Assembly: GCA_012032285.1 (NCBI GenBank)
Contig: JAAURJ010000007.1
Coordinates: 1-64,000, forward strand
DNA: 64,000 bases
Direction: 5' to 3'
Origin: Sphingomonadales bacterium
Lineage (GTDB): Bacteria > Pseudomonadota > Alphaproteobacteria > Sphingomonadales > Sphingomonadaceae
Part shown: positions 1-64,000 of the stretch, in pieces
Position numbering within the stretch: the stretch's first letter is position 1
Layout of the letters: every line of letters begins with the position of its first letter
The notes under the pieces: generated by a model
Databases searched by the model: none
What the model saw: the letters and a program-made list of their open reading frames with translations, nothing else
What the model was told of the DNA's origin: nothing
Program-made: the position numbers and the translations under genes

Positions 1-702
1 ATGGCGGGCCATATACGCTGCCCGCGGGGCATGGCGGTCGAACGGCTTGACGGTTATGAGGAAGGGGCATGGTGGGTGCAGGATCTGGCCGCTAGCCTTC
101 CCGTGCGGATATTGGGTTCGGGCGAAGGGCGCAGTGCGCTCGACCTGTGTGCCGCGCCCGGCGGCAAAACGATGCAATTGGCCGCTGCCCGGTGGCAGGT
201 GACTGCGGTGGATATGTCGGCACGGCGGATGGAGCGGCTAGAGCGCAATCTGCAACGGTCAAAGCTGGAGGCAAGCTGTGTGAAAGCCGACATCATGGCA
301 TGGGACAATAGCACCCAATATGATGCAATCCTGCTCGATGCGCCGTGCAGCGCAACCGGCACCATGCGGCGCCATCCCGATGTGCTGCACCGGATCGGAA
401 TGCGTCAGATTAACGAACTGGCCGCTTTACAAAGCGCGATGCTCGACCGCGCAGCAGGCTGGCTGAAACCCGGCGGCTTGCTGGTATATGCCACCTGTTC
501 CCTAGAACCGCATGAGGGCGAGGCGCAGGTGCAGGCCTGTTTGGAGCGCAATTCGCGCCTTTCGCTTGACCCGGTGCGCAGCGACGAACTTCCCGTCGGT
601 ATAGCGCCGGATGAAAGCGGCTGCATCCGCACCTTGCCGCCCATGCTGGCAGAGCAGGGCGGGCTGGACGGATTTTTTATCGCCCGGTTCAAAATGGGTT
701 GA
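1..702 (+). CDS. rsmB: 16S rRNA (cytosine-C5) methyltransferase RsmB, C-terminal part (5' end outside window)
   Basis: SAM-dependent methyltransferase that modifies a cytosine in 16S rRNA (C967 in E. coli). The visible 233 residues are the catalytic domain: SAM motif LCAAPGGKT at about 49-57, motif IV DAPCSATG with Cys116, and motif VI YATCSLEP with the catalytic Cys166. The pair of Cys residues is the hallmark of the RsmB/NOP2 family. RsmB is normally above 400 residues with an N-terminal NusB-like domain, which must lie to the left of base 1, so the ATG at base 1 is probably internal. It is followed at 74 bp by rpe. Confidence 0.9.
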   Translation: MAGHIRCPRGMAVERLDGYEEGAWWVQDLAASLPVRILGSGEGRSALDLCAAPGGKTMQLAAARWQVTAVDMSARRMERLERNLQRSKLEASCVKADIMAWDNSTQYDAILLDAPCSATGTMRRHPDVLHRIGMRQINELAALQSAMLDRAAGWLKPGGLLVYATCSLEPHEGEAQVQACLERNSRLSLDPVRSDELPVGIAPDESGCIRTLPPMLAEQGGLDGFFIARFKMG

Positions 703-775
703 TTTTTCCCCGACTTTCCACAGATTTTTCCCCTAACCGCTTGTTGCAAAAGCACCGCTTCGCTATGACAAAGCC

Positions 776-1438
776 ATGAGCGCTCCTGTGAAAATAGCCC
801 CATCCATCCTGTCCGCCGACTTCGCCAAATTGGGCGAGGAGATACGCGCCATTGATGCTGCGGGGTGCGACTGGATTCATGTTGATGTCATGGATGGCCA
901 TTTCGTGCCCAATATTACGATTGGCCCGGCGGTCGTCAAAGCGCTCCGTCCGCATAGCGATAAACCCTTTGATGTTCATTTGATGATTTCTCCAGTCGAT
1001 GCCTATTTGGAGGCATTTGCCGATGCCGGAGCGGATATCATCACCATCCATCCGGAGGCCGGCCCGCACAGCCACCGCACGATACAGGCGATTAAGGCAC
1101 TGGGTAAAAAAGCCGGTGTGGTCCTTAATCCTGCAACCCCTGCTAAAATGCTCGACTATTTGATCGACGAGGTGGATTTGGTTCTGGTGATGAGCGTCAA
1201 TCCGGGCTTTGGCGGGCAAAGCTTTATCTCCAGCCAGCTGCGCAAGATAGAGGCGATCCGAAAGATGATCGATCAAACGGGCCGCGACATCCATTTGGAG
1301 GTAGACGGCGGCATTACAATGGACACCGCGCCGCTGGCTATTTCTGCGGGTGCCGATGTGCTGGTCGCGGGTACGGCAAGCTTTACCGGTGGCCCCGGCC
1401 AATATGCCGCCAATATCAAAGCCCTGAGGGGTGAATGA
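776..1438 (+). CDS. rpe: Ribulose-phosphate 3-epimerase
   Basis: Interconverts ribulose-5-phosphate and xylulose-5-phosphate in the pentose phosphate pathway. The 220 residues match the family length. Visible motifs are the metal-binding [12 protein letters not shown] near residues 35-46, VHLMI near 67, [13 protein letters not shown], and the C-terminal EVDGG and ADVLVAGT segments of the TIM barrel phosphate site. The ATG at 776 gives the usual short start [12 protein letters not shown]. The stop overlaps the start of the next gene by four bases, pointing to translational coupling. Confidence 0.96.
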
Positions 1439-3186
1439 ACGCGCAAACGGATATTCGTGACAATAAAAGCCCGATAGATGGTGGAGATGCGTTTGGAGGC
1501 AAAGCCTTGATCGTTCGGCAAACAGGTCACAGCCAAACGCTGGCCGAAAAGGTAACGCGCGCTTTTTATATGCTGACATGGCGCACGCCGCTGCATAATA
1601 TGCGCCTGACCGGCAAATTGCCATTGCGGCTTTTGGCGGTGCCGACCGACCCCCTGCCCGCCCATGTGCCACGCGGACAGGCCGTGCGTATGGGCAAATT
1701 CCGTTTTCACGGGTTGGAACAATCCATTCCGCATATTGATTATGACAAGCTGCCCCTGCCGCCTGCTATGACCGATTATATCCACCGCTTCGAATGGTTG
1801 CGCGATTTGGCCGCTGCCACCAACCGCGCCGACGGAGCGCCCATTGCGGCTGCCATTACCGAAGGCTGGATTGCGGGCAATAGCAAGAAGATAAGGCCGC
1901 CCGCATGGCGCGTGGACAATTGCGCATGGCGTTTGCTCAATATGGCCGCTTGGGCACCGTTGATCCTGTCGAGCAGCGATCCTGTCTACCGCTCTTCGGT
2001 CCTTAACCATATCGCCCGTAATGCTCGGCATCTGGACCGCAGCGCCCCGCGCGGAGAAAATCTCTATGCGCGGCTGACAGGATGGGCGGGGGTGGTGGCC
2101 GCATCCTTGCTGCTTCCCGAAGGCAAGGCGCGGCGTATTGTTGGTGAAGCAGGTCTGTCGGATGCCATCGACCATTGCGTGTTTGATGACGGCGGTGTTG
2201 TCTCCCGCTCTCCGCTGCAATTGATGGAATTGATCGGCCTGCTCAGCCTGCTGCGACAATGTTATTTGTCTTGTGAGGAAAATATTCCCGATTTCCTGTC
2301 GGCGGCGCTCGGCCGGGCGGTGCCCGCTTTGCTTGGCCTCACGCATAGCGATGGCGGGCTTGGCGCGTGGCAGGGTTCAGCCCAAATCGGTGCGGATGAG
2401 ATTGAGGCTCTGGTTGCTGCATCTGCGGTTCGGGCCCGTCCGCAGCGCCAAGCGCTCGATTGGGGCTACCAACGCATTTCGGCGGGTAATGCCGTGCTGC
2501 TGCTCGATGCAGGACCGCCGCCGCTCGCCAAACAATCGGCGGCGGGCTGCGCATCGACGCTTGCTTTTGAATTGTCCCACGGGACGCAGCGGATCATCGT
2601 CAATTGCGGCGGATCGGCGCTGGTGGGGGCAAATATTCCGGCAGCACTAGCAAGAGGCCTTCGCACCACAGCAGCGCACAGCACGCTGTGCATTGACGAT
2701 AGCAATTCGACTGCCATCTTGGCTGGCGGACAGCTTGGCAAGGGCGTAACCGAAGTCGGCCTTGACCGGCGCGACATTGACAAGGCCACCCGAATAGAGG
2801 CCAGCCATGACGGCTATGCCCGCGCTTATGGTTTCATTCACAGCCGCACGCTGATCCTGCGCAGCGACGGGCTGGAACTGCGCGGTGAAGATACGCTGCT
2901 GCCCCATGGCCGCTATAAGCCAAAGGATAATGTGCCTGTCCATGTGCGTTTCCATCTGGGCGCGGGCATTGAACTGGCACAGGGCGGCAACCGTCAGGCA
3001 ATGACATTGCGCCTGCACGATGGCACAAGCTGGCTTTTCGTGGCGGGCAGCGGGACTTTGGAAGTGGACGAAAGCATATGGGTTGACGGCAATGGCCGCC
3101 CCTACCCCAGTCAGCAGTTGGTTATTGCCAATAATGTCGGTAAGGGCGGCGCCTCCATCGGCTGGCAATTTAAATTTTTAGGATAA
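1435..3186 (+). CDS. Heparinase II/III-like protein
   Basis: 583-residue protein of the heparinase II/III family (alginate-lyase-like alpha/alpha toroid followed by a C-terminal beta-sandwich). N-terminal half is helical with many Trp, Arg and Leu (for example [17 protein letters not shown] near 160). The C-terminal part carries the typical [18 protein letters not shown] and GRYKP segments. No signal peptide is visible. A member of this family between rpe and purH is a recurring alphaproteobacterial arrangement, and the start overlaps rpe by four bases (ATGA). The true substrate is unknown; a role in polysaccharide turnover is inference from the family. Confidence 0.85.
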
Positions 3187-3189
3187 AGT

Positions 3190-4779
3190 ATGACAGATAT
3201 TATCATCAAACGCGCTTTGTTATCGGTATCGGACAAGGCCGGGCTGGTCGAATTGGGCCATGCGCTTGCCGCCCGCCATGTCGAGCTTGTCTCCACCGGC
3301 GGCACGGCCAAGACGCTGCGCGAGGCCGGTTTGACGGTAAAGGATATATCGGAGCTGACCGGCTTTCCCGAAATGATGGACGGCCGCGTTAAAACATTGC
3401 ACCCCAAAGTGCATGGCGGCTTGCTCGCGGTGCGTGACAATGCCGAACACGCCGCATCGATGCAGGACCATGGCATCGGCGCAATCGACTTGGTTGTCGT
3501 CAATCTCTATCCCTTTGCCGCGACCGTAGCCAAGGGCGCGGACCGCGACGAGATTATCGAAAATATCGACATTGGCGGCCCAAGCATGGTGCGCAGCGCC
3601 GCGAAAAACCATTACTATGTCTCCATCATCACCGACCCTGCCGATTATGATATACTGATCGCGGAGATGGAGGAAACGGACGGCGCAACCACATTGCCGT
3701 TTCGCCGGGCGATGGCGGCAAAGGCCTATGCCGCAACCGCCGCTTATGACAGTATGATCGCCAGCTGGTTCGCCTTTGCCGATCAGGGCGAACAATTCCC
3801 CGAAAGCCTGACCTTTGGCGGAAAACTTGCCGGAACGCTGCGCTATGGCGAAAATCCGCATCAACAGGCGGCTTTTTACACCCCGCATTTTGGCGGCGTG
3901 CGCGGCATTGGTCAGGCCGAACAGGTGCAGGGTAAAGAGCTGAGCTATAATAATTATAATGACGCCGATGCCGCGCTGGAACTGGTTAGCGAATTTGCAG
4001 GCGGCCCGCCCACTGTTGTCATTGTCAAGCACGCCAACCCGTGCGGCGTGGCGAGCGGAGAGACATTGATCGAAGCCTATCGTGCGGCGCTGGAATGCGA
4101 CAGCGTTTCGGCCTTTGGCGGAATTGTCGCGGTCAACCGCCCGCTCGACGGCCCGACAGCCGAAGCGATGACCGAGATATTCACCGAAGTCGTCGCGGCC
4201 CCCGCCGCCGATGATGCGGCCCGCGCGGTATTCGCCAAAAAGAAAAATCTCCGCCTGCTCATCACCGGCGAGTTACCCGATGCAGGGCGGCCCGGCATGA
4301 TGATAAAGAATATTGCGGGCGGGTATCTGCTGCAAAGCCGCGACAATGGCCATGTTGCCGATGAAGATTTGAAGATCGTGACCAAGCGGGCGCCGACGGC
4401 GCAGGAATTGGCCGATTGCCGCTTTGCTTGGACAATAGCCAAGCACGTCAAATCCAATGCCATTGTTTATGCCAAGGACGGCGCGACAGCAGGCATTGGT
4501 GCAGGCCAGATGAACCGCCGCGACAGCGCAAGAATAGCCGCTATAAAAGCAAAAGAAGCCGCCGAAACCTATGGCTGGGCCGCGGCCAAAACAGTGGGCA
4601 GCGCGGTGGCCTCCGATGCTTTCTTCCCCTTTGCCGACGGCTTGCTCGCCGCCGCCGAAGCAGGTGCTACCGCCGTCATCCAACCGGGCGGATCCATGCG
4701 CGACGACGAAGTGATTGCCGCCGCCGATGAAGCCGGCCTTGCGATGGTCTTCGCCGGAATGCGGCATTTCCGGCATTGA
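3190..4779 (+). CDS. purH: Bifunctional AICAR formyltransferase / IMP cyclohydrolase
   Basis: Catalyses the last two steps of de novo IMP synthesis. 529 residues, the usual length. The N-terminal IMP cyclohydrolase domain (about 1-150) shows [24 protein letters not shown] and [12 protein letters not shown]; the C-terminal transformylase domain shows [22 protein letters not shown] and the closing [12 protein letters not shown]. It starts 3 bp after the heparinase-like gene and its stop codon shares one base with the following ATG (TGATG). Confidence 0.97.
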
Positions 4780-5333
4780 TGCCTTTTCTCTATCTTATCG
4801 TACTCGCCGTCGCAGTCGCCGCAATTTGCGCCGCTTTAGCAGGCGTTGTGATTAGTATTATCAAAATACGCCGCACGCAAAAACCTTATCCACTGCGGCT
4901 TTGGATTCCGGCAATAGTTGGTGTTTTGCCGTTACTGTTTGTGGCCGGTTTGATCTTTGGTCCATCGATGCTTCAACAAACACGTTCACCATCCGACCAT
5001 TTCGAGCGTGTTTTTAGCGTTGCGCCTGCCGAAGAAATCCGGAAATTAAAAAGCGAAGCTGTTCTGGGATTGGATTCCGGGTTGATATTTCTTGCCTATA
5101 ATCATTCTGATCAAGCTTGGGCTACAACAATAAGATTGGCAGGAAATCCAATAGAGGCACCAAATTCGGCTTTTGTAGAGTCATTTACAGGTGGTGATGC
5201 CCCCGGTTGGTGGAAACCGGGGTTTAACCGCAAATGCCAGCGTCTTGAAACCAGAAACTTCAATGGCTGGGATGACATTGCGGTTATCAATTGCAAAAAC
5301 AGGATTTATGTTCTGGCCGGTAGCATAGATTAG
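4779..5333 (+). CDS. Small membrane-anchored protein of unknown function
   Basis: 184 residues. Two hydrophobic segments lie at about 2-27 and 41-65, separated by a short basic loop ([11 protein letters not shown]), followed by a soluble domain of about 115 residues with two Cys (CQRL, NCKN). Not recognised as a known family. The ATG at 4779 overlaps the purH stop by one base; a TTG three bases earlier is also possible. It ends shortly before the convergent helicase gene. Base composition is somewhat AT-richer to the eye than purH. Confidence 0.7.
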
Positions 5334-5365
5334 CAAAAAATGTCACCGCGCCGGTTTTTTTGATT

Positions 5366-6918
5366 TTAACCCGTTCTTTGTCTTTGGCCGCGATGGCCTC
5401 CGCCCTGGCCAACTCGATTGCGGTTTTGTCCGCCTCTGCCGCCGCCTTTTTTCGTGGCATAATTGCGCTCACCACTCTTACTTTCGCCCCTGCCTTCGCC
5501 GTTGCGACCCTCGGCTGACTTGCGAGCTTCGTGGCCACGCTCAGCGGTAGGGCGGCGGTCGTGCTTCAGGCTTTCGCCGCCATCGCTTTTCGGCCCGGCA
5601 AAAGGCTGCCAGCCACCTTGTGGAGGGCGGCTTTGTGCGCGGGTGTCCCCATTGCGCCCACGCCCGCCATTGGCAGGTGACTTGCGGCGGTTTTGCCCGG
5701 CCGGCTTGGACCGCTGCGGCCGTCCTCGCGCTTCATTTCATTATTTGATTTTTTCGCAGGTGGCGGCAAATTGGCAACCGCCTCGCGGAACCCTTCGGGC
5801 AGTTTCAATATTTGCGGCTTGACCCGTGTTGTGCGTTCAATATCGCGCAAATAAGCGCGTTCATCGTCGGCAACAAAGCTCATCGCCACGCCTTCTGCGC
5901 CCGCCCTTGCTGTCCGGCCAATGCGGTGGACATATTGTTCGGGCACATTGGGCAGCTCAAAATTGAACACATGGGATACACCGGGCACATCAATCCCGCG
6001 TGCCGCAATATCCGTCGCCACCAATATCTTTATCCGCCCGGCACGGAATTGCTCAAGCGCGTTGGTCCGTTGCCCCTGTGATTTATTGCCGTGGATGGCC
6101 GCCGCTTCAATCCCTGCGCCTTTCAAACCGCGCACAACCCGGTCCGCGCCATGTTTTGTGCGGGTAAAGACCAAGGCCCGGTCAATATCCTCACTCTTCA
6201 GCCGCAGTGTCAGCAGCGTCTGTTTTTCGCGCTGTTCGACGAATGTGGCATATTGCATCACCCGTTCCGCCGTCGTCGATTGCGGGGCAACCGATACGCG
6301 CACCGGATTATCCAAGAATTTATTGCCCAGCTCGGCTATGGTTTTGGGCATGGTCGCCGAGAAGAAAAGACTTTGGCGCTTTTTGGGCAGCAGCCGGTCA
6401 ATCTGTTTCAGCGCATGGATAAAGCCCATGTCCATCATCTGATCCGCTTCATCCAGCACAAAGATTTCGACATCTTTCAGGGTCAACGCCCGCTGTTCAA
6501 TCAAGTCAATCAAACGCCCCGGCGTTGCGACCAATATATCGACGCCGCCCTCCAGTTTCTTTTTCTGCGTAAAAATAGGTACGCCGCCAAAGATACATTG
6601 CACCGACAAACCCAAAAACTTGCCATAAGTGCGAAAGCTTTCGGCAATTTGTGCGGCCAGCTCGCGCGTGGGCGAAAGGACCAACATCCGGCAGCTTTTT
6701 GCCTGGCGCGGTTTGGGGCGGGTTGCAAAATGGTGCAGCGATGGCAGCGCAAAAGCCGCCGTTTTACCGGTTCCCGTTTGCGCGATACCGCATAGGTCGC
6801 GGCCTTGCAGCAGGGAGGGGATAGCCTGTTCCTGAATGGGCGTTGGTTTATCATAACCCGCCACGTTCAAAGCTTTCAAAATCGGTCCGGCAAGACCCAG
6901 TTGTTCAAAATAAGACAT
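5366..6918 (-). CDS. rhlE: DEAD-box RNA helicase, RhlE type (tail frameshifted near 5691-5698)
   Basis: ATP-dependent RNA helicase. Start MSYFEQLGL at 6918 begins the Q-motif (TPIQEQAIP); then AQTGTGKT (Walker A), PTRELAAQ, VATPGRL, VLDEADQMMDMGF, FFSATMP, VFTRTKHG, VATDIAARGIDV and HRIGRTARAG, all canonical. In the frame of the core the protein ends at 5566 with a non-typical tail. Adding one base in the run at 5691-5698 gives instead a Gly/Arg/Lys/Gln-rich tail (QNRRKSPANGGRGRNGD ... GGGRGGQNRNRVGQGG) ending at 5366, as expected for RhlE. A longer upstream extension to 7071 is open but lacks helicase features. Confidence 0.88.
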
Positions 6919-7311
6919 AATAACTTTCAATAATTTCGGCCCCTCCGCAACCGATGAGAATATCGGCACGGGATAAGGCGGTGGTTGCAAGAAAAGCAAA
7001 AGACAAAAGCCTGTCGCCGTTCCTTGGAAACAACCCCGCGTGATTTGGGAAGCCTCTTTGCTTAGTCGCATCTCGTTCGGTTGACGCTAATCAGCCTTTT
7101 TGACCGATATTCACGCTGTCCAACCTGCGGCGGTTATCCGCTCGCCTAATGCGCTTCAAATCCCCCTATGGCGATATGAGGCAGGAAATGCAAGCTAATT
7201 ATGCTGCAACGCAATAAAGTCTTCGGCAGTGCAGATATTGCCTAAAGCCAGCTTGTCTCCCCCGTAATTTGACCGCATAGTAGGTGCAACATGAATAAGA
7301 GAGGAAGATAA
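6919..7311. other. Intergenic region between divergent helicase and quinone oxidoreductase genes
   Basis: About 390 bp without a convincing gene. It must hold the promoters of both divergent genes. A purine-rich AGAGGAAG lies 5-12 bases before the ATG at 7312 and is a good ribosome binding site. The open extension of the helicase frame up to 7071 encodes a low-complexity Pro/Leu stretch and is not a credible N-terminus. Confidence 0.6.
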
Positions 7312-8307
7312 ATGCGCGCATTGCTATCGAATGAAACGGGTGATCCCGGCACCTTGACCATGGGAGAATTACCAGACCCCGTGGCCGGCAAAGGTCAAAT
7401 TGTGATCGCGGTCAAAGCCTGTTCGATAAACTATCCCGATGTCCTGATCATACAGGATTTATATCAATTCAAACCGCCCCGGCCCTTTGCACCGGGCGGC
7501 GAAGCGGCGGGTATAGTCGAAGCGGTGGGTGAAGGGGTGACCGGCTTTGCCGTGGGCGACCGGGTGATTGCGCTTTGCGGCAATGGCGGCCTTGCGGAAA
7601 AAGTCGCGGTGGCAGCGCTTAACACGTTCAAAATGCCGGATAATATGGATTTCGCAGATGGCGCGTCGCTGCTTATGACCTATGGCACGTCGATCCACGC
7701 TTATAAGCAGCGCGGCCAGATTAAGGCGGGCGACACTGTGCTGGTGCTGGGCGGTGCAGGTGGTATCGGGATTAGCGCGATTGAGCTGGCCAAGGCTTAT
7801 GGCGCCCGCGTGGTTGCCGGCGTATCAAGCGAAGCAAAGGCAGACATTGCCCGTGCGGCGGGCGCGGACGCGGTTGTTGTCTACCCCTATCAACCATTGG
7901 ATAAAGACGCCTCCAAAGCGCTGGCAGCAGCGTTTAAAACCGCAGCGGGCGGCGATGGGTTTCAAATCATTTATGATACAGTCGGCGGCGATTATTCCGA
8001 ACCTGCGCTGCGTTCGATTGCATGGGAAGGAAAATTTCTGGTCGTCGGTTTTCCAGCCGGTATTGCAAAATTGCCGCTTAACCTGACGCTTTTAAAAAGC
8101 TGCGATGTTTGCGGCGTTTTCTGGGGCGCATTTGCCGCCCGCGATCCGCAAGCCAACCATGCCAATATCGCAGAATTATTTGACCTTTATGAATCGGGAA
8201 AGATCAAGCCGCGAATTTCGGCGACATTCCCGCTGGAAAATGGCGGAGATGCGATCCAGTTGTTGATGGACAGAAAGGCAACGGGCAAGGTTGTTGTGAC
8301 CCTATAA
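7312..8307 (+). CDS. NADPH:quinone oxidoreductase family protein (zinc-free MDR)
   Basis: 331 residues, medium-chain dehydrogenase/reductase fold. N-terminal GroES-like domain with NYPDVLIIQDLYQ and FAPGGEAAGIVEAVG; Rossmann nucleotide motif VLGGAGGIGISAIELA near 145-160; closing KPRISATFPLE and ATGKVVV. The catalytic and structural zinc-binding Cys clusters of alcohol dehydrogenases are absent, which supports the quinone reductase branch. Likely cytosolic NAD(P)H-dependent reduction of quinones or enones; the exact substrate cannot be told. Confidence 0.88.
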   Translation: MRALLSNETGDPGTLTMGELPDPVAGKGQIVIAVKACSINYPDVLIIQDLYQFKPPRPFAPGGEAAGIVEAVGEGVTGFAVGDRVIALCGNGGLAEKVAVAALNTFKMPDNMDFADGASLLMTYGTSIHAYKQRGQIKAGDTVLVLGGAGGIGISAIELAKAYGARVVAGVSSEAKADIARAAGADAVVVYPYQPLDKDASKALAAAFKTAAGGDGFQIIYDTVGGDYSEPALRSIAWEGKFLVVGFPAGIAKLPLNLTLLKSCDVCGVFWGAFAARDPQANHANIAELFDLYESGKIKPRISATFPLENGGDAIQLLMDRKATGKVVVTL

Positions 8308-8412
8308 GCATAGGCTCCTCGCTGTGCCGAATTTTATCCGTCTGCGCCTTGTGTTATAGACGGCGGCGCATTAGGTAGCTCGGGAATAATAGCATATATG
8401 CAAGGACAGATT

Positions 8413-8736
8413 ATGACCACTTTTGACGACCGCGAAAACGCATTTGAAAATAAATTCGCCCATGATCAGGAATTGCAGTTCAAGGTTACCGCCCGCCGCA
8501 ACAAGCTGATCGGTTTGTGGGCAGCGGAGAAGATGAATCTGACACAGGAGGAGGCTAATAGCTATGCAGTCTCCGTTGTGCAGGCCGATTTTGAAGAAGC
8601 CGGCGATGAAGATGTGATCCGCAAATTGCTGGGCGATTTAACCTCTGCGGGCGTCGATATTGATGATGCCGCAATCCGCGCTGCGCTTGATGAACATATG
8701 GCCGCCGCTCGGCGCCAGTTTATCGAAGGCGTATAA
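8413..8736 (+). CDS. DUF1476 family protein (alphaproteobacterial ATPase inhibitor, zeta-like)
   Basis: 107 residues: FDDRENAFENKFAHD, LQFKVTARRNKLIGLWAAE and an acidic C-terminal half. This is the DUF1476 family, characterised in Paracoccus as the F1-ATPase zeta subunit that blocks ATP hydrolysis. I chose the ATG at 8413, which gives the conserved N-terminus, over the ATG at 8398. It stands upstream of bolA and grxD in the same direction with short gaps. Confidence 0.85.
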   Translation: MTTFDDRENAFENKFAHDQELQFKVTARRNKLIGLWAAEKMNLTQEEANSYAVSVVQADFEEAGDEDVIRKLLGDLTSAGVDIDDAAIRAALDEHMAAARRQFIEGV

Positions 8737-8746
8737 GGTCCGTCTT

Positions 8747-8980
8747 ATGCCGATGGCTGCCAAAGACATAGAATGCTTGATCACCGCCGCCATGCCCGGC
8801 GCGTCTGTTGAAATAAAGGATCTTGCGGGCGATGGTGATCATTATGCCGCCCATGTGATATGGGACGGATTTTCAAGCATGAACCGCCTTGCCCGCACCC
8901 GTGCCGTTTATGCCGCATTGGACGGCAAAATGGGCGGCGAGCTTCACGCATTGCAGCTGACCACCGCTGTCCCCGAATAA
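8747..8980 (+). CDS. BolA family protein
   Basis: 77 residues. Short BolA/IbaG domain with IECLITAAMPGASVEIKDLAGDGDHY, HVIWDGFSSMNRLARTR and the C-terminal ELHALQLTT. The conserved His that helps bind a Fe-S cluster with monothiol glutaredoxins is present in the LHAL segment. The ATG at 8747 is 10 bp after the previous stop; a second ATG at 8753 is possible. Immediately followed by grxD, so the BolA-Grx pair is encoded together. Confidence 0.9.
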   Translation: MPMAAKDIECLITAAMPGASVEIKDLAGDGDHYAAHVIWDGFSSMNRLARTRAVYAALDGKMGGELHALQLTTAVPE

Positions 8981-8991
8981 AGGAAATACCT

Positions 8992-9327
8992 ATGACTAAT
9001 CCCGCCCATGATAAAATTGATACGATTGTTAAAAGCAATGATGTCGTCCTGTTTATGAAAGGCACGCCGCTTTTCCCGCAATGCGGATTTTCATCGCGAG
9101 CGATCGCTATCCTCGATCATCTTGGCCTGAAATATGAAAGCGTCGATGTTCTTCAGGATATGGAAATCCGCCAAGCGATAAAGGACTATAGCGACTGGCC
9201 CACCATCCCGCAGCTTTATGTAAAAGGCGAATTTCTGGGCGGCAGCGACATTATGATGGAGATGTATGAGGCTGGGGAACTGCAAGAGCTTGCCACTGAA
9301 AAAGGACTTGCCAAGGCCGAAGGATGA
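8992..9327 (+). CDS. grxD: Monothiol glutaredoxin, Grx4 family
   Basis: 111 residues with the CGFS active site at 31-34, the GSH-binding WPTIPQLYVKGEFLGGSD segment and an N-terminal KIDTIVKSNDVVLFMKGTP. Such proteins bind a bridged 2Fe-2S cluster and deliver it to targets, often as a heterodimer with BolA, whose gene ends 11 bp upstream. A purine-rich AGGAAA precedes the ATG. The SUF operon follows about 1.1 kb downstream, so Fe-S functions are grouped here. Confidence 0.95.
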   Translation: MTNPAHDKIDTIVKSNDVVLFMKGTPLFPQCGFSSRAIAILDHLGLKYESVDVLQDMEIRQAIKDYSDWPTIPQLYVKGEFLGGSDIMMEMYEAGELQELATEKGLAKAEG

Positions 9328-9445
9328 TAGTGCAATTCTGTTATCGGGAGATTTGCAATCCGAGGCTTGCCCTATCGCGTCTAGTTCCATAGGCTATTGC
9401 GATGGAATTAATTGCCTATTTTCATAAACAGGCCGTGCGCAAAAA

Positions 9446-10360
9446 ATGAACCACACAGCATTTGATGAAATCTGGATGGATCGCAGCGCAGTTTTGAGCG
9501 CTCCTGATAGTTATACGCTTGATTTTATCGAACCGCCGCCTTCGCTTTCATCTTATGTAACAACCTTTTTCAAATTTCGTTCTGACAAGGAATGGATTAA
9601 GGATGTGCAGCCTGCCAATACCGGACATATGATGGTGTTCTTGTCCGGCGAAGGGGAGGCTCGTTTTGCCAGTGGCCGGGTTGATGTGCGGCAGCCGGTA
9701 TCAATGATCGGCCCTACCAATGCAGCAATGCAATATGTGGTAAATGGCCCGCTGATCGTTTTGGGATGCGGTTTCACCCCCATTGGCTGGCGGGCGATAA
9801 CCGGCCTTTCCGCGATGGACAGTGCGGACTGTTTCGCCGACAGCAACGCAATTTATGGCGGCGCACAAAACAGTTTTTTTGCCGATCTGATGCATATCGA
9901 AAAAAGCAAAACGGGCGCCGACCAATATCGTGCCATGACGGACAAGGCGGAGCAATTCCTGCTTTCCCGTTTGCAACCGGTTCAGCCGCGTCACATTGAG
10001 ATTATCTCGGTTACCAATGCCTGGCTCGATGCAACGCTTACGCCTGATATTGAGGATCTTTATGCCCAGCTGCCGGTCGCCCGGCGTCAGGCGCAGCGAG
10101 TGATTGGTGATTATTTTGGCTGCGCCCCCAAACAATTGATGCGCAAATATCGTGCGGTCCGCGCCGCCATGTTGCTTAATGACCCTGGTTGCACCGATGA
10201 ACAGGCGGCAAAAGTGCAGGATCTATTCTATGATCAACCGCATATGATCCGCGAAATCCGCCATTTTGCGGGACGCACCCCCTATCGCCTGTCGGGTCAG
10301 GAGGGCACATTGCTGAATATGTGGCTCGACAAGGACAATATCCGCGAGCTTAGGCAATAG
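9446..10360 (+). CDS. AraC-type transcriptional regulator
   Basis: 304 residues. The N-terminal half (SYTLDFIEPPPSLSSYVTTFFKF, GHMMVFLSGEGEARF) resembles the DUF6597 sensor domain of AraC-like regulators; the C-terminal part (about 190-285) has two helix-turn-helix units, ending with YDQPHMIREIRHFAGRTPYRL, the usual second AraC helix pair. Ligand and target are unknown. It sits just upstream of the Fe-S regulator gene, but a terminator-like hairpin separates them. Confidence 0.8.
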   Translation: MNHTAFDEIWMDRSAVLSAPDSYTLDFIEPPPSLSSYVTTFFKFRSDKEWIKDVQPANTGHMMVFLSGEGEARFASGRVDVRQPVSMIGPTNAAMQYVVNGPLIVLGCGFTPIGWRAITGLSAMDSADCFADSNAIYGGAQNSFFADLMHIEKSKTGADQYRAMTDKAEQFLLSRLQPVQPRHIEIISVTNAWLDATLTPDIEDLYAQLPVARRQAQRVIGDYFGCAPKQLMRKYRAVRAAMLLNDPGCTDEQAAKVQDLFYDQPHMIREIRHFAGRTPYRLSGQEGTLLNMWLDKDNIRELRQ

Positions 10361-10374
10361 CCTGCCCCTTGATT

Positions 10375-10396
10375 TTATGGCTTTGCACGGCCATAA
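10375..10396 (+). terminator. Hairpin after the AraC-type gene (weak terminator)
   Basis: Perfect 7-bp inverted repeat TTATGGC / GCCATAA with an 8-base loop, 15 bp after the stop codon of the AraC-type gene. No T-tract follows, so efficient Rho-independent termination is doubtful. Confidence 0.35.
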
Positions 10397-10400
10397 GAGT

Positions 10401-10423
10401 AATCAGACCATTTTAATCTGATT
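10401..10423. promoter_or_regulatory. Inverted repeat, possible operator of the SUF regulator
   Basis: Perfect 7-bp arms AATCAGA and TCTGATT separated by 9 bases, ending 20 bp before the ATG of the Rrf2 gene. Size and position fit an autoregulatory operator, but the sequence does not obviously match the E. coli IscR consensus; this is inference. Confidence 0.4.
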
Positions 10424-10443
10424 TAGATTCGCCGGAGCATCCT

Positions 10444-10851
10444 ATGCGCCTTTCCAATATGGCCGACTATGCCGTTGTCACGATGAGCGCTGCTGCGCGT
10501 CATTGCGGCAGTGCGCGGAGCAGCGCGTCGGAACTGGCGGAGGAAACCGGCATTGCCCTGCCCACCACGCAGAAATTGGTGAGCATATTGAGCAAGGCGG
10601 GCTTGTTGCGATCCACGCGCGGCAGCGGCGGGGGCATACAATTGGCCCGGCCTGCTGCGGCGATCAGCCTTGCCGATATTATCGAAGCGGTGGAAGGCCC
10701 GATTGCCATGACCGCTTGTATCGACGGCAATAAACATGAATGTGCGATTGAAAACCTGTGCAATGTTCAACCGCATTGGGGCATTGTCAACCAAGCGGTG
10801 CGAAGCGCCCTTGCGGATGTTCCGCTCAGCAGCCTAGCGACAGGGCGGTGA
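10444..10851 (+). CDS. Rrf2-family Fe-S regulator of the SUF operon
   Basis: 135 residues. Winged-helix N-terminus (MRLSNMADYAVVTMSA, ALPTTQKLVSILSKAGLLRSTRGSGGG) typical of IscR/RirA/SUF-regulator proteins. Three Cys at 92, 100 and 106 in the C-terminal half are placed like the Fe-S ligands of IscR (92, 98, 104 in E. coli). First gene of the SUF cluster, 60 bp before sufB, so it very likely represses the operon when its cluster is loaded. An inverted repeat just upstream may be its own operator. Confidence 0.88.
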   Translation: MRLSNMADYAVVTMSAAARHCGSARSSASELAEETGIALPTTQKLVSILSKAGLLRSTRGSGGGIQLARPAAAISLADIIEAVEGPIAMTACIDGNKHECAIENLCNVQPHWGIVNQAVRSALADVPLSSLATGR

Positions 10852-10911
10852 TCATGAACAGATTATTGGTTTTTTTGTTCGCGCCCCCATTATCCTACCT
10901 TTGGTAATATT

Positions 10912-12393
10912 ATGACTGATGAAATTGAAATAACAGACCGCGCGGCACGGGACGCCGCCGACAAGGCTGCGGACTATGAACATGGCTGGTCGGCGGATAT
11001 CGACACCGAATTTGCAGAGAAGGGCCTTTCGGAGGATACTGTCCGTTTTATCTCCGCCAAAAAAGGGGAGCCGGAATGGATGCTTGAATGGCGGCTCAAG
11101 GCCTATCGCCACTGGCTGACCATGGTTTCACCCGATTGGGCCAAGCTTAATGTCCCTCCGATTGATTATCAGGACGCTTATTATTACGCCGCGCCGCGCA
11201 AAAAGCCAAAACTCGCCAGCCTTGACGAACTCGACCCGGAAATTAAGGCTGTCTATGACAAGCTGGGCATTCCGGTGGCGGAGCAGGAAGTGCTAGCCGG
11301 GGTAGAGGGCGCTCGCAAAGTGGCCGTTGATGCAGTGTTCGATAGCGTGAGCGTTGCCACCACTTTTCGTGAAGAACTGAAAAAAGCCGGTGTCATTTTC
11401 CTCAGCATATCGGAGGCGATCAAGGAATATCCCGATCTGGTCAAAAAATGGCTCGGCAAAATCGTTCCGATGCAGGATAATTATTTTGCAACATTGAACT
11501 GTGCGGTATTTTCTGACGGCACCTTTGTCTATATCCCCGAAGGCGTGCGGTGCCCGATGGAGCTATCCACCTATTTCCGTATCAACGCCGAAAATACCGG
11601 GCAATTTGAACGCACATTGATCATCGCCGAAAAAGGCAGCTATGTCAGCTATCTCGAAGGATGCACCGCGCCGATGCGCGATGAGAATCAGCTGCACGCC
11701 GCTGTGGTCGAGCTGGTCGCGCTCGATGACGCGGAGATTAAATATTCGACCGTGCAAAACTGGTATCCCGGCGACGCCAATGGCAAGGGCGGCATCTATA
11801 ATTTCGTCACCAAGCGCGCATTATGTCAGGGGCGAAACAGCAAGGTCAGCTGGACACAGGTGGAAACCGGCAGCGCAATCACTTGGAAATATCCGTCCTG
11901 CGTTTTGAACGGCGAAAACAGCGTCGGCGAATTTTATTCGGTCGCAGTCACCAATAATTATCAGCAAGCCGACACCGGCACGAAGATGATCCACAATGGC
12001 AAGGGTTCACGCAGCACGATCATCAGCAAAGGGATCAGCGCGGGCAAATCCAACGGCACCTATCGCGGGCTGGTGCGCGTCGCCCCGCAGGCCGAGGGCG
12101 TGCGCAATTTCACGCAGTGCGACAGCTTGCTGCTTGGCGATCAATGCGGTGCGCATACCGTGCCCTATATCGAGGTGCGCAATCCGAGCGCACAGATCGA
12201 ACATGAGGCGACCACAAGCAAGATCAGCGACGACCAGATGTTCTACGCCCAGCAACGCGGGCTGGATGAGGAGCAGGCGGTGAGCCTGATCGTAAACGGT
12301 TTTGCCAAGGAAGTACTGAAAGAATTGCCAATGGAATTCGCGGTCGAAGCGCAGAAATTGCTGGCGATCAGCCTTGAGGGGAGTGTTGGGTGA
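10912..12393 (+). CDS. sufB: Fe-S cluster scaffold protein SufB
   Basis: 493 residues, full length. Conserved segments [46 protein letters not shown], the Cys/His-rich C-terminal core ([21 protein letters not shown]) and the closing [20 protein letters not shown] with the beta-helix. SufB pairs with SufD and the ATPase SufC to assemble clusters. In this operon sufC does not follow directly: about 570 bp with two repeats and a small secreted protein gene lie between them. Confidence 0.97.
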
Positions 12394-12416
12394 CCTTCTT
12401 ATCTTCGTCTCTCATT

Positions 12417-12507
12417 CGTCATGCTGAATTTATTTCAGCATCCATCCTGCAGCCTCAACCGGCGGCCTGCTTTGATAGATGGACCCTGAAACAAGTTCAG
12501 GGTGACG
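12417..12507. repeat. Palindromic repeat after sufB
   Basis: Two 29-bp arms, 12417-12445 and 12479-12507, are imperfect reverse complements (left begins CGTCATGCTGAA, right ends GTTCAGGGTGACG) around a 33-bp centre. This is the CATGCTGAA...TTCAGGGTGACG type of dispersed element that I know from sphingomonad genomes. It begins 23 bp after the sufB stop. Read in the sufB-downstream frame it gives the telltale spurious peptide HAEFISAS...TLKQVQGD. Confidence 0.75.
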
Positions 12508-12529
12508 GTTGGTTACATAATCTTAGTGG

Positions 12530-12584
12530 CTTTGTGCCTTTGTGTGCGGCAATTTTTCTCGCACGAAAGTACAAAGGTGCGAAG
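12530..12584. repeat. Second imperfect hairpin element
   Basis: Left arm CTTTGTGCCTTTGT with GTGCG and right arm CGCACGAAAGTACAAAGG followed by TGCGAAG are reverse complements apart from a 6-base gap and three transitions. A different family from the element 23 bp upstream. It lies directly before the small secreted protein gene and may extend into its 5' region. Confidence 0.55.
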
Positions 12585-12599
12585 CAGGCGACTACATTA

Positions 12600-12961
12600 T
12601 TGTTGGTTTCCGCCGCGATGTTTTTCAGCACGTCCGCGCAAGCTGAAAACAACGCAGGTCCATCTTGGCTGCCAGCATTCCAAAATTATTGCAGTTGCTT
12701 GATTGTTGAATCAGCTAAACTGGAAGAATCCGATTCCGCGTTCATGACATATTTTCCGCTTCCAAGCAGATCTGTGTCTCGAAGTTGTCTGACTTGTTTG
12801 AAAAGTTACTAGATGAATTTTCCGATAGTCCGAGAGTTAAGGCTGGAGCAGATGCGGGTGTAGTTGCCTTTGAGTTTGCTGAGAATCTCGAAACTAGGGT
12901 CAAGAATGAGGCACGACCAATTATTTTGGGAATGCGTACGGATAGAAAAAGAAGAAAATAA
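12600..12961 (+). CDS. Small secreted protein inside the SUF operon (frameshift near 12741-12745)
   Basis: Not a known family. The N-terminus is a signal peptide (LLVSAAMFFSTSAQA then ENNAGPSWLP). In the original frame the protein stops at 12812; reading one base back near 12743 continues as DIFSASKQICVSKLSDLFEK, EFSDSPRVKAGADAGVV and a basic end RTDRKRRK, stopping at 12961, two bases before the sufC ATG. The start is uncertain: TTG at 12600 or 12603 or ATG at 12618. About 120 residues if the shift is a one-base loss. Confidence 0.5.
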
Positions 12962-12963
12962 CA

Positions 12964-13818
12964 ATGCTCCAAATAAATAACCTACACGCCACCGTTGCCG
13001 ATAAGCCAATCCTTAAGGGGCTGTCGCTCACTATCAACCCCGGCGAAATCCACGCGATTATGGGGCCGAATGGCGCGGGGAAATCGACGCTGGCCTATAC
13101 GCTGGGCGGGCGGCCTGGTTATGAGGTGACGGGGGGTGAGGTGACCTTTTATCCTCGTCATTGCGAGGAGGGCCAGATTCATTCTGGGCCGACGCGGCAA
13201 TCCAGTGCAGAGCAAGGCGACTCTGGATTGCTTCGCTCCGCTCGCAATGACGAAAATGGGATGGACCTGCTTGATATGGACCCCCATGAACGCGCAGCCT
13301 CTGGCCTGTTCCTTGGCTTTCAATATCCGGTCGAGATTCCCGGCATTTCCAATGTCCAATTCCTGCGCGAGGCATTGAATGCGCAGCGTAAGGAACGCGG
13401 GGAGGAGCCTTTGTCGGGCGGCGATTTCCTGAAGCTGGCGAAGGAAAAGGCCGCGCTTCTCAAAATGGATATGGAGATGCTGAAACGTCCGGTAAATGTC
13501 GGGTTTTCTGGCGGCGAGAAAAAGCGCAACGAAATGGTGCAAATGGGCATCCTGGACCCCAGGCTGGCGATCCTTGATGAAACCGATTCAGGCCTTGATA
13601 TCGACGCGCTTAAGGTTGTGGGTGAAGGCATTAACGCGATCATGCGCACACCCGAAAAGGCGGTGCTGCTGATCACCCATTACCAGCGCCTGCTGGATTA
13701 TGTGCAGCCTGATTTCGTGCATATCCTGGCCGATGGCCGGATCGTCAAAACCGGCGGGCCGGAGCTGGCGAAGCAGCTGGAAGCCGAAGGCTATGATGCG
13801 ATCATGGAGGCGGCGTGA
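12964..13818 (+). CDS. sufC: Fe-S assembly ATPase SufC with an in-frame repeat insertion
   Basis: ABC-type ATPase of the SufBCD complex. Walker A GPNGAGKST at 34-42, Q-loop LGFQYPVEIPG, signature NVGFSGGEKKRNE, Walker B LAILDETDSGLDIDAL and the H-loop ITHYQRLLDY are all intact. At 284 residues it is about 36 longer than E. coli SufC (248). The surplus is one block between EVTFY and GMDLLDMDPHERA, encoded by a palindromic element (13156-13252) read through in frame with no stop. The core motifs being intact suggests a working protein with a surface loop. Confidence 0.95.
   Translation: MLQINNLHATVADKPILKGLSLTINPGEIHAIMGPNGAGKSTLAYTLGGRPGYEVTGGEVTFYPRHCEEGQIHSGPTRQSSAEQGDSGLLRSARNDENGMDLLDMDPHERAASGLFLGFQYPVEIPGISNVQFLREALNAQRKERGEEPLSGGDFLKLAKEKAALLKMDMEMLKRPVNVGFSGGEKKRNEMVQMGILDPRLAILDETDSGLDIDALKVVGEGINAIMRTPEKAVLLITHYQRLLDYVQPDFVHILADGRIVKTGGPELAKQLEAEGYDAIMEAA
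13156..13252. repeat. Palindromic element inserted within sufC
   Basis: 97-bp element bounded by a perfect 12-bp inverted repeat CGTCATTGCGAG / CTCGCAATGACG, with an inner 8-bp pair CAATCCAG / CTGGATTG. This CGTCATTGCGAG...CAATCCAG type is a common dispersed intergenic repeat in proteobacteria; here it lies inside a coding sequence and adds residues such as RHCEEGQIHSG and GLLRSARNDE to SufC. Confidence 0.85.
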
Positions 13819-14162
13819 TGCTATCCCTTGCCTTTTTGTTGCTTGTCCAGCAAACGCCAGTTGCCTCAGCCGAAGCTGCCGTGGATACTGAGATAGTCGT
13901 TATTGCTCGAAAGCTGGCAGCATCCAGATTTACCTGGAAAGCCGACGATGATAGTGGCACATGGCAATTAAAGCAGTGCAAGATAAAAAAGAGCACCGGC
14001 GATAAGGAAATAGATGCAATAGTCTGCGCAGCGATTGAACAATGCCTAACGACATTGCCGCCAAAAGCGAACAAATTAACCCCGACATTTAATTCCTGCG
14101 TAAATGATACACGTCGTAATCTGGTCGGAGAATTAGCCGATAAGAGAGCGGACGCGTCATGA
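13818..14162 (+). CDS. Small secreted Cys-containing protein between sufC and sufD
   Basis: 114 residues starting with ATG at 13818 that overlaps the sufC stop (TGATG). N-terminal signal peptide MLSLAFLLLVQQTPVASAEA; then a small domain with IVVIARKL, WQLKQCKI, DKEIDAIVCAAIEQCL and FNSCVND, four Cys in all. Short secreted proteins of this kind with a VVxARKL start occur in sphingomonads; function is unknown. Its stop overlaps the sufD start by four bases, so it is translationally built into the SUF operon. Confidence 0.7.
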   Translation: MLSLAFLLLVQQTPVASAEAAVDTEIVVIARKLAASRFTWKADDDSGTWQLKQCKIKKSTGDKEIDAIVCAAIEQCLTTLPPKANKLTPTFNSCVNDTRRNLVGELADKRADAS

Positions 14163-14881
14163 TCGCGCTCCCAACCCGCCGTGATGAGGCATGGCGCTAT
14201 GCTGATCTGGCGGCGCTGGAGGCGTTGTGGCCGCTGCCCGCGCCGGCAGCCATAATGGTGCCTGCGGGCGACACGCTTAGCCGCGCTATTGCGTCCAAAG
14301 GCGGCGTGACGCAAATTGAACTCACATTGGGCAAGGGGGCGTCCGCCGCGATTCATCTGTTGAATGGCGTTGGCGACTATGGCCGTATTGAGCTCGACGT
14401 GCGGCTGTATGAGGGCGCAGACTTCACGCTTGATGCAGTGCAGCTGGCGAGCGGGGAACAGACGATGGAGATTGTCACCACCGTGCGGCACTTGGAGCCA
14501 AACGCGAAGAGCCGCCAGACGATGCGTGCCATCGCTTCGGTCAAAGGCACGGTAAGCTATCTGGGCAAGGTCGCGGTCGCTCGCGGTGCACAAGGCACCG
14601 ATAGCGTTCAGGATGTGAAATCAATGCTATTGGATAGGACCGCCACAGCCAACGCCAAACCCGAACTCGAAATTTATGCCGACGATGTGCAATGTGCGCA
14701 TGGTGCGACAGTGGGCGAATTGGATGCGGGTGCGCTTTTCTATCTCGCCAGCCGAGGCCTTCCCCCTGCCAATGCCAAAAAGCTTATGCTTCAGGCGTTT
14801 GTTGCGGGCGTATTTGACGGGGCACAGGATGATGAAACACTGACATCCGCCGCGCTCGCCAAACTGGGAGAAATGGTGTGA
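14159..14881 (+). CDS. sufD: Fe-S assembly protein SufD (short form)
   Basis: 240 residues, shorter than the about 420 of E. coli SufD but with the diagnostic beta-helix core and C-terminus: AIASVKGTVSYLGKVAVARGAQGTDSVQ, SMLLDRTATANAKPELEIYADDVQCAHGATVGELD and LFYLASRGLPPANAKKLMLQAFVAGVF. The missing part is the N-terminal domain. Begins MIALPTRRDEAWRYADL. Overlaps both neighbours by four bases. Confidence 0.92.
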   Translation: MIALPTRRDEAWRYADLAALEALWPLPAPAAIMVPAGDTLSRAIASKGGVTQIELTLGKGASAAIHLLNGVGDYGRIELDVRLYEGADFTLDAVQLASGEQTMEIVTTVRHLEPNAKSRQTMRAIASVKGTVSYLGKVAVARGAQGTDSVQDVKSMLLDRTATANAKPELEIYADDVQCAHGATVGELDAGALFYLASRGLPPANAKKLMLQAFVAGVFDGAQDDETLTSAALAKLGEMV

Positions 14882-16100
14882 ATGCACCTGCTGTCATAAC
14901 GGCGTCTCGGCGCGATGATTTCCCCGGCCTTGCTGGCGGGTGGCATTACCTAGATACCGCCGCCACGGCACAGAAGCCGCAGGCGGTTATCGATGCCATG
15001 ACGCGAGCGATGGGCGCGGATTATGCCACGGTGCACCGCGGTGTTTATGCCCGCTCGGCCAATATGACGATCGCTTTTGAAGCTGCAAGGGGACGAGTGG
15101 CGGCGTTTATGGGCGCAGCGGACGCAAAAGAGGTCGTCTTTGTGCGCGGCGCAACCGAAGGCATAAATCTTGTCGCCAGCAGCTGGGGCGGGGCGAATAT
15201 CAAGGCGGGCGATCGCATCATGCTTAGCCAGTTGGAGCATCACAGCAATATCGTGCCTTGGCAAATGTTGGCGGAGCGGGTTGGCGCCCATATCGATGTC
15301 TGTCCGCTAAACCATGATGGCCGGATTGATCTTGATTGGTTGGAGGTGAATTTAACGGCGGCGCACAAACTGGTCGCGCTGGCCCATGTTTCCAATGTGC
15401 TGGGCAGCGTTCTGGGTGCAAAACGTGCGGCAAAAGCGGCGCATAATGTCGGCGCAAAATTGCTGCTCGATGGCTGTCAGGCCGCCCCCCGGATGCGGAT
15501 AGATATGGCGGAGCTGGGCTGCGACTTTTATGTCTGGTCGGGGCATAAGCTTTATGGCCCACCGGCGTCGGTATTTTGTGGGCACGCGGTGATATTTTGG
15601 ACGCCATGCCCCCTTATCAGGGCGGCGGCGCGATGATCGACCGGGTTCGCTTTGACGGCACTAGCTTCGCCCCTGCCCCGCAGCGTTTTGAAGCTGGCAC
15701 GCCGATGATAACAGAGGTCATCGCGCTGCACGCCGCAATTGACTATGTCATGGCAGCGGCGGGTGAAGGGGGGATGCAGGCGCTGTTCGCGCATGAAAGC
15801 GCTTTGGTGGCCAAGGCAAGGGACGCGCTGGGCGCAATCAATTCCATCACACTATACGGCCCGGAAAAATCGGCGGGCATATTGTCTTTTTCCATGCAAG
15901 GGGTGCATCCGCATGACATCGGCACTATATTGGATGAAGAAGGCGTGGCGATCCGCGCCGGTCATCACTGTGCGCAGCCATTGATGGACCATCTGGGCGT
16001 CCCCGCAACCGCGCGGGCAAGCTTTGGCCTGTATAGCGATGACAGCGATGTAGAAGCGCTGCTCGCGGGATTGGAACGTGTATCAAGGATATTCGGATGA
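14878..16100 (+). CDS. sufS: Cysteine desulfurase SufS (frameshift at 15558-15560)
   Basis: PLP enzyme that takes sulfur from cysteine for cluster assembly. GTG start overlapping the sufD stop. HYLDTAATAQKPQAVIDAM, HRGVYARSANMT, the PLP Lys in VWSGHKLYGP and the catalytic Cys in IRAGHHCAQPLM are present. The reading frame breaks after LYGP: one extra C in the CCC run at 15558-15560 restores ILWARGDILDAMPPYQGGGAM and a full protein of about 407 residues. I treat it as one intact gene with a sequencing slip. Confidence 0.9.
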
Positions 16101-16612
16101 CGAACGAAATTAAAACCGAAACCGTCGAAAGTGTTGAGAAACCTGCCAAAGCGCGGGTCGATCTGGACGCAATGGCAGCGGCGCAACAGGATAGCGGCTA
16201 TGTGGGCGATAACAGCGCAGAAAGCGCAGGCGCGAAGCTGGAACGGAAAAAAGATTATCTCGAAGGATTTCTGGCACAAAAACCGGTTGCACCCGATGCC
16301 AATGGCGCAGGCGGTGATTTGCAAGAGGCGATCATAAATGCGCTCAAAGAAATTTATGATCCCGAAATCCCGGTCAATATTTATGATCTGGGCCTGATCT
16401 ATAATGTTGAGGTGAATGAGGGCCAGGCGATCATTACCATGACGCTGACCACGCCGCATTGCCCGGTGGCCGAATCGATGCCCGGAGAGGTGGAGCTTCG
16501 CGCGGCGGCGGTGCCGGGGATTATGGACGCAGAGGTTAATCTCGTCTGGGATCCGCCTTGGTCGCCTGCCAATATGTCTGATGAAGCGCGTTTGGAATTG
16601 GGAATGTTATGA
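16097..16612 (+). CDS. sufT: SUF system assembly protein SufT (MIP18/DUF59)
   Basis: 171 residues. An N-terminal extension of about 70 residues rich in Ala, Glu and Lys precedes a MIP18/DUF59 domain with LKEIYDPEIPVNIYDLGLIY, MTLTTPHCPVAESMPGEV (conserved Cys) and VNLVWDPPWSP. This family helps mature Fe-S proteins. Overlaps sufS and the next gene by four bases each. Confidence 0.9.
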   Translation: MTNEIKTETVESVEKPAKARVDLDAMAAAQQDSGYVGDNSAESAGAKLERKKDYLEGFLAQKPVAPDANGAGGDLQEAIINALKEIYDPEIPVNIYDLGLIYNVEVNEGQAIITMTLTTPHCPVAESMPGEVELRAAAVPGIMDAEVNLVWDPPWSPANMSDEARLELGML

Positions 16613-16971
16613 CAGATATTAAAACCACAGCACGCAAACGTCCCGCCGCCGTACTCCTGACCCCGGCGGCCGAAGCGCGGATTGGCGAATTGATGGCAAA
16701 GGCACCCGGTGACGCCATAGGCGTGAAGCTGTCCACCCCGCGCCGGGGATGCAGCGGTCTTGCCTATTCGGTTGATTATATCAGCGAAGCGGATAAATTT
16801 GATGAACATATCGAAACCCCCAGTGGCAATTTTTATATCGACGGTGGTTCGGTCCTCTATTTGGTCGGCAGCACAATGGATTGGGTCGAGGACGATTTCA
16901 CCGCTGGCTTTGTGTTCAATAATCCCAATGCAACAGGCGCGTGCGGATGCGGTGAAAGCTTCATGGTGTGA
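16609..16971 (+). CDS. sufA: A-type Fe-S carrier protein (SufA/IscA family)
   Basis: 120 residues, HesB/IscA fold. Three conserved Cys: Cys48 in PRRGCSGLAYSV and Cys112/Cys114 in the C-terminal GACGCGESF. LTPAAEARIGELM and FNNPNATGACGCG are typical. It carries clusters from the SufBCD scaffold to target proteins. Last Fe-S gene of the operon; its stop overlaps the GTG start of the next gene. Confidence 0.93.
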   Translation: MTDIKTTARKRPAAVLLTPAAEARIGELMAKAPGDAIGVKLSTPRRGCSGLAYSVDYISEADKFDEHIETPSGNFYIDGGSVLYLVGSTMDWVEDDFTAGFVFNNPNATGACGCGESFMV

Positions 16972-17669
16972 ACCCCGCCTTACATCAAATCGACAATTGG
17001 ATATTCGATCTCGATAACACATTATACCCCGTCAGTTCCGGGATTCACAGACAGATGGATGACCGGATACGCGGCTTTGTCGCCCGCACATTGCATTTGA
17101 CCAATGACGAAGCACATCAAGTGCAAAAAGACTATTTCAAACAATATGGCACAACCCTTTCGGGCCTGATGGCGCTGCACGGCACCGATCCTTTTGAATA
17201 TCTCGCCGATGTGCATGATTTCCCGCTTGGTAGCATTGATCCGGCGCCCGATCTTGCCGCACATCTCAACGCATTGCCGGGACGCAAAATCATTTTCACC
17301 AATGCCGATGCACCCTATGCCGGGCGGGTGCTGGACCGGCTTGGCCTGACCGGCATATTCGAACAAATTGTCGATATACACTGCTTGTCTTATACACCCA
17401 AACCGGCGCAATCGGCATATGACACGCTTCTTGCCCAAACCGGAGTGGATCCTGCCCGTTCGATATTTTTTGAAGATATGGCCCGCAATCTTTTGCCCGC
17501 AAAAACGATGGGAATGCGCACCGTGTGGATTGACAGCGGCTGGCATGAATCGCGCTGGGGCCATGATGGCGGCGATGATGATGCATTTTCCCATGTCGAT
17601 TACCGGACAGACAGCCTTGCAGGCTGGCTGGAGAACGCTATAGAGACGCTGAAAATCTCTGCCCAATAA
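16968..17669 (+). CDS. Pyrimidine 5'-nucleotidase (HAD superfamily, SDT1/YjjG-like)
   Basis: 233 residues. HAD motif [12 protein letters not shown] near 12-22, motif [23 protein letters not shown], motif III Lys in [15 protein letters not shown] and motif [25 protein letters not shown]. The FDLDNTLYP signature and helical cap ([25 protein letters not shown]) fit the pyrimidine 5'-nucleotidase branch. GTG start overlapping the sufA stop; it is probably read with the SUF operon by position only. Confidence 0.88.
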
Positions 17670-17680
17670 GGAATTTGTTT

Positions 17681-18525
17681 ATGACCGCACAGCTTGCCCA
17701 GATTATTGATGCTGCTTGGGAAAATCGCGCCGATATTCATCATGGCACCACAGGCGACGTGCGCGATGCGGTGAATGAAGCGCTCGCTATGCTAGATGCA
17801 GGCAAGGTGCGTGTAGCGGAAAAAGCGGGCGGTGAATGGACGGTAAACCAATGGCTGAAAAAAGCGGTGCTTCTGTCTTTCCGTCTCAACGACAATGTCA
17901 TCATGGATGGCGGCGCGGCGGGTGCGCCTGCCTTTGACAAGGTGCCGTCGAAATTTGCAGGCTGGGACGAAGCCCGTTTTCGGGACGCCGGTTTTCGCGT
18001 CGTGCCGGGGGCAGCCGCGCGGCGGGGCAGCTATATCGCAAAGGGCGTCGTCCTGATGCCAAGCTTTGTCAACATCGGTGCCTATGTCGATGAAGGCACA
18101 TGGTAGACACCTGGGCCACAGTGGGCAGCTGCGCCCAAATCGGTAAAAATGTCCATATATCGGGCGGCGCAGGTATTGGCGGTGTGCTCGAACCGCTACA
18201 GGCTGGCCCTGTCATTATCGAGGATGGTTGCTTCATCGGTGCGCGTGCCGAGGTCGCAGAGGGCGTCCATGTTGGCGAAGGCGCAGTTTTGTCAATGGGT
18301 GTCTATCTGGGCGCGTCCACCAAGATTATCGACCGGAAAACCGGTGAAGTGCATATCGGTAAAGTTCCGCCCTATGCGGTTGTGGTGCCCGGTTCCATGC
18401 CCTCCGTCTCTGATCCAGCGGGGTCCGCGGCTCCTTCACCTTCGCTTTATTGCGCCGTCATTGTCAAAACCGTGGACGCACAAACCCGCAGTAAAACAGG
18501 GATTAACGAGCTTCTTCGCGATTAA
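17681..18525 (+). CDS. dapD: Tetrahydrodipicolinate N-succinyltransferase (frameshift near 18100)
   Basis: Lysine/diaminopimelate pathway enzyme. Start [16 protein letters not shown], then [43 protein letters not shown] and, after the shift, [43 protein letters not shown] with left-handed beta-helix hexapeptides. The frame closes prematurely at TAG 18104; one more A before TGG (expected GTMVDTW) joins the two halves into about 281 residues. An essential gene, so the shift is most likely a sequence error. Confidence 0.92.
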
Positions 18526-18544
18526 AGCCCGATATTTATCGACA

Positions 18545-18777
18545 AACAACATCCGGTTTTGCTTGCGAATTGGAACGAATCACTCTAATTACAAAGAGCG
18601 GACCGGGCCCCTCTGGCGTCCTCCCCATTTGCTAAGCAGATCTTCGCAGGTCTTGGGAATGGGGTAACGTGATGTCGGCCGCATCGGATAGAACCGGTGC
18701 TTGGCTGATGGGCGTCTTACCCTCCCTTCCCAAAATAGCCCTTAGCTGACACTGGTTCATCCGATTGAACTTTTTTT
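18545..18777 (+). ncRNA. Possible structured small RNA in a gene-free stretch
   Basis: No plausible protein gene between dapD and 18798. A promoter-like TTGCGA - 17 bases - TAATTA lies around 18567-18595, and the region ends in a short hairpin with seven T (18755-18777). In between are self-complementary segments, notably CCCCATT / AATGGGG and GATG / CATC around a GC loop. The size, about 170-190 bases, is like 6S or other housekeeping RNAs, but I cannot assign it and the identity is open. Confidence 0.35.
18755..18777 (+). terminator. Terminator-like hairpin with T-tract
   Basis: GTTCA / TGAAC stem of 5 bp with a 6-base loop, followed immediately by seven T (18771-18777). The short stem makes it a weak intrinsic terminator. 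It lies just before the YdcH-like gene. Confidence 0.45.
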
Positions 18778-18797
18778 GTTCTTTGAGGAGAAAATCT

Positions 18798-18977
18798 ATG
18801 TCACAAAATGTCTTTCGTTTGATGCAATATCACCAAAATCTGGACCATAAGCTGCGTGCTGAATTGGCGCGGCGGTGGCCCGATATGTTGCAGGTTCAGC
18901 GCTTAAAAAGGCTGAAGCTTGCGGTGAAGGACCGGCTGGCAAGGCTTGCTGTCGGACCACAGCCAATCAAAGCATAA
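18798..18977 (+). CDS. YdcH family (DUF465) protein
   Basis: 59 residues starting MSQNVFRLMQYHQNLDHKL with GAGGAG 8-13 bases upstream. Highly charged helical protein: LRAELARRWPDMLQVQRLKRLKLAVKDRLARL, the DUF465 pattern of two antiparallel helices with basic heptads. Function of the family is not established. Confidence 0.8.
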   Translation: MSQNVFRLMQYHQNLDHKLRAELARRWPDMLQVQRLKRLKLAVKDRLARLAVGPQPIKA

Positions 18978-19020
18978 CCCATATGAAAAACTTGGCCGTC
19001 CCAATTGCGGCGGCACAGGC

Positions 19021-19079
19021 GGGCTATTATGACACCGGCACCCCCCCTCGCCGGATCATAATGGCCCGATATTCTTTTT
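19021..19079 (+). terminator. Long hairpin followed by T-tract upstream of terC
   Basis: Strong near-perfect hairpin from 19021 to 19067: GGGC/GCCC, ATTATGA/TCATAAT and CCGGC/GCCGG stacked with one G-T pair and one small bulge, 10-base loop, then TCTTTTT at 19073-19079. It ends 18 bp before the terC ATG, so it either ends the YdcH-like transcript or acts as an attenuator in the terC leader. Confidence 0.6.
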
Positions 19080-19097
19080 AACAGAAATGGATTTTTA

Positions 19098-20095
19098 ATG
19101 GATTTTCTCTTGATGGACTGGCTGGGAACGCCATTGTGGTTCTGGGCCGCTTTTATTGGTATTGTCATCGCCCTTACCGCCTTTGACCTTGGCATATTGC
19201 ACAAGGAAGACAAGGAAATGGGTATAAAAGAAAGCCTGAAACTTTCCGCATTTTACATTGGCATCGCGCTGCTATTCGGGCTTTGGATCTGGTATGCGCG
19301 CGGCGCGGATCTGGGGATGAAATATTATACCGGATTCTTTATCGAAAAAGCATTGTCGATCGATAATGTCTTCGTCATCAGCTTGATTTTTAGTTATTTT
19401 GCAATCCCGGCTAAGTTTCAATACCGCGCCCTATTATGGGGCATATTGGCGGTGATTGTGCTGCGCGGGTTGATGATCGCTGGCGGCGCGGCGCTGGTCC
19501 AGAATTTTTACTGGACGCTCTATATCTTCGCCGCTTTCCTGATTGCAACCGGCGTAAAAATGCTGTTCACGGGCGAACAGGAAATGGACGTGTCGAAAAC
19601 CCAGTGGTGCGCTGGATATCGAACCATATGCGCGTCACACCGGAGCTGCACGGCCAAAAATTCATTGTAAAAGTGCCCGATGCAAAAACCGGCAAAATGG
19701 TGCGTGCGATTACGCCATTATTGCTGGCGCTGATTGTTATCAATCTGGCTGATCTGGTCTTTGCGATTGACAGCGTGCCCGCAATCTTTGCGATCACCAC
19801 AGACACTTTCATTGTTTATACCAGCAACATCATGGCGATATTGGGCCTTCGTGCGCTCTATTTCGCTCTTGCGGCAATGGTGCACCGTTTCCATTATCTG
19901 AAATATGCGCTGGCATTGGTGCTAGTCTTTATCGGCAGCAAGATTTTCGTTGCGGACTTTTTGCTGGATGGCGGCAAATTCCCACCGGTGCTAAGCCTTG
20001 TGGTAACCGCCGGATTAATTGCGGGCGGCATAGGATGGTCGCTTTGGAAAACACGCGGGGATAAAAGCGCGAGCAGCGCCCTGCCCTCCGCATAG
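19098..20095 (+). CDS. terC: TerC family integral membrane protein (frameshift at 19596-19599)
   Basis: Multi-pass inner membrane protein of the TerC/Alx family, linked to metal (Mn) export and tellurite resistance. PLWFWAAFIGIVIALTAFDLGI, FFIEKALSIDNVFVISLIFSYF and ADLVFAIDSVPAIFAITTDTFIV carry the conserved acidic residues in membrane helices. The frame breaks after MDVSK; one more A in the AAAA run gives NPVVRWISNHMRV and a protein of about 332 residues. Confidence 0.9.
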
Positions 20096-20153
20096 ATTTG
20101 GGTTTGACGTGATTTCATTATTGTCAGATTTTTTCATCTGACTGAAATTTGCG

Positions 20154-21302
20154 TCATGGGCATTGGTTGAGGCAGGTGCCGACCGGCACCGCCTCATCCA
20201 CCATGGTGACGTAATGCACACGCATCTCCCCTGTCCTGTCCTGCACCCACAGTCCGGCGCGAAGCCCGTAAGCATCGCCGACATGGCCTGTCCATCCGTC
20301 GGCTTGGATATCAACGCCTAGCCCATAGGCATGAAAAGCGCCGCGCTCGTCATCACCATTTTGGCCATCAAAGCGCCAATAAGGCTGCACCATTTCGGAA
20401 TAAAGCTTTTCCGAAAAAAGCGGTGCGCCTTTATTTTTGAGAATGGTTGCAACTTTTATCAAATCCGCCGCCGAAATACGCAGCCCGCCCTGTGGGCTAA
20501 AACTCGACCCATTGTCGCCAATGATATAAAGACCAATATCGCACGCCCCATTACTGGCAGGGGTAAAGGCGCATTCTTCCTTTTTACCGGGCCATAACAT
20601 ATCCTTTGCTGGCTCACCGCCGGGGCGCAGCAACCCGACCGCTTGCCCGCGCCGTGCGGCCGTGCATCCGCTCCAGTTAAAACAGGCATCTATCCCCAAA
20701 GGACGCATCACCAACCGCTGCATCAACCGGTCAAAGCGCTCACCGCTTGCCCGCTCCATGATGACGGCGATAATGGGCGAGTTTAGATTGGCGTAGCTGA
20801 AATAATGGCCCGGCGGATGGCTGCTGTCCCACGCTTCGGGGCGGGAGATCAAATCGCGCCATTTGCCATCAATCGGCAGGACATAACCGCCACCATCGCG
20901 CAGGCCCGATGTATGGGACAAGAGCATCCGCAAGCTGATTGCACTTTGCGGAAAATGCGGATTGCGAAATGGCTGGTCCAGATAATCGCTAACATCCTTG
21001 TCCAGATCTAATTTGCCCTCCTGCACCAGCGTCATAACGCCCAAAGCCGTAACCAGTTTTGATATGGACGCAACACGCACCGGATCCTGCGCTGTGACCA
21101 TCCGTCCTGCATTACCCGCATGGCCGCTTATCACAGTGGATAGCCTCCCATTAGCATCCATATGCAGGCTGACTCTCGCCGGTTGTGCGGCCGCCTTGTT
21201 CATGGTCGGCAGGGGCGCAGGCGCTTGCGGCATTTTTGCTGCGCAGCCCGTAACGGCCAAGGGCAATAACGCCGCAATAACAATTAATTGCTGGCGTCGC
21301 AT
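20154..21302 (-). CDS. Serine hydrolase, class C beta-lactamase family lipoprotein
   Basis: 382 residues. Lipoprotein signal peptide ending LAVTGC (Cys20). Catalytic SISK with Ser79 and Lys82, YAN motif in FSYANLNSP, and GHVGDAYGL near the C-terminus in the place of the third motif. Family members are penicillin-binding-protein-like esterases, peptidases or amidases; resistance to beta-lactams is not implied. Its 5' end overlaps the 3' end of the DUF3617 gene by 19 bases. Confidence 0.88.
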   Translation of the reverse strand: MRRQQLIVIAALLPLAVTGCAAKMPQAPAPLPTMNKAAAQPARVSLHMDANGRLSTVISGHAGNAGRMVTAQDPVRVASISKLVTALGVMTLVQEGKLDLDKDVSDYLDQPFRNPHFPQSAISLRMLLSHTSGLRDGGGYVLPIDGKWRDLISRPEAWDSSHPPGHYFSYANLNSPIIAVIMERASGERFDRLMQRLVMRPLGIDACFNWSGCTAARRGQAVGLLRPGGEPAKDMLWPGKKEECAFTPASNGACDIGLYIIGDNGSSFSPQGGLRISAADLIKVATILKNKGAPLFSEKLYSEMVQPYWRFDGQNGDDERGAFHAYGLGVDIQADGWTGHVGDAYGLRAGLWVQDRTGEMRVHYVTMVDEAVPVGTCLNQCP

Positions 21303-21832
21303 GGCCCCAAATAACGCCCCTTTATCTTGCCGTTCAATATCACCTTTCCAACCATCGGCAGGCGCAGTTCGGGTTTTATGTCGAGATTATATTCGGTTTC
21401 ATACACCAATCCGCGCATATCCATATCAAGCGTCGCCATGGATTGAATCGAACAGCTGACCGTCAGGTCCAACCGGCCACCGGTCATATCAAATTTGCTA
21501 TATTTACAATCGTTGCTTTGCCCGCCTGCAAAAAAATTCGCATCGGGGCGCTTCGCTTGCTCTTCTGTTAAACAGGATTGTCCAGACAACCGGTCCGACA
21601 TTTCGGCCAATAAATCTTGTTTCTTTTTATCACCAATCCCTGCCATTTCGGCATCTGTAAATACCGCCTCGCTTTTCCAAAGACCGGGCTTCATCGGCAG
21701 CGCGGTAGGTTCGACCTTATCCAGCGCACGATCATCCTCTCTGCTGCAAGCCGCAAGCAATAGAGGCGCACATAGCATGGCACCGCATATCGCCGCGATT
21801 GCAAACCGGTTTATTTTTACAATATCTGCCAA
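21284..21832 (-). CDS. DUF3617 family lipoprotein
   Basis: About 182 residues. I place the start at TTG 21832, which follows a GGAGAAGG site and gives a clean lipoprotein signal (FAIAAICGAMLCAPLLLAAC); the ATG at 21877 would add 15 hydrophilic residues. The mature part has MKPGLWKSEAVF, SGQSCLTEEQAKRPDANFF, DCKYSKFDMTGGRLDL, the DUF3617 pattern with paired Cys. Periplasmic, function unknown; GLW at the start and Cys spacing define the family. Confidence 0.75.
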   Translation of the reverse strand: MADIVKINRFAIAAICGAMLCAPLLLAACSREDDRALDKVEPTALPMKPGLWKSEAVFTDAEMAGIGDKKKQDLLAEMSDRLSGQSCLTEEQAKRPDANFFAGGQSNDCKYSKFDMTGGRLDLTVSCSIQSMATLDMDMRGLVYETEYNLDIKPELRLPMVGKVILNGKIKGRYLGPCDASN

Positions 21833-21957
21833 ATAGCCTTCTCCCTCAACATGGTTTCTATCATGTGCCCTGCCCATAGAAAAGGCAATCGCTTAACCAG
21901 CTAAATTTTCCGCTTCGGGGGATGACAGGTGCCACAGCGAGGCGCATATAGAAGGCT

Positions 21958-24137
21958 ATGGCCGAACTCATCATCCGCAGGGGTCTGGACGAACCCGATA
22001 CCGATCATAATTTTATACCGCACCGCCCCGAACGTCCGCCAAAGCTGGAGGGCGGGCGGCCATTCCGGATCGTTTCCGATTATGAACCTTCGGGTGATCA
22101 ACCCGCCGCCATCAGAGAGCTGACACAACCGCGCGGCGGGGGAAAAGGATCAGGTTCTTTTGGGCGTCACCGGATCGGGCAAAACCTTTACCATGGCCAA
22201 AGTGATTGAGGAATTGCAACGCCCCGCGCTGATCCTTGCGCCCAACAAGATATTGGCGGCGCAGCTTTATGGAGAGTTCAAAAGCTTCTTCCCCGACAAT
22301 GCGGTCGAATATTTTGTCAGCTATTATGATTATTATCAGCCTGAAGCCTATGTGCCGCGCAGCGACACCTATATCGAAAAGGAATCGAGTGTGAACGAAG
22401 CGATTGACCGGATGCGCCATTCGGCCACCCGGTCGCTACTGGAACGCGACGATGTGCTGATTGTCGCTTCGGTGTCCTGCATTTACGGTATCGGCAGCGT
22501 CGAAACCTATTCGGCGATGATATTCGACCTAAAAAAAGGCACCAGCATCGACCAGCGCGAATTGATCCGCAAGCTCGTTGCGCTGCAATATAAACGCAAT
22601 GACCATGCGTTTGCGCGGGGTAATTTCCGCGTGCGCGGGGACAATCTGGAAATCTTCCCCTCACATTATGAGGATATGGCTTGGCGGATCGGGTTTTTCG
22701 GCGACGAGATTGAGGAAATTGCCGAATTTGATCCGTTAACCGGCACCACCGGCGCAAAACTGGACAGCGTGCGCGTCTATGCCAATTCGCACTATGTGAC
22801 GCCCGGTCCAACGATGAAACAGGCAACAGAGGCGATTAAATTCGAACTGGCCGAACGGTTGAAAGAGCTGGAGGCGGAGGGCAAGTTACTGGAACATCAA
22901 CGCTTGGAACAGCGCACCCATTTTGATCTGGAAATGATCGCCGCTACCGGAAGCTGCGCCGGGATTGAAAATTACTCACGCTTCCTAACCGGTCGGCTGC
23001 CTGGTGAACCGCCGCCGACACTGTTTGAATATCTGCCCGAAAATGCCCTGCTCTTTGTGGATGAAAGCCACCAAACCGTGCCGCAAATCGGGGCCATGTC
23101 AAAGGGCGACCATCGCCGCAAATTGACGCTTGCCGAATATGGGTTTCGCCTGCCCAGCTGTATCGACAACCGGCCGCTGCGATTTAACGAATGGGATGCG
23201 ATGCGCCCGCAAACCGTGAGCGTATCGGCCACGCCCGGCAATTGGGAAATGGAACAATCGGGCGGCGTCTTTGCCGAACAGGTAATCCGCCCCACCGGCC
23301 TGATCGACCCTCCGGTAGAAATTAAACCGGTTGAGGATCAGGTGCAGGATTGCATCAATGAATGCCGCAAAACAGCGCAGGCGGGATACCGCACGCTCGT
23401 CACCACGCTGACCAAAAGGATGGCGGAGGATTTGACCGAATTCATGCATGAAGCGGGCCTGCGTGTGCGCTATATGCACAGCGATGTCGAAACGCTGGAG
23501 CGGATCGAATTGATCCGTGATTTGCGGCTTGGTGTTTACGATGTGCTGGTGGGAATCAACCTGTTGCGCGAAGGTCTGGATATTCCCGAATGCGGTCTGG
23601 TGTGCATATTGGATGCGGATAAGGAAGGCTTTTTGCGCAGCGAAACCTCGCTCATCCAAACCATTGGCCGCGCCGCGCGCAACGTCGATGGCCGCGTCAT
23701 CCTTTATGCCGACCGGATGACCGGTCAGCATGGAACGCGCCATCGCCGAAACCGACCGCAGGCGAGAAAAGCAAAGAGCCTATAATGAAGCGCATGGCAT
23801 CACGCCCGCCACCATCAAACGCAATATTCACAATATTGTTGCCGATACCGCGAGCCGCGACGGCGTGCTGGTGGAAATTGATGCCGAGGGCGAAAACAAT
23901 CTCGTCGGGCATAATCTGCGTGCATATATCGAAGAGCTGGAGGCCAAAATGCGCGCCGCCGCCGCCGATCTGGAATTTGAAGAGGCAGGCCGCCTGCGCG
24001 ACGAAATCCGCAAGCTAGAGGCCGATGAGCTGGGCCTGCCCGAAGGACAGCGCGTGGCCGCACCCAAGGGAAGGTCAAGCGAGGGCAAGCCGGGCACGCG
24101 GAAATTGCGTTACGGGCGGACGCAGAGGAAGTTTTGA
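21958..24137 (+). CDS. uvrB: Excinuclease ABC subunit B (frameshifts at 22138-22142 and near 23725)
   Basis: Damage-recognition helicase of nucleotide excision repair. Start [17 protein letters not shown]; Walker [13 protein letters not shown], beta-hairpin [50 protein letters not shown] and the C-terminal UVR motif [21 protein letters not shown]. Two single-base insertions split it: a surplus G in GGGGG at 22138-22142 (repaired to [12 protein letters not shown]) and a surplus T near 23725 (repaired to [18 protein letters not shown]). Repaired length is about 725 residues, normal for UvrB. Confidence 0.94.
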
Positions 24138-24162
24138 TATAGCATAAATGGATATTTACTAT
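24134..24162 (+). promoter_or_regulatory. Sigma-70-like promoter of the RAMA-higBA operon
   Basis: TTGATA (24134-24139), 17-base spacer, TACTAT (24157-24162). Transcription would start near 24169, exactly where the palindromic operator begins, leaving a leader of only about 24 bases. Confidence 0.6.
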
Positions 24163-24168
24163 TTTTTC

Positions 24169-24193
24169 TAATAGTGCTATTCACGCACTATTA
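24169..24193. promoter_or_regulatory. Palindromic operator touching the start codon
   Basis: Perfect 9-bp inverted repeat TAATAGTGC / GCACTATTA separated by 7 bases. The right arm ends on the A of the ATG at 24193. Position between the -10 box and the start codon is that of an autoregulatory operator, most simply for the HigA antitoxin or the RHH-like protein encoded downstream. Confidence 0.65.
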
Positions 24194-24636
24194 TGAAACA
24201 ATATATGCAAATTTCTATTGATTTCGATGTATTCAAAGGCCTGACGCAACGGCTTGAGAGTCCCACTGAGGATTACAACGAGGTGATCCGAAAATTGCTC
24301 AATCTGCCTGCTAGCGAAACTGCGATGTTGCCGGGTGAAAATGATTGCCAAGCAATGCCAATCCCAACCAATGCTCTAGCTCCTCAAAACGGAGGCGCGT
24401 GGTTCTCGAATGTATATCTGCCTAATGGAACATTTTTCAGAGCTACATACAAAGGAAAAACATATCGCGCATGGATTCACAATTCTCAGTGGATTGATGA
24501 ATCCAATAATATTAGGACCAGCCCTTCAGATGCGGCCAGTGCGATTACAGGCAACAATGTCAATGGCTGGCGCTTTTGGTTTGTTAGACGCCCTACCGAC
24601 GAAGATTGGCAGCGTATGGATGCACTCAAATCATGA
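24193..24636 (+). CDS. RAMA-domain protein heading a toxin-antitoxin operon
   Basis: 147 residues. The N-terminal 40 (MQISIDFDVFKGLTQRLES, NEVIRKLLNL) look like a small ribbon-helix-helix or SeqA-like dimerisation unit. The C-terminal half (about 75-135) has the RAMA pattern known from ends of restriction adenine methylases: GTFFRATYKGKTYRAWI, IRTSPSDAASAITGNNVNGWRFW. RAMA is thought to recognise modified or specific DNA. The stop overlaps the higB ATG by four bases, so the three genes are co-translated. Role as DNA-binding partner or third TA component is inference. Confidence 0.7.
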   Translation: MKQYMQISIDFDVFKGLTQRLESPTEDYNEVIRKLLNLPASETAMLPGENDCQAMPIPTNALAPQNGGAWFSNVYLPNGTFFRATYKGKTYRAWIHNSQWIDESNNIRTSPSDAASAITGNNVNGWRFWFVRRPTDEDWQRMDALKS

Positions 24637-24913
24637 TCCGCTCCTTCGCCAACCCTGAAACGGAGAAAATCTGGAATGGCCAGCGCAGCCGGAAACTGCC
24701 GTCTGACATACAGGATCGTGCGCTAATAAAGCTCAAAATGTTGAACGCAGCCAGCAGCTTCGACGATCTCAAAAACCCGCCCTCAAACCGGCTTCATGCG
24801 CTCACTGGTGACCGCGCCGGGCAACATTCTTTTCCATTAACATGAAATGGCGTATATGCTTCATCTGGAAAGATGGAGATGCATATGGTGCCGAAATCAC
24901 CGACTATCACTAA
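24633..24913 (+). CDS. higB: HigB-type mRNA interferase toxin (frameshift near 24829-24835)
   Basis: RelE/HigB fold: MIRSFANPETEKIWNGQRSRKLP, IQDRALIKLKMLNAASSFDDL, NRLHALTGDRAGQHS. In the first frame it stops early; with one base added near 24832 it continues INMKWRICFIWKDGDAYGAEITDYH, the standard HigB ending with the catalytic-side Arg and the DGDAY and ITDYH motifs, stop at 24913. About 93 residues. Such toxins cut mRNA on the ribosome. The shift may be a sequence error; if real, the toxin would be inactive. Confidence 0.82.
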
Positions 24914-25205
24914 CCCCGATTGGTTGCATAATGCCCATGCGGGGGAAATATTGGCTTCGGAATTTATGGAGCCGTTGGACCTGACCAGCGCAGAATTGGC
25001 CGCTGCTTTGTCAGTCCATGAACAGCGCCTACAATATGTGCTGAATGGCAGAAAAGCGATTGATGCGGAACTTGACCTCAGGCTTGGCCGATATTTTCAA
25101 ATGTCGGAAGGCTTTTTCCTTAGGTTGCAGGATGATTTTGAACTTCTGAAGGCCAAGCGGGCGCTTAGCGGGGAATTGGAGCGTATAGCGCCCCGCGCTG
25201 CTTAA
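24885..25205 (+). CDS. higA: HigA-type antitoxin
   Basis: 106 residues with an XRE helix-turn-helix: NAHAGEILASEFMEPLDLTSAELAAALS, VHEQRLQYVLNGRKAIDAELDLRLGRYFQMSEGFFLRLQDDFEL. This is the standard VapI/HigA layout that neutralises HigB and represses the operon. ATG 24885 overlaps the end of higB; ATGs at 24873 and 24879 are alternatives. Confidence 0.88.
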   Translation: MVPKSPTITNPDWLHNAHAGEILASEFMEPLDLTSAELAAALSVHEQRLQYVLNGRKAIDAELDLRLGRYFQMSEGFFLRLQDDFELLKAKRALSGELERIAPRAA

Positions 25206-25222
25206 TTGCTCAGGGTCAGGGC

Positions 25223-25945
25223 TTAATTCCCCAACGACCCGATCAAATCGCCGATCTCGTCTTTTTGTGCTGGCACCGGCTTTGCTGCTGCGCTGCGCCG
25301 TTCGCTGACGGCTTTGTTGTTGACTTCGGCCAGGGTGCGGCTGGACAGGTTGAAAGCCGCAGGGCCGCGGGCTGGTTTATCATGGCTCGCGGTGCGCACT
25401 TCGCGGCTTGGCTGTCCTGCGGGGGTGAAGCGGGCCTTGTCGCCGAGCAGCTGAGTCAGGCGGCCTTTTATCTCGTCATAAGATAATCGCCGCTGCGGAT
25501 AGATAAAACCGTTGAGCGGCCATTCGGTCGTGCCCAGCGCTTCATTGGGGCCATACCAGACGCGCACTCGGCTCCAATCACCCGCTTGAGAGGCATCGAC
25601 GACTTTTACATTTTCCTCCACATGGCCGCGCTTGCCGCCGATGGTGGACCAGTTGGCGTGGCTGATAATCACCGTGCGGCTGTCAATTATTTGGCGAACA
25701 GCGGCGACATGACCAAGCTGCATCGGCCCGTGCGGGCGGAAAGACATGACCGCGCCAATAATCGGTTTATCGCCCCGGTCATAGCGGCCCTTTGCCTGTC
25801 CCCACCATGTGTGGGCATCGCCGTAAATCTCTACGCCGGTCAGCGCACGGGCATAGGGCACACATTGCAGGTTTTCATTCAGCGCACGGGCCGAAACCGA
25901 ATGGAAAAAAGCAAGCAGAAGCAAAAGGATGGTAAGCGGGCGCAT
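25223..25945 (-). CDS. Secreted CHAP-domain amidase/peptidase
   Basis: 240 residues from ATG 25945, which starts a signal peptide (MRPLTILLLLLAFFHSVSARA). The CHAP domain follows at once: catalytic Cys in LQCVPYARALTG, WWGQAKGRYDRG, catalytic His in MQLGHVAAVRQI and the third residue in ISHANWS. The C-terminal 80 residues are low-complexity. CHAP enzymes cleave peptidoglycan peptides or amides; this one is likely periplasmic or secreted. Confidence 0.87.
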   Translation of the reverse strand: MRPLTILLLLLAFFHSVSARALNENLQCVPYARALTGVEIYGDAHTWWGQAKGRYDRGDKPIIGAVMSFRPHGPMQLGHVAAVRQIIDSRTVIISHANWSTIGGKRGHVEENVKVVDASQAGDWSRVRVWYGPNEALGTTEWPLNGFIYPQRRLSYDEIKGRLTQLLGDKARFTPAGQPSREVRTASHDKPARGPAAFNLSSRTLAEVNNKAVSERRSAAAKPVPAQKDEIGDLIGSLGN

Positions 25946-26007
25946 GGTTAAATTTGACGTAGCGGGCAATGCCCAATACGAAGCTAAAACCTATGGTTAA
26001 CCACATC

Positions 26008-26056
26008 CTAATACCGGATGCTAATGCCGGATGCTAATGCCGGATGCTAATGCCGG
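26008..26056. repeat. 13-bp tandem repeat
   Basis: Unit CTAATGCCGGATG repeated nearly four times without gaps (first copy CTAATACCGGATG, last copy cut after ten bases). In the 164-bp gap between two minus-strand genes, upstream of the CHAP gene. Confidence 0.85.
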
Positions 26057-26109
26057 TGACACCCTGTTTACCCGCCCTGTCCCTTGTTGGATTTATCCTA
26101 CAATTTCGA

Positions 26110-27015
26110 TCAAAATGGCGGGAAAAAAGGCTTCCTTGGTGTAAACTTTGTAAACTTAGCGGGCTTTGATGAACCTGTTAAAGTGACCAGCCACACATCG
26201 GGGGGTGCGCCATAGCGCAGCGGCAATATGCTTGTCCCCAATCCAGCGGTGACAACCACTTTCTGCCCCGCATCGTCGATCAAGCCGCAATTAAAGCGCA
26301 TTCCATAGCGCGAAACGAAGCTGACCGGGCCGTAAAAAGGCAGTACAATCTGTCCGCAATGGGTATGCCCTGTGAATACGGCGTCTACTGGCGCGGGCAG
26401 GCCGGGCACAATATCGGGGCCATGGCTCAAAATGATACGCGGAGCCTTTGTTCCGGCTGCGCTATCCAGTGCGTCCATCGCGGCATAGGTCGCGGCCAGA
26501 TTATCATGATCGGTAAATTCATCATCTACCCCGCCGATGATCATCGGCCCGCGCTTCACCGCGCCATTGGCAATCACGGTAACACCGTTTTTGCGCAGTT
26601 CGAGGGTGATGGCGTCAATATCATCCCAATGATCATGGTTGCCGGTGACCGCCAAAACGCCCAATGGTGCCTTCAATATGGCAAATGGCGCGGCGAGCTG
26701 CGCCGGGGTGTAATCCTGCGTCGCCACCCGCTTACGGCTGACAAAATCGCCTGCCAGCAAGATCAGATCGGGTTTTTGCGCGTTCAGCTGCGACAGAATG
26801 CGCCGCAATCTTTCTGGCGGCATATCTGGCCCGGCAACATGGGTATCGGCGATCAACATCACCTTTACCGGCGGCGTATGGACCGGCCAGTCGGCCACAA
26901 TCACACCCGCAGTGCGAATGACCGGATCGCGCGTCGCATTCCAATATCCTTTAACGGTTATAACCAGCAATGCTATCAGCGCGATTAAGAGCCAGAACCA
27001 CTTTCGCCTGACCAT
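26110..27015 (-). CDS. Membrane-anchored metallophosphoesterase (YkuE/LpxG-like)
   Basis: 301 residues from ATG 27015, starting with a basic stretch and one membrane helix (RRKWFWLLIALIALLVITVKGYW). Calcineurin-type motifs follow: MLIADTHVAG, LLAGDFV, VTGNHDHWDD, LSHGPDIV and FTGHTHCGQI. The arrangement is that of YkuE-type phosphoesterases that may act on phospholipid or UDP-sugar lipids at the membrane. An upstream ATG at 27045 would overlap the previous gene. Confidence 0.88.
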   Translation of the reverse strand: MVRRKWFWLLIALIALLVITVKGYWNATRDPVIRTAGVIVADWPVHTPPVKVMLIADTHVAGPDMPPERLRRILSQLNAQKPDLILLAGDFVSRKRVATQDYTPAQLAAPFAILKAPLGVLAVTGNHDHWDDIDAITLELRKNGVTVIANGAVKRGPMIIGGVDDEFTDHDNLAATYAAMDALDSAAGTKAPRIILSHGPDIVPGLPAPVDAVFTGHTHCGQIVLPFYGPVSFVSRYGMRFNCGLIDDAGQKVVVTAGLGTSILPLRYGAPPDVWLVTLTGSSKPAKFTKFTPRKPFFPPF

Positions 27016-27025
27016 GTCGGTTATT

Positions 27026-27451
27026 TTAATGCCCCATGGCGGCATGGTCCACGTCGCCTGCCGCTGTTTTTGCAGCAGTGTCTAGCCCCCGTTTTTTGAG
27101 CCAAGCCTCCATTTGCGCGATTTCGGCCTGTTGCGCTTTAATAACCGCCTGCGCCAAGGCGCGGGTTTCGGCGTCCTTGCCATGTTTCAGCACGATTTCG
27201 GCCATTTCAACAGCGCCCTGATGGTGCGGGATCATCCCGCGCATAAAGGCTTCATCAGGGTCTTCTGGAATATCACCCATGCCATTGTGCATCTTCGCAT
27301 TGGCGGCAGCATAGGCTTTTTGCGCTTCGCTGCGATAGTCATCCTGTGCGGCCGCTTCCGGATCCGGGACCAGCTCGCGAGCATTGGGATCATTGCTGGG
27401 CTGCGTACAAGCAGAAAATAATAGCAAAGACAGCAATAGCAGTTTTTTCAT
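27026..27451 (-). CDS. DUF305 lipoprotein
   Basis: 141 residues. Lipoprotein signal [15 protein letters not shown], then the DUF305 four-helix domain with [45 protein letters not shown]. The Met/His-rich motif ([12 protein letters not shown]) and the terminal DHAAMGH suggest metal (copper or silver) binding. The start overlaps the end of thrS by four bases (ATGA). Confidence 0.87.
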
Positions 27452-29472
27452 ATCATCCCCCCCCGCAAATCCGGCGCGGACGCCTCTTCGGTGAGCATAG
27501 CCAGCGCTTCGTCCACGGTCATGATCCGCTGTCCTTGCGAACCCAGCGTGCGGATGGCGACCTTGCCCTCCTCTGCCTCGCGCTTTCCAATGACTAGGAT
27601 ATGGGGAACTTTGCCGACGCTATGTTCGCGCACCTTATAATTGATGCTTTCATTGCGGTAATCGCTTTGCACCCGGATACCTGCGGCTTTCAGTTTGGCC
27701 ATCACGGTTTCGGCATAGGGATCGGCGTCGGATACAATCGTCGCCACCACCGCCTGAACGGGCGCAAGCCACACCGGCATACGGCCAGCATAATGTTCGA
27801 TCAATATGCCGATAAAGCGTTCATAGCTGCCGAAAATAGCGCGGTGTAACATGACCGGACGGTGGCGGCCGCCATCTTCACCGACATAGCTGGCATCGAG
27901 CCGTTCGGGCAGGACGCGGTCGCCCTGTATCGTGCCGACCTGCCATGTGCGTCCAATCGCGTCGGTTAAATGCCATTCCAGCTTTGGCGCGTAAAACGCC
28001 CCTTCGCCGGGCAATTCTTCCCAGCCATAATCATCATTGGCCATGCCCGCCTCGGCCACTGCGTCGCGCAATTCCTGCTCCGCCTTGTCCCAATCAGCCT
28101 CCGAACCAAAACGCTTTTCAGGACGAAGCGCCAATTTGACATGATAGGTAAAGCCGAAATCCTTATACACACGGTCGGCAAGGGCGCAGAATTTGCGCAC
28201 CTCCTCCACCACTTGATCTTCTCGGCAAAAGATATGGGCATCATCCTGCGTAAATTGCCGCACGCGCATCAATCCGTGCAAAGCGCCATGCGGTTCGTTG
28301 CGGTGGCAACAACCATGTTCATACAGGCGCAGCGGCAGGTCGCGGTAAGACTTAATCCCCTGTTTGAAGACCAGCACATGGGCGGGGCAGTTCATCGGCT
28401 TCATCGCCATCCAGGCCGCATCTTCGGCAATTTTGGGCGAACCATCTTCTCCATCGGGCACAATATCGGGAACGGCAAACATATTTTCGGCATATTTGCC
28501 CCAATGGCCCGATTGTTCCCATTGCCGCACATCCATCAACTGCGGCGTTTTAATCTCGTTATAGCCGCCATCATCAATGGCGCGGCGCATATAGCTTTCC
28601 AACTCGCGCCAGATGGTAAAACCGTGCGGGTGCCAGAATACACTGCCCTGTGCCTCATGCTGCATATGGAACAGGTCCATTTCCTGCCCCAGCCGCCGGT
28701 GATCGCGCTTCGCCGCTTCTTCGAGCATGGTCAAATGCGCGTTCAACTGCTTCTTGTTCAGCCAGCCGGTGCCGTAAATACGGGTCAGCTGCGCATTTTT
28801 CTGATCCCCGCGCCAATAGGCCCCGGCAACACGGGTCAGCTTAAACGCATCGGGATCAAGCTTGCCCGTAGATGCCAGATGCGGGCCGCGGCACATATCA
28901 AGCCATGCCGTGGGATCATTGGCATCCCCCGACCAATAGACGGTCAGCTCCTCATTTTCGGGCAGCTCCTTGGCCCATTCGGCCTTAAACACTTCGCCAT
29001 CTGCGTCCCATTTGGCAATCAGGTCAGCGCGGCTCCACACTTCACGGCGCAGCGGTTTATCGGCGCGGATGATCTCCCGCATTTTCGCTTCAATGGCGGG
29101 CAGGTCATCGGTGGTAAACGGCCCGCACGATGCTGGCGCCATCACGTCATAATAAAAACCGTCATCGGTCGCCGGGCCAAAGGTGATTTGCGTGCCGGGG
29201 AACAGCGCCTGCACCGCTTCGGCCAGCACATGGGCAAAATCATGCCGGGCGAGTTCCAGCGCGTCGGCCTCGTCGCGGGCCGTGATCAGCGCAAGCTGTA
29301 CGTCGCGCTCCAACGGGCGCATGATATCATAAAGCTCCCCGTCCACCCGTGCCGCAATCGCTGCCTTGGCAAGGCCAGGGCCAATGGCTGCGGCAATATC
29401 GCCGGGCGTTGTGCCGCTCTCTACTTCACGTGCAGAGCCATCAGGAAGGGTGATTTTAATCATCTGTGTCAT
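27448..29472 (-). CDS. thrS: Threonyl-tRNA synthetase
   Basis: 674 residues, full length. N-terminal TGS domain ([24 protein letters not shown]), editing domain with [16 protein letters not shown], class II motifs including [12 protein letters not shown] (zinc Cys), [33 protein letters not shown] and the C-terminal anticodon-binding domain with [18 protein letters not shown]-type residues. Charges tRNA-Thr. The ATG at 29463 is a second possible start. No T-box or classical attenuator is visible, although an inverted repeat lies upstream at 29525-29551. Confidence 0.96.
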
Positions 29473-29524
29473 AGCAAAAGCCTATGCCGCGAAGCGCATC
29501 GCGGGGCAAGAGGGATTGGGGCCT

Positions 29525-29551
29525 ATCTGCACAGCCATAGAACGTGCAGAT
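29525..29551. promoter_or_regulatory. Inverted repeat upstream of thrS
   Basis: Perfect 8-bp arms ATCTGCAC / GTGCAGAT with an 11-base centre, 53-79 bases upstream of the thrS start on the minus strand. Could be an operator or leader hairpin; no long T-tract on either side. Confidence 0.35.
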
Positions 29552-29560
29552 TTCAAGTGA

Positions 29561-29722
29561 CCCAAAGTTTTTGTCAACTATCGTCTGGCCGAGGCGCTCG
29601 GCATATCGCGGCAGTCGGTCAATGCGATTGAGACAGGGAAATATGACCCCTCTCTGCCGCTCGCTTTCAGAATCGCGGAATTGTTTGGATTACAAATAGA
29701 AGAAATCTTTCTCAAAAAATGA
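29561..29722 (+). pseudogene. XRE-type regulator, N-terminally broken
   Basis: The frame encodes LAEALGISRQSVNAIETGKYD and LPLAFRIAELFGLQIEEIF, the second half of a short YozG-like HTH regulator (normally about 65-70 residues). The first helix is missing and replaced by PKVFVNYR directly after an in-frame TGA at 29558, and there is no ATG, GTG or TTG with a ribosome binding site. It is either a remnant or a small gene damaged by sequence error. Confidence 0.6.
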
Positions 29723-29826
29723 TTATTGCATCATTATCAGCACATCATACATCTTATCCCGCTTGACAGCTCGCCCGAATAACTGCGAACAACAAACCTG
29801 TAGGGAAACAACAGGGATAAGACATA

Positions 29827-31049
29827 ATGGAAGGCCATATCGACAAAGAAACACCGCCCACACCAGAGGGCAGTGCTTTTGAATTTAAAGGCAATTGGGC
29901 GGCGTTTGGCAAAATTGCACTGATCAATTTACTTCTCACCATGTCACGCTTGGCGTCTATCGTTTTTGGGCGACCACGCGGGAACGGAAATATCTGTGGG
30001 CGGAAACCCGTTTCATTGATGACCGGTTGGAATGGACCGGAACAGGTTTGGAATTGCTGATCGGGTTTGTGCTTGTCATCATCCTGTTTTTCGTGCCCTT
30101 ATTCGGCATTCAGTTTTTGCAGAATGCGCTTGTTATGCGCGGTGAAATTGCGGCAGCTGGTTCGCTAACGCTGCTGCTCTTCATCCTGATTTTCTATATT
30201 ACCGGCTTTGCGCGTTACCGTGCATTGCGTTACCGTCTGTCGCGCACTTATTGGCACGGCATCAGGGGCGGTAGCGATGATCAGGGTTTGGGCTATGGCG
30301 TTTCTTATATCTGGAAAACCTTTGTCGGTTATGCGGTGCTAGGTTTGCTGATCCCATGGTCAATGATGACGTTATGGAATGAACGTTGGAGCAAAATGAG
30401 TTTTGGCCAACATCAGTTCCATGCGATTGGCGATTATAGCGACACATTCAAACGCTATTTGTTATTCTACCTGTCTCCTATTTTGCTTTTGGTCGCTGGT
30501 TTTGCGATAGGCGCACTGTCCTTTGCTTTCGAATCACCAGCCACCGCTGCTATTTCGGGCGCACTGCTTGTGCTGTTTTTCTATTTTGGCCTTGGTTTGA
30601 TTGCCATGGCATTTTATGCGAAATTTTTCCGTGTCGCTGTTGACGGATTATCCCTGCAAAAGCTGGACTTCGGCTTTTCAGCACGGACAAAGGATTGGCT
30701 GATCCTGTTTTTGGGCGATGTGGCTCTTTGGCTTTTGGCGGCGATTGCGGTGGCTTTGCCCGCCATAGTTCTTGCCGGAACTTTCGGTGCTTTGAACGAT
30801 TTTCAAATGCCGCAACCGGGTAGTGATTTTGAAGCCGCCTATTTATCATTTCTGCTGCCGATGGTCCTGTTTGCCTTAATCCCGTTCATGCTGGTCGGCC
30901 CGTTTATCCGTTACCGGCATTGGCGGTTTTTTATTACCTATCTGCAATGCTATGGGGAAATTAACCTTGACGAGCTGACCCAATCGGAAACCACGACGTC
31001 GCGGCATGGCGAAGGCTTGCTAGATGCCTTTGATGTGGGCGGCATCTAA
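29827..31049 (+). CDS. DUF898 family membrane protein (frameshift at 29941-29943)
   Basis: YjgN-like integral membrane protein. FEFKGNWAAFGKIALINLLLT is followed, after adding one base, by VTLGVYRFWATTRERKYLW, the DUF898 signature. Then about five further hydrophobic segments (LLIGFVLVIILFFVPLFGIQF, LTLLLFILIFYITGFARYRAL and others). About 408 residues if repaired. Followed without gap by an M48-type protease, an arrangement often seen for this family; a joint role in membrane protein quality control is inference. Confidence 0.82.
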
Positions 31050-32212
31050 ATGACTATGCGGGCCTGGTTTTATGACGGCAAATCGGCGACGCGACGCGAT
31101 GTGGAAATTCAGGTTATTGGCAAGAATTTTTATCTTGCTGAACAGGAACGACGACATGGCCCCTTTGCCTTTGAAGAGCTGAATTATGCCGGGCAACAGG
31201 GCGTGTCCCATGTCTATAAATATAATGGTCTTGATGGCTGGCGCATGGGAATGCAGGGATCGGAACCAGCCGAGTTAAAGGGGTTATTGCCCGCCCGTAT
31301 CCTTTATGGGCGGTGGATAGACAAAATCGGCCTTGGCAAGGCGATGGTGGTTTTCGCAGCGATCAGCGCGGGCGTTGTCGCGGTGATTTTATGGACCCCG
31401 CAATGGCTCGCGCCTCTGATCCCGCAAAGCGTGGAACAACAATTAGGCGATGCGCTGGTCGGTGATTTTGGCGGCCGTTTTTGTGATACGCCAAAAGGCA
31501 AAAAGGCACTCGCCAAAATGGCGGCGCAAATGGATGGGGATGTCAGCGATATCGAAGTGCAGGTCGCCAATATCGATATGCTAAATGCCGTCGCCCTGCC
31601 CGGCGGCAAGGTCATCATCTTCAACGGCTTGCTACAGGATACACCGTCTGCCGATGCGGTTGCGGGTGTACTCGCGCATGAAATTGGCCATGTCCGCAAG
31701 CGCCATGTTATGCAATCGCTGATCCGGCAAATGGGATTAAGCGTTTTAATGGGCGGAATGGACGGCAATGTCGGCGGGACGCTGAACGGGATTTTGTCCA
31801 TGGGCTATAGCCGTGCCGCCGAAAGCGAAGCCGACAAGCACGCTATAGAAGTGTTAGCCAAATCCAACATATCCCCGATCCCCACCGCCGATTTTTTGCT
31901 AAGCTCGCCGAATTGGAGAGCTTTGAAGATAAGAGCGGAAATAAAGACGAAAAAACCAAAGACGGTGCAGGCAGCAATAATGCCGGTGCATTGATGGGAT
32001 ATTTATCCAGCCACCCTCTGTCCGAAAACCGCATGGCAGAATTTGAAAAAAGCCTTGTCAAGGGCAAAGCCTATCAGCCGGTGCTGACCAAAGCAGAATG
32101 GAATGACCTGCGCAATATGTGCCGCAATGACCCCGATGTTAAATCCGGCTTCGGTTTTGACTTCGAAGGAAACGGCAAAAAGGATGAGGATAATTCCAAA
32201 CCCAAACCATAG
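31050..32212 (+). CDS. M48-family zinc metalloprotease (frameshift at 31892-31897)
   Basis: N-terminal 80 residues form a GYF-like or DUF4339-like region (YDGKSATRRDVEIQVIG, GPFAFEELNYAGQQGVSHV), then one membrane helix at about 98-118, then the protease domain with ALPGGKVIIFNGLLQ, zinc site HEIGH at 210-214 and the downstream Glu in AAESEADKHAIE. The frame breaks after PTADF; one more T in the T run gives FAKLAELESFEDKSGN and a domain ending SSHPLSENRMAEF, as in M48 proteins, with a disordered acidic tail. About 387 residues. Confidence 0.86.
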
Positions 32213-32227
32213 GGAGATGAAACAATT

Positions 32228-32482
32228 ATGTTCAAACGCCTATTCACCGATCACCCCGCAAGCGTTGACGAAAGCTATTTCGAACATTTCCGTTTTGCCG
32301 TAAAATTTGGTCTGCGGATGATGGGCGGCGGGATTGGCGCGATGGTCCACGCCCTCATCCCCGGCCTGTGCCAAAGCACGGGCAGCAACACCATCCGCAC
32401 GCTGAATGATAGTGTCGCCCGCCACCGCGAAGCCAAACGCGCCGCGATCCGGGAAAGGAACAGCAGCGACTATATTATCTGA
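32228..32482 (+). CDS. DUF6356 family protein
   Basis: 84 residues: MFKRLFTDHPASVDESYFEHFRFAVKF, then a hydrophobic stretch GLRMMGGGIGAMVHALIPGLCQSTGSNTI. Matches the alphaproteobacterial DUF6356 pattern as I remember it. Function unknown. 15 bp after the protease gene with GGGAGATG upstream. Confidence 0.75.
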   Translation: MFKRLFTDHPASVDESYFEHFRFAVKFGLRMMGGGIGAMVHALIPGLCQSTGSNTIRTLNDSVARHREAKRAAIRERNSSDYII

Positions 32483-32569
32483 TGGAAATAATTTCGGGAT
32501 GCAAAAAGACTAAAAAAACTTCGTTATCCCCGCGCAGGCGGAACAACAGGATCATGGATTAAAGCTTAT

Positions 32570-33310
32570 ATGGACGAAGCCCCCTCTCCGCCCCATTATA
32601 TCACCCGCCCGGATGGCGTCCGGCTTGCCTATCGTCATAGTAGCGGAGACAGCCCAACCTTGATTTTCCTGCCCGGTTATATGTCCGATATGCAGGGCGG
32701 CAAGGCGCAAGCAGTGGAGTGCTGGGCGCAGGCCAATGGCCGGGCGATGCTTCGGCTCGACTATTCAGGTTGCGGTGAGAGTGAAGGCGATTTTGCAGAC
32801 GGTAGCTTCACCGTGTGGCGCGACGACGTGTTGGCTGTTATCAATACGGTTGTAGATGGCCCCATTGTGCTAATCGGGTCGTCAATGGGCGGATGGCTTA
32901 TGCTGCTACTCGCGCTGGCCATGGGGGACCGGGTGCAGGCTATCGTTGGCATTGCCGCAGCGCCCGATTTTACCAATTGGGGTTTTAGCAACGCGCAAAA
33001 GCACACGATACGGCAAGACGGAGTGATTTTTGAAGATAATCCCTATGGTCCGGATGCGACGCCAACCTTTCGCAAACTCTATGATGATGGACAGGAGCAG
33101 CTATTACTCGGCGGGCAAATTGCGATTGATTGCCCGGTGCGCCTGCTGCACGGGCAATGCGATGCGGATGTGCCCTATGAGATATCGTTAAAACTCGCCG
33201 CTGCGCTGCGTTCATCCGATGTGCAGGTGCATCTGGTAAAGGATGGTGACCACCGCTTGTCGCGCGAACAGGATATAGATTTGCTGCTCAATATCCTCGC
33301 CCGCTTATAA
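32570..33310 (+). CDS. Alpha/beta hydrolase
   Basis: 246 residues. Oxyanion loop FLPGYMSDMQGGKA, LDYSGCGESEGDF, nucleophile elbow GSSMGGW with Ser near 103, acid in HGQCDADVPYE and catalytic His in VKDGDHRLSR. Close to the mammalian ABHD10/palmitoyl-protein thioesterase-like group in motif order. Substrate unknown. Confidence 0.9.
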   Translation: MDEAPSPPHYITRPDGVRLAYRHSSGDSPTLIFLPGYMSDMQGGKAQAVECWAQANGRAMLRLDYSGCGESEGDFADGSFTVWRDDVLAVINTVVDGPIVLIGSSMGGWLMLLLALAMGDRVQAIVGIAAAPDFTNWGFSNAQKHTIRQDGVIFEDNPYGPDATPTFRKLYDDGQEQLLLGGQIAIDCPVRLLHGQCDADVPYEISLKLAAALRSSDVQVHLVKDGDHRLSREQDIDLLLNILARL

Positions 33311-33326
33311 GGATATTGAAGCGCCC

Positions 33327-34108
33327 ATGTTGCTGCCCATGTTATTGCTGCTCGAAAGCGGAGCGATGCCGAGCCTAGCCGAAGCCAAGTTGCATGATTG
33401 CTTAAAAATGGCGCGCGAAGACCCGGCATCTGCAATCGTCAATGCCGATGATCTCGCCCGCACAGGCGGCGGTTATCTCGCCAATATCTGCGCCGCCCAT
33501 GCCTATGTGACGGACCGTGATTATGGCAAAGCAGCCGTGAAATTTGCCGCAGCGGCTGAACAGGCCGAAAAGCAAAGGATCCGTGCAGCGCCAATTTATG
33601 GGCACAGGCGGGCAATGCTGCCATTGCCGCAGGGCAAGCAGAGGATGCCGTCCGCTATCTGGACATGGCCTTGGACAGCCAGAATCAAAACCCGCAAAAG
33701 CGCGCTGCTATCCTAACCGACCGCGCAAGGGCGCAGGTCGCAGGCAGTAATATGATCGCAGCGGAAAGCGATCTGGCCGAAGCGCGGCGGATTGATCCCG
33801 ACAATGGTCTTGTCTGGCTGCTATCTGCCACCTTGGCGCGGCGCGGCGGCGATTTGGCCAATGCGCAAAGCTATATCAAAACCGCAGCGGGCCTGTCCCC
33901 AAGCGATGCCGCAGTTGCTCTGGAGGCAGGCAATATCGCCGCCGCCGCAAAGGCCTATCGCATTGCCCGTGAACAATGGCAGCAGGTGATTAAAATCGCT
34001 CCGGATAGCGCACAGTCCGAAACGGCGAAAATATTGCTTGCCGAATTGGACCTGATCGAGGCCGGCTTGTTAGATAGCGAAAATAAGGGTGCGGCTGAAA
34101 CACGCTAG
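33327..34108 (+). CDS. TPR-type protein (frameshift at 33574-33576)
   Basis: N-terminal LHDCLKMAREDPASAIVNADDL and YLANICAAHAYVTDRDYGKAAVKFAAAAEQAE are TPR-like. After one A is added in the AAA run, the frame continues KDPCSANLWAQAGNAAIAAGQAEDAVRYLDMAL and helical repeats GSNMIAAESDLAEARRIDPDNGLVWLL up to ALEAGNIAAAAKAYRIAREQWQQV. About 260 residues. Begins close after the hydrolase gene. Probably a scaffold protein; partner unknown. Confidence 0.75.
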
Positions 34109-34196
34109 CAACGGCCGCTTGAACACTCGGGCGAACCGGACAGGAGTTCCTAGCAAAACCCCCGCCCGGTCCATTAACCATGGGCCGCGCCCATAG

Positions 34197-34958
34197 TTAA
34201 TCGAGATAATATTCGACCGTAGTGACTACGCGCACCTTTTTATAAGGCGAATCTGCAACGCCCCATCCGCCGGAATCGCCGTCCCGTGACGTGATTTCGA
34301 AATAGCCCTGCGTTGCCGATTTGATGCTGCCAACCCCGGTGCCGCTATCCTTCGCAAATTGTTCGGCAGATTTGCGGGCATCCTTGGTCGCCGCCGCTAT
34401 CATTTCGGGCTTAATGTCGTTCAATTTGGTGAAGGTAAAGGTCATACCCGACCCTTCCTCCATTTCCACCCCGCTTTTAACCAGATCAAATTGCCGCTTC
34501 ACGGCTGCTTGTGCCTTTTTGATGTCGGTGGTGCGCAGGCTCATCCGCTGCTTCACCGTATAGGATGGCACACCATTGTTGATATAGCTCGACACATTGG
34601 CACCCGTTGGCTGTATCGCCTCGCTATCAAAACCCAAGGCCTTGAAAAAGCCCCGAATTGACTGTGTGTCCCTGTCAATCTTTGCCTGTGCACTCTGTAA
34701 ATCAGAGGTGGTCGCCGAATAGGCAATTGTCCATGTGGCGAGGTCAGCGGTCACGTCCCGTTCGTCCAATCCGCGCACTGTGACCGCTCGGTCCGCGCCC
34801 TTCATCCGTACCAAGCCGTCACCCATCAAATAGCCGCCGATAATCAAGCCGCTTGCCAGCAAGGCGCTGCCCGCCAGCCATGCCCGGCGGTTGTCATTGC
34901 TGATCCGTGCGAGCCAGCCAGATTGTTTACCCTCATCCATTTTATCATTCTCTTGCAT
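34197..34958 (-). CDS. SIMPL domain (DUF541) protein
   Basis: 253 residues. One N-terminal membrane anchor (AWLAGSALLASGLIIGGYLMG) and a periplasmic SIMPL domain: VTVRGLDERDVTADLATWTIAY, LGFDSEAIQPTGANVSSY, SATQGYFEITSRDGDSGG, KVRVVTTVEYYLD. The family is associated with periplasmic stress and signalling; no precise activity is known. Divergent from gloA. Confidence 0.88.
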   Translation of the reverse strand: MQENDKMDEGKQSGWLARISNDNRRAWLAGSALLASGLIIGGYLMGDGLVRMKGADRAVTVRGLDERDVTADLATWTIAYSATTSDLQSAQAKIDRDTQSIRGFFKALGFDSEAIQPTGANVSSYINNGVPSYTVKQRMSLRTTDIKKAQAAVKRQFDLVKSGVEMEEGSGMTFTFTKLNDIKPEMIAAATKDARKSAEQFAKDSGTGVGSIKSATQGYFEITSRDGDSGGWGVADSPYKKVRVVTTVEYYLD

Positions 34959-35094
34959 TTCATACTCCGATCCAAAAAGCAGTCCGGGGGCTTGTTTATG
35001 CCTTTATTCCGGTCCAGATTATGCGAAGCACCCTGAAAAGCGAAATGCGCCATCTGCGATGAACCGTTTCTGAACAGCGACGAATGGAGAAAAT

Positions 35095-35535
35095 ATGCCC
35101 GTCAAATATCTGCACAGCATGATCCGCGTGAGTGACCCCGACGCCGCGACCGGTTTTTTTAAGCTGATTGGCTTGGATGAGGTGCGGCGCTTTAATGTTG
35201 AATCGGGACGCTTCACACTGATTTTTCTTGCCGCTCCCGGACAGGAAGGCATTGCCGAAGTGGAACTGACTTATAATTGGCCGCCCGAAGATGGCAATGC
35301 GGCGGAAAACTATACAGGTGGCCGCAATTTCGGGCACCTTGCCTACCGTGTTGATGATATTTACGAAACCTGTCAGCGGTTGATGGATGCGGGCATCACG
35401 ATTAATCGTCCTCCGCGCGACGGGCATATGGCCTTTGTGCGCAGCCCCGACGGTATTTCAATTGAGCTGCTGCAAGAAGGCCATTTGCCGCCGCGTGAAC
35501 CATGGGCCTCTATGCCCAATGTAGGGGAATGGTGA
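35095..35535 (+). CDS. gloA: Lactoylglutathione lyase (glyoxalase I)
   Basis: 146 residues, VOC fold. [22 protein letters not shown] supplies the first metal His, [12 protein letters not shown] the Glu, [13 protein letters not shown] the second His and GISIELLQ the last Glu. Isomerises the hemithioacetal of methylglyoxal and glutathione. Directly coupled to gloB (TGATG), so the whole detoxification pathway is one unit. Confidence 0.92.
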
Positions 35536-36260
35536 TGTCATTACAGATCGTGCGCATTCCCGTATTGTCCGACAATTATGTCTGGCTTGTCCATGAAAGT
35601 GTCAGCGGGGAGACTATGGTCGTCGACCCCGCTGTGGCCGATCCTGTCTTAATCGAAGCAAAGGCACAAGGATGGACCATCACGCAAATCTGGAACACCC
35701 ATTGGCATGGCGACCACACCGGCGGCAATGCAGGCATTAAGGCAGCGACCGGCTGCACCATAACCGGCCCTGCGGCAGAAGCGGAACGCATTCCGGCGAT
35801 TGACCGGCTGGTGGCCGGCGGAGACTGTGTGAAACTAGGCGAAATTGAGGCCGCTGTCATGGATGTCCCTGCCCATACCGCAGGGCATATTGCCTATCAT
35901 TTTGCCAGTGAAAAAGCGGCTTTTGTCGGCGACACGCTGTTTGCCATGGGATGCGGACGGTTATTTGAGGGCACCGCGGAACAAATGTATGCCAATATGC
36001 GCAAGCTGGAGACACTGGATGATGAGACGCTAATATACTGCGCCCATGAATACACCCAAAGCAATGGCCGGTTCGCCCTCACCGTAGAGCCAAATAATAT
36101 GGCTTTGACTTCGCGCATGGCGCAGGTGGACGCGATGCGGCTGCGCGGTGAGGCAACCGTGCCAACAACCATCGCCGATGAAAAGGCAACCAACCCCTTC
36201 ATGCGGGCGGCCAGCGTGGCAGAATTTGCCGAAAGACGCGCAGCCAAGGATCGGGGATAG
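35535..36260 (+). CDS. gloB: Hydroxyacylglutathione hydrolase (glyoxalase II)
   Basis: 241 residues, metallo-beta-lactamase fold. Metal motif THWHGDH with His56, His58, Asp60 and His61; further ligands in VPAHTAGHIAY, FVGDTLFAMGCGR and CAHEY. C-terminal NPFMRA is the family's glutathione-site end. Hydrolyses S-lactoylglutathione to lactate. The ATG at 35535 shares a base with the gloA stop. Confidence 0.96.
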   Translation: MSLQIVRIPVLSDNYVWLVHESVSGETMVVDPAVADPVLIEAKAQGWTITQIWNTHWHGDHTGGNAGIKAATGCTITGPAAEAERIPAIDRLVAGGDCVKLGEIEAAVMDVPAHTAGHIAYHFASEKAAFVGDTLFAMGCGRLFEGTAEQMYANMRKLETLDDETLIYCAHEYTQSNGRFALTVEPNNMALTSRMAQVDAMRLRGEATVPTTIADEKATNPFMRAASVAEFAERRAAKDRG

Positions 36261-36261
36261 T

Positions 36262-37770
36262 ATGCAAAATAGGGGTGATGGTTTGACAGACAAGGGCACA
36301 ATTTCTCAAAACTCTTTCGGATTTAACCGCCGCGAATGGATATTGGGGGCGGCAAGCGGCCTATGCGTGCCTGCTGCATTGCCTGTAATGAAAGCCAAAG
36401 CAGCTACTGCCCCCAAGGGCCAATGGATTTCGACGCGCAAGGATGCGGTGTGGCAGGATTATAGCAGCAAGCTGGAGTTTGGCGAAGGCTGGCACGGTAA
36501 TGTCATGGTCAAACAAGACGAACCGGCGCAAATTATTGACGGCTTTGGCGCCTGTTTTAACGAACTGGGCTGGGATGCGCTGCAACTGCTGCCCGAGGAT
36601 GCACGCGGAGCGATATTGGCTGATTTTTTTGCGCCCGCTTCCTCGCCCGCCCATGGCCTTGGCTTCACCCATTGCCGTATGCCGATTGGCGCGAATGATT
36701 TTTCGCGCGACTGGTATTCCTATAATGAGGTGCCGGGCGATTTTGCCATGGCCAATTTCTCCATCCAGCGCGACCACAGCACCTTAATCCCCTATATCAA
36801 ATCCGCCCGCACCTTTCAGCCGGATCTGAACATTTGGGCCTCGCCTTGGTCTCCGCCAAGCTGGATGAAAACCAACGGCCATTATGCGCAAAGGCCCGAT
36901 CCAAAGGTCAATGACTTACCTGCGGGTAAAGCAGTCGAAGAAGGCCAAACCGGATTCATTACCGAAGAACGCTATTTTAAGGCCTATGCGCTATATTTCC
37001 GCAAATTTATAGAGGCCTATCACGGGCAAGGCATAAACATTGATATGGTGATGCCGCAAAATGAGTTTAACTCCAACCAATCCTTCCCCAGCTGTGTTTG
37101 GAAACCGGAAATGCTCGCCCGCTTTACCGGATTTTTGCATGATGAAATGCAGCCCATAGGCATCGATATTTTTCTGGGCACGATCGAACGCGGCAACCCG
37201 CAGCTTGTCCAGCGGTTTATGAAAGATGAAAAGGCAAAATCCGCCGTGAAGGGTTTGGGTTTTCAATGGGCAGGGCGCCATGCCGCTCCCTTCCTGCATT
37301 ATGACTATCCAGCGCTGAAAATCTATCAAACCGAGCAGGAATGCGGTGACGGCAAAAATGACTGGCGCTTTGCCCGCCATACGTGGGAAATGATGAAGGA
37401 TTATATGCGCAGCGGATGTTCGGTCTATCAATATTGGAATATGGCGCTGGTGAAGGATGAACCGTCCAGCTGGGGATGGAAGCAAAACAGCCTTGTCGTT
37501 ATCGACCGCCAAGCCGGAACTTATGAATTCACCCCCGATTATTATATGCTGAAACATATCTGCCATTTTGTGCAACAGGGGGCACAGCGGGTGAATGCGC
37601 ATAGCTGGACCGGGCATGAAAATGCACTTGCCTTTGTCAACACAGACGGCAGCGAAGTCATGGTGGTCGGCAATGACCAACCCGAAGCCATGCCAATTGA
37701 GATAGGAATTAAAGGCGGCATCGCCAAAGCGGTGCTGCCGCCCAATTCGATCAATACGATACAGATGTGA
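36262..37770 (+). CDS. Exported glycoside hydrolase family 30 enzyme
   Basis: 502 residues from ATG 36262, right after gloB. Twin-arginine signal NRREWILGAASGLCVPAALP, so the folded protein probably crosses by Tat. GH30 features: IIDGFGACFNELGWDAL, RMPIGANDFSRDWYSYNE, WASPWSPPSWMKTNGHY; acid/base Glu268 in MPQNEFNSN; nucleophile Glu358 in YQTEQECG; C-terminal beta-sandwich with INTIQ end. Likely beta-glucosidase, beta-glucosylceramidase or beta-xylosidase; substrate cannot be told. Confidence 0.9.
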   Translation: MQNRGDGLTDKGTISQNSFGFNRREWILGAASGLCVPAALPVMKAKAATAPKGQWISTRKDAVWQDYSSKLEFGEGWHGNVMVKQDEPAQIIDGFGACFNELGWDALQLLPEDARGAILADFFAPASSPAHGLGFTHCRMPIGANDFSRDWYSYNEVPGDFAMANFSIQRDHSTLIPYIKSARTFQPDLNIWASPWSPPSWMKTNGHYAQRPDPKVNDLPAGKAVEEGQTGFITEERYFKAYALYFRKFIEAYHGQGINIDMVMPQNEFNSNQSFPSCVWKPEMLARFTGFLHDEMQPIGIDIFLGTIERGNPQLVQRFMKDEKAKSAVKGLGFQWAGRHAAPFLHYDYPALKIYQTEQECGDGKNDWRFARHTWEMMKDYMRSGCSVYQYWNMALVKDEPSSWGWKQNSLVVIDRQAGTYEFTPDYYMLKHICHFVQQGAQRVNAHSWTGHENALAFVNTDGSEVMVVGNDQPEAMPIEIGIKGGIAKAVLPPNSINTIQM

Positions 37771-37895
37771 TGCGCGGCGGCCATGCAGGCCAAATCCCAG
37801 ACCAGCACAAATTCCTAACTATGCGTTAACCATCCATTAGCATATTTCGTTCACAGCTTTCCCCAACACCGGATTTATACAAATCAATTGGGGAT

Positions 37896-39506
37896 GTGAC
37901 CGTGAGCAATAAAACCAATATCGTTGATGTAGCCATTATCGGCGCGGGGCCGGCCGGGCTGACCGCTGCCTATCTGCTGTCCAAAAAGGGCTATAGCGTG
38001 ACCGTGATCGAAAAAGATGAACGTTATGTTGGCGGGATCAGCCGCACGGTTGAGGTCGATGGCTATCGCTTTGATATTGGCGGTCACCGTTTCTTTTCCA
38101 AATCGAAGGAAGTGGTTGACCTGTGGAATGAAATCCTGCCCGATGATTTTATCCAGCGTCCCCGGATGAGCCGCATTTATTATGAAGGCAAATTTTACAG
38201 CTATCCGCTGCGCGCCTTCGAAGCATTGTTCAACCTTGGCATTTTCCGTTCGACCTTATGTATGACAAGCTATCTGAAGTGGAAGCTTTTCCCCAATAAA
38301 GAGGTGAAAAGCTTTGAGGATTGGACCGTCAACCAATTTGGCCACAAGCTCTATTCGATTTTCTTCAAAACCTATACCGAGAAAGTATGGGGTATGCCCT
38401 GCAATGAAATGAGCGCGGACTGGGCGGCGCAGCGGATCAAGGGGCTTAGCCTTTGGAACGCCGTTACCGATGGTTTGAAACGTTCGCTCGGCCTTAATAA
38501 AAAGCCCAATGACGGACAAGAAGTCAAAACCCTGCTGGAAACATTCCGTTATCCCCGGCTTGGTCCCGGCATGATGTGGGATGCGGCACGGGACAAGGTT
38601 CGCGCCACGGGCAATAGCGTGCTGATGGGGCATAGCTTCAAACAATTGGCGCAGGATGCAGACGGCAATTGGCGCATGACCGCGAGCAAGGCCGATGGCA
38701 GCGAAACCGTCATTGCCGCACGCCATGTCATTTCCAGCGCCCCGATGCGCGAACTGGCCGCGCGTATCCACCCTCTGCCTGCCTCTATCCCGCAGGCAAG
38801 CGACCTGAAATATCGTGACTTCCTGACTGTTGCATTGATGATCAAAGCGGATGACCTTTTCCCCGACAATTGGATTTATATCCATGACAGCAAAGTACAG
38901 GTTGGCCGGGTGCAAAATTTCCGCAGCTGGTCCCCCGAAATGGTCCCCGACCCGTCAATCGCCTGCGTCGGGCTTGAATATTTCTGTTTTGAAAATGACG
39001 GGCTTTGGTCGTCGAGCGATGCCGACCTGATCGAGCTTGCCAAGAAAGAAATGGGCATCCTTGGCCTCTGCAAAACCGAAGATGTTGTGGGCGGCGCGGT
39101 GGTGCGTCAAGAAAAAGCCTATCCAGTCTATGATGACAGCTATGCCGCCAATGTAGAGGCAATGCGCAGCGAGCTGGAAGCCAAATTCCCGACACTGCAT
39201 ATGGTTGGCCGCAATGGTATGCACCGCTATAATAATCAGGATCACGCGATGATGACGGCGATGCTGACGGTTGAGAATATCGATGCGGGCAAGCGCATAT
39301 ATAATATCTGGAACGTCAATGAAGACGCCGAATATCATGAAAGCGGTGATGAAGGCGAACAGGCCATCATTGCACAGGGCGCAGCGGAACTTTCCGAAGG
39401 ACAGGCAGCCGCGCTTCAATCCGAACGCGATGTGCCAAAGCGCATTGCCAAAGGTGCGCGTGAAGACCAGCCCGAAGAGCGCTCTGGCGATAGCAAGGCG
39501 GCGTAA
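37896..39506 (+). CDS. FAD-dependent oxidoreductase, UDP-galactopyranose-mutase-like
   Basis: 536 residues. N-terminal FAD motif [24 protein letters not shown] (GAGPAG at 16-21), then [26 protein letters not shown]; central [29 protein letters not shown]-terminal [22 protein letters not shown]. Related flavoproteins act in polysaccharide synthesis. The C-terminal 60 residues are acidic and low-complexity. GTG at 37896 used; GTG at 37902 is an alternative. Followed by GtrA 5 bp on. Confidence 0.85.
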
Positions 39507-39511
39507 CTCTA

Positions 39512-39922
39512 ATGGAGCGCACATTATCTTCTGCGCTGGACCTGTGGCACCGCTTCACAATTACTCGCTATCTTGTGGCCAGCATCATCGCACTCGCCTT
39601 TGACGTGGCGATATTTTCCAGCGCAGTCGCGCTCCATATGCAGGCTGCTTATGCGTCCGCAATCGGTTATTGCGCCGGAATTATTGTGCACTGGATGGTC
39701 AGCGCCAATTTTGTCTTCACCGGCAAAACCAGAGAAGGCGGGGCGCTTCATTGGCAACGCATCCTGTTTGCAGGCTCTGCACTTCTGGGCCTTGGCATTA
39801 CTGTAGCAACGGTGTTCCTGCTAACTGAAATTGGCGTCCATGCCGTTGCGGCCAAGGGGGCCGCCGTGGCGATTAGCTTTGTTGCCGTCTATGCGGCTCG
39901 CAAATGGGGAGTATTCCGGTGA
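39512..39922 (+). CDS. GtrA family membrane protein
   Basis: 136 residues with four hydrophobic segments (YLVASIIALAFDVAIFSSAVAL, ASAIGYCAGIIVHWMVSANFVF, ILFAGSALLGLGITVATVFLL, AAVAISFVAVYAARKWGVFR). GtrA-type proteins flip or anchor polyprenyl-linked sugars for surface glycosylation. Its stop overlaps the GTG of the next gene. Confidence 0.88.
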   Translation: MERTLSSALDLWHRFTITRYLVASIIALAFDVAIFSSAVALHMQAAYASAIGYCAGIIVHWMVSANFVFTGKTREGGALHWQRILFAGSALLGLGITVATVFLLTEIGVHAVAAKGAAVAISFVAVYAARKWGVFR

Positions 39923-41287
39923 CAACAGCCGTAACGATGGATGCAAAGCCCGCCTTTGTCTTTGATGCAGAATGGCGGCGTTTTTGGCAATTGGCTGCTG
40001 ACATGGGTGGTGATGACCAATATCGGTTTTGCCGCGCTTTGGTTTGTCGGGGCACCGCCGCGCTTTTTTGACATTATGGTTGCGGGCTTTTTGGGACTGA
40101 TCGTCAAACGATTTCCCTTTTGGTTGCGCTATATCAGTTTTGCCGGGTTCATGGTGTGGACGGTGCTCAAATTCATCGGCGGACTGTTCAGCCTGACCAT
40201 GTCGTCGCTGCTCTATTCGATCCAGTTCTTCTTGGAGCTGAAACCCGAAAATTCGGCTGAATATATTGGCGTCGGCGTCGTTATCCTAATCATATTGGGC
40301 CTTGCCTATAGAGTGATCCGCCGCGATCAGAATTTTGCCAATCCATGGATGATCATCGGCGGCGCGGCCGCCTTTATCAGCCTTGCCGCAATCGACATCC
40401 AAATGGGCAAAGATATGCGCGGCCATTATTTCCGCACAGCTCCAGAAGGCGCGGTTTTCGGTTCCGCTTCATCCAAAAGCGGCTTTGCCAAAGCAACAGA
40501 CGGCAAACGCCATTTGATGCTTGTGGTCGTCGAATCGCTGGGCGTTCCCCATGACAATGCCGAGATGAACCGGCTGCTCTTTGCCCATTATAAGGAGAGC
40601 GGGGCAGTACAGTCCCGCTATACATTGTCACAAGGCACAACCCCCTTTTATAACAGCACTACATCGGGCGAAGTGCGCGAGCTATGCGGACGGTGGGGCG
40701 ATTATTATGATCTGCTCGACAAAAAAGATGCAGGCTGCCTGCCCGCCCGGCTCGCCCAAAAAGGCTATGCGACAGAAGCGGTGCACAGCTTTGTCGGTTC
40801 CTTTTTCAAGCGCGAGACATGGTATCCCAATATCGGCTTTGAAAAGCGCAGCTTTGCCGATGATTTGAAGGGCAAGGGCGCACGGCCCTGCGGCGGGGTA
40901 TTCCCCGGAGCCTGTGACCGTGATGTGGTCAAGATATTGGGCGACAAATTGCGCAAGGCGGAAAAGCCAACCTTTCTCTATTGGCTAACGCTAAATTCTC
41001 ATCTTCCGGTGCCTCCGGGATTGAATTTGAATGTCGATAAATGCGAGCGTGTATCGGCCAAGCTGGCGGCCCAATTCCCGCAAATCTGCCGGCAATTCGC
41101 AATTTGGAACGATATTGATGTGGCCATGGTAAAGGAAATCACTGCAAAGGATTTCCCGGCAACCGACATATTGATTGTCGGCGACCATATGCCGCCCTTT
41201 TTCGACAAGCATCAACGCACCCAATTTGATGCAGAAAGCGTGCCATGGCTGTATCTGCGTCACAGGGACAGCGCCGGAACACAATAG
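39919..41287 (+). CDS. Membrane sulfatase-like hydrolase/transferase (frameshift at 39993-39994)
   Basis: GTG start at 39919 overlapping gtrA (GTGA). The N-terminus MTTAVTMDAKPAFVFDAEW reads on as QLLLTWVVMTNIGFAALWFVG once a surplus G at 39993-39994 is dropped. About 4 membrane helices are followed by a soluble alkaline-phosphatase-like domain: HLMLVVVESLGVPHD (nucleophile side), TLSQGTTPFYNSTTSGEVREL, HSFVGSFFKRETWYPNIGF, DILIVGDHMPPFFDK. The layout is that of LTA-synthase/phosphoethanolamine-transferase enzymes that decorate envelope glycans. Confidence 0.85.
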
Positions 41288-41290
41288 GCC

Positions 41291-43064
41291 ATGTTCGAAC
41301 AGCGTTCCGATAAATTGCCCTTGCTTCCCGTGCTGGCGCTTTGGCTTGCCGTTTCGGTCATCATGATCGTAGCGGGGTGGAACAATATCGTCACGCGCAG
41401 CGGATGGGATCCCGATGATCAACTGCGTATGGTGCAACTGCGTGACTTTTTGAACGGGCAGAGCTGGTTTGATATCACCCAATACCGCATGAACGGTGAT
41501 CAAGGTGCGCCAATGCACTGGTCGCGTTTGATTGAATTGCCATTGGCGCTGATCATCGTCCTGCTCGCACCGGTTATAGGTCAGCCGGCGGCCGAAATGG
41601 TGGCGGGCACGTTGGTGCCCCTGCTCTGTCTTGGTCTTGCCGCCTGGATGATCGGACAGATTACCACCCGGCTTTCCTCACGCGAAGCAGGGGTGGTCGC
41701 TGTGCTGGTCACGCTGATGTCGCCTGCGTTGCTGATGCAGTTCCGCCCAATGCGGATTGACCATCATGGCTGGCAAATTGTGATGGCGGTATTGGCGCTG
41801 TGGACCCTATTTTGGCCGAACAAGAAACGCGGCGGTATCACGCTGGGTCTGGCGCTTGCGGTCTGGCTGCATATCTCTTTGGAAGGTGCGCCGCTAACCG
41901 CCGCTTTCTTCCTGCTTTTGGGTTGGCGCTGGATATTTGAAAAGGCGCATGGACAAAGGCTTATCTGGACGATCACAAGCTTCGCGCTTGCATCCTTTGC
42001 GCTGTTCATTGGCACGCAGTCCTCTGCGCTCAGCGCAGCGGTTTTCTGCGATACCATATCGCCGCCGCACATCGCCGCTATCGCCATCGCCGCCGCGATC
42101 ATGCTGCCCGCGATCATGGCTACACCCAAAGATTGGCGCATCCGCATGGGCGCAGCAGCGCTTGCGGGCGCGGCGGCCTTTGGCGGCGATCTTGCTGCTT
42201 GCACCGCAATGCAAGGCAGGAGCCTTTGGCAATCTTGATCCGTTGGTGCGCGATTATTGGTATGTCCATGTCAATGAAGGCCTGCCGGTCTGGCATCAAA
42301 AGCTGCCCGGCGCGATAGGCCTGCTCGCAGCACCCATTTGCGGGCTTATCGCCATGCTGTTCATCCTGCGCGAGGCGGTAGGCGCCAAACGGGCGGGCCT
42401 GCGTATGGCAGGTTTCTTCATGATCTATTCGGTGCTGCTGTCGGTGCTTGTCTTTCGTGCTGTGTCTGTGGCTTCGGCCTTTGCGGTGCCGGCGGCGGCG
42501 ATATTCATCGTGTCGCTGTTCCACCATTATAGGCGCAGTAAAGAGCCGGTGCGCCGGGTCGCGCTGGTCGCTGTCATGCTCGCGCTGTTGGTGCCGGGCG
42601 CGATCGCGGCGCAGCTAACAGGGCTGGCCGTGCCAAAATCTAAGGCGGAGAATGCGGCGCAGCAAAATGCGGCGGCCGATGCCAAATCATGCCAATCTGC
42701 CCTATCGGTTGAGGCGCTGAAAACCTTGCCAAAGGCACGCATACTTGCGCCCTTTGACATGGGGCCGATGATCCTGCTGATGACCCCGCATCAAGTGCTG
42801 GCAAGCAGCCACCACCGCAATGAAGGCGCAATGCATGACCATATCGCCATATTCCTGTCCGATCCGATTAAGTCGAAAGCCTTAATTGATGCCCGCAAAA
42901 TCACCCATATCGCGCTATGCAAGGGTGAGGCGGAACTGAATAATTACAAGCGCAAAAGCCCCAATGGTCTTTGGGGGCAAATGGACAAGGGCCAACCCCC
43001 GTCATGGCTGGAACCATTGCCGTCAATGGGGGAGGACATTCAAGTCTGGCGGGTGACAGGTTAG
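41291..43064 (+). CDS. GT-C-type multi-pass membrane protein (frameshift at 42178-42186)
   Basis: About 590 residues once one surplus base near 42180 is removed (AAALAAILLLAPQCK). N-terminal helix, then an external loop with the acidic WDPDDQLRMVQLRDFL, and a later MRIDHHGWQIVMA, arranged like the metal and acceptor motifs of GT-C glycosyltransferases (STT3/PMT). About ten further helices and a C-terminal soluble part from 42660. Probably transfers a lipid-linked sugar in the periplasm; acceptor unknown. Begins 3 bp after the sulfatase-like gene. Confidence 0.72.
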
Positions 43065-43130
43065 CAGGGTGAAGGCCCCTAGCTGCTGGGCCGTAACTCA
43101 TAAATTTGCTCCGTCCGCCAAAACACTGCC

Positions 43131-43255
43131 CTTCGACAAGCTCAGTGTGAGCGCGAAGTTAAGGTATAGCTTAGCCGTTCAGCAAGTATTTATATGGCGG
43201 AGGTTCATTATAAGCCCATATTTAGAACCCAGCGCTCAGGCTGAGCCTGTCGAAG
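43131..43255. repeat. Inverted repeat, CTTCGACA...TGTCGAAG type
   Basis: Arms 43131-43153 and 43233-43255 (23 bp each) are reverse complements at 20 of 23 positions: CTTCGACAAGCTCAG on the left, CTGAGCCTGTCGAAG on the right. The 79-base centre has no gene. It occupies the gap between two convergent genes. This is a widespread dispersed element in sphingomonads and other proteobacteria. Confidence 0.78.
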
Positions 43256-43273
43256 CCGGTGTGGGTAGCGCCC

Positions 43274-44035
43274 CTATAAATACATGAAATCGCGGTCAAA
43301 GCTTTTCAAATGGGCGCCGCCGTCTACAAAAACGATCTGCCCCGTCACATTGCCAGCACCGGCCAGATAATGGACGGCATCGGCAACCGCCTCCGGCCCC
43401 GCCAGTGCGCCGAGTGGCATCATATCGGCTAGCCGCGCCTCCAGCGCCCTATTATAATCGGGTGTGGAAATCACCAGCCCTGGCGCAACCCCGTTCACCC
43501 GCGCCCGTGCACCAAAAGCCGAAGCCATAGACCGGACCGATACGGCCAGTGCCTGTTTGGACAAAGTATAGCTGATCTGATCGCCATGCGGATTGGTGAT
43601 CCGCTGGTCCAAAATATGGACGATAGCGGGTCGTTTGCCCTCTTCTGCTTTTGCAACCAGCGCCTTGGACAAAAGCAGCGGGGCAAATGTGTTGAGCCGG
43701 AAATGCGATTCCAGCGTCTGCGCGTCCATTGAAGGCCAATCATCCTGACCGAATATCGCGGCATTATTGACCAGCAGGTCGGGCATCCGTCCGAAATGAG
43801 CCGCCACCTGATCCATAAGAGGCAGGCAGGCGGCGGGATCGGACAGGTCGGCGACAAAACCGTGCCAACGGACCTGTGTTTTGGACAGCGTATCAACCAG
43901 CAGCGGCTTTATATCGCCCTCCTGATGCGTGGACAGCGCCAGATCATAACCATGCCGCGCCAGTTTCATTGCAATAAAGGCCCCCACCCGGCGCATCCCA
44001 CCGGTGATGAGTGCAAGCGGACGCGGCTCGGTCAT
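43274..44035 (-). CDS. SDR oxidoreductase, pteridine reductase / FolM-like
   Basis: 253 residues. Nucleotide motif ALITGGMRRVGAFIAMKLARHG has the Arg-containing TGxxxRxG of pteridine reductases (PTR1/FolM), unlike ordinary SDRs. Active site LLVNNAAIFGQ, YTLSKQALAV and the closing FVDGGAHL. The gene overlaps folB by four bases, so a dihydrofolate or dihydromonapterin reductase role is well supported by context but not proven. Confidence 0.82.
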   Translation of the reverse strand: MTEPRPLALITGGMRRVGAFIAMKLARHGYDLALSTHQEGDIKPLLVDTLSKTQVRWHGFVADLSDPAACLPLMDQVAAHFGRMPDLLVNNAAIFGQDDWPSMDAQTLESHFRLNTFAPLLLSKALVAKAEEGKRPAIVHILDQRITNPHGDQISYTLSKQALAVSVRSMASAFGARARVNGVAPGLVISTPDYNRALEARLADMMPLGALAGPEAVADAVHYLAGAGNVTGQIVFVDGGAHLKSFDRDFMYL

Positions 44036-44400
44036 TTGCGCGTCCGCACCATGGTAACACCGATTTTTTCGCTATCTTCGGCAATGGCAAGCTTGACGAT
44101 TTTGATGGTTACCCGGCGCACCCGTTCATCTCCGGCGAACAACCGGTCCGCAATATAATCGCCCACTGCCTCAATCAGGGTGAAATGCACGCCTTCGGGA
44201 AGGTTCGTTGCCGCATCCTTCAAATCCATATAATTTTTGGAGGCAGAAAGCGGCGTGCCGGGCGCATAATGATCCGCCATAGACAGATCGGCGCTGATCG
44301 AAATGCGCAAAGGCTGCGGCAAATGGGTTTCCTGACTGTAAATGCCGGTGAGGACATTGACGACAAGGTCATGCACTTCAAGGGTAAGGCTATCGCTCAT
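44032..44400 (-). CDS. folB: Dihydroneopterin aldolase
   Basis: 122 residues from ATG 44400. Short FolB domain: LTLEVHDLVVNVLTGIYSQETHLPQPLRISI, then NYMDLKDAATNLPEGVHFTLIEAVGDYIA and VRRVTIKIVKLA. Folate biosynthesis. Its start lies within the last codons of the upstream rRNA methyltransferase and its end overlaps the pteridine reductase gene. Confidence 0.85.
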   Translation of the reverse strand: MSDSLTLEVHDLVVNVLTGIYSQETHLPQPLRISISADLSMADHYAPGTPLSASKNYMDLKDAATNLPEGVHFTLIEAVGDYIADRLFAGDERVRRVTIKIVKLAIAEDSEKIGVTMVRTRK

Positions 44401-45300
44401 AAACGCTTTCTGTATCTTGTGACCAGCGGGCGAAAATCGCGGTCGGCAATAATAATCCACGTGCGCGTTCCCGCACGGCCAGCTCGCCAAATTCCACTTT
44501 GCCAGGCAAATCGCCAAAATAGGATTCGAGCAGCGCCCCCAGCGCCAACGCCGACATCCGCACGGCATAAACGGTCAGGAACAGGCAGCGGGAATTTGCG
44601 TCAATCATCTGTCTGCAATTGGCGATAAGCGGCGGCAAATCTTCCTCCAGCCGCCAAACCTCTCCATCGGGCCGCGGCCATATTTGGGCGGGTCGAGCAA
44701 GATTGCGTCATAGCGCCTGCCGCGCCGCACCTCGCGCGCGGCAAATTTCGCGGCATCGTCGATGATCCACCGTATCGGCTGGTCCGCAAGCCTGGAAAGC
44801 GCTGCATTGGCCTTTGCCTGTGCCACCGATTTTTTCGACGCATCGACATGGACCATTTTCGCGCCGGTCGCCGACAGCGCCAATGTGCCAACACCGGTAT
44901 AGCCGAACAGGTTCAACGCCTCTGCATCCGTTACCCCGTCCAGTTTCCCGCGCATCCAGCGCCACACCGGATCCATATCGGGGAAAAACCCCAAATGGCG
45001 AAACGGGGTGCATTGTGCGGTGAAGGTGACCTCATCATTCCAGCAAAGCGGCCAGCCATCGGTTGGCACCGGGCGGTTATTATACCATCGCCCGCCGCCA
45101 TCATCATCGCTGCCCGGTATGAATTCGGCGTCGGCGTCCCAATCATCGCTCGCGGGCGCCCACATCGCCTGCGGCTCTGGGCGGATGAAGCGTTTGTCGC
45201 CATAAGCTTCATATTTGCGGCCCGCACCGCTGTCGAGCAGGGTATAATCCTCTCGCGGTTCGCTGATCAGCGTGATGAATTTAGGGGGCGGCTTATTCAC
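44390..45300 (-). CDS. Class I rRNA methyltransferase, RlmI/RlmK-like (frameshift near 44667)
   Basis: Residues WRWMRGKLDGV, LNLFGYTGVGTLALSATGA (SAM motif I), VHVDASKKSVAQAKANAAL, WIIDDAAKFAAREVRRG, AILLDPPKYGRGP (motif IV). The frame breaks there; adding one T on the plus strand at 44667 gives PNGEVWRLEEDLPPLI and the normal ending to 44390, about 303 residues. The PPKYGRGPNGEVW motif identifies the family. ATG overlaps thrC by four bases. Confidence 0.85.
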
Positions 45301-46700
45301 AATAATCCGGGGCGGACAGCTTTGGATAATATATATTCGCGCACCGCCGCATAGTCGCCGGGCAGGATTTCATAGCGCTCCTCGCGCTCAAACAAATTGC
45401 CAACGCGGCCCGGCAAGGCAGGGCGCACGCCCGTCGTCTGCTCAACCGCATCGCGGAATTTCGCCGGGTGCGCAGTGGCCAAAGTGACCACGGGCACATC
45501 GCTCGCAAAATCCAGCGACCGCGCGGCGTGCAGACCAATGGCGGTATGGGGGTCGATAATCTGCCCGCAATGGTCATAGGCCCAGCGCATGGCATTGGCG
45601 GTCTCATCACTGTCGGCACGGACGCTGGCAAAGAAGCTCGCCCTTTTGCGCATATCGGCGGACAGCACCATCTTGCCCATTTGTTCAAACCATTTCATCC
45701 GCGCCGCCGTGGTCGAACCATCGCGGCCTTCCAGATCGAAAAGCAACCGTTCAAAATTACTCGACACCTGAATATCCATAGACGGAGCGCTGGTTGGTGT
45801 GACCCCGCTGACCGAATAATCACCGCGCGACAGGGCGCGGTGGAGGATGTCGTTGACATTGGTAGCGACGATTAACCGTTCAACCGGCAATCCCATTTGC
45901 GCCGCGACATAACCAGCAAACACATCGCCGAAATTGCCGGTCGGCACCGAAAAGGCAACCGGGCGTTCGGGTGCACCCAGTTTCAGCGCGGCGGCGAAAT
46001 AATAGACAATCTGCGCCATCAGCCGCGCCCAATTGATCGAATTCACCGCGCTGATATTTAGCACGCTGGTCACATCGGAATCGTTAAACATGGTTTTGAC
46101 CATCGCCTGCGCATCGTCAAAGCTGCCTTTAATGGCGATATTATGAACATTGGGGGCCAGCACAGTGGTCATTTGCCGCCGCTGCACGTCGCTGATCCGT
46201 TCATGCGGATGGAGCATGAAGATTTCCACCCGCTCGCGCCCTGCCACCGCGTCGATCGCAGCAGAGCCGGTATCGCCCGATGTCGCGCCCACAATGGTCA
46301 GCGCCTTGTCCGAACCGGTTAGGAATTTTTCAAATAATTGCCCCAAAAGCTGAAGCGCGACATCCTTAAACGCCAATGTCGGCCCGTGGAACAGTTCGAG
46401 CAGCCAATGCTGGCTATCAAGCTGCACCAACGGCGTGACCGCTTCATGGCTGAACCGGCCATAAGCAGTCTCGCACAGCTGTTTCAACTCTTCTGCTGAG
46501 AGGGAACCGGCGGTAAAGGGCGCCATGATCCGCACCGCAAGGTCGACATAGTCAAGCCCGCGCATCGCCGCAATCTCTTCTGCTGAAAAACGCGGCCATG
46601 TTTCGGGAACATAAAGCCCGCCGTCGCTCGCCAGACCGGCAAGCGTCACCCCTTCAAAATCAAGATTGGAGGCATTGCCCCTCGTGCTTAAATATTTCAT
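45297..46700 (-). CDS. thrC: Threonine synthase
   Basis: 467 residues. MKYLSTRGNASNLDFEGVTLAGLASDGGLYVPE start, PLVQLDSQHWLLELFHGPTLAFKDVALQLLG with the PLP Lys, GATSGDTGSAAIDAVAGRE, VPTGNFGDVFAGYVA. Converts phosphohomoserine to threonine. Interesting only in being far from other threonine pathway genes here; thrS lies about 16 kb to the left. Confidence 0.96.
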   Translation of the reverse strand: MKYLSTRGNASNLDFEGVTLAGLASDGGLYVPETWPRFSAEEIAAMRGLDYVDLAVRIMAPFTAGSLSAEELKQLCETAYGRFSHEAVTPLVQLDSQHWLLELFHGPTLAFKDVALQLLGQLFEKFLTGSDKALTIVGATSGDTGSAAIDAVAGRERVEIFMLHPHERISDVQRRQMTTVLAPNVHNIAIKGSFDDAQAMVKTMFNDSDVTSVLNISAVNSINWARLMAQIVYYFAAALKLGAPERPVAFSVPTGNFGDVFAGYVAAQMGLPVERLIVATNVNDILHRALSRGDYSVSGVTPTSAPSMDIQVSSNFERLLFDLEGRDGSTTAARMKWFEQMGKMVLSADMRKRASFFASVRADSDETANAMRWAYDHCGQIIDPHTAIGLHAARSLDFASDVPVVTLATAHPAKFRDAVEQTTGVRPALPGRVGNLFEREERYEILPGDYAAVREYILSKAVRPGLL

Positions 46701-46759
46701 ACAGATTCCTGTCCGCTGACTGACAAGCCGGTTAGCGATCAGAAACGCTTACCGCAAGG

Positions 46760-48347
46760 TCAATGCAGGTGCGAATGGACAAAATCGGCACATCTTTCGC
46801 CAATCATGATGCTGGGCGCATTGGTATTGCCGCTAACCAGACGGGGCATGATACTGGCATCGGCGACATAAAGCCCGGCAATGCCGTTGACGCGCAGCTG
46901 GCTATCGACCACCGCATCCTTGTCTGCACCCATGCGGCACGTTCCAACCGGATGGTATACACTGTCGGCACGCGACCGGATGAGGGCATCCAGCGCCGCA
47001 TCGTCGTCCAGCGGCGTATTGTTCACATCCACCCCTGCATAGTCCGCCATCGGCGAGGTTTGCATGATCCGGTGCATGATTTTTACGCCGCTGCGCAGCA
47101 CCGCCATATCGCGTTCATCGCTCAGGAAATTGGGGTCGATCACCGGCGGCGCGGCGGCATCGGTACTGCCCAAACGCACCGTGCCCCGGCTTTCGGGACG
47201 CAATACACAGGCATGGCAGCTAAAACCATGCCCTTTTACCTTTTCCCGGCCATGATCCTCCAGCGGTGCGGGCACAAAATGATATTGCACATCGGGCGAT
47301 GGCGCATCAGGGGTCGTTTTGACGAAGCCGCCCGCTTCGGCATAGGGTGTGGTCAGGGTGCCGGTCCGCTTCATCCTATGTTCGACCGCCGCCTTTGCCA
47401 TGCGCCATGTGCCGGGTAGCGAATTGCCAATAAAGTCTTTGGACTGCGTCATAAACCGGCTGACATAATCAATATGGTCCTGAAGATCGCTGCCGACGGC
47501 GGGGCGGTCCAGCACAGGCGCTATGCCGTGCTCCTTGATATACGCAGCAGGACCGATCCCCGATAGCATCAATATTTGCGGTGAGTTAAAGGCACCCGCA
47601 GACAGAATAACCGCCCCCCCTTGCATGAATCCTGCGGCTGCGTGCGCCCTGGCGGATTTGCACAGCGACTGCGCGGCCATTTTCAACGATGATTTTTTCG
47701 GTTAAACTGTCGGTCAGCACGGTCAGGTTAGCACAGGATTTTGCAGGTTCGAGATAAGCCCGCGCGGCAGACCAGCGTTCGCCGCCTTTTTGTGTGACCT
47801 GATACAGGCCGAAACCATCCTGTTTTGCACCGTTAAAATCTTCATTGCGCGGATATTGCAGCTGCGCCGCGGCCTCGACAAAGGCGGATGAACCGGGGTT
47901 AGCATAATGTTGATCCATGACATTAAGCGGTCCGCCTGTTCCATGATAGTCATCATCGCCGCGTTCATTATGTTCGGCACGTTTGAAATAGGGCAGGACA
48001 TCATCAAAGGACCAGCCGTCGCAGCCCAGCGCCGCCCAATTGTCATAATCCCATTGCGCCCCGCGGATATAGACCATGGCGTTGATCGCACTGGACCCGC
48101 CTAGCCCGCGACCGCGCGGTTGATATCCGGTCCGCCCGTTCAGCCCTTTTTGCGGAACAGTATCATATTTATAGTTAGACTTTTCTGGCAAGAAAGGAAG
48201 GAAACCGGGGGTTTTGATCAGGAAATTATCGTTGGTCCCGCCTGCCTCGATCAGGCAGACGCTATATTTGCCCCCTTGCGAAAGCCGCCCCGCCGCCGCG
48301 CTGCCTGCGCTGCCACCACCGATAACGACAATGTCAAATACATCCAT
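46760..48347 (-). CDS. GMC-family oxidoreductase (frameshift near 47645)
   Basis: Choline dehydrogenase type flavoprotein. FAD motif IVVIGGGSAGSAAAGRLSQGG, RGRGLGGSSAINAMVYIRG, AGAFNSPQILMLSGIGPA, and the C-terminal active-site region YHPVGTCRMG (His) and LVSGNTNAPS. The reading frame breaks at VAVQIRQGA; dropping one base near 47645 gives HAAAGFMQGGAVILSAGAF. About 529 residues. Oxidises an alcohol; substrate unknown. Confidence 0.88.
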
Positions 48348-48404
48348 GATTATCTCCCCTTAGAGCGGAGTTTAATCAAACGATTAAAGTGAGGCAATGG
48401 GGTA

Positions 48405-49307
48405 TTATTCCCTATTGCGTGATTTTTCCGCTATTGCCCGCGCTTTGATCATCGCACTGGTATCGCGGCTGCCGTCATGGCTCCAACCCGGTTCGCGGAT
48501 CATATAGTTCAGCTTGTACCGCCAGGGCGCCGTCCAAACATCTCGGGCTATTGCCGTCCATTCGTGAAACGCCACCTTTATGAGGCTAAACGTGCCCAGA
48601 TTGTTAACAAGGCCATAGCGCGGCGGATCAGACGGATCCTCGGCAACAAAACTGCCAAATATCCGGTCCCATATCATCAGCACGCCTGCATAATTGGCAT
48701 CCAGATATTGCGCATTGGTGGCATGATGGACACGGTGATGGCTGGGCGTATTGAACAGATATTCGAACCAGCCGGGCATTTTATCAATCGCCTCTGTATG
48801 AAACCAATATTGATAGATTAGGTTGATCGCCCCGCAGAACAGCACCATTTCCACCGGAAATCCGATTAACAGGATCGGCAGGCGAAAGATAAAACCAAAA
48901 GCAATAAATCCCGTCCATGTCTGACGCAGGGCGGTGGACAGATTATAATGCTCGCTCGAATGATGATTGACGTGGCTGGCCCAGAACCAGCGCACGCGAT
49001 GCGCGCTGCGGTGAAAGACATAGTAAGCCAGATCATCCAGCACAAAGCATATCGGCCAAGCCCACCAGGTATAACCAATATCCAACAGCGCAAAATCATG
49101 CGCGGCATAGGCAATGGCAAGCACCGGCACTAAGGTTAGAAAGCCCGCAACACGGCTGCCTAATCCCATCGCCAATGACGTTGCCGTATCACGCAGTTCA
49201 TAACCCTTGCCGCGTTTATTCAGCATCAATTCTGCGGCAATAAGGATAATGAATGCCGGTATGGCCCAAAGAATAATGTCAGGCAAATATGGTGCTTGAT
49301 CGGACAT
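48405..49307 (-). CDS. Sterol desaturase / fatty acid hydroxylase family protein
   Basis: 300 residues with four to five hydrophobic segments. The diiron histidine boxes are visible: HRSAHRVRWFW, HVNHHSSEHYN and HRVHHATNAQYLD. Membrane-bound oxidation of a lipid; in sphingomonads this could be carotenoid, sphingolipid or hopanoid modification. No further pointer to the substrate here. Confidence 0.9.
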   Translation of the reverse strand: MSDQAPYLPDIILWAIPAFIILIAAELMLNKRGKGYELRDTATSLAMGLGSRVAGFLTLVPVLAIAYAAHDFALLDIGYTWWAWPICFVLDDLAYYVFHRSAHRVRWFWASHVNHHSSEHYNLSTALRQTWTGFIAFGFIFRLPILLIGFPVEMVLFCGAINLIYQYWFHTEAIDKMPGWFEYLFNTPSHHRVHHATNAQYLDANYAGVLMIWDRIFGSFVAEDPSDPPRYGLVNNLGTFSLIKVAFHEWTAIARDVWTAPWRYKLNYMIREPGWSHDGSRDTSAMIKARAIAEKSRNRE

Positions 49308-49458
49308 ATATGTTACTTACATCAATGTTAATTTGATGTCGAGCCGAGATTGTTACCGCCTGTATCATTGCTGGAAATGCAATAATTTAACAAAATTTAT
49401 TGCTGGTCATATGGTCGCGGGGGGGTATCGTGCAAAGTATATGGAAAAAGGATTCTTT

Positions 49459-51139
49459 ATGCCCGCATTATCCATGAACCGATATTTTGGCCTGACTGGC
49501 ATTGGCTCCCTGATTATATCTTTAGTATTTTTTGCAGCATCGGCTTTGCACAAGATTTAAGCAGTGACAGCACGCAAGCGGCTGCTTCGCCGCCAGCATC
49601 GGAGCCAGAAAATACCAATCCATCCCCAACAACAGATGATAATGGTGCCGAACCCGTTATTGGCCCAGCCGATGTTCCGGCCAATAGCTGCCTTGCCAAA
49701 GCCGGGACGCTAGATGGAACCGGCGCGGATTTGCCGGAAACTATTGATGGCACTGCATTCAAAAAAACATCGCACCTTAAAAAAATCCTGAAAAAAACAA
49801 AGGATGGCGGCCTGCTCCTTATTGTCGGCGGCGATTTCAAAAATTGGAAAATGAACGACATTAAACATCTGTCCAATATCTGTTTCAAAGACATCGACTT
49901 TTCAAACAGCGACTGGTCAGGGGGGCGTTATGAAGGCATTGGATTTATCAATTCCAACCTAAGCGGTGCAAACCTATCAAACGTAACAATGCCCCATATA
50001 TTGCTGCGTTCCACCATATTGGAAAATACCAATGCAAAATATGCCGATTTCAGCTTTGGTCAGCTTGACGGCAATTGGGACGCATCCATCGCCAATTGGG
50101 ATTTGAGCCAGGCCAAGCTTAAAAATTTCCGTTTCAGCTGCGGCAATGCCGAAAGCAATGGCTGTGCCTTTAACCGGCAGGGCGTGATCATTACCGGAGC
50201 CGATTTCAGCAATGCGACCCTGATCAATTTTGCCTGTGGGACAGCGATTGGTCGACCACAAAGTTGGATAATGCGATTGTTACCTTGAACCAGCTGCCCT
50301 ATTTTACCGGCGCAAAAATAGAAGACCGCCTGTTAATTACCGGCGCAGGACAGATTGGCAGTATCGGCGCTGCGGCGCTTCCTCTCATTTCCGAAATGCA
50401 AAGCAGACGCTGTGAAGACATAGCCGACAGCGCTGCTCGATTTGCCTGCGATACAAAGGATGATCGGTTGTTTTCACTGGCACAGGATGTGGCGATCCTG
50501 ACCCGCACGAGCGAGAGCAAGCTGGCCAGCGGCCGTTCGTTCGATCGGCATCAGCAGGCGATAGAAGCCTGCCGTTCGGGTGATGACGAAACCGCGAAAC
50601 CCGGCTGTATTGGTGAAGCGTTAACCGCACGGCGCATGGCCTTGCTGCCCGCCACCGCCGCACCTGCATTGGCAGAAAGCGCCGGTTTTGCGGTCTATTT
50701 GGAAACCACGCTGGACACTGCCAAGCCGGGCGCTGCGGCGGCATTGGAACAAATGGCAAGCGTGCTTGCAGGCACCAGCAACCATGTGGTGTTGATGCGC
50801 AGGACCGCCAATGGCGGAGATTTGCAACTGCGCGGCGCCAAACGCAATGCTGAGGGTCAAAAAATCTGTCAGCTGCGTTCCGACCGGGCGGCTTTTCGCG
50901 GGGCCAATTTATATAAGGACATCACCGATCGCAGACAATCAGGGGCAATCACCGCTTACAGTTTTGAAGACCGGTTGGTAATGGACCTGCACAGCTATAC
51001 CAGCGCGGGTGGTAGCGAAGCCTGCACCGGTACATCAGCGCAAAGCCTCGTCTTCATCCCGATCGGAGGGGCCGATTTTGAACGGCTTTGGAGCGGCTTG
51101 GATTCAGGTTCGGTGCTAGGCTCCGGTCCCGATCGCTAA
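49459..51139 (+). CDS. Secreted pentapeptide-repeat protein (frameshifts near 49548 and 50238-50240)
   Basis: ATG at 49459 after AAGGA. A signal peptide (FGLTGIGSLIISLVFFAASALA) is cut by the first shift; one more G gives QDLSSDSTQ and an Ala/Pro/Ser-rich linker. Pentapeptide repeats follow: SNLSGANLSN, NTNAKYADFSFGQLDG, NWDLSQAKLKNF, GADFSNATL. A second missing G restores CGDSDWSTTKLDNAIVTLN and a C-terminal region of about 290 residues rich in Ala and Asp with several Cys. About 560 residues. Function unknown; periplasmic or outer surface. Confidence 0.7.
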
Positions 51140-52112
51140 TCCGCCTTTTTTCCATAACGCGCCATAATATCCTGCATCGCGTTGGCGCTGATGGTCAGTC
51201 CAGATTTTTCCAAGTCTGCCGAAGGCCATGCGCCCGATAGCAACAATGTGCGAACCTGCGGCGGGGGCGGGGGTGGCCATGGCAGGCCCGGCACCTGCGC
51301 CTTTTGCAAAGCTTTGCCTTGGCGTCGCTTTGCCCCTTGCCGGCATCGAGAATAGACGGCTTCGTCAATTGCCATGCGGGCAATGCACCCGCACCGCCAA
51401 TTTGCCACAAAGACGCTCCATTTTCATAGAGCAACAGCGCAATTTCGTAATTTTCCATCGACAGTGCATCATGGATTGGCGCGAAACCCAATGCATCGGC
51501 GGCGTTCACATCCGCCCCGTGACGCAGCAAGGTCATCACGCCGCCCTTTGCGTCAAAGGCAAACAGCTCTTTCATAATATTTTTGCCGTTCAACTTTGCC
51601 GCATCGCTGCTCGCGCCCGCTTGAAGCAGCATTTCGGCCATGGCCGGGCTATCGGCAAGTAAGGCAAGTGTGAGCGCCTCCCCTTTTTGCACCCCGTCGG
51701 CTGCCGCGCCTTTGCCGAGCAAAAGGGTCAGCATATCCGCATTGCAACTGGCCACTGCAAAGGTCAGCAAATCGCCATATTGCCCGGTCGGCGGCGCATC
51801 CATCTTCGGATCATAAAGCACCTGCGTCGCCAAAAGTTTTGGATCGGAATCGATCATCGCTGCGGCTTTTTCCAGATCGCCCGCAAATATCGCTTCGGCC
51901 AATAATTTTCCCGATTGCCCGCTGCTTAAATGCGCGGCGATTTTTTGCATCGACGGTCGCACCGCCGATGGCCGGGCCGAAAAACAGCTATTGTTCTGGG
52001 TCACGTCGCATCCTCCGAGAAGCAAGGAGGACATTGCCCCCAAAAAAGCCGCTTTTGCCATGCGCCTGCGCACCAAGGATAGAAGAGCTTGCGAAGAAAA
52101 GCGGCTGATCAT
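51136..52112 (-). CDS. Ankyrin-repeat lipoprotein (frameshift near 51320)
   Basis: Start at ATG 52112 (MISRFSSQALLSL) or 52061 (MAKAAFLGAM); both include the lipobox LLLGGC. Four to five ankyrin units follow: LLTFAVASCNADMLTLLLGKG, ALTLALLADSPAMAEMLLQAG, HGADVNAADALGFAPIHDAL, YEIALLLYENGASLWQIG. The frame breaks after GQSDAK; one added base gives KALQKAQVPGLPWPPPPPPQV with a Pro-rich end. The final codons overlap the convergent pentapeptide gene by four bases. Possibly a periplasmic protein-binding partner. Confidence 0.75.
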
Positions 52113-52183
52113 AAGCGTATCCGGCGGTTGATAAAGCATGATAGCCCGGCTGGCAATCATTGCCCATGCCAGTCGTCATCACG

Positions 52184-53128
52184 CTACAGGCTGCTGACGA
52201 CCCATTCCATGCCATGACGGGCTGCGGGATTGTCCTGATACCATTTGACGCCTTCTGGCCGGACCGCGTCAATACCGATGCGCCGACCATAGGCTTCGGG
52301 CGCGTCGAGGATCGCCGCACCCAATAATCCGCCCAGCACGCCGCCAATCACCCGGTCACCACCATCCTGCAAAAGCGACAGAATTTCACCCCGCACAAAA
52401 TAGGCGTCGACCGCGCCCGCCCGGTCCACACCTGCGGCCATGCGCAGGCTTTCGGCGGTTTTGACGGTATTGGCGCTTAGCCCCGATGCGTTAAAAGTCG
52501 TCGCAGGAATCCCGCCCGATATGGCCGCAGCCGAAGCCAGCCCGCCGCCCAGCGAATGGCCGGTAAAGGTGACATTGCCATTGCCGTAAAGCGCAATCTT
52601 CTGCCCGATCTCCAATGCCTTGCGGTAATTATCGGGGGACAGGCCCACGCTTTGTTGAAAATTGGACCGCCAATCGCTCGCCGATTGTGACCCGCGGAAA
52701 GATACCACATAGTGGGTGTCAGCCCCCGTGCCGGTCACATAGACACGCGCCTTGAACGCGCTTTGTGTTGATGACAAATCCTGAGGGTTCAAACCGAGAG
52801 CGCCCAGATCACCCGGCGTTGCGGCGCGGTATCCCGATGGCGGATTGGGGCTATCGCGGTAGACATCCTGCGCCAAAAGGGCAAGGTCGCGGGGCTGCGG
52901 CCCTGCGGCAGGCGCGCCCGAAGCTTGCAGAGCGGAAGCCGCAGCTACTGTTGTTTTTACGGTGGCAGGCGGCAGTGCATAAGCCGCAATTTCGCGCGAC
53001 GGTATCGCCAATATCGCATCCGCAAATAGAGCGCGGGGCATTGCGGGCATATGCCGCAATGCCTCGGATAGAATCCGTCCCGTCACTGTCTGGGACAAAC
53101 TTTGCGTCTGTCCTATTGCCGATACCAT
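52184..53128 (-). CDS. Class-3 lipase-like protein without Sec signal
   Basis: 314 residues. Alpha/beta hydrolase core from about 85: LALLAQDVYRDSPNPPSGY, YVVSFRGSQSASDWRSNF, nucleophile Ser192 in FTGHSLGGGLASAAA, likely Asp in DAYFVRGEILSLL and His in ARHGMEWV. The first 25 residues (MVSAIGQTQSLSQTVTGRIL) have no hydrophobic signal; they are Ser/Thr/Gln-rich, as many T3SS substrates are. A Gly/Ala hydrophobic patch VIGGVLGGLLGAAI occurs near 270. The gene is about 1.5 kb from the type III secretion genes; effector status is inference. Confidence 0.78.
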   Translation of the reverse strand: MVSAIGQTQSLSQTVTGRILSEALRHMPAMPRALFADAILAIPSREIAAYALPPATVKTTVAAASALQASGAPAAGPQPRDLALLAQDVYRDSPNPPSGYRAATPGDLGALGLNPQDLSSTQSAFKARVYVTGTGADTHYVVSFRGSQSASDWRSNFQQSVGLSPDNYRKALEIGQKIALYGNGNVTFTGHSLGGGLASAAAISGGIPATTFNASGLSANTVKTAESLRMAAGVDRAGAVDAYFVRGEILSLLQDGGDRVIGGVLGGLLGAAILDAPEAYGRRIGIDAVRPEGVKWYQDNPAARHGMEWVVSSL

Positions 53129-53339
53129 TTTTGTAGCTCCCGTTTAGCAGATTATATTCTGACACATATTTATGACCCAAATTCGAGGCGCTGTAACTAG
53201 ACATAATGTTTAGGGCCTATTGCCTGCCGCCTAAACATTTTGTGGAGATACAGAGCGTCATAAATCTGTTACAACACTGTCAGTAAGGGCATGAAACCGC
53301 TGCAAATTGGCGGCTTAGTTGATGTAGAGGGGCGAGATT
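53129..53339. other. Divergent promoter region between lipase and TTG-start gene
   Basis: About 210 bp without a gene. It must hold promoters for the lipase (minus) and the two-gene unit on the plus strand. I see no repeat and no clear consensus promoter. Confidence 0.4.
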
Positions 53340-53812
53340 TTGACCGGAATAGACGGCACACGACGCAAAATCATCTCCGCCGCAGGCGCAGCCGGTAAAG
53401 CGGCAAGCGCCAATAATGTGGCGGCACGCGAAATGACGGGCATTACCGGACGCATAGGGGCGGCGCTGTCCGATGCCCTTAACCTTGTTGATGGAGATGG
53501 CAAGGGCGGCGGTAAGGGCGGCGACTTTGGCGGCGAAGCGGATCCATATGAAATCGAATCAATATGCGATGCGCTGGAAAAAACTATCCGGGCAGCGCCG
53601 CCGATCGCGGACGACTGACCCGCAGCCTGCATGAATTTGCGATTGAAGGCGCGGCGTTATTCGCAGCCCGGCCCGAGGCAAGGGCGCTCAGCCATATTCA
53701 AACGGCCATTGCTGCTGTGCAAAATGCCCCTGCCTCTTCTGACGCATCGCTGCGGAGCATTGCCGATGCGGTGGACAGCGCGACGAGCGCGATACGGAGG
53801 AAGGTCGCATGA
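53340..53812 (+). CDS. Protein of unknown function paired with the DUF1521-like gene (frameshift near 53592-53602)
   Basis: TTG start at 53340 behind AGAGGGG. First part: TRRKIISAAGAAGKAASANN, GITGRIGAALSDALNLVDGD and a Gly/Lys/Asp linker; after one added base: ADRGRLTRSLHEFAIEGAAL, LSHIQTAIAAVQNAPASSDASL, IADAVDSATSAIRRKVA. About 157 residues, Ala-rich and mostly helical, without signal peptide. Not recognised. Four-base overlap with the next gene suggests a chaperone or partner for it. Confidence 0.55.
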
Positions 53813-54642
53813 TCAGCACAAGCCTCTCCCTTCTCCCCGCTTTTCCTGCGGCCATTGACGGCGCGGCTATGGGCGGCCTGCAACCGGTCGAAAAACTCGG
53901 CCTTGGGCGCAATGAAATCGGTTTCACACAAACCGCGCCTGGCCTGCTCGAAGCCCGGTTGGAACGCTACTATCAGCTGACAATTGACCAAAATGCGGCA
54001 TCGGTAAAAGTGGAAAATCAAAAGCTGGGAAAAGCCATCACCATTTTTGCGATGGATGCAACGATCATGCCCGAAAGCGGGGATATGCTCAGCTTTGCCG
54101 GGAAAACCAGCCTGTCATTTGGCGATGACAGCAAAATCACATTGGTGACCAACTATAAATCCGGCCAGCTGGCGCCAGCTTCCATCAGCAACATCATCAT
54201 ATCATCGCACGATAAGGGCAGCGTCGTCACCGGGCTGGGCAATACAGATACGCCGCTGATCATTGACAGCAGTAAGTCAGGCTACCGGCTCGATGAAATC
54301 CATAAGGACGGATTGCTGTTGGTTGAAAAAAATGATGGCGATTATGAGCATGAAGATGGCGCCGTGCTTGATCAGCTTTTGCTTAACAAAACATTGGAAG
54401 GCGGAAAATTTGGTCCGCAAACCAACAAGCAAAGCGATCAGGAATTTATGCAAAAGATGATTGCCGTCATGGTCAGAAATCTCTCTTTGATGTCGGTATC
54501 AATGGCCTATTCCAGCCTGACTGATCCGATCCGGGAGGATATCATCCGCGATTCAAACCGATCATCTGATGAGCAAAAAGCCTATGAAAGGCGTTTGCGC
54601 ATATTACATGAACAGAAGGATTTTTCCGCCCAGTTGGATTAG
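53809..54642 (+). CDS. DUF1521-like protein, candidate secreted protein
   Basis: 277 residues, no Sec signal; Ser/Ala-rich N-terminus MISTSLSLLPAFPAAIDGA. Central region resembles the DUF1521 (MIIA) domain of rhizobial NopE effectors: YYQLTIDQNAASVKVENQ, LSFAGKTSLSFGDDSKITLVTN, NIIISSHDKGSVVTGLGN, GYRLDEIHKDGLLLVEKNDG. The calcium-triggered autocleavage motif GDPH is not present at the expected place (IFAMDATI there). C-terminal 80 residues helical. Convergent with the T3SS operon, 18 bp apart. Effector role is inference. Confidence 0.6.
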   Translation: MISTSLSLLPAFPAAIDGAAMGGLQPVEKLGLGRNEIGFTQTAPGLLEARLERYYQLTIDQNAASVKVENQKLGKAITIFAMDATIMPESGDMLSFAGKTSLSFGDDSKITLVTNYKSGQLAPASISNIIISSHDKGSVVTGLGNTDTPLIIDSSKSGYRLDEIHKDGLLLVEKNDGDYEHEDGAVLDQLLLNKTLEGGKFGPQTNKQSDQEFMQKMIAVMVRNLSLMSVSMAYSSLTDPIREDIIRDSNRSSDEQKAYERRLRILHEQKDFSAQLD

Positions 54643-54660
54643 GATTAAGGTTCGCGCCGC

Positions 54661-55308
54661 TTATCCTTTTGCCTGCTGACCGGGAAGCATTGGTGATTGC
54701 ATTGGCGCAAATTCCACCGATGCCACGCGCAGCTTTTTCTGTTTGAGCCGATAGGCGAGATCGGCGGCAACTCGGTTCATCACAGTGGCGGGCAATTGCC
54801 CCTGACCTTGAAGTTGGATGGCAATCCGTCCTGCCCCGTCGCGGGCCAATATCACCGATTCAACCGACATCGCGCCCATGGGTAGTTGCAATTGAAACTG
54901 CGCATTCAACCCGCGGCCCGCCAGCTCCTGTATCGCCGCCGCCATTTTTTCCAGATGCGCCGGTAATGGCTCTGCGCTGGCTTTCGTCTGCTGCGCAGTG
55001 GCGGCATTGATTCCTCCCGCCCCCGCCCGCAACGGCATAGCGGCATCGCCGCGCTCGCCCAGGCCCTGACGCTCATCCTGCAACAAGCCGCCGGGTGATC
55101 GCAATATTGCTTTTTTCCCGTCCCCTTTGGTTTCGGGGCTTTTCTGCTCCTCTTTGCCGTCCATTTTTCCGGCTTGGCGCTCCATGCTTTTCTTGAACAG
55201 ATTTTGCCGTTCCCGGCTGGCATCCGGCGCCGTGCGGTGATGCGGCGCCGTTGTTTGTGCGCCCTGAGTCATGGAGGGACCATTGCCTTTACCATTGCCT
55301 GTTATCAT
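54661..55308 (-). CDS. sctP: T3SS needle-length control / FliK-like protein SctP
   Basis: 215 residues. Low-complexity N-terminal half (Gly, Lys, Gln, Pro) and a C-terminal domain of about 90 residues: LNAQFQLQLPMGAMSVESVIL, RIAIQLQGQGQLPATVMNRVAADLAYRLKQKKL. This two-part form and position after SctO fit the SctP/HpaP/FliK substrate-switch proteins. Last gene of the operon, four-base overlap with sctO. A stop and convergent gene follow, so sctQ is not here. Confidence 0.6.
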   Translation of the reverse strand: MITGNGKGNGPSMTQGAQTTAPHHRTAPDASRERQNLFKKSMERQAGKMDGKEEQKSPETKGDGKKAILRSPGGLLQDERQGLGERGDAAMPLRAGAGGINAATAQQTKASAEPLPAHLEKMAAAIQELAGRGLNAQFQLQLPMGAMSVESVILARDGAGRIAIQLQGQGQLPATVMNRVAADLAYRLKQKKLRVASVEFAPMQSPMLPGQQAKG

Positions 55309-55802
55309 CGAAGCGCTCCTGCAAATTTTTGGGGCGCACCTGTTGCCGCGGGACGCTGCCGCGATTCCTGCATCTCTTCCATCGCCGCCTCATCGTGCCG
55401 TTCCTTTTGACGGAGCAAAAGCTGCTTCTGCTGCGCTAGGAATGCATCGCAGCGTGCTTCGCAGGCCGTTACGTCCCGCTGACCCAACTTAAGCGCCGCT
55501 TCTGCTTCATCCAATGCGGCACGCGCCTCTGCCTCCCTTTCGATCGACCGGTCCAGATGAGCCTGCGATTCGCCCTCCCAAATTCGCAGCTGTTCAGCTT
55601 GCGGTTCGCCGCGCATTTGCCGCTGTGCATCGGAAAGGCGCGTCCGTGCGGCCGCCACCGCCCCGATTGCAATATCCAATTGCTGCTGCGCCGCGGCCAC
55701 CGCCTGAAGCGCACGGGAAAGCATTTGCTGCGCCTTGGACAAACGGGCTACCGCCACTTTTCTGGCCTGTGCCAGCTGCTCTATCCGATCAGCAAGCGTC
55801 AC
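55305..55802 (-). CDS. sctO: T3SS central stalk protein SctO
   Basis: 165 residues, almost entirely coiled coil with heptads of Ala, Leu, Gln, Arg: LADRIEQLAQARKVAVARL, QMLSRALQAVAAAQQQLD, AHLDRSIEREAEARAALDEAEAAL. Size, coiled-coil content and place after the ATPase gene are those of SctO/FliJ, which links the ATPase to the export gate. Overlaps both neighbours by four bases. Confidence 0.7.
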   Translation of the reverse strand: MTLADRIEQLAQARKVAVARLSKAQQMLSRALQAVAAAQQQLDIAIGAVAAARTRLSDAQRQMRGEPQAEQLRIWEGESQAHLDRSIEREAEARAALDEAEAALKLGQRDVTACEARCDAFLAQQKQLLLRQKERHDEAAMEEMQESRQRPAATGAPQKFAGALR

Positions 55803-57114
55803 AGTTCACCATCGCCAAAGGCCCGCAGCCGCGCAACCGTTTGCGCCATGCTACTTACCTCGCCCGTTTCCTGCTGCAAAAAGGCTTCCATCTCCTCCCG
55901 GCTGTCAATCGCCCGGTCGGCCATCCGGTCGCGGCCCGGTTCATAATCACCCATCTGGATCAGTAATTCGGTATCGCGCAGCTTTTGCTGCATCGCCCGG
56001 ACCAAAGCCGCCGATTTTTGCTGTTCGCGGGAGGCCAGCCGGGTAAAGAGCCGCGAGAGGCTGTCCAAAACATCAATCGCCGGATAATGGCCGCGCGCCG
56101 CCAATTGGCGTGAAAGGGTGATGTGGCCGTCGAGCAGCGAGCGAACCTCTTCGCCTATCGGATCGCCATCTTCTTCCTCCAAAAGCACAGTGTAGATACC
56201 CGTAATTGATCCCGTTGCTGCCACCCCGGCGCGTTCGAATAAACGCGGCAAATCGGCAAAAACCGAAGGCGGAAAACCGCGCCGGACTGCTGGCTCGCCC
56301 GCTGATAAACCAACCTCGCGCAGCGCCCGGGCATAGCGGGTGACGCTGTCCATCAACAGCAGGACATTTTTGCCTTGGTCCCGCATTCCTTCGGCGATGC
56401 TGGTGGCAACGCGGGCGCGCGGACCCGTTCCATCGCCGGACGGTCGGAGGTGGAGGCGATAAGCACCGAGCGTGCCAGCCCTTCTTCGCCCAGCACATCT
56501 TCAATAAATTCGCGCACCTCGCGCCCGCGTTCACCGATCAGGGCGATGACAATCGCATCCGTCTTTGCCTGCCGCGCAAGCAGCCCCATCAGTGTCGATT
56601 TACCGCAGCCTGCGCTGGCGAACACACCTATACGCTGCCCCGTGCCGATCGTCATCAATCCGTCAATAGCGCGAATACCGCTTTCCATAGCCGACGATAT
56701 TGGTGCGCGGTCAAGCGGATTGGGGGCCTCTCCATCCAATGGGCGCATTCTGTCTTGCGCAACCGGGCCCAGCCCGTCCAAAGGGTTCATCCGCGCATCA
56801 AACACACGGCCAAGCAAATCATCGCCGCAGGGAATTTCCGCCCGGCCGCTGCGCAGCACGACATCGCTATCGGGCGAAATACCCCGCAGCTCACCTAGCG
56901 GGGTCAGGATAATGTCTTCGCCATGAAGTCCGATAATTTCCGCCCAAAGCAAATGTTCGCCCGATGGGCTGACAATGCGGCAGCTATCCCCTACCCGGCC
57001 CGAAATGCCGCGTACGGTTATTGTCGTGCCAAGCGCAGTGACAATGCGTCCGCGCTGTTCAAATAAAGGTTCGCCGTGCAGGGCGGCGACAAGATTGCTA
57101 CCGGACCGGCTCAT
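55799..57114 (-). CDS. sctN: T3SS ATPase SctN (frameshift at 56411-56420)
   Basis: Hexameric export ATPase. Walker A in FASAGCGKSTLM at about 165-176, ALIGERGREVREFIEDVLGEEGL, RPAMERVRA before the break and, with one base added, RVATSIAEGMRDQGKNVLLLMDSVTRYARALREVGLSAGEPAVRRGFPPSVFADLPRL, read here in two parts. It is followed by SITGIYTVLLEEEDGDPIGEEVRSLLDGHI, as in SctN/FliI. About 438 residues. The catalytic RGFPPS segment and Arg residues are present. Confidence 0.93.
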
Positions 57115-57749
57115 TCCTCCGAATCCTCTTCATCCGTGGGCGTTGCTGACGGCGGCGTCATATTGGCCACGCCCCATTTTTCCGCTATCGCCGATAATTG
57201 CACCGATAGATCCGCGACAATGGTGCGCTTTCCATCGGCCAAGTGGCAATCGGTATCGCCCAGCGCGGGATCAGCGATAAAATTGACGCCGCCAGATGGC
57301 TCAATACGCTCCGCCAGATTGGCTGCATTGGCGGGGCTAAGGTGCAATCGGACCGGCCCGTCTCCGCTATAGCTTTGCAATAATTTTCGCGCGATATGTT
57401 CGGTTACGGCCTGTTTTGGCATATCGCCAATGATACTGGTTGCTGCCGCCAGCGCGGCTTCTGCGACTGATGCCGACAAACGGGCTTCGATCGCCTTAAT
57501 CTGCCGGGCAAAATCTTCTGCATTGTGCGCAAGGCTCTGCGTCAACATCGCCCGCGCCTCTTCCAAAGCATCATCATAGGCGTCTTGCCGCGCCTTTTCC
57601 AACACGGCCTGCTGCTCCGCCGCCCTGTCGCGGATATCGGCAAGCAGGTCCGCCGCGCTGTCAAAATCTTGCCGGTCGCTGGCCTTTAGGACGCCGTTGC
57701 CGGTTCCTGTAAAGCTGCCTTCGGGCAGGTCGAGGAGGAAATAGCTCAT
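57111..57749 (-). CDS. sctL: T3SS stator protein SctL (FliH/YscL-like)
   Basis: 212 residues. Helical N-terminus with ADLLADIRDRAAEQQAVLEKARQDAYDDALEEARAML in two stretches, then a C-terminal domain ARLSASVAEAALAAATSIIGD and VRLHLSPANAANLAERIEP typical of SctL/HrpE, ending NFIADPALGDTDCHLADG. Regulates the ATPase. Translationally coupled to sctK and sctN by four-base overlaps. Confidence 0.8.
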   Translation of the reverse strand: MSYFLLDLPEGSFTGTGNGVLKASDRQDFDSAADLLADIRDRAAEQQAVLEKARQDAYDDALEEARAMLTQSLAHNAEDFARQIKAIEARLSASVAEAALAAATSIIGDMPKQAVTEHIARKLLQSYSGDGPVRLHLSPANAANLAERIEPSGGVNFIADPALGDTDCHLADGKRTIVADLSVQLSAIAEKWGVANMTPPSATPTDEEDSEE

Positions 57750-58330
57750 ATTGTCTCTCCTGCTTCATCCGCCGCATCCGCCTCACTGGCCCTATGGCCA
57801 TGACGCATCACCAGCGGTATGGCGAGCGCCGTCAGCCGCGCCGCAGGATCGTTACCGGCGGCACCAGCAAATTGTCCCGCAGCGCTGACCGGCAATCCTG
57901 CGGCCAATAATTTCCACCCTAAATGCAGCAGCATATCAGGCCGGGGCACCAAATGGGTGAGCGGGGTTTGATCCGCTTCATCCAGATCAAGCCCGCATAA
58001 GGCTTCGAACAAATCGTCCCCCACTGCACGGGCAAAAGAGCTTAGCCGTGGTCCTGAAATTTCCATGTCGATCGCGCTGCGGCAAGACAATATGGCCGCC
58101 GCCTGTGCCAGCCGGTTCTGCTGCGCCTCATCCCAGCTTATCCATATAGGCAAAATGCGCAGCAATTTGAGCCTGTCATCATTTGACGCGGCATTTTGCC
58201 GGAACCGGGCGCTTCTTGCCCTATCTGTCTTTATCCCTGCGGCCTGCAACCGGCGTGCGAAGCGTTGGCGCCGTTGTCCGCTTGATTCCGGCGGTGCCGT
58301 TTCGGGATCAGGGGCAGATGCATTCATCAT
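57746..58330 (-). CDS. sctK: T3SS accessory sorting-platform protein SctK-like
   Basis: 194 residues, no signal or membrane segment. Middle part FARAVGDDLFEALCGLDL and LLHLGWKLLAAGLPVSAAGQFAGA. Sequence identity to known SctK cannot be judged here; the call rests mainly on position between sctJ and sctL, as in Ysc-type operons. Translationally coupled to both. Confidence 0.5.
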   Translation of the reverse strand: MMNASAPDPETAPPESSGQRRQRFARRLQAAGIKTDRARSARFRQNAASNDDRLKLLRILPIWISWDEAQQNRLAQAAAILSCRSAIDMEISGPRLSSFARAVGDDLFEALCGLDLDEADQTPLTHLVPRPDMLLHLGWKLLAAGLPVSAAGQFAGAAGNDPAARLTALAIPLVMRHGHRASEADAADEAGETI

Positions 58331-59121
58331 TCCGTTGTATTTCCATCCATAGACGCAGGCACATTGGCGCTATCCTTTCGGCGCCGGGAAAACCACGCCC
58401 TTACCGCAAGGCCAAGCAGCCCCAAGGCGGCCAAAATGGCGATTATACGCAGCACCGATCCATCATTCACACGGCCCGCCGCAGCCGGAGCGGGCGGGCC
58501 CGATGCCGCCGCCACCATCATCACCGAGACATTATCAGGGGCCAGTCCTTCCACTCCATTGGCCACCAATGTTTTGACCCCGCTGCTATGTTGCCGCACA
58601 TCAAAACCGCTGCGATATTTGATCAGCACCGATGCCGTTGTCGGCTTTACCTCCCGCGTCACCGCATCGGGTTCGGGCATTCCCAATTGCACCCTTGCGC
58701 TGACCACGCCGTCAATTTCGCTGATGGTGCGGGCAAGATCATTTTGTGTGGCGCAGACAAGGCGGGCCTGCTGCGACAGGGCGGTTTCGCCGAAACCTGC
58801 GGGCTGAAACGCCGAACATAATGTTTCGCTTTGCGCCCTTGGCAGGCCGCGCACCTGCAACAGGGATACCGATTTGGCAAAATCATCGTCGCTGACTGCG
58901 ATGTCCCACTTACCCTCCTCAGCTGCGGCTTTGCTGGCGGAGACACCATTTTCGTTCAAAACCGCTATAATCTCATTCGCATCCTGTTCGCTTAAACCCG
59001 ATTGCAGTTTTTGTTCGCTGCACGCTGCCAACATCAATATGACTGACAATATCAATATGTGCCGCAAGCGATTGCGCCATAGCGATGCCAATCCGGCATC
59101 TGCCGGAAAATAAATGTTCAA
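58327..59121 (-). CDS. sctJ: T3SS inner membrane ring lipoprotein SctJ
   Basis: 264 residues from a TTG at 59121, which follows GGGAG and opens a lipoprotein signal ending LMLAAC (Cys34). Mature part is a YscJ/FliF ring domain: SGLSEQDANEIIAVLNENGVSAS, DIAVSDDDFAKSVSLLQVRGLP, ETALSQQARLVCATQNDLARTISEIDGVVSARVQ. One C-terminal membrane helix (LRIIAILAALGLLGLAVRAWF) and a basic tail. A longer reading to ATG 59187 would overlap sctI. Clear SctJ. Confidence 0.9.
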   Translation of the reverse strand: MNIYFPADAGLASLWRNRLRHILILSVILMLAACSEQKLQSGLSEQDANEIIAVLNENGVSASKAAAEEGKWDIAVSDDDFAKSVSLLQVRGLPRAQSETLCSAFQPAGFGETALSQQARLVCATQNDLARTISEIDGVVSARVQLGMPEPDAVTREVKPTTASVLIKYRSGFDVRQHSSGVKTLVANGVEGLAPDNVSVMMVAAASGPPAPAAAGRVNDGSVLRIIAILAALGLLGLAVRAWFSRRRKDSANVPASMDGNTTE

Positions 59122-59134
59122 AATTTCGGCTCCC

Positions 59135-59545
59135 TTACCCTTGTTGCCGGAATAATTGTTGCACACCGTCCGAACTGCGGTTGGCAATGTTGGAGGTGAG
59201 CTGGCACTGGAACATGAATTCCTGACATTTCATGGTCAGCTGCACAATCTCTCCCGGTGTTAATTGCCCACCGCTGGCTTCGGCGGTTGCCGCATAATCC
59301 GACACCGACTTCGCCTGCACATTCACATTGTCCAATGCGGAAAACATGGTTTTGATAGGTGCGGGCATTTCGCTGCTGCTGGCAGGGGAGACGGCCTCGG
59401 CGCGCTGCATCGATTGGGTAAACCGGGTATTAAGCTGTGGACTACCGCCTTCCGGTGCAAACAGCCCGTCCATATGATGCGTGCGCATTGCGCCCGCCTC
59501 TTGCCCCTTGCCAACGGCGGAGACGACCATTGTTTCGGCTGCCAT
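59135..59545 (-). CDS. sctI: T3SS inner rod protein SctI
   Basis: 136 residues. The C-terminal 45 residues (GEIVQLTMKCQEFMFQCQLT then NIANRSSDGVQQLFRQQG) fit the YscI/PrgJ ending, a helix finishing in a Gln-Gln. N-terminal part is Ala/Met/Gly-rich and longer than in YscI (115). Sits between the needle-like gene and sctJ, as in other injectisomes. Confidence 0.75.
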   Translation of the reverse strand: MAAETMVVSAVGKGQEAGAMRTHHMDGLFAPEGGSPQLNTRFTQSMQRAEAVSPASSSEMPAPIKTMFSALDNVNVQAKSVSDYAATAEASGGQLTPGEIVQLTMKCQEFMFQCQLTSNIANRSSDGVQQLFRQQG

Positions 59546-59548
59546 AAA

Positions 59549-59854
59549 CTATCCTTTCCGGGCCATGGTTTCCAGCGCTTTGGACACCGAATCCAAGGAT
59601 GTGTGAGAGCTGTTTGCCATGAAGCTCATCCGCATTGATTCTGCGGTCAGCTGAGTGATATCCGATGGCCGGTCCAACCCTTCCTGGCCCAAGGCTTCCG
59701 ACCGTTGCACAATCACATCGGCCTGCTTGTCCAATGCCTCACCCCATGCCGTGGCAAAGGCTTCGAACCAGTTTTTGCTCCGCTGTCCGCCCGATACCAG
59801 CATGGGCGAATACATCATATTACTGGCATTGACTCTATCGACAGGATTACTCAT
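59549..59854 (-). CDS. sctF: T3SS needle protein SctF-like
   Basis: 101 residues, small and helical with no signal. C-terminal helix PSDITQLTAESMRMSFMANS and SLDSVSKALETMARKG follow the spacing seen in needle subunits. Slightly longer than the usual 60-85 and the assignment is by position and shape. Directly upstream of sctI by 3 bp. Confidence 0.55.
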   Translation of the reverse strand: MSNPVDRVNASNMMYSPMLVSGGQRSKNWFEAFATAWGEALDKQADVIVQRSEALGQEGLDRPSDITQLTAESMRMSFMANSSHTSLDSVSKALETMARKG

Positions 59855-59881
59855 TTTTGTTTCCTTCCTTGCTGACTTAAC

Positions 59882-61258
59882 TTATTGACTTGCGACCACT
59901 TCACTACTCTCCCCGCCCTGCGCGGCGGAGCTTGTTCTGGTGTCTTGCACCACCCCATCTTGCGCAGGCATATCGGCGCCCTCAATGACGACCAATTCCT
60001 CAACAATGCCCATGCGTTCGAACCGGATCCGGCCCCCGGAAATATCAATCAGGTTATGGCCAGTGGGCAGCTTCGCCCCCTTCATCCAGGTCGTGCCGTC
60101 TGCGGTGCGGATAAAAGAGGGGTCACCTTCGACATAAGTGGCATAACCAAAACTGCTTTTTGAGAAAAAATATTGCAGATTATCATCGCCCCTTTGCCCG
60201 GTCATGGCAAAGGAAACTGATTTGATCAGCGGCAGATCGGCAAGGATCGCTTGCCGCAACTCCGCCTGACGGTTGCCGGGAAGATATTCGCTATCAATCA
60301 CCAGCGATCGGCCATTGCCGGGCCGGGCCTGAGCGTCGATCGCCTGCGCTTCCAATATCGCGGTCGCGCTATCGGCAAGGCCATCCATGCTTTGCACGGC
60401 AATTTCGGCGTCAGGATATTTTTCACGGGCATAGTCACGCAGCCGGTCCAGTTCGGCATCGGTACGCAAAAGACCGGTGATCATCAAATGGCCGTCCGCG
60501 GCCTGTTCCACCGACAGATCGGCAAAACCAACCCGTTCCAGCCTGGCCTCCACCGCAGATGGGTTATGAAAACTTTGCCCGATCCAATCACGGGCGGGGA
60601 TATAGCCGATGATAGCAATGAACAACAACGCCGCCGCCGCCGCCCATATCGGCCAGCGTCTTTCCAATTGCCATCTCTCCTCCAAAACCTGATACCGTGC
60701 AGAAAAATGGGTTAGCATATTTTGGAAAGCCGCGCCTTCCATTGGCATTTTGGTTAGCAATTGTCCGGACGCACTTTTGGTCTGTGTTTTTTCGGTCGCT
60801 GCCACCATAGATGGTTCAGACGCAATGTGCTCTTCACCCGAAGGATTGCCGGTTTCTTCGTCTGTTAGGGAAGGCCAATTCTGCTCCGTCAGGCGCAGCG
60901 CTTCATCCCACCGGTCCGATTGAGCATCGCCAATTGCGATAAAAACACCGCCCGCTTCAAATGGCACAAAGGGTGGAAGCTGTGCCCTTGCGCCTTCGCT
61001 TAACTCTTGCCCCAACAAACCAACCGTGCCCGAAAGCATTTCGATAACCGAAACATCGCCGCCCAGATGGAGCGCCAGCGAAAAATCCTTATCCTTTATA
61101 CCGCGCAGAACAATGTCATGGGAAAAACTATGGCCGATTGTCACCTTCAATCCGGGCGAGAGGCGATAGCGGGCATCGCGTTGCCGCCCGGTCAGCACGC
61201 GCAAAATCATGCCCGCCTGCATTTGTGCGTTGGTGGCTGCGTTCATGGCCAGATCCAT
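59882..61258 (-). CDS. sctD: T3SS inner membrane ring protein SctD
   Basis: 458 residues. N-terminal FHA-like cytoplasmic domain (ARYRLSPGLKVTIGHSFSHDIVL), one membrane helix WPIWAAAAALLFIAIIGYIPA near 205-225, then periplasmic ring modules: VEARLERVGFADLSVEQAADG, LDRLRDYAREKYPDAEIAVQS, NRQAELRQAILADLPLIKSV. This FHA-TM-ring order is diagnostic of SctD (YscD/PrgH). The FHA phosphothreonine-site residues (RL-GHS) look partly kept. A second start at 61246 is possible. Confidence 0.85.
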   Translation of the reverse strand: MDLAMNAATNAQMQAGMILRVLTGRQRDARYRLSPGLKVTIGHSFSHDIVLRGIKDKDFSLALHLGGDVSVIEMLSGTVGLLGQELSEGARAQLPPFVPFEAGGVFIAIGDAQSDRWDEALRLTEQNWPSLTDEETGNPSGEEHIASEPSMVAATEKTQTKSASGQLLTKMPMEGAAFQNMLTHFSARYQVLEERWQLERRWPIWAAAAALLFIAIIGYIPARDWIGQSFHNPSAVEARLERVGFADLSVEQAADGHLMITGLLRTDAELDRLRDYAREKYPDAEIAVQSMDGLADSATAILEAQAIDAQARPGNGRSLVIDSEYLPGNRQAELRQAILADLPLIKSVSFAMTGQRGDDNLQYFFSKSSFGYATYVEGDPSFIRTADGTTWMKGAKLPTGHNLIDISGGRIRFERMGIVEELVVIEGADMPAQDGVVQDTRTSSAAQGGESSEVVASQ

Positions 61259-61279
61259 TTGCGGTAAAGGCGAGGCGGT

Positions 61280-63118
61280 TTAATCATATTTATTCCCGCG
61301 CCGCTTTTTTTTGTCTCCATCAGGCAGTTTGCTCAAATCAACCGGATTGAAACTGCCCGCTTGGCCAGCCGATGCCGCCGCTGAAATAGGACGGTTAGAC
61401 AATATACGCGGGGTAATGATCACAATACGTTCAACCCGGCGATACCCCTTTGTCCTTGTACCGATAATCGGCAGGCCGCGTTTCGAATTGGTGGTTTCCT
61501 CAATCGAAATACCTCCAATGATAAGGCTCTCCCCTTCCCGAATATCGGTTGAGGTGGATAGAAGATTATTTTTGATGATCGGCAAATTGCTCCCCGGCTG
61601 AATACCGATCAGTTGCCCGTCACGGACGTCAATATTCAACCGCACCATCAATGAGTCAGTTTCGCGTGTTATGCTTGGCAAAATTTTCATGAACGTGCCA
61701 AAACGGTAATCTACAATTTGCGCCACACGTTCGCCTTGCGCTACCACCGGGTAAATTTGCCGGTTATCGCTGATCGCAGGTTCATTGTCGCGGGCGATCA
61801 AACGTGGGCGCTGCTCAACGCGGGCATAACCTTTATTTTGCAGCGCATTGATTTGGGCAGAAACAAATTCCGCAGGCGATGTTAGGCTATCTGTCGATCG
61901 CAGGTCCAATGACACTCCACCGCTATTCAACGTGCCGCCAAAAAGACCGCCCAGCGCTTTGACCCCAAAACTTAAATCAATACCCAAAGAACTTAGTTTG
62001 GACACATCCAAGTCCAAAATCACCGCTTCGATTTCCACCTGCACTTTGGGCCGGTCAAGGGTGCGGATCAGGCCGTCATACACCTCCATCGCTTCGGGCC
62101 GGTCGCGGATCATCACAGCATTGCGGTCCGCTACGGCAGTAATGCGGGGGCCATTAGGATCGGGACGGCTATTGTCTTTTTGTACTACCACCGGCGGGGC
62201 AAAGGGATTGCCATATCCGCCGCCGCCGCCATATAATATGCCGCTATCCACTTCACCCTGCGTGGGCAGTTGCCTGTTGCCCTTGGCAATCACTTCGGCG
62301 CTTTGCACCGCCCCGTCGCCCATGATGGCGGTAATCTGCGATGCAACGCCGGGTATGACAATAGTCTGATCCCCGGCCGCTATTGTCCGGTCCTGCGCGT
62401 CGGCATATTTCAGGAAATAGGTGCGCACTTCATAGGGCTGCCGCGCGGTCGACCGGCTTGAAACACTGTAATCCGGGTCATAACTGGACGGGTCATATTT
62501 TTCGGGCAAGGATTTGCGTGCTGCCATGCCCTGCCCCGGCTTGTTAAGCGGAGACACGATATCTGATCCGTCAGGGACAGCAGGGGTTATGGCCGCCTGC
62601 GTCACATCATTGGATGCAATAACCGGCGGCGGTGCTGCGGTCTGCGAAAGCTGCGCAATACGCTCCAGAAATTCGGGCACGCCTGATGCGACAACGCTGC
62701 CATTGCCGGCCTTCACCGAATTGCCATTGCCGGTCAGCTTCATTCGCTGCGCCTGCGCCACAACGCCAGCGGGCGATTCCGTCCGAAAACTGCGCGAGCT
62801 AATCTCGTCCGCGGCATAAATACGCACAACCGAACCATCATAATAGGCGACCATGTTAAAGGTTTTGGACATTTGCCGCCAGATATTGCCCGGCTTGTCT
62901 ATCCATGTCGCTGACAAATTCTTATTGCTGATCCGGTTGCTTATCTTCACCTTCAGGCCCGATTGGGCGAACAGGTCCATGACCGTCGATTGCACACTTT
63001 CCTGTTGCGGCGATAGCTTAATCGTTTTCGACGGAAAGGGAGGTTCAGATGCGTTTGCCACACCGGAAAAGGGTATAGTCAAAATGGCTATTGCCAAAGG
63101 CAGGCATCTCTTGGTCAT
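61280..63118 (-). CDS. sctC: T3SS outer membrane secretin SctC
   Basis: 612 residues. Sec signal MTKRCLPLAIAILTIPFSGVANA; N-terminal periplasmic domains N0-N1 (SVQSTVMDLFAQSGLKVKI, AYYDGSVVRIYAADEISSR), further N domain with RPEAMEVYDGLIRTLDRPKVQVEIEAVILDL, and the C-terminal secretin core: VEQRPRLIARDNEPAIS, MKILPSITRETDSLMVRLNIDV, RGLPIIGTRTKGYRRVERIVIITPRIL. The secretin defines this as an injectisome and not a flagellum. Four-base overlap with sctV. Confidence 0.93.
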   Translation of the reverse strand: MTKRCLPLAIAILTIPFSGVANASEPPFPSKTIKLSPQQESVQSTVMDLFAQSGLKVKISNRISNKNLSATWIDKPGNIWRQMSKTFNMVAYYDGSVVRIYAADEISSRSFRTESPAGVVAQAQRMKLTGNGNSVKAGNGSVVASGVPEFLERIAQLSQTAAPPPVIASNDVTQAAITPAVPDGSDIVSPLNKPGQGMAARKSLPEKYDPSSYDPDYSVSSRSTARQPYEVRTYFLKYADAQDRTIAAGDQTIVIPGVASQITAIMGDGAVQSAEVIAKGNRQLPTQGEVDSGILYGGGGGYGNPFAPPVVVQKDNSRPDPNGPRITAVADRNAVMIRDRPEAMEVYDGLIRTLDRPKVQVEIEAVILDLDVSKLSSLGIDLSFGVKALGGLFGGTLNSGGVSLDLRSTDSLTSPAEFVSAQINALQNKGYARVEQRPRLIARDNEPAISDNRQIYPVVAQGERVAQIVDYRFGTFMKILPSITRETDSLMVRLNIDVRDGQLIGIQPGSNLPIIKNNLLSTSTDIREGESLIIGGISIEETTNSKRGLPIIGTRTKGYRRVERIVIITPRILSNRPISAAASAGQAGSFNPVDLSKLPDGDKKKRRGNKYD

Positions 63119-64000
63119 GCAGCGTTCCTCTCTGCAGCAGATAAATTTTCATCATGATTGAGCGCATCCGCCGCGCGGTTCATTTCGCCCAATATATCAA
63201 GCGGCACGGCGGGGTTGAGCTCGTTAAAAGACAGCACGGCGGTGCCCGGCAAATCGGCCCCGATCAAAAGCCGCAGCGGGCGGCGCAAATCCTGTGAGGT
63301 TAAAATCACCTGCGCCCCAGTTGCATCGCTTTCGCTGCGCACCAGCGCGATCAGGGCGCGCATTTGCGCCGGGTTTATGGCCAGCCGGAACTGCCCGTCC
63401 ACCTCGGTCAATGTCTCACGGATAATCGCTTCTAACTCGCTACCGATCATCAACGCTTTCAACCGGCCATCGACGCAAAGCGGTGCATTGATCTGCCGTC
63501 TTATGGCCACACGCACGCGCTCCACCATAGGTCCGGTATCGCGCTCATATTGGGCGACATCGGCAATGGCCTCTACTATGTCGCGTAAATTGCGGACCGA
63601 AACGCGCTCTTCGGCCAGTATCTTCAATATCTCGGCAATCTTGCCCACCGGCACGGCGCGAACCGCTTCTTTGACGACTTCGGGATATTCCTCACCCAAC
63701 CGGTCGAGCATATTGGTAACTTCCTGAAGCCCCAAAAATATCGGCAGGTTATTTTCAAGCAGATGCTCGGTCAGCAGCGCGATATGCAAGGGCGGGTTTT
63801 CGGCGCTGGATATGCCCTGCCCCAGCGGCGCTTCAAAAGCCTGCAAATCCCAGCCATTGGCCGTAAAATCCCCACTGCAATCGAGCGAAAGTGTGGGGAT
63901 GGGAACACCGGTGCGCGTCTGCACCCGTTCCACCGCCGCCGCGACTTCTGCATTCAGTAGGGCGAAATCGGGGCTGCCGCTTTCTATACCAACCGTCAGC
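63115..64000 (-). CDS. sctV: T3SS export gate protein SctV, C-terminal part (5' end outside window)
   Basis: FlhA/YscV family. The visible 295 residues, open to the window edge, are the cytoplasmic nonameric ring: VERVQTRTGVPIPTLSLD, ALLTEHLLENNLPIFLGLQEV, EYPEVVKEAVRAVPVGKIAEILKILAEERVSVRNLRDI, YERDTGPMVERVRVAIRRQI, LTSQDLRRPLRLLIGADLPG. The membrane half lies beyond 64000. First gene seen of the operon. Confidence 0.92.
   Translation of the reverse strand, partial: LTVGIESGSPDFALLNAEVAAAVERVQTRTGVPIPTLSLDCSGDFTANGWDLQAFEAPLGQGISSAENPPLHIALLTEHLLENNLPIFLGLQEVTNMLDRLGEEYPEVVKEAVRAVPVGKIAEILKILAEERVSVRNLRDIVEAIADVAQYERDTGPMVERVRVAIRRQINAPLCVDGRLKALMIGSELEAIIRETLTEVDGQFRLAINPAQMRALIALVRSESDATGAQVILTSQDLRRPLRLLIGADLPGTAVLSFNELNPAVPLDILGEMNRAADALNHDENLSAAERNAA

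Follow-up and report, generated by a model that had tools for sequence, protein, structure and literature searches.

A FliO-containing type III secretion cluster of Sphingomonadales with candidate antibacterial toxin and immunity genes beside it

Injectisomes are regarded as machinery directed at eukaryotic hosts, and sphingomonads are common in water, in soil, and on plants. To our knowledge, a bacterial target is known only for the needleless T3SS* of Myxococcus, with another suggested for Lysobacter. What, then, is the target of the type III secretion system (T3SS) encoded in a 64,000-nucleotide stretch of a draft Sphingomonadales genome (the window)? Sequence comparison leads us to conclude that the cluster probably encodes an injectisome used mainly against bacteria. 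The host interaction that the original prediction left open may be one with bacteria.

Together with 10.8 kb to its right, the window contains a complete non-flagellar T3SS: sctV-C-D-F-I-J-K-L-N-O-P, a lytic transglycosylase gene, sctU, fliO, sctQ-R-S-T, and a LuxR-type gene (Table 1). All eleven minus-strand genes first read as an injectisome are present in the order and place claimed, and sctQ, R, S, T, and U, which were expected to the right or elsewhere, lie on the same contig as the window genes at 66.8-71.4 kb. Family models back SctV, SctC, SctJ, SctN, SctL, SctD, and, weakly, SctI. SctR, SctS, and SctT score above their family cut-offs. SctU and SctV are each matched best by their own models, though under the cut-off (604 bits for full-length SctV with TIGR01399, cut-off 692), and SctD reaches 64 bits with TIGR02500, where the cut-off is 86. 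A single SctQ sequence matched no family; an alignment of four matched the FliN and YscQ-C SPOA chains (E 5e-5 and 0.06).

Fourteen clusters were compared: the window's own (OWN), G362 (S. pituitosa), L011, L013, G381, G125, G224, G301, G169, G227, G105, G368, G053, and G287. Three others were left out, namely L012 (a near-copy of L013 in the compared genes), L014 (partial), and G070 (another T3SS type). FliO exceeds the cut-off of its model in the window's system (TIGR03500, 64.1 bits against 55.25) and is present in all 14 clusters, as is a homologue of SctI. The C-terminal domain of the SctF-like protein is common to longer paralogues, one of which weakly matches PF09392 (E 0.027). Profile searches against solved needles returned no confirming or credible solved relative for the SctF-like protein, and none that was credible for the long needle-like family, which also had no match in PLSDB. 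The SctK-like protein matched no family in Pfam/NCBIfam searches, nor did the SctP-like one match any, and neither the SctO-like nor the SctP-like protein had a counterpart among the ORFs of the other clusters at E 1e-5. Among the cluster proteins put to Pfam and NCBIfam, none matched a classical translocator family. Translocators do not define the export machine as such.

Table 1. Features of the cluster and its left flank, with window coordinates
Feature	Position	Strand	Basis
Ankyrin-repeat lipoprotein, candidate immunity protein	51195..52160	-	Ank_2 E 6e-9; lipobox LGGC
Tle6-like lipase, candidate antibacterial effector	52184..53128	-	PDB 7ubz E 1e-17; PF01764 above cut-off; GHSLG motif
Two short ORFs, different frames	53340..53812	+	Together resemble, by eye and not by BLAST, a ~150-aa accessory family near 9 other clusters
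Divergent DUF1521 protein, candidate secreted	53809..54642	+	PF07481 E 6e-9; GDPH motif absent
sctP-like	54661..55308	-	Place and size; weak tblastn match in L011 (23% identity, E 4e-5)
sctO-like	55305..55802	-	Place and size; PF09486 HrpB7 E 0.018, under cut-off
sctN, 3' part	55799..56386	-	Other frame; TIGR02546 E 9e-79
sctN, 5' part	56353..57114	-	Own frame; TIGR02546 E 4e-72
sctL, stator	57111..57749	-	PF02108 above cut-off; TIGR02499 E 3e-11, under cut-off
sctK-like	57746..58330	-	Place; homologues in 11/14 clusters including own (10/13 others)
sctJ, lipoprotein ring	58327..59187	-	TIGR02544 183.4 bits, above cut-off
sctI, inner rod	59135..59545	-	PF09487 HrpB2 E 0.005; PF17001 (T3SS_basalb_I) E 0.006; both under cut-off
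sctF-like, needle subunit candidate	59549..59854	-	Place; homologue in 14/14 clusters
sctD, inner-membrane ring	59882..61258	-	TIGR02500 E 1e-17, HrpD5 E 3e-13, both under cut-off
sctC, secretin	61280..63118	-	PF00263; TIGR02516 240.4 bits, above cut-off 238.45
sctV	63115..64000, on to contig 65085	-	656 aa total; PF00771; TIGR01399 best model

The SctV tree puts the window's protein in one group with 14 further sphingomonad sequences (SH-aLRT 100); the rhizobial and Hrp2 references lie elsewhere, and on this tree we reject membership of the Rhc or Hrp2 families. Among the deep T3SS branches the group takes no firm position. The FlhA of the window's genome lies outside the T3SS rows of this tree, which omits 24 of 74 extracted rows, removed by locus number because they were presumed to be flagellar; of these, L119 and L071 at a minimum may be T3SS. 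SctV sits with sphingomonad T3SS sequences rather than with flagellar ones, and both pieces of SctN score best with TIGR02546, above the FliI models. The tree and the separate flagellar FlhA and FliP on another contig (C83) rule out a flagellar export system, in agreement with the earlier exclusion of a flagellum. The label "sphingomonad-like" was borne out as well: G362, which contains the Sphingomonas pituitosa locus L010, is listed as belonging to the family of the window's genome. Within the clade, G053 is the earliest-branching row. SctJ scored above cut-off in 13 of 396 Sphingomonadales genomes, and 12 of these 13 systems include FliO.

The accompanying statement that injectisomes are little described in Sphingomonadales needs qualifying. 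The T3SS of Sphingomonas sp. SKA58 is already in print (Persson 2009, PMC2702493), where it is said to share features of T3SS and flagellar motor and to be associated with a large plasmid; the accessible part of that paper gives no gene list, cargo, or target. A FliO homologue within a non-flagellar operon, as found here, has been described for virulence-type T3SS, with Sphingomonadales among the orders named (PNAS 2025, PMC12403147), and the accessible part of that report gives no sphingomonad cargo, immunity genes, or target. The system itself and its FliO were thus known; antibacterial-type cargo near a sphingomonad T3SS is what we did not find in print. A functional parallel, the T3SS* of Myxococcus xanthus, is used on bacteria (PMC12075869), and FliO is reported from the two T3SS of M. 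xanthus (PMC12403147), as it is present in ours. However, the T3SS* reportedly has no secretin, needle, or translocon and works with a Tad-like pilus (PMC12075869), whereas our cluster has a secretin and a needle candidate. Rhc and Hrp2 injectisomes are also non-flagellar, and ours shares with them weak HrpB2- and HrpB7-like parts and a similar sctJ-L-N order, but differs by its separate SctV group and by FliO. Its SctV is approximately 36-37% identical to rhizobial and Burkholderia stagnalis plasmid records, and none of the plasmid records listed reaches 60%.

The left flank of the cluster suggests a bacterial target. PDB 7ubz, which the window's lipase matches, is annotated "T6SS lipase effector" and is presumably the protein of a study of the Tle6-Tli6 pair (PMC11470151). 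There, as far as the available text goes, every Tle6 lipase is said to be encoded together with an ankyrin-repeat immunity protein, which in E. cloacae is a periplasmic lipoprotein. In the window, too, a homologous lipase, with no clear signal peptide at its N-terminus, stands beside an ankyrin-repeat lipoprotein. The 3' end of the latter looks frame-broken by eye. The two fit a Tle6-Tli6 pair by homology, and phospholipase activity, toxicity, and neutralization are predicted. The published pair belongs to a type VI secretion system (T6SS), whereas ours is linked to a T3SS, in genomes where the T6SS protein VipB was not found. Pairing of lipase and exported ankyrin protein recurs in 6 of the 14 clusters, the window's included.

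This association also holds genome-wide. At E <= 1e-19, the lipase occurs in 6 of 12 FliO-T3SS genomes, cluster-linked in all six, and in 4 of 384 others; the threshold was set there because the match in G298 has E = 1.8e-20, and at 1e-20 the T3SS-negative count is 3/384. VipB is present in all four strong lipase-positive, T3SS-negative genomes and in none of the six lipase-carrying T3SS genomes. Seven T3SS-negative genomes are lipase-positive in all, and the three with weaker matches have no VipB match. Two further FliO-T3SS genomes (G169 and G224) have weak lipase matches that are not cluster-linked. The lipase tree is poorly resolved: its only starred group comprises three lipases of T6SS genomes, and the T3SS-linked lipases do not form one side of a branch.

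Lipases are not the only such genes. In the stretches compared, up to approximately 20 kb either side of sctJ, antibacterial-type toxins lie near 12 of the 14 clusters (L011 and L013 counted by ORF fragments at the locus ends). They comprise Tle6-like lipases, LysM/lysozyme peptidoglycan hydrolases, and nucleases, many with immunity-like neighbors. Near the relatives' clusters we identified LysM+NlpC/P60+phage lysozyme, LysM+phage lysozyme, and LysM+Hydrolase_2 proteins, a VgrG3-like C-terminus, Endonuclea_NS_2, and a colicin DNase with two SUKH neighbors. Four nuclease proteins have a common N-terminal motif that occurs in no other of 2774 ORFs. Candidates were chosen by looking through the flanks, and Pfam was applied to a selection of flank proteins; no toxin turned up near G053, where one protein was put to Pfam, or near G301, where none was and the contig is short. 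NCBIfam gave the candidates no toxin name, the LysM proteins matching general cell-wall families. The 9-versus-3 split in exported neighbors comes from pairs selected by hand and describes a pattern rather than providing a fair test; one exception to it is the LysM hydrolase of G287, which has no obvious exported partner adjoining. None of 17 control stretches matched any of 20 toxin or neighbor queries (L180 was left out; one control is 710 bp, and one is the window's own first 20 kb). Gene linkage is not the same as secretion.

Could another system carry these proteins? In 11 of the 12 FliO-T3SS genomes, the window's included, no T6SS sheath protein was found. For the window's genome, a T6SS and a VirB/D4-type T4SS were both set aside as carriers on one marker each in a draft assembly, with no match to VipB or to VirB4. 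VirB4 is present in three of the five lipase-carrying genomes tested.

A conventional injectisome directed at eukaryotes (plants, algae, protists, or fungi), with the toxin and immunity genes as unrelated antagonism genes gathered in an island, is the foremost alternative, and we think it unlikely. DUF1521, present in 10 of 12 FliO-T3SS genomes and none of the other 384, argues for it: its relatives NopE1/2 are nodulation proteins that a legume symbiont secretes through its T3SS, and another, VIC_001052, has its gene in the T3SS cluster of a coral pathogen, which points to eukaryotes. NopE/MIIA proteins combine DUF1521 with a GDPH cleavage motif. Both are found in a second copy on contig C13 of the window's genome (IWGDPHV; PF07481 E 1e-56), whereas the window copy lacks GDPH; one search listed one DUF1521 match in this genome and another listed two. 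The secretin and conserved needle candidate, the resemblance of the sctI-J-K-L-N-O order to HrpB2-sctJ-HrpB4-sctL-sctN-HrpB7 of B. stagnalis, and a calpain-like protease near the G368 cluster also suit a eukaryotic target. However, the toxin/immunity-like pairing is repeated and has no evident use against eukaryotes, and it is missing from the controls. Moreover, the lipase family goes with a T6SS in the strongest T3SS-negative cases and stands at the T3SS where no T6SS was found. A dual system, sending most cargo against bacteria and some proteins, such as DUF1521 or the protease, against eukaryotes, would accommodate the candidates of both kinds that these genomes contain. We consider it improbable: no eukaryotic target is evidenced in sphingomonads, and the role of DUF1521 here is only putative.

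The sctN gene, predicted as one, is present and in place but runs in two overlapping frames. Its N and C matches lie in a single frame in all four named loci with sctN and in all 12 G genomes. The flanking ORFs at 53340-53812 and 49731-51139 are frame-broken too. Because the same kind of break affects an unrelated GMC oxidoreductase nearby, the assembly may carry indels, and the sctN split is likely, but not proven, to be an assembly error. That these breaks mark a decaying relic, with sctN and several neighbors as pseudogenes, is very improbable given the equally broken oxidoreductase, the single-frame sctN of the relatives examined, the partners on contigs C13 and C64, which are open frames, and the remaining core genes, each an open frame that either is matched along its length or has the expected size.

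What the sequences show is the gene set, its lineage, the linkage of the genes, and their association across genomes; secretion, injection, a bacterial target, and immunity are proposed from these. An injectisome used mainly against bacteria might work as follows. FliO would help the SctR/S/T/U/V gate form, the dedicated lytic transglycosylase would open the cell's own peptidoglycan, and secretin, rod, and needle would build the conduit. Toxins without signal peptides (phospholipase, peptidoglycan hydrolases, and nucleases) would then be exported into neighboring bacteria. The producer would be protected by adjoining genes whose products occupy the presumed site of action of the toxin: exported proteins and lipoproteins against envelope toxins, and cytosolic SUKH-type proteins against nucleases. 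The DUF1521 proteins and the longer needle-like ones probably serve as secreted parts of the tip or translocon, or as effectors. On balance, we lean toward a general form of this proposal, in which the full, needle-bearing injectisome of sphingomonads is an antibacterial weapon that fills the place of a T6SS, with interchangeable effector-immunity pairs and polymorphic nucleases sharing an N-terminal export domain, and in which FliO and DUF1521 mark the lineage. If a full injectisome is indeed turned against competitors, a T3SS in a genome would no longer imply a eukaryotic host. FliO or DUF1521 would then serve as genomic flags for this lineage, and the clusters would be a source of new toxin and immunity pairs for study.

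Between 54661 and the right edge of the window, eleven genes on the minus strand match the injectisome order V-C-D-F-I-J-K-L-N-O-P, as predicted. Family models recognized V, C, D, I, J, L and N; the names K, O, P and F follow from place and size, with conservation among clusters further backing K and F. The original prediction also placed the remaining export genes to the right or elsewhere. Contig C80, whose first 64,000 bases make up the window, has 74,847 bases and belongs to a 2.78 Mb genome in 96 contigs (listed completeness 97%). Right of the window it carries the remainder of sctV along with a lytic transglycosylase gene (PF01464), sctU, a homologue of FliO (TIGR03500 over cut-off), sctQ, sctR, sctS, sctT and a LuxR-type HTH gene. 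SctQ was recognized only via an alignment of four sequences (FliN chains, E 5e-5). The genome's own FlhA and FliP lie on contig C83, and the machine encoded here is a T3SS of the non-flagellar kind.

The sctN gene is present, though not as a single open frame: its coding sequence is spread over two overlapping frames. Its N and C matches share one frame in the relatives examined. Two unrelated genes are also broken, making assembly indels a simpler, and likely, explanation of the split sctN than decay. One is a GMC oxidoreductase whose GMC_oxred_N domain spans both ORFs; frame breaks thus reach beyond the T3SS genes. The other is a pentapeptide-repeat gene, whose ORFs match successive parts of a single 591-aa protein that adjoins the lipase in genome G381. 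All genes were analysed as assembled. At 74.1-74.8 kb of contig C80 (L005), where G+C reaches 61-66%, TRAP-transporter-like and isomerase-like stretches (by eye) continue in frame into a peptidoglycan hydrolase, and this is probably a chimeric contig end.

Of 396 Sphingomonadales genomes, 13 score over cut-off with the SctJ model, clearly set off from the rest (181 vs 88 bits); none of the seven other listed genomes of the same genus is among them. Eleven of the 12 other positive genomes carry the same FliO-type cluster; among them, G362 is listed in the same family as the window's genome, and its stretch includes the Sphingomonas pituitosa locus L010. The exception, G070 (C2:112565-152564; L056, L068), belongs to another family of the order and has a different T3SS type, with no FliO or SctV match in that stretch. 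Across 14 clusters compared, V, C, D, F, I, J, L, N, U, FliO, R, S, T and the transglycosylase are universal, followed by the LuxR family (13), Q (12) and K (11). In a quick SctV tree of 50 rows, with SH-aLRT supports only and its deeper order unresolved, the 15 sphingomonad rows occupy one side of a branch (support 100), separate from the Rhc (rhizobial) and Hrp2 (Burkholderia stagnalis) references. Earlier publications note a sphingomonad T3SS with flagellar features (2009, PMC2702493) and FliO in Sphingomonadales T3SS (2025, PMC12403147).

Beyond sctP lies a lipase that matches a "T6SS lipase effector" (PDB 7ubz, E 1e-17), followed by an ankyrin-repeat lipoprotein. PMC11470151 describes a T6SS lipase/immunity pair, Tle6-Tli6, in which the Tle6 lipase always comes with an ankyrin-repeat immunity protein, that of E. 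cloacae being a lipoprotein of the periplasm. The lipase-ankyrin pair of the window occurs at 6 of the 14 clusters; five of the six ankyrin proteins have a lipobox pattern (that of G362 inside a long ORF), and the sixth (G381) has a hydrophobic N-terminus. Lipase relatives at E <= 1e-3 were found in 15 of 396 genomes, comprising 8 of 12 with a FliO-containing T3SS and 7 of the 384 others; at E <= 1e-19 the counts are 6 of 12, all cluster-linked, vs 4 of 384. A search for the T6SS sheath protein VipB found none in 12 of the 13 SctJ-positive genomes, including the window's own (exception G125). Among the seven lipase-positive genomes without this T3SS, it is present in the four whose lipases match best, and an ankyrin relative adjoins most lipases in this group. 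In G298 (C9:114016-124618), a lipase relative lies ~9 kb from the VipB gene.

Candidate toxins, their neighbours and frame-broken genes
Feature	Location	Remarks
Lipase	52184-53128	same strand as ankyrin gene
Ankyrin-repeat lipoprotein	51195-52160	same strand as lipase
GMC oxidoreductase	46760-48347	two frames
Pentapeptide-repeat gene	49731-51139	two frames
LysM + NlpC/P60 + phage-tail lysozyme	G362	relatives in G368, L011
LysM + phage lysozyme	G224	
LysM + Hydrolase_2	G287	Hydrolase_2 below cut-off
Relative of G287 LysM hydrolase, with M23	C80, 73-74 kb	
VgrG3-like C-terminus; also a LysM protein	G105	
Endonuclea_NS_2	G224, G125, G227	homologous fragment in L013
Colicin DNase + WHH	G169	

Within the stretches taken around each cluster, at least one toxin candidate occurs at 12 of 14, with none at G053 (one flank protein tested) or G301 (short contig). 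Exported proteins or lipoproteins adjoin most envelope toxins, the G287 hydrolase excepted, and cytosolic proteins adjoin the nucleases. The latter include, in G169, two proteins of the immunity family SUKH (SMI1_KNR4, E 1.5e-10 and 2e-16). The toxin neighbours thus look like immunity genes. The four nuclease proteins have in common an N-terminal motif absent from all others of 2774 ORFs, the pattern of polymorphic toxins. Twenty of the toxin and neighbour proteins matched none of 17 control stretches.

The main rival reading is a eukaryotic target, favoured by a calpain-like protease and by DUF1521 (PF07481). The latter is found in 10 of the 396 genomes, each with the FliO-type T3SS (10/12 vs 0/384, Fisher p 3e-18), and the association extends to unlinked genes, such as that on contig C13 of the window's genome. 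Nodulation proteins secreted by a T3SS are among its relatives, as is a protein of a coral pathogen that is encoded in a T3SS cluster and undergoes Ca2+-dependent self-cleavage at GDPH. This motif is present in the C13 copy and absent from a divergent copy adjoining sctP. Near 11 of the 14 clusters lies a family of 200-290 aa proteins whose C-terminal domain is needle-like, in nine of these directly adjoining a gene of a family that has a DUF6683 match. In the window's genome, the long needle-like protein is encoded on contig C64, and the next gene resembles that family by eye. In G105 (L049 1640-6988) and relatives, the family's members adjoining the needle-like gene have signal-peptide-like N-termini, and G105 has several in tandem. 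DUF1521 and the long needle-like proteins are candidate tip, translocon or effector parts.

Among the matches listed from the open-licence literature, none described an antibacterial injectisome with immunity genes, in sphingomonads or elsewhere. A role in micropredation has been suggested for the Lysobacter T3SS, and the Myxococcus T3SS*, reported as needleless and required for prey lysis, shows that components of a T3SS can be directed against bacteria. Toxins whose neighbours are located where the toxin would act are a mark of antibacterial weapons, and in its strongest cases without this T3SS the lipase family accompanies a T6SS. From both, we infer that these sphingomonads probably use their T3SS mainly as a weapon against bacteria.
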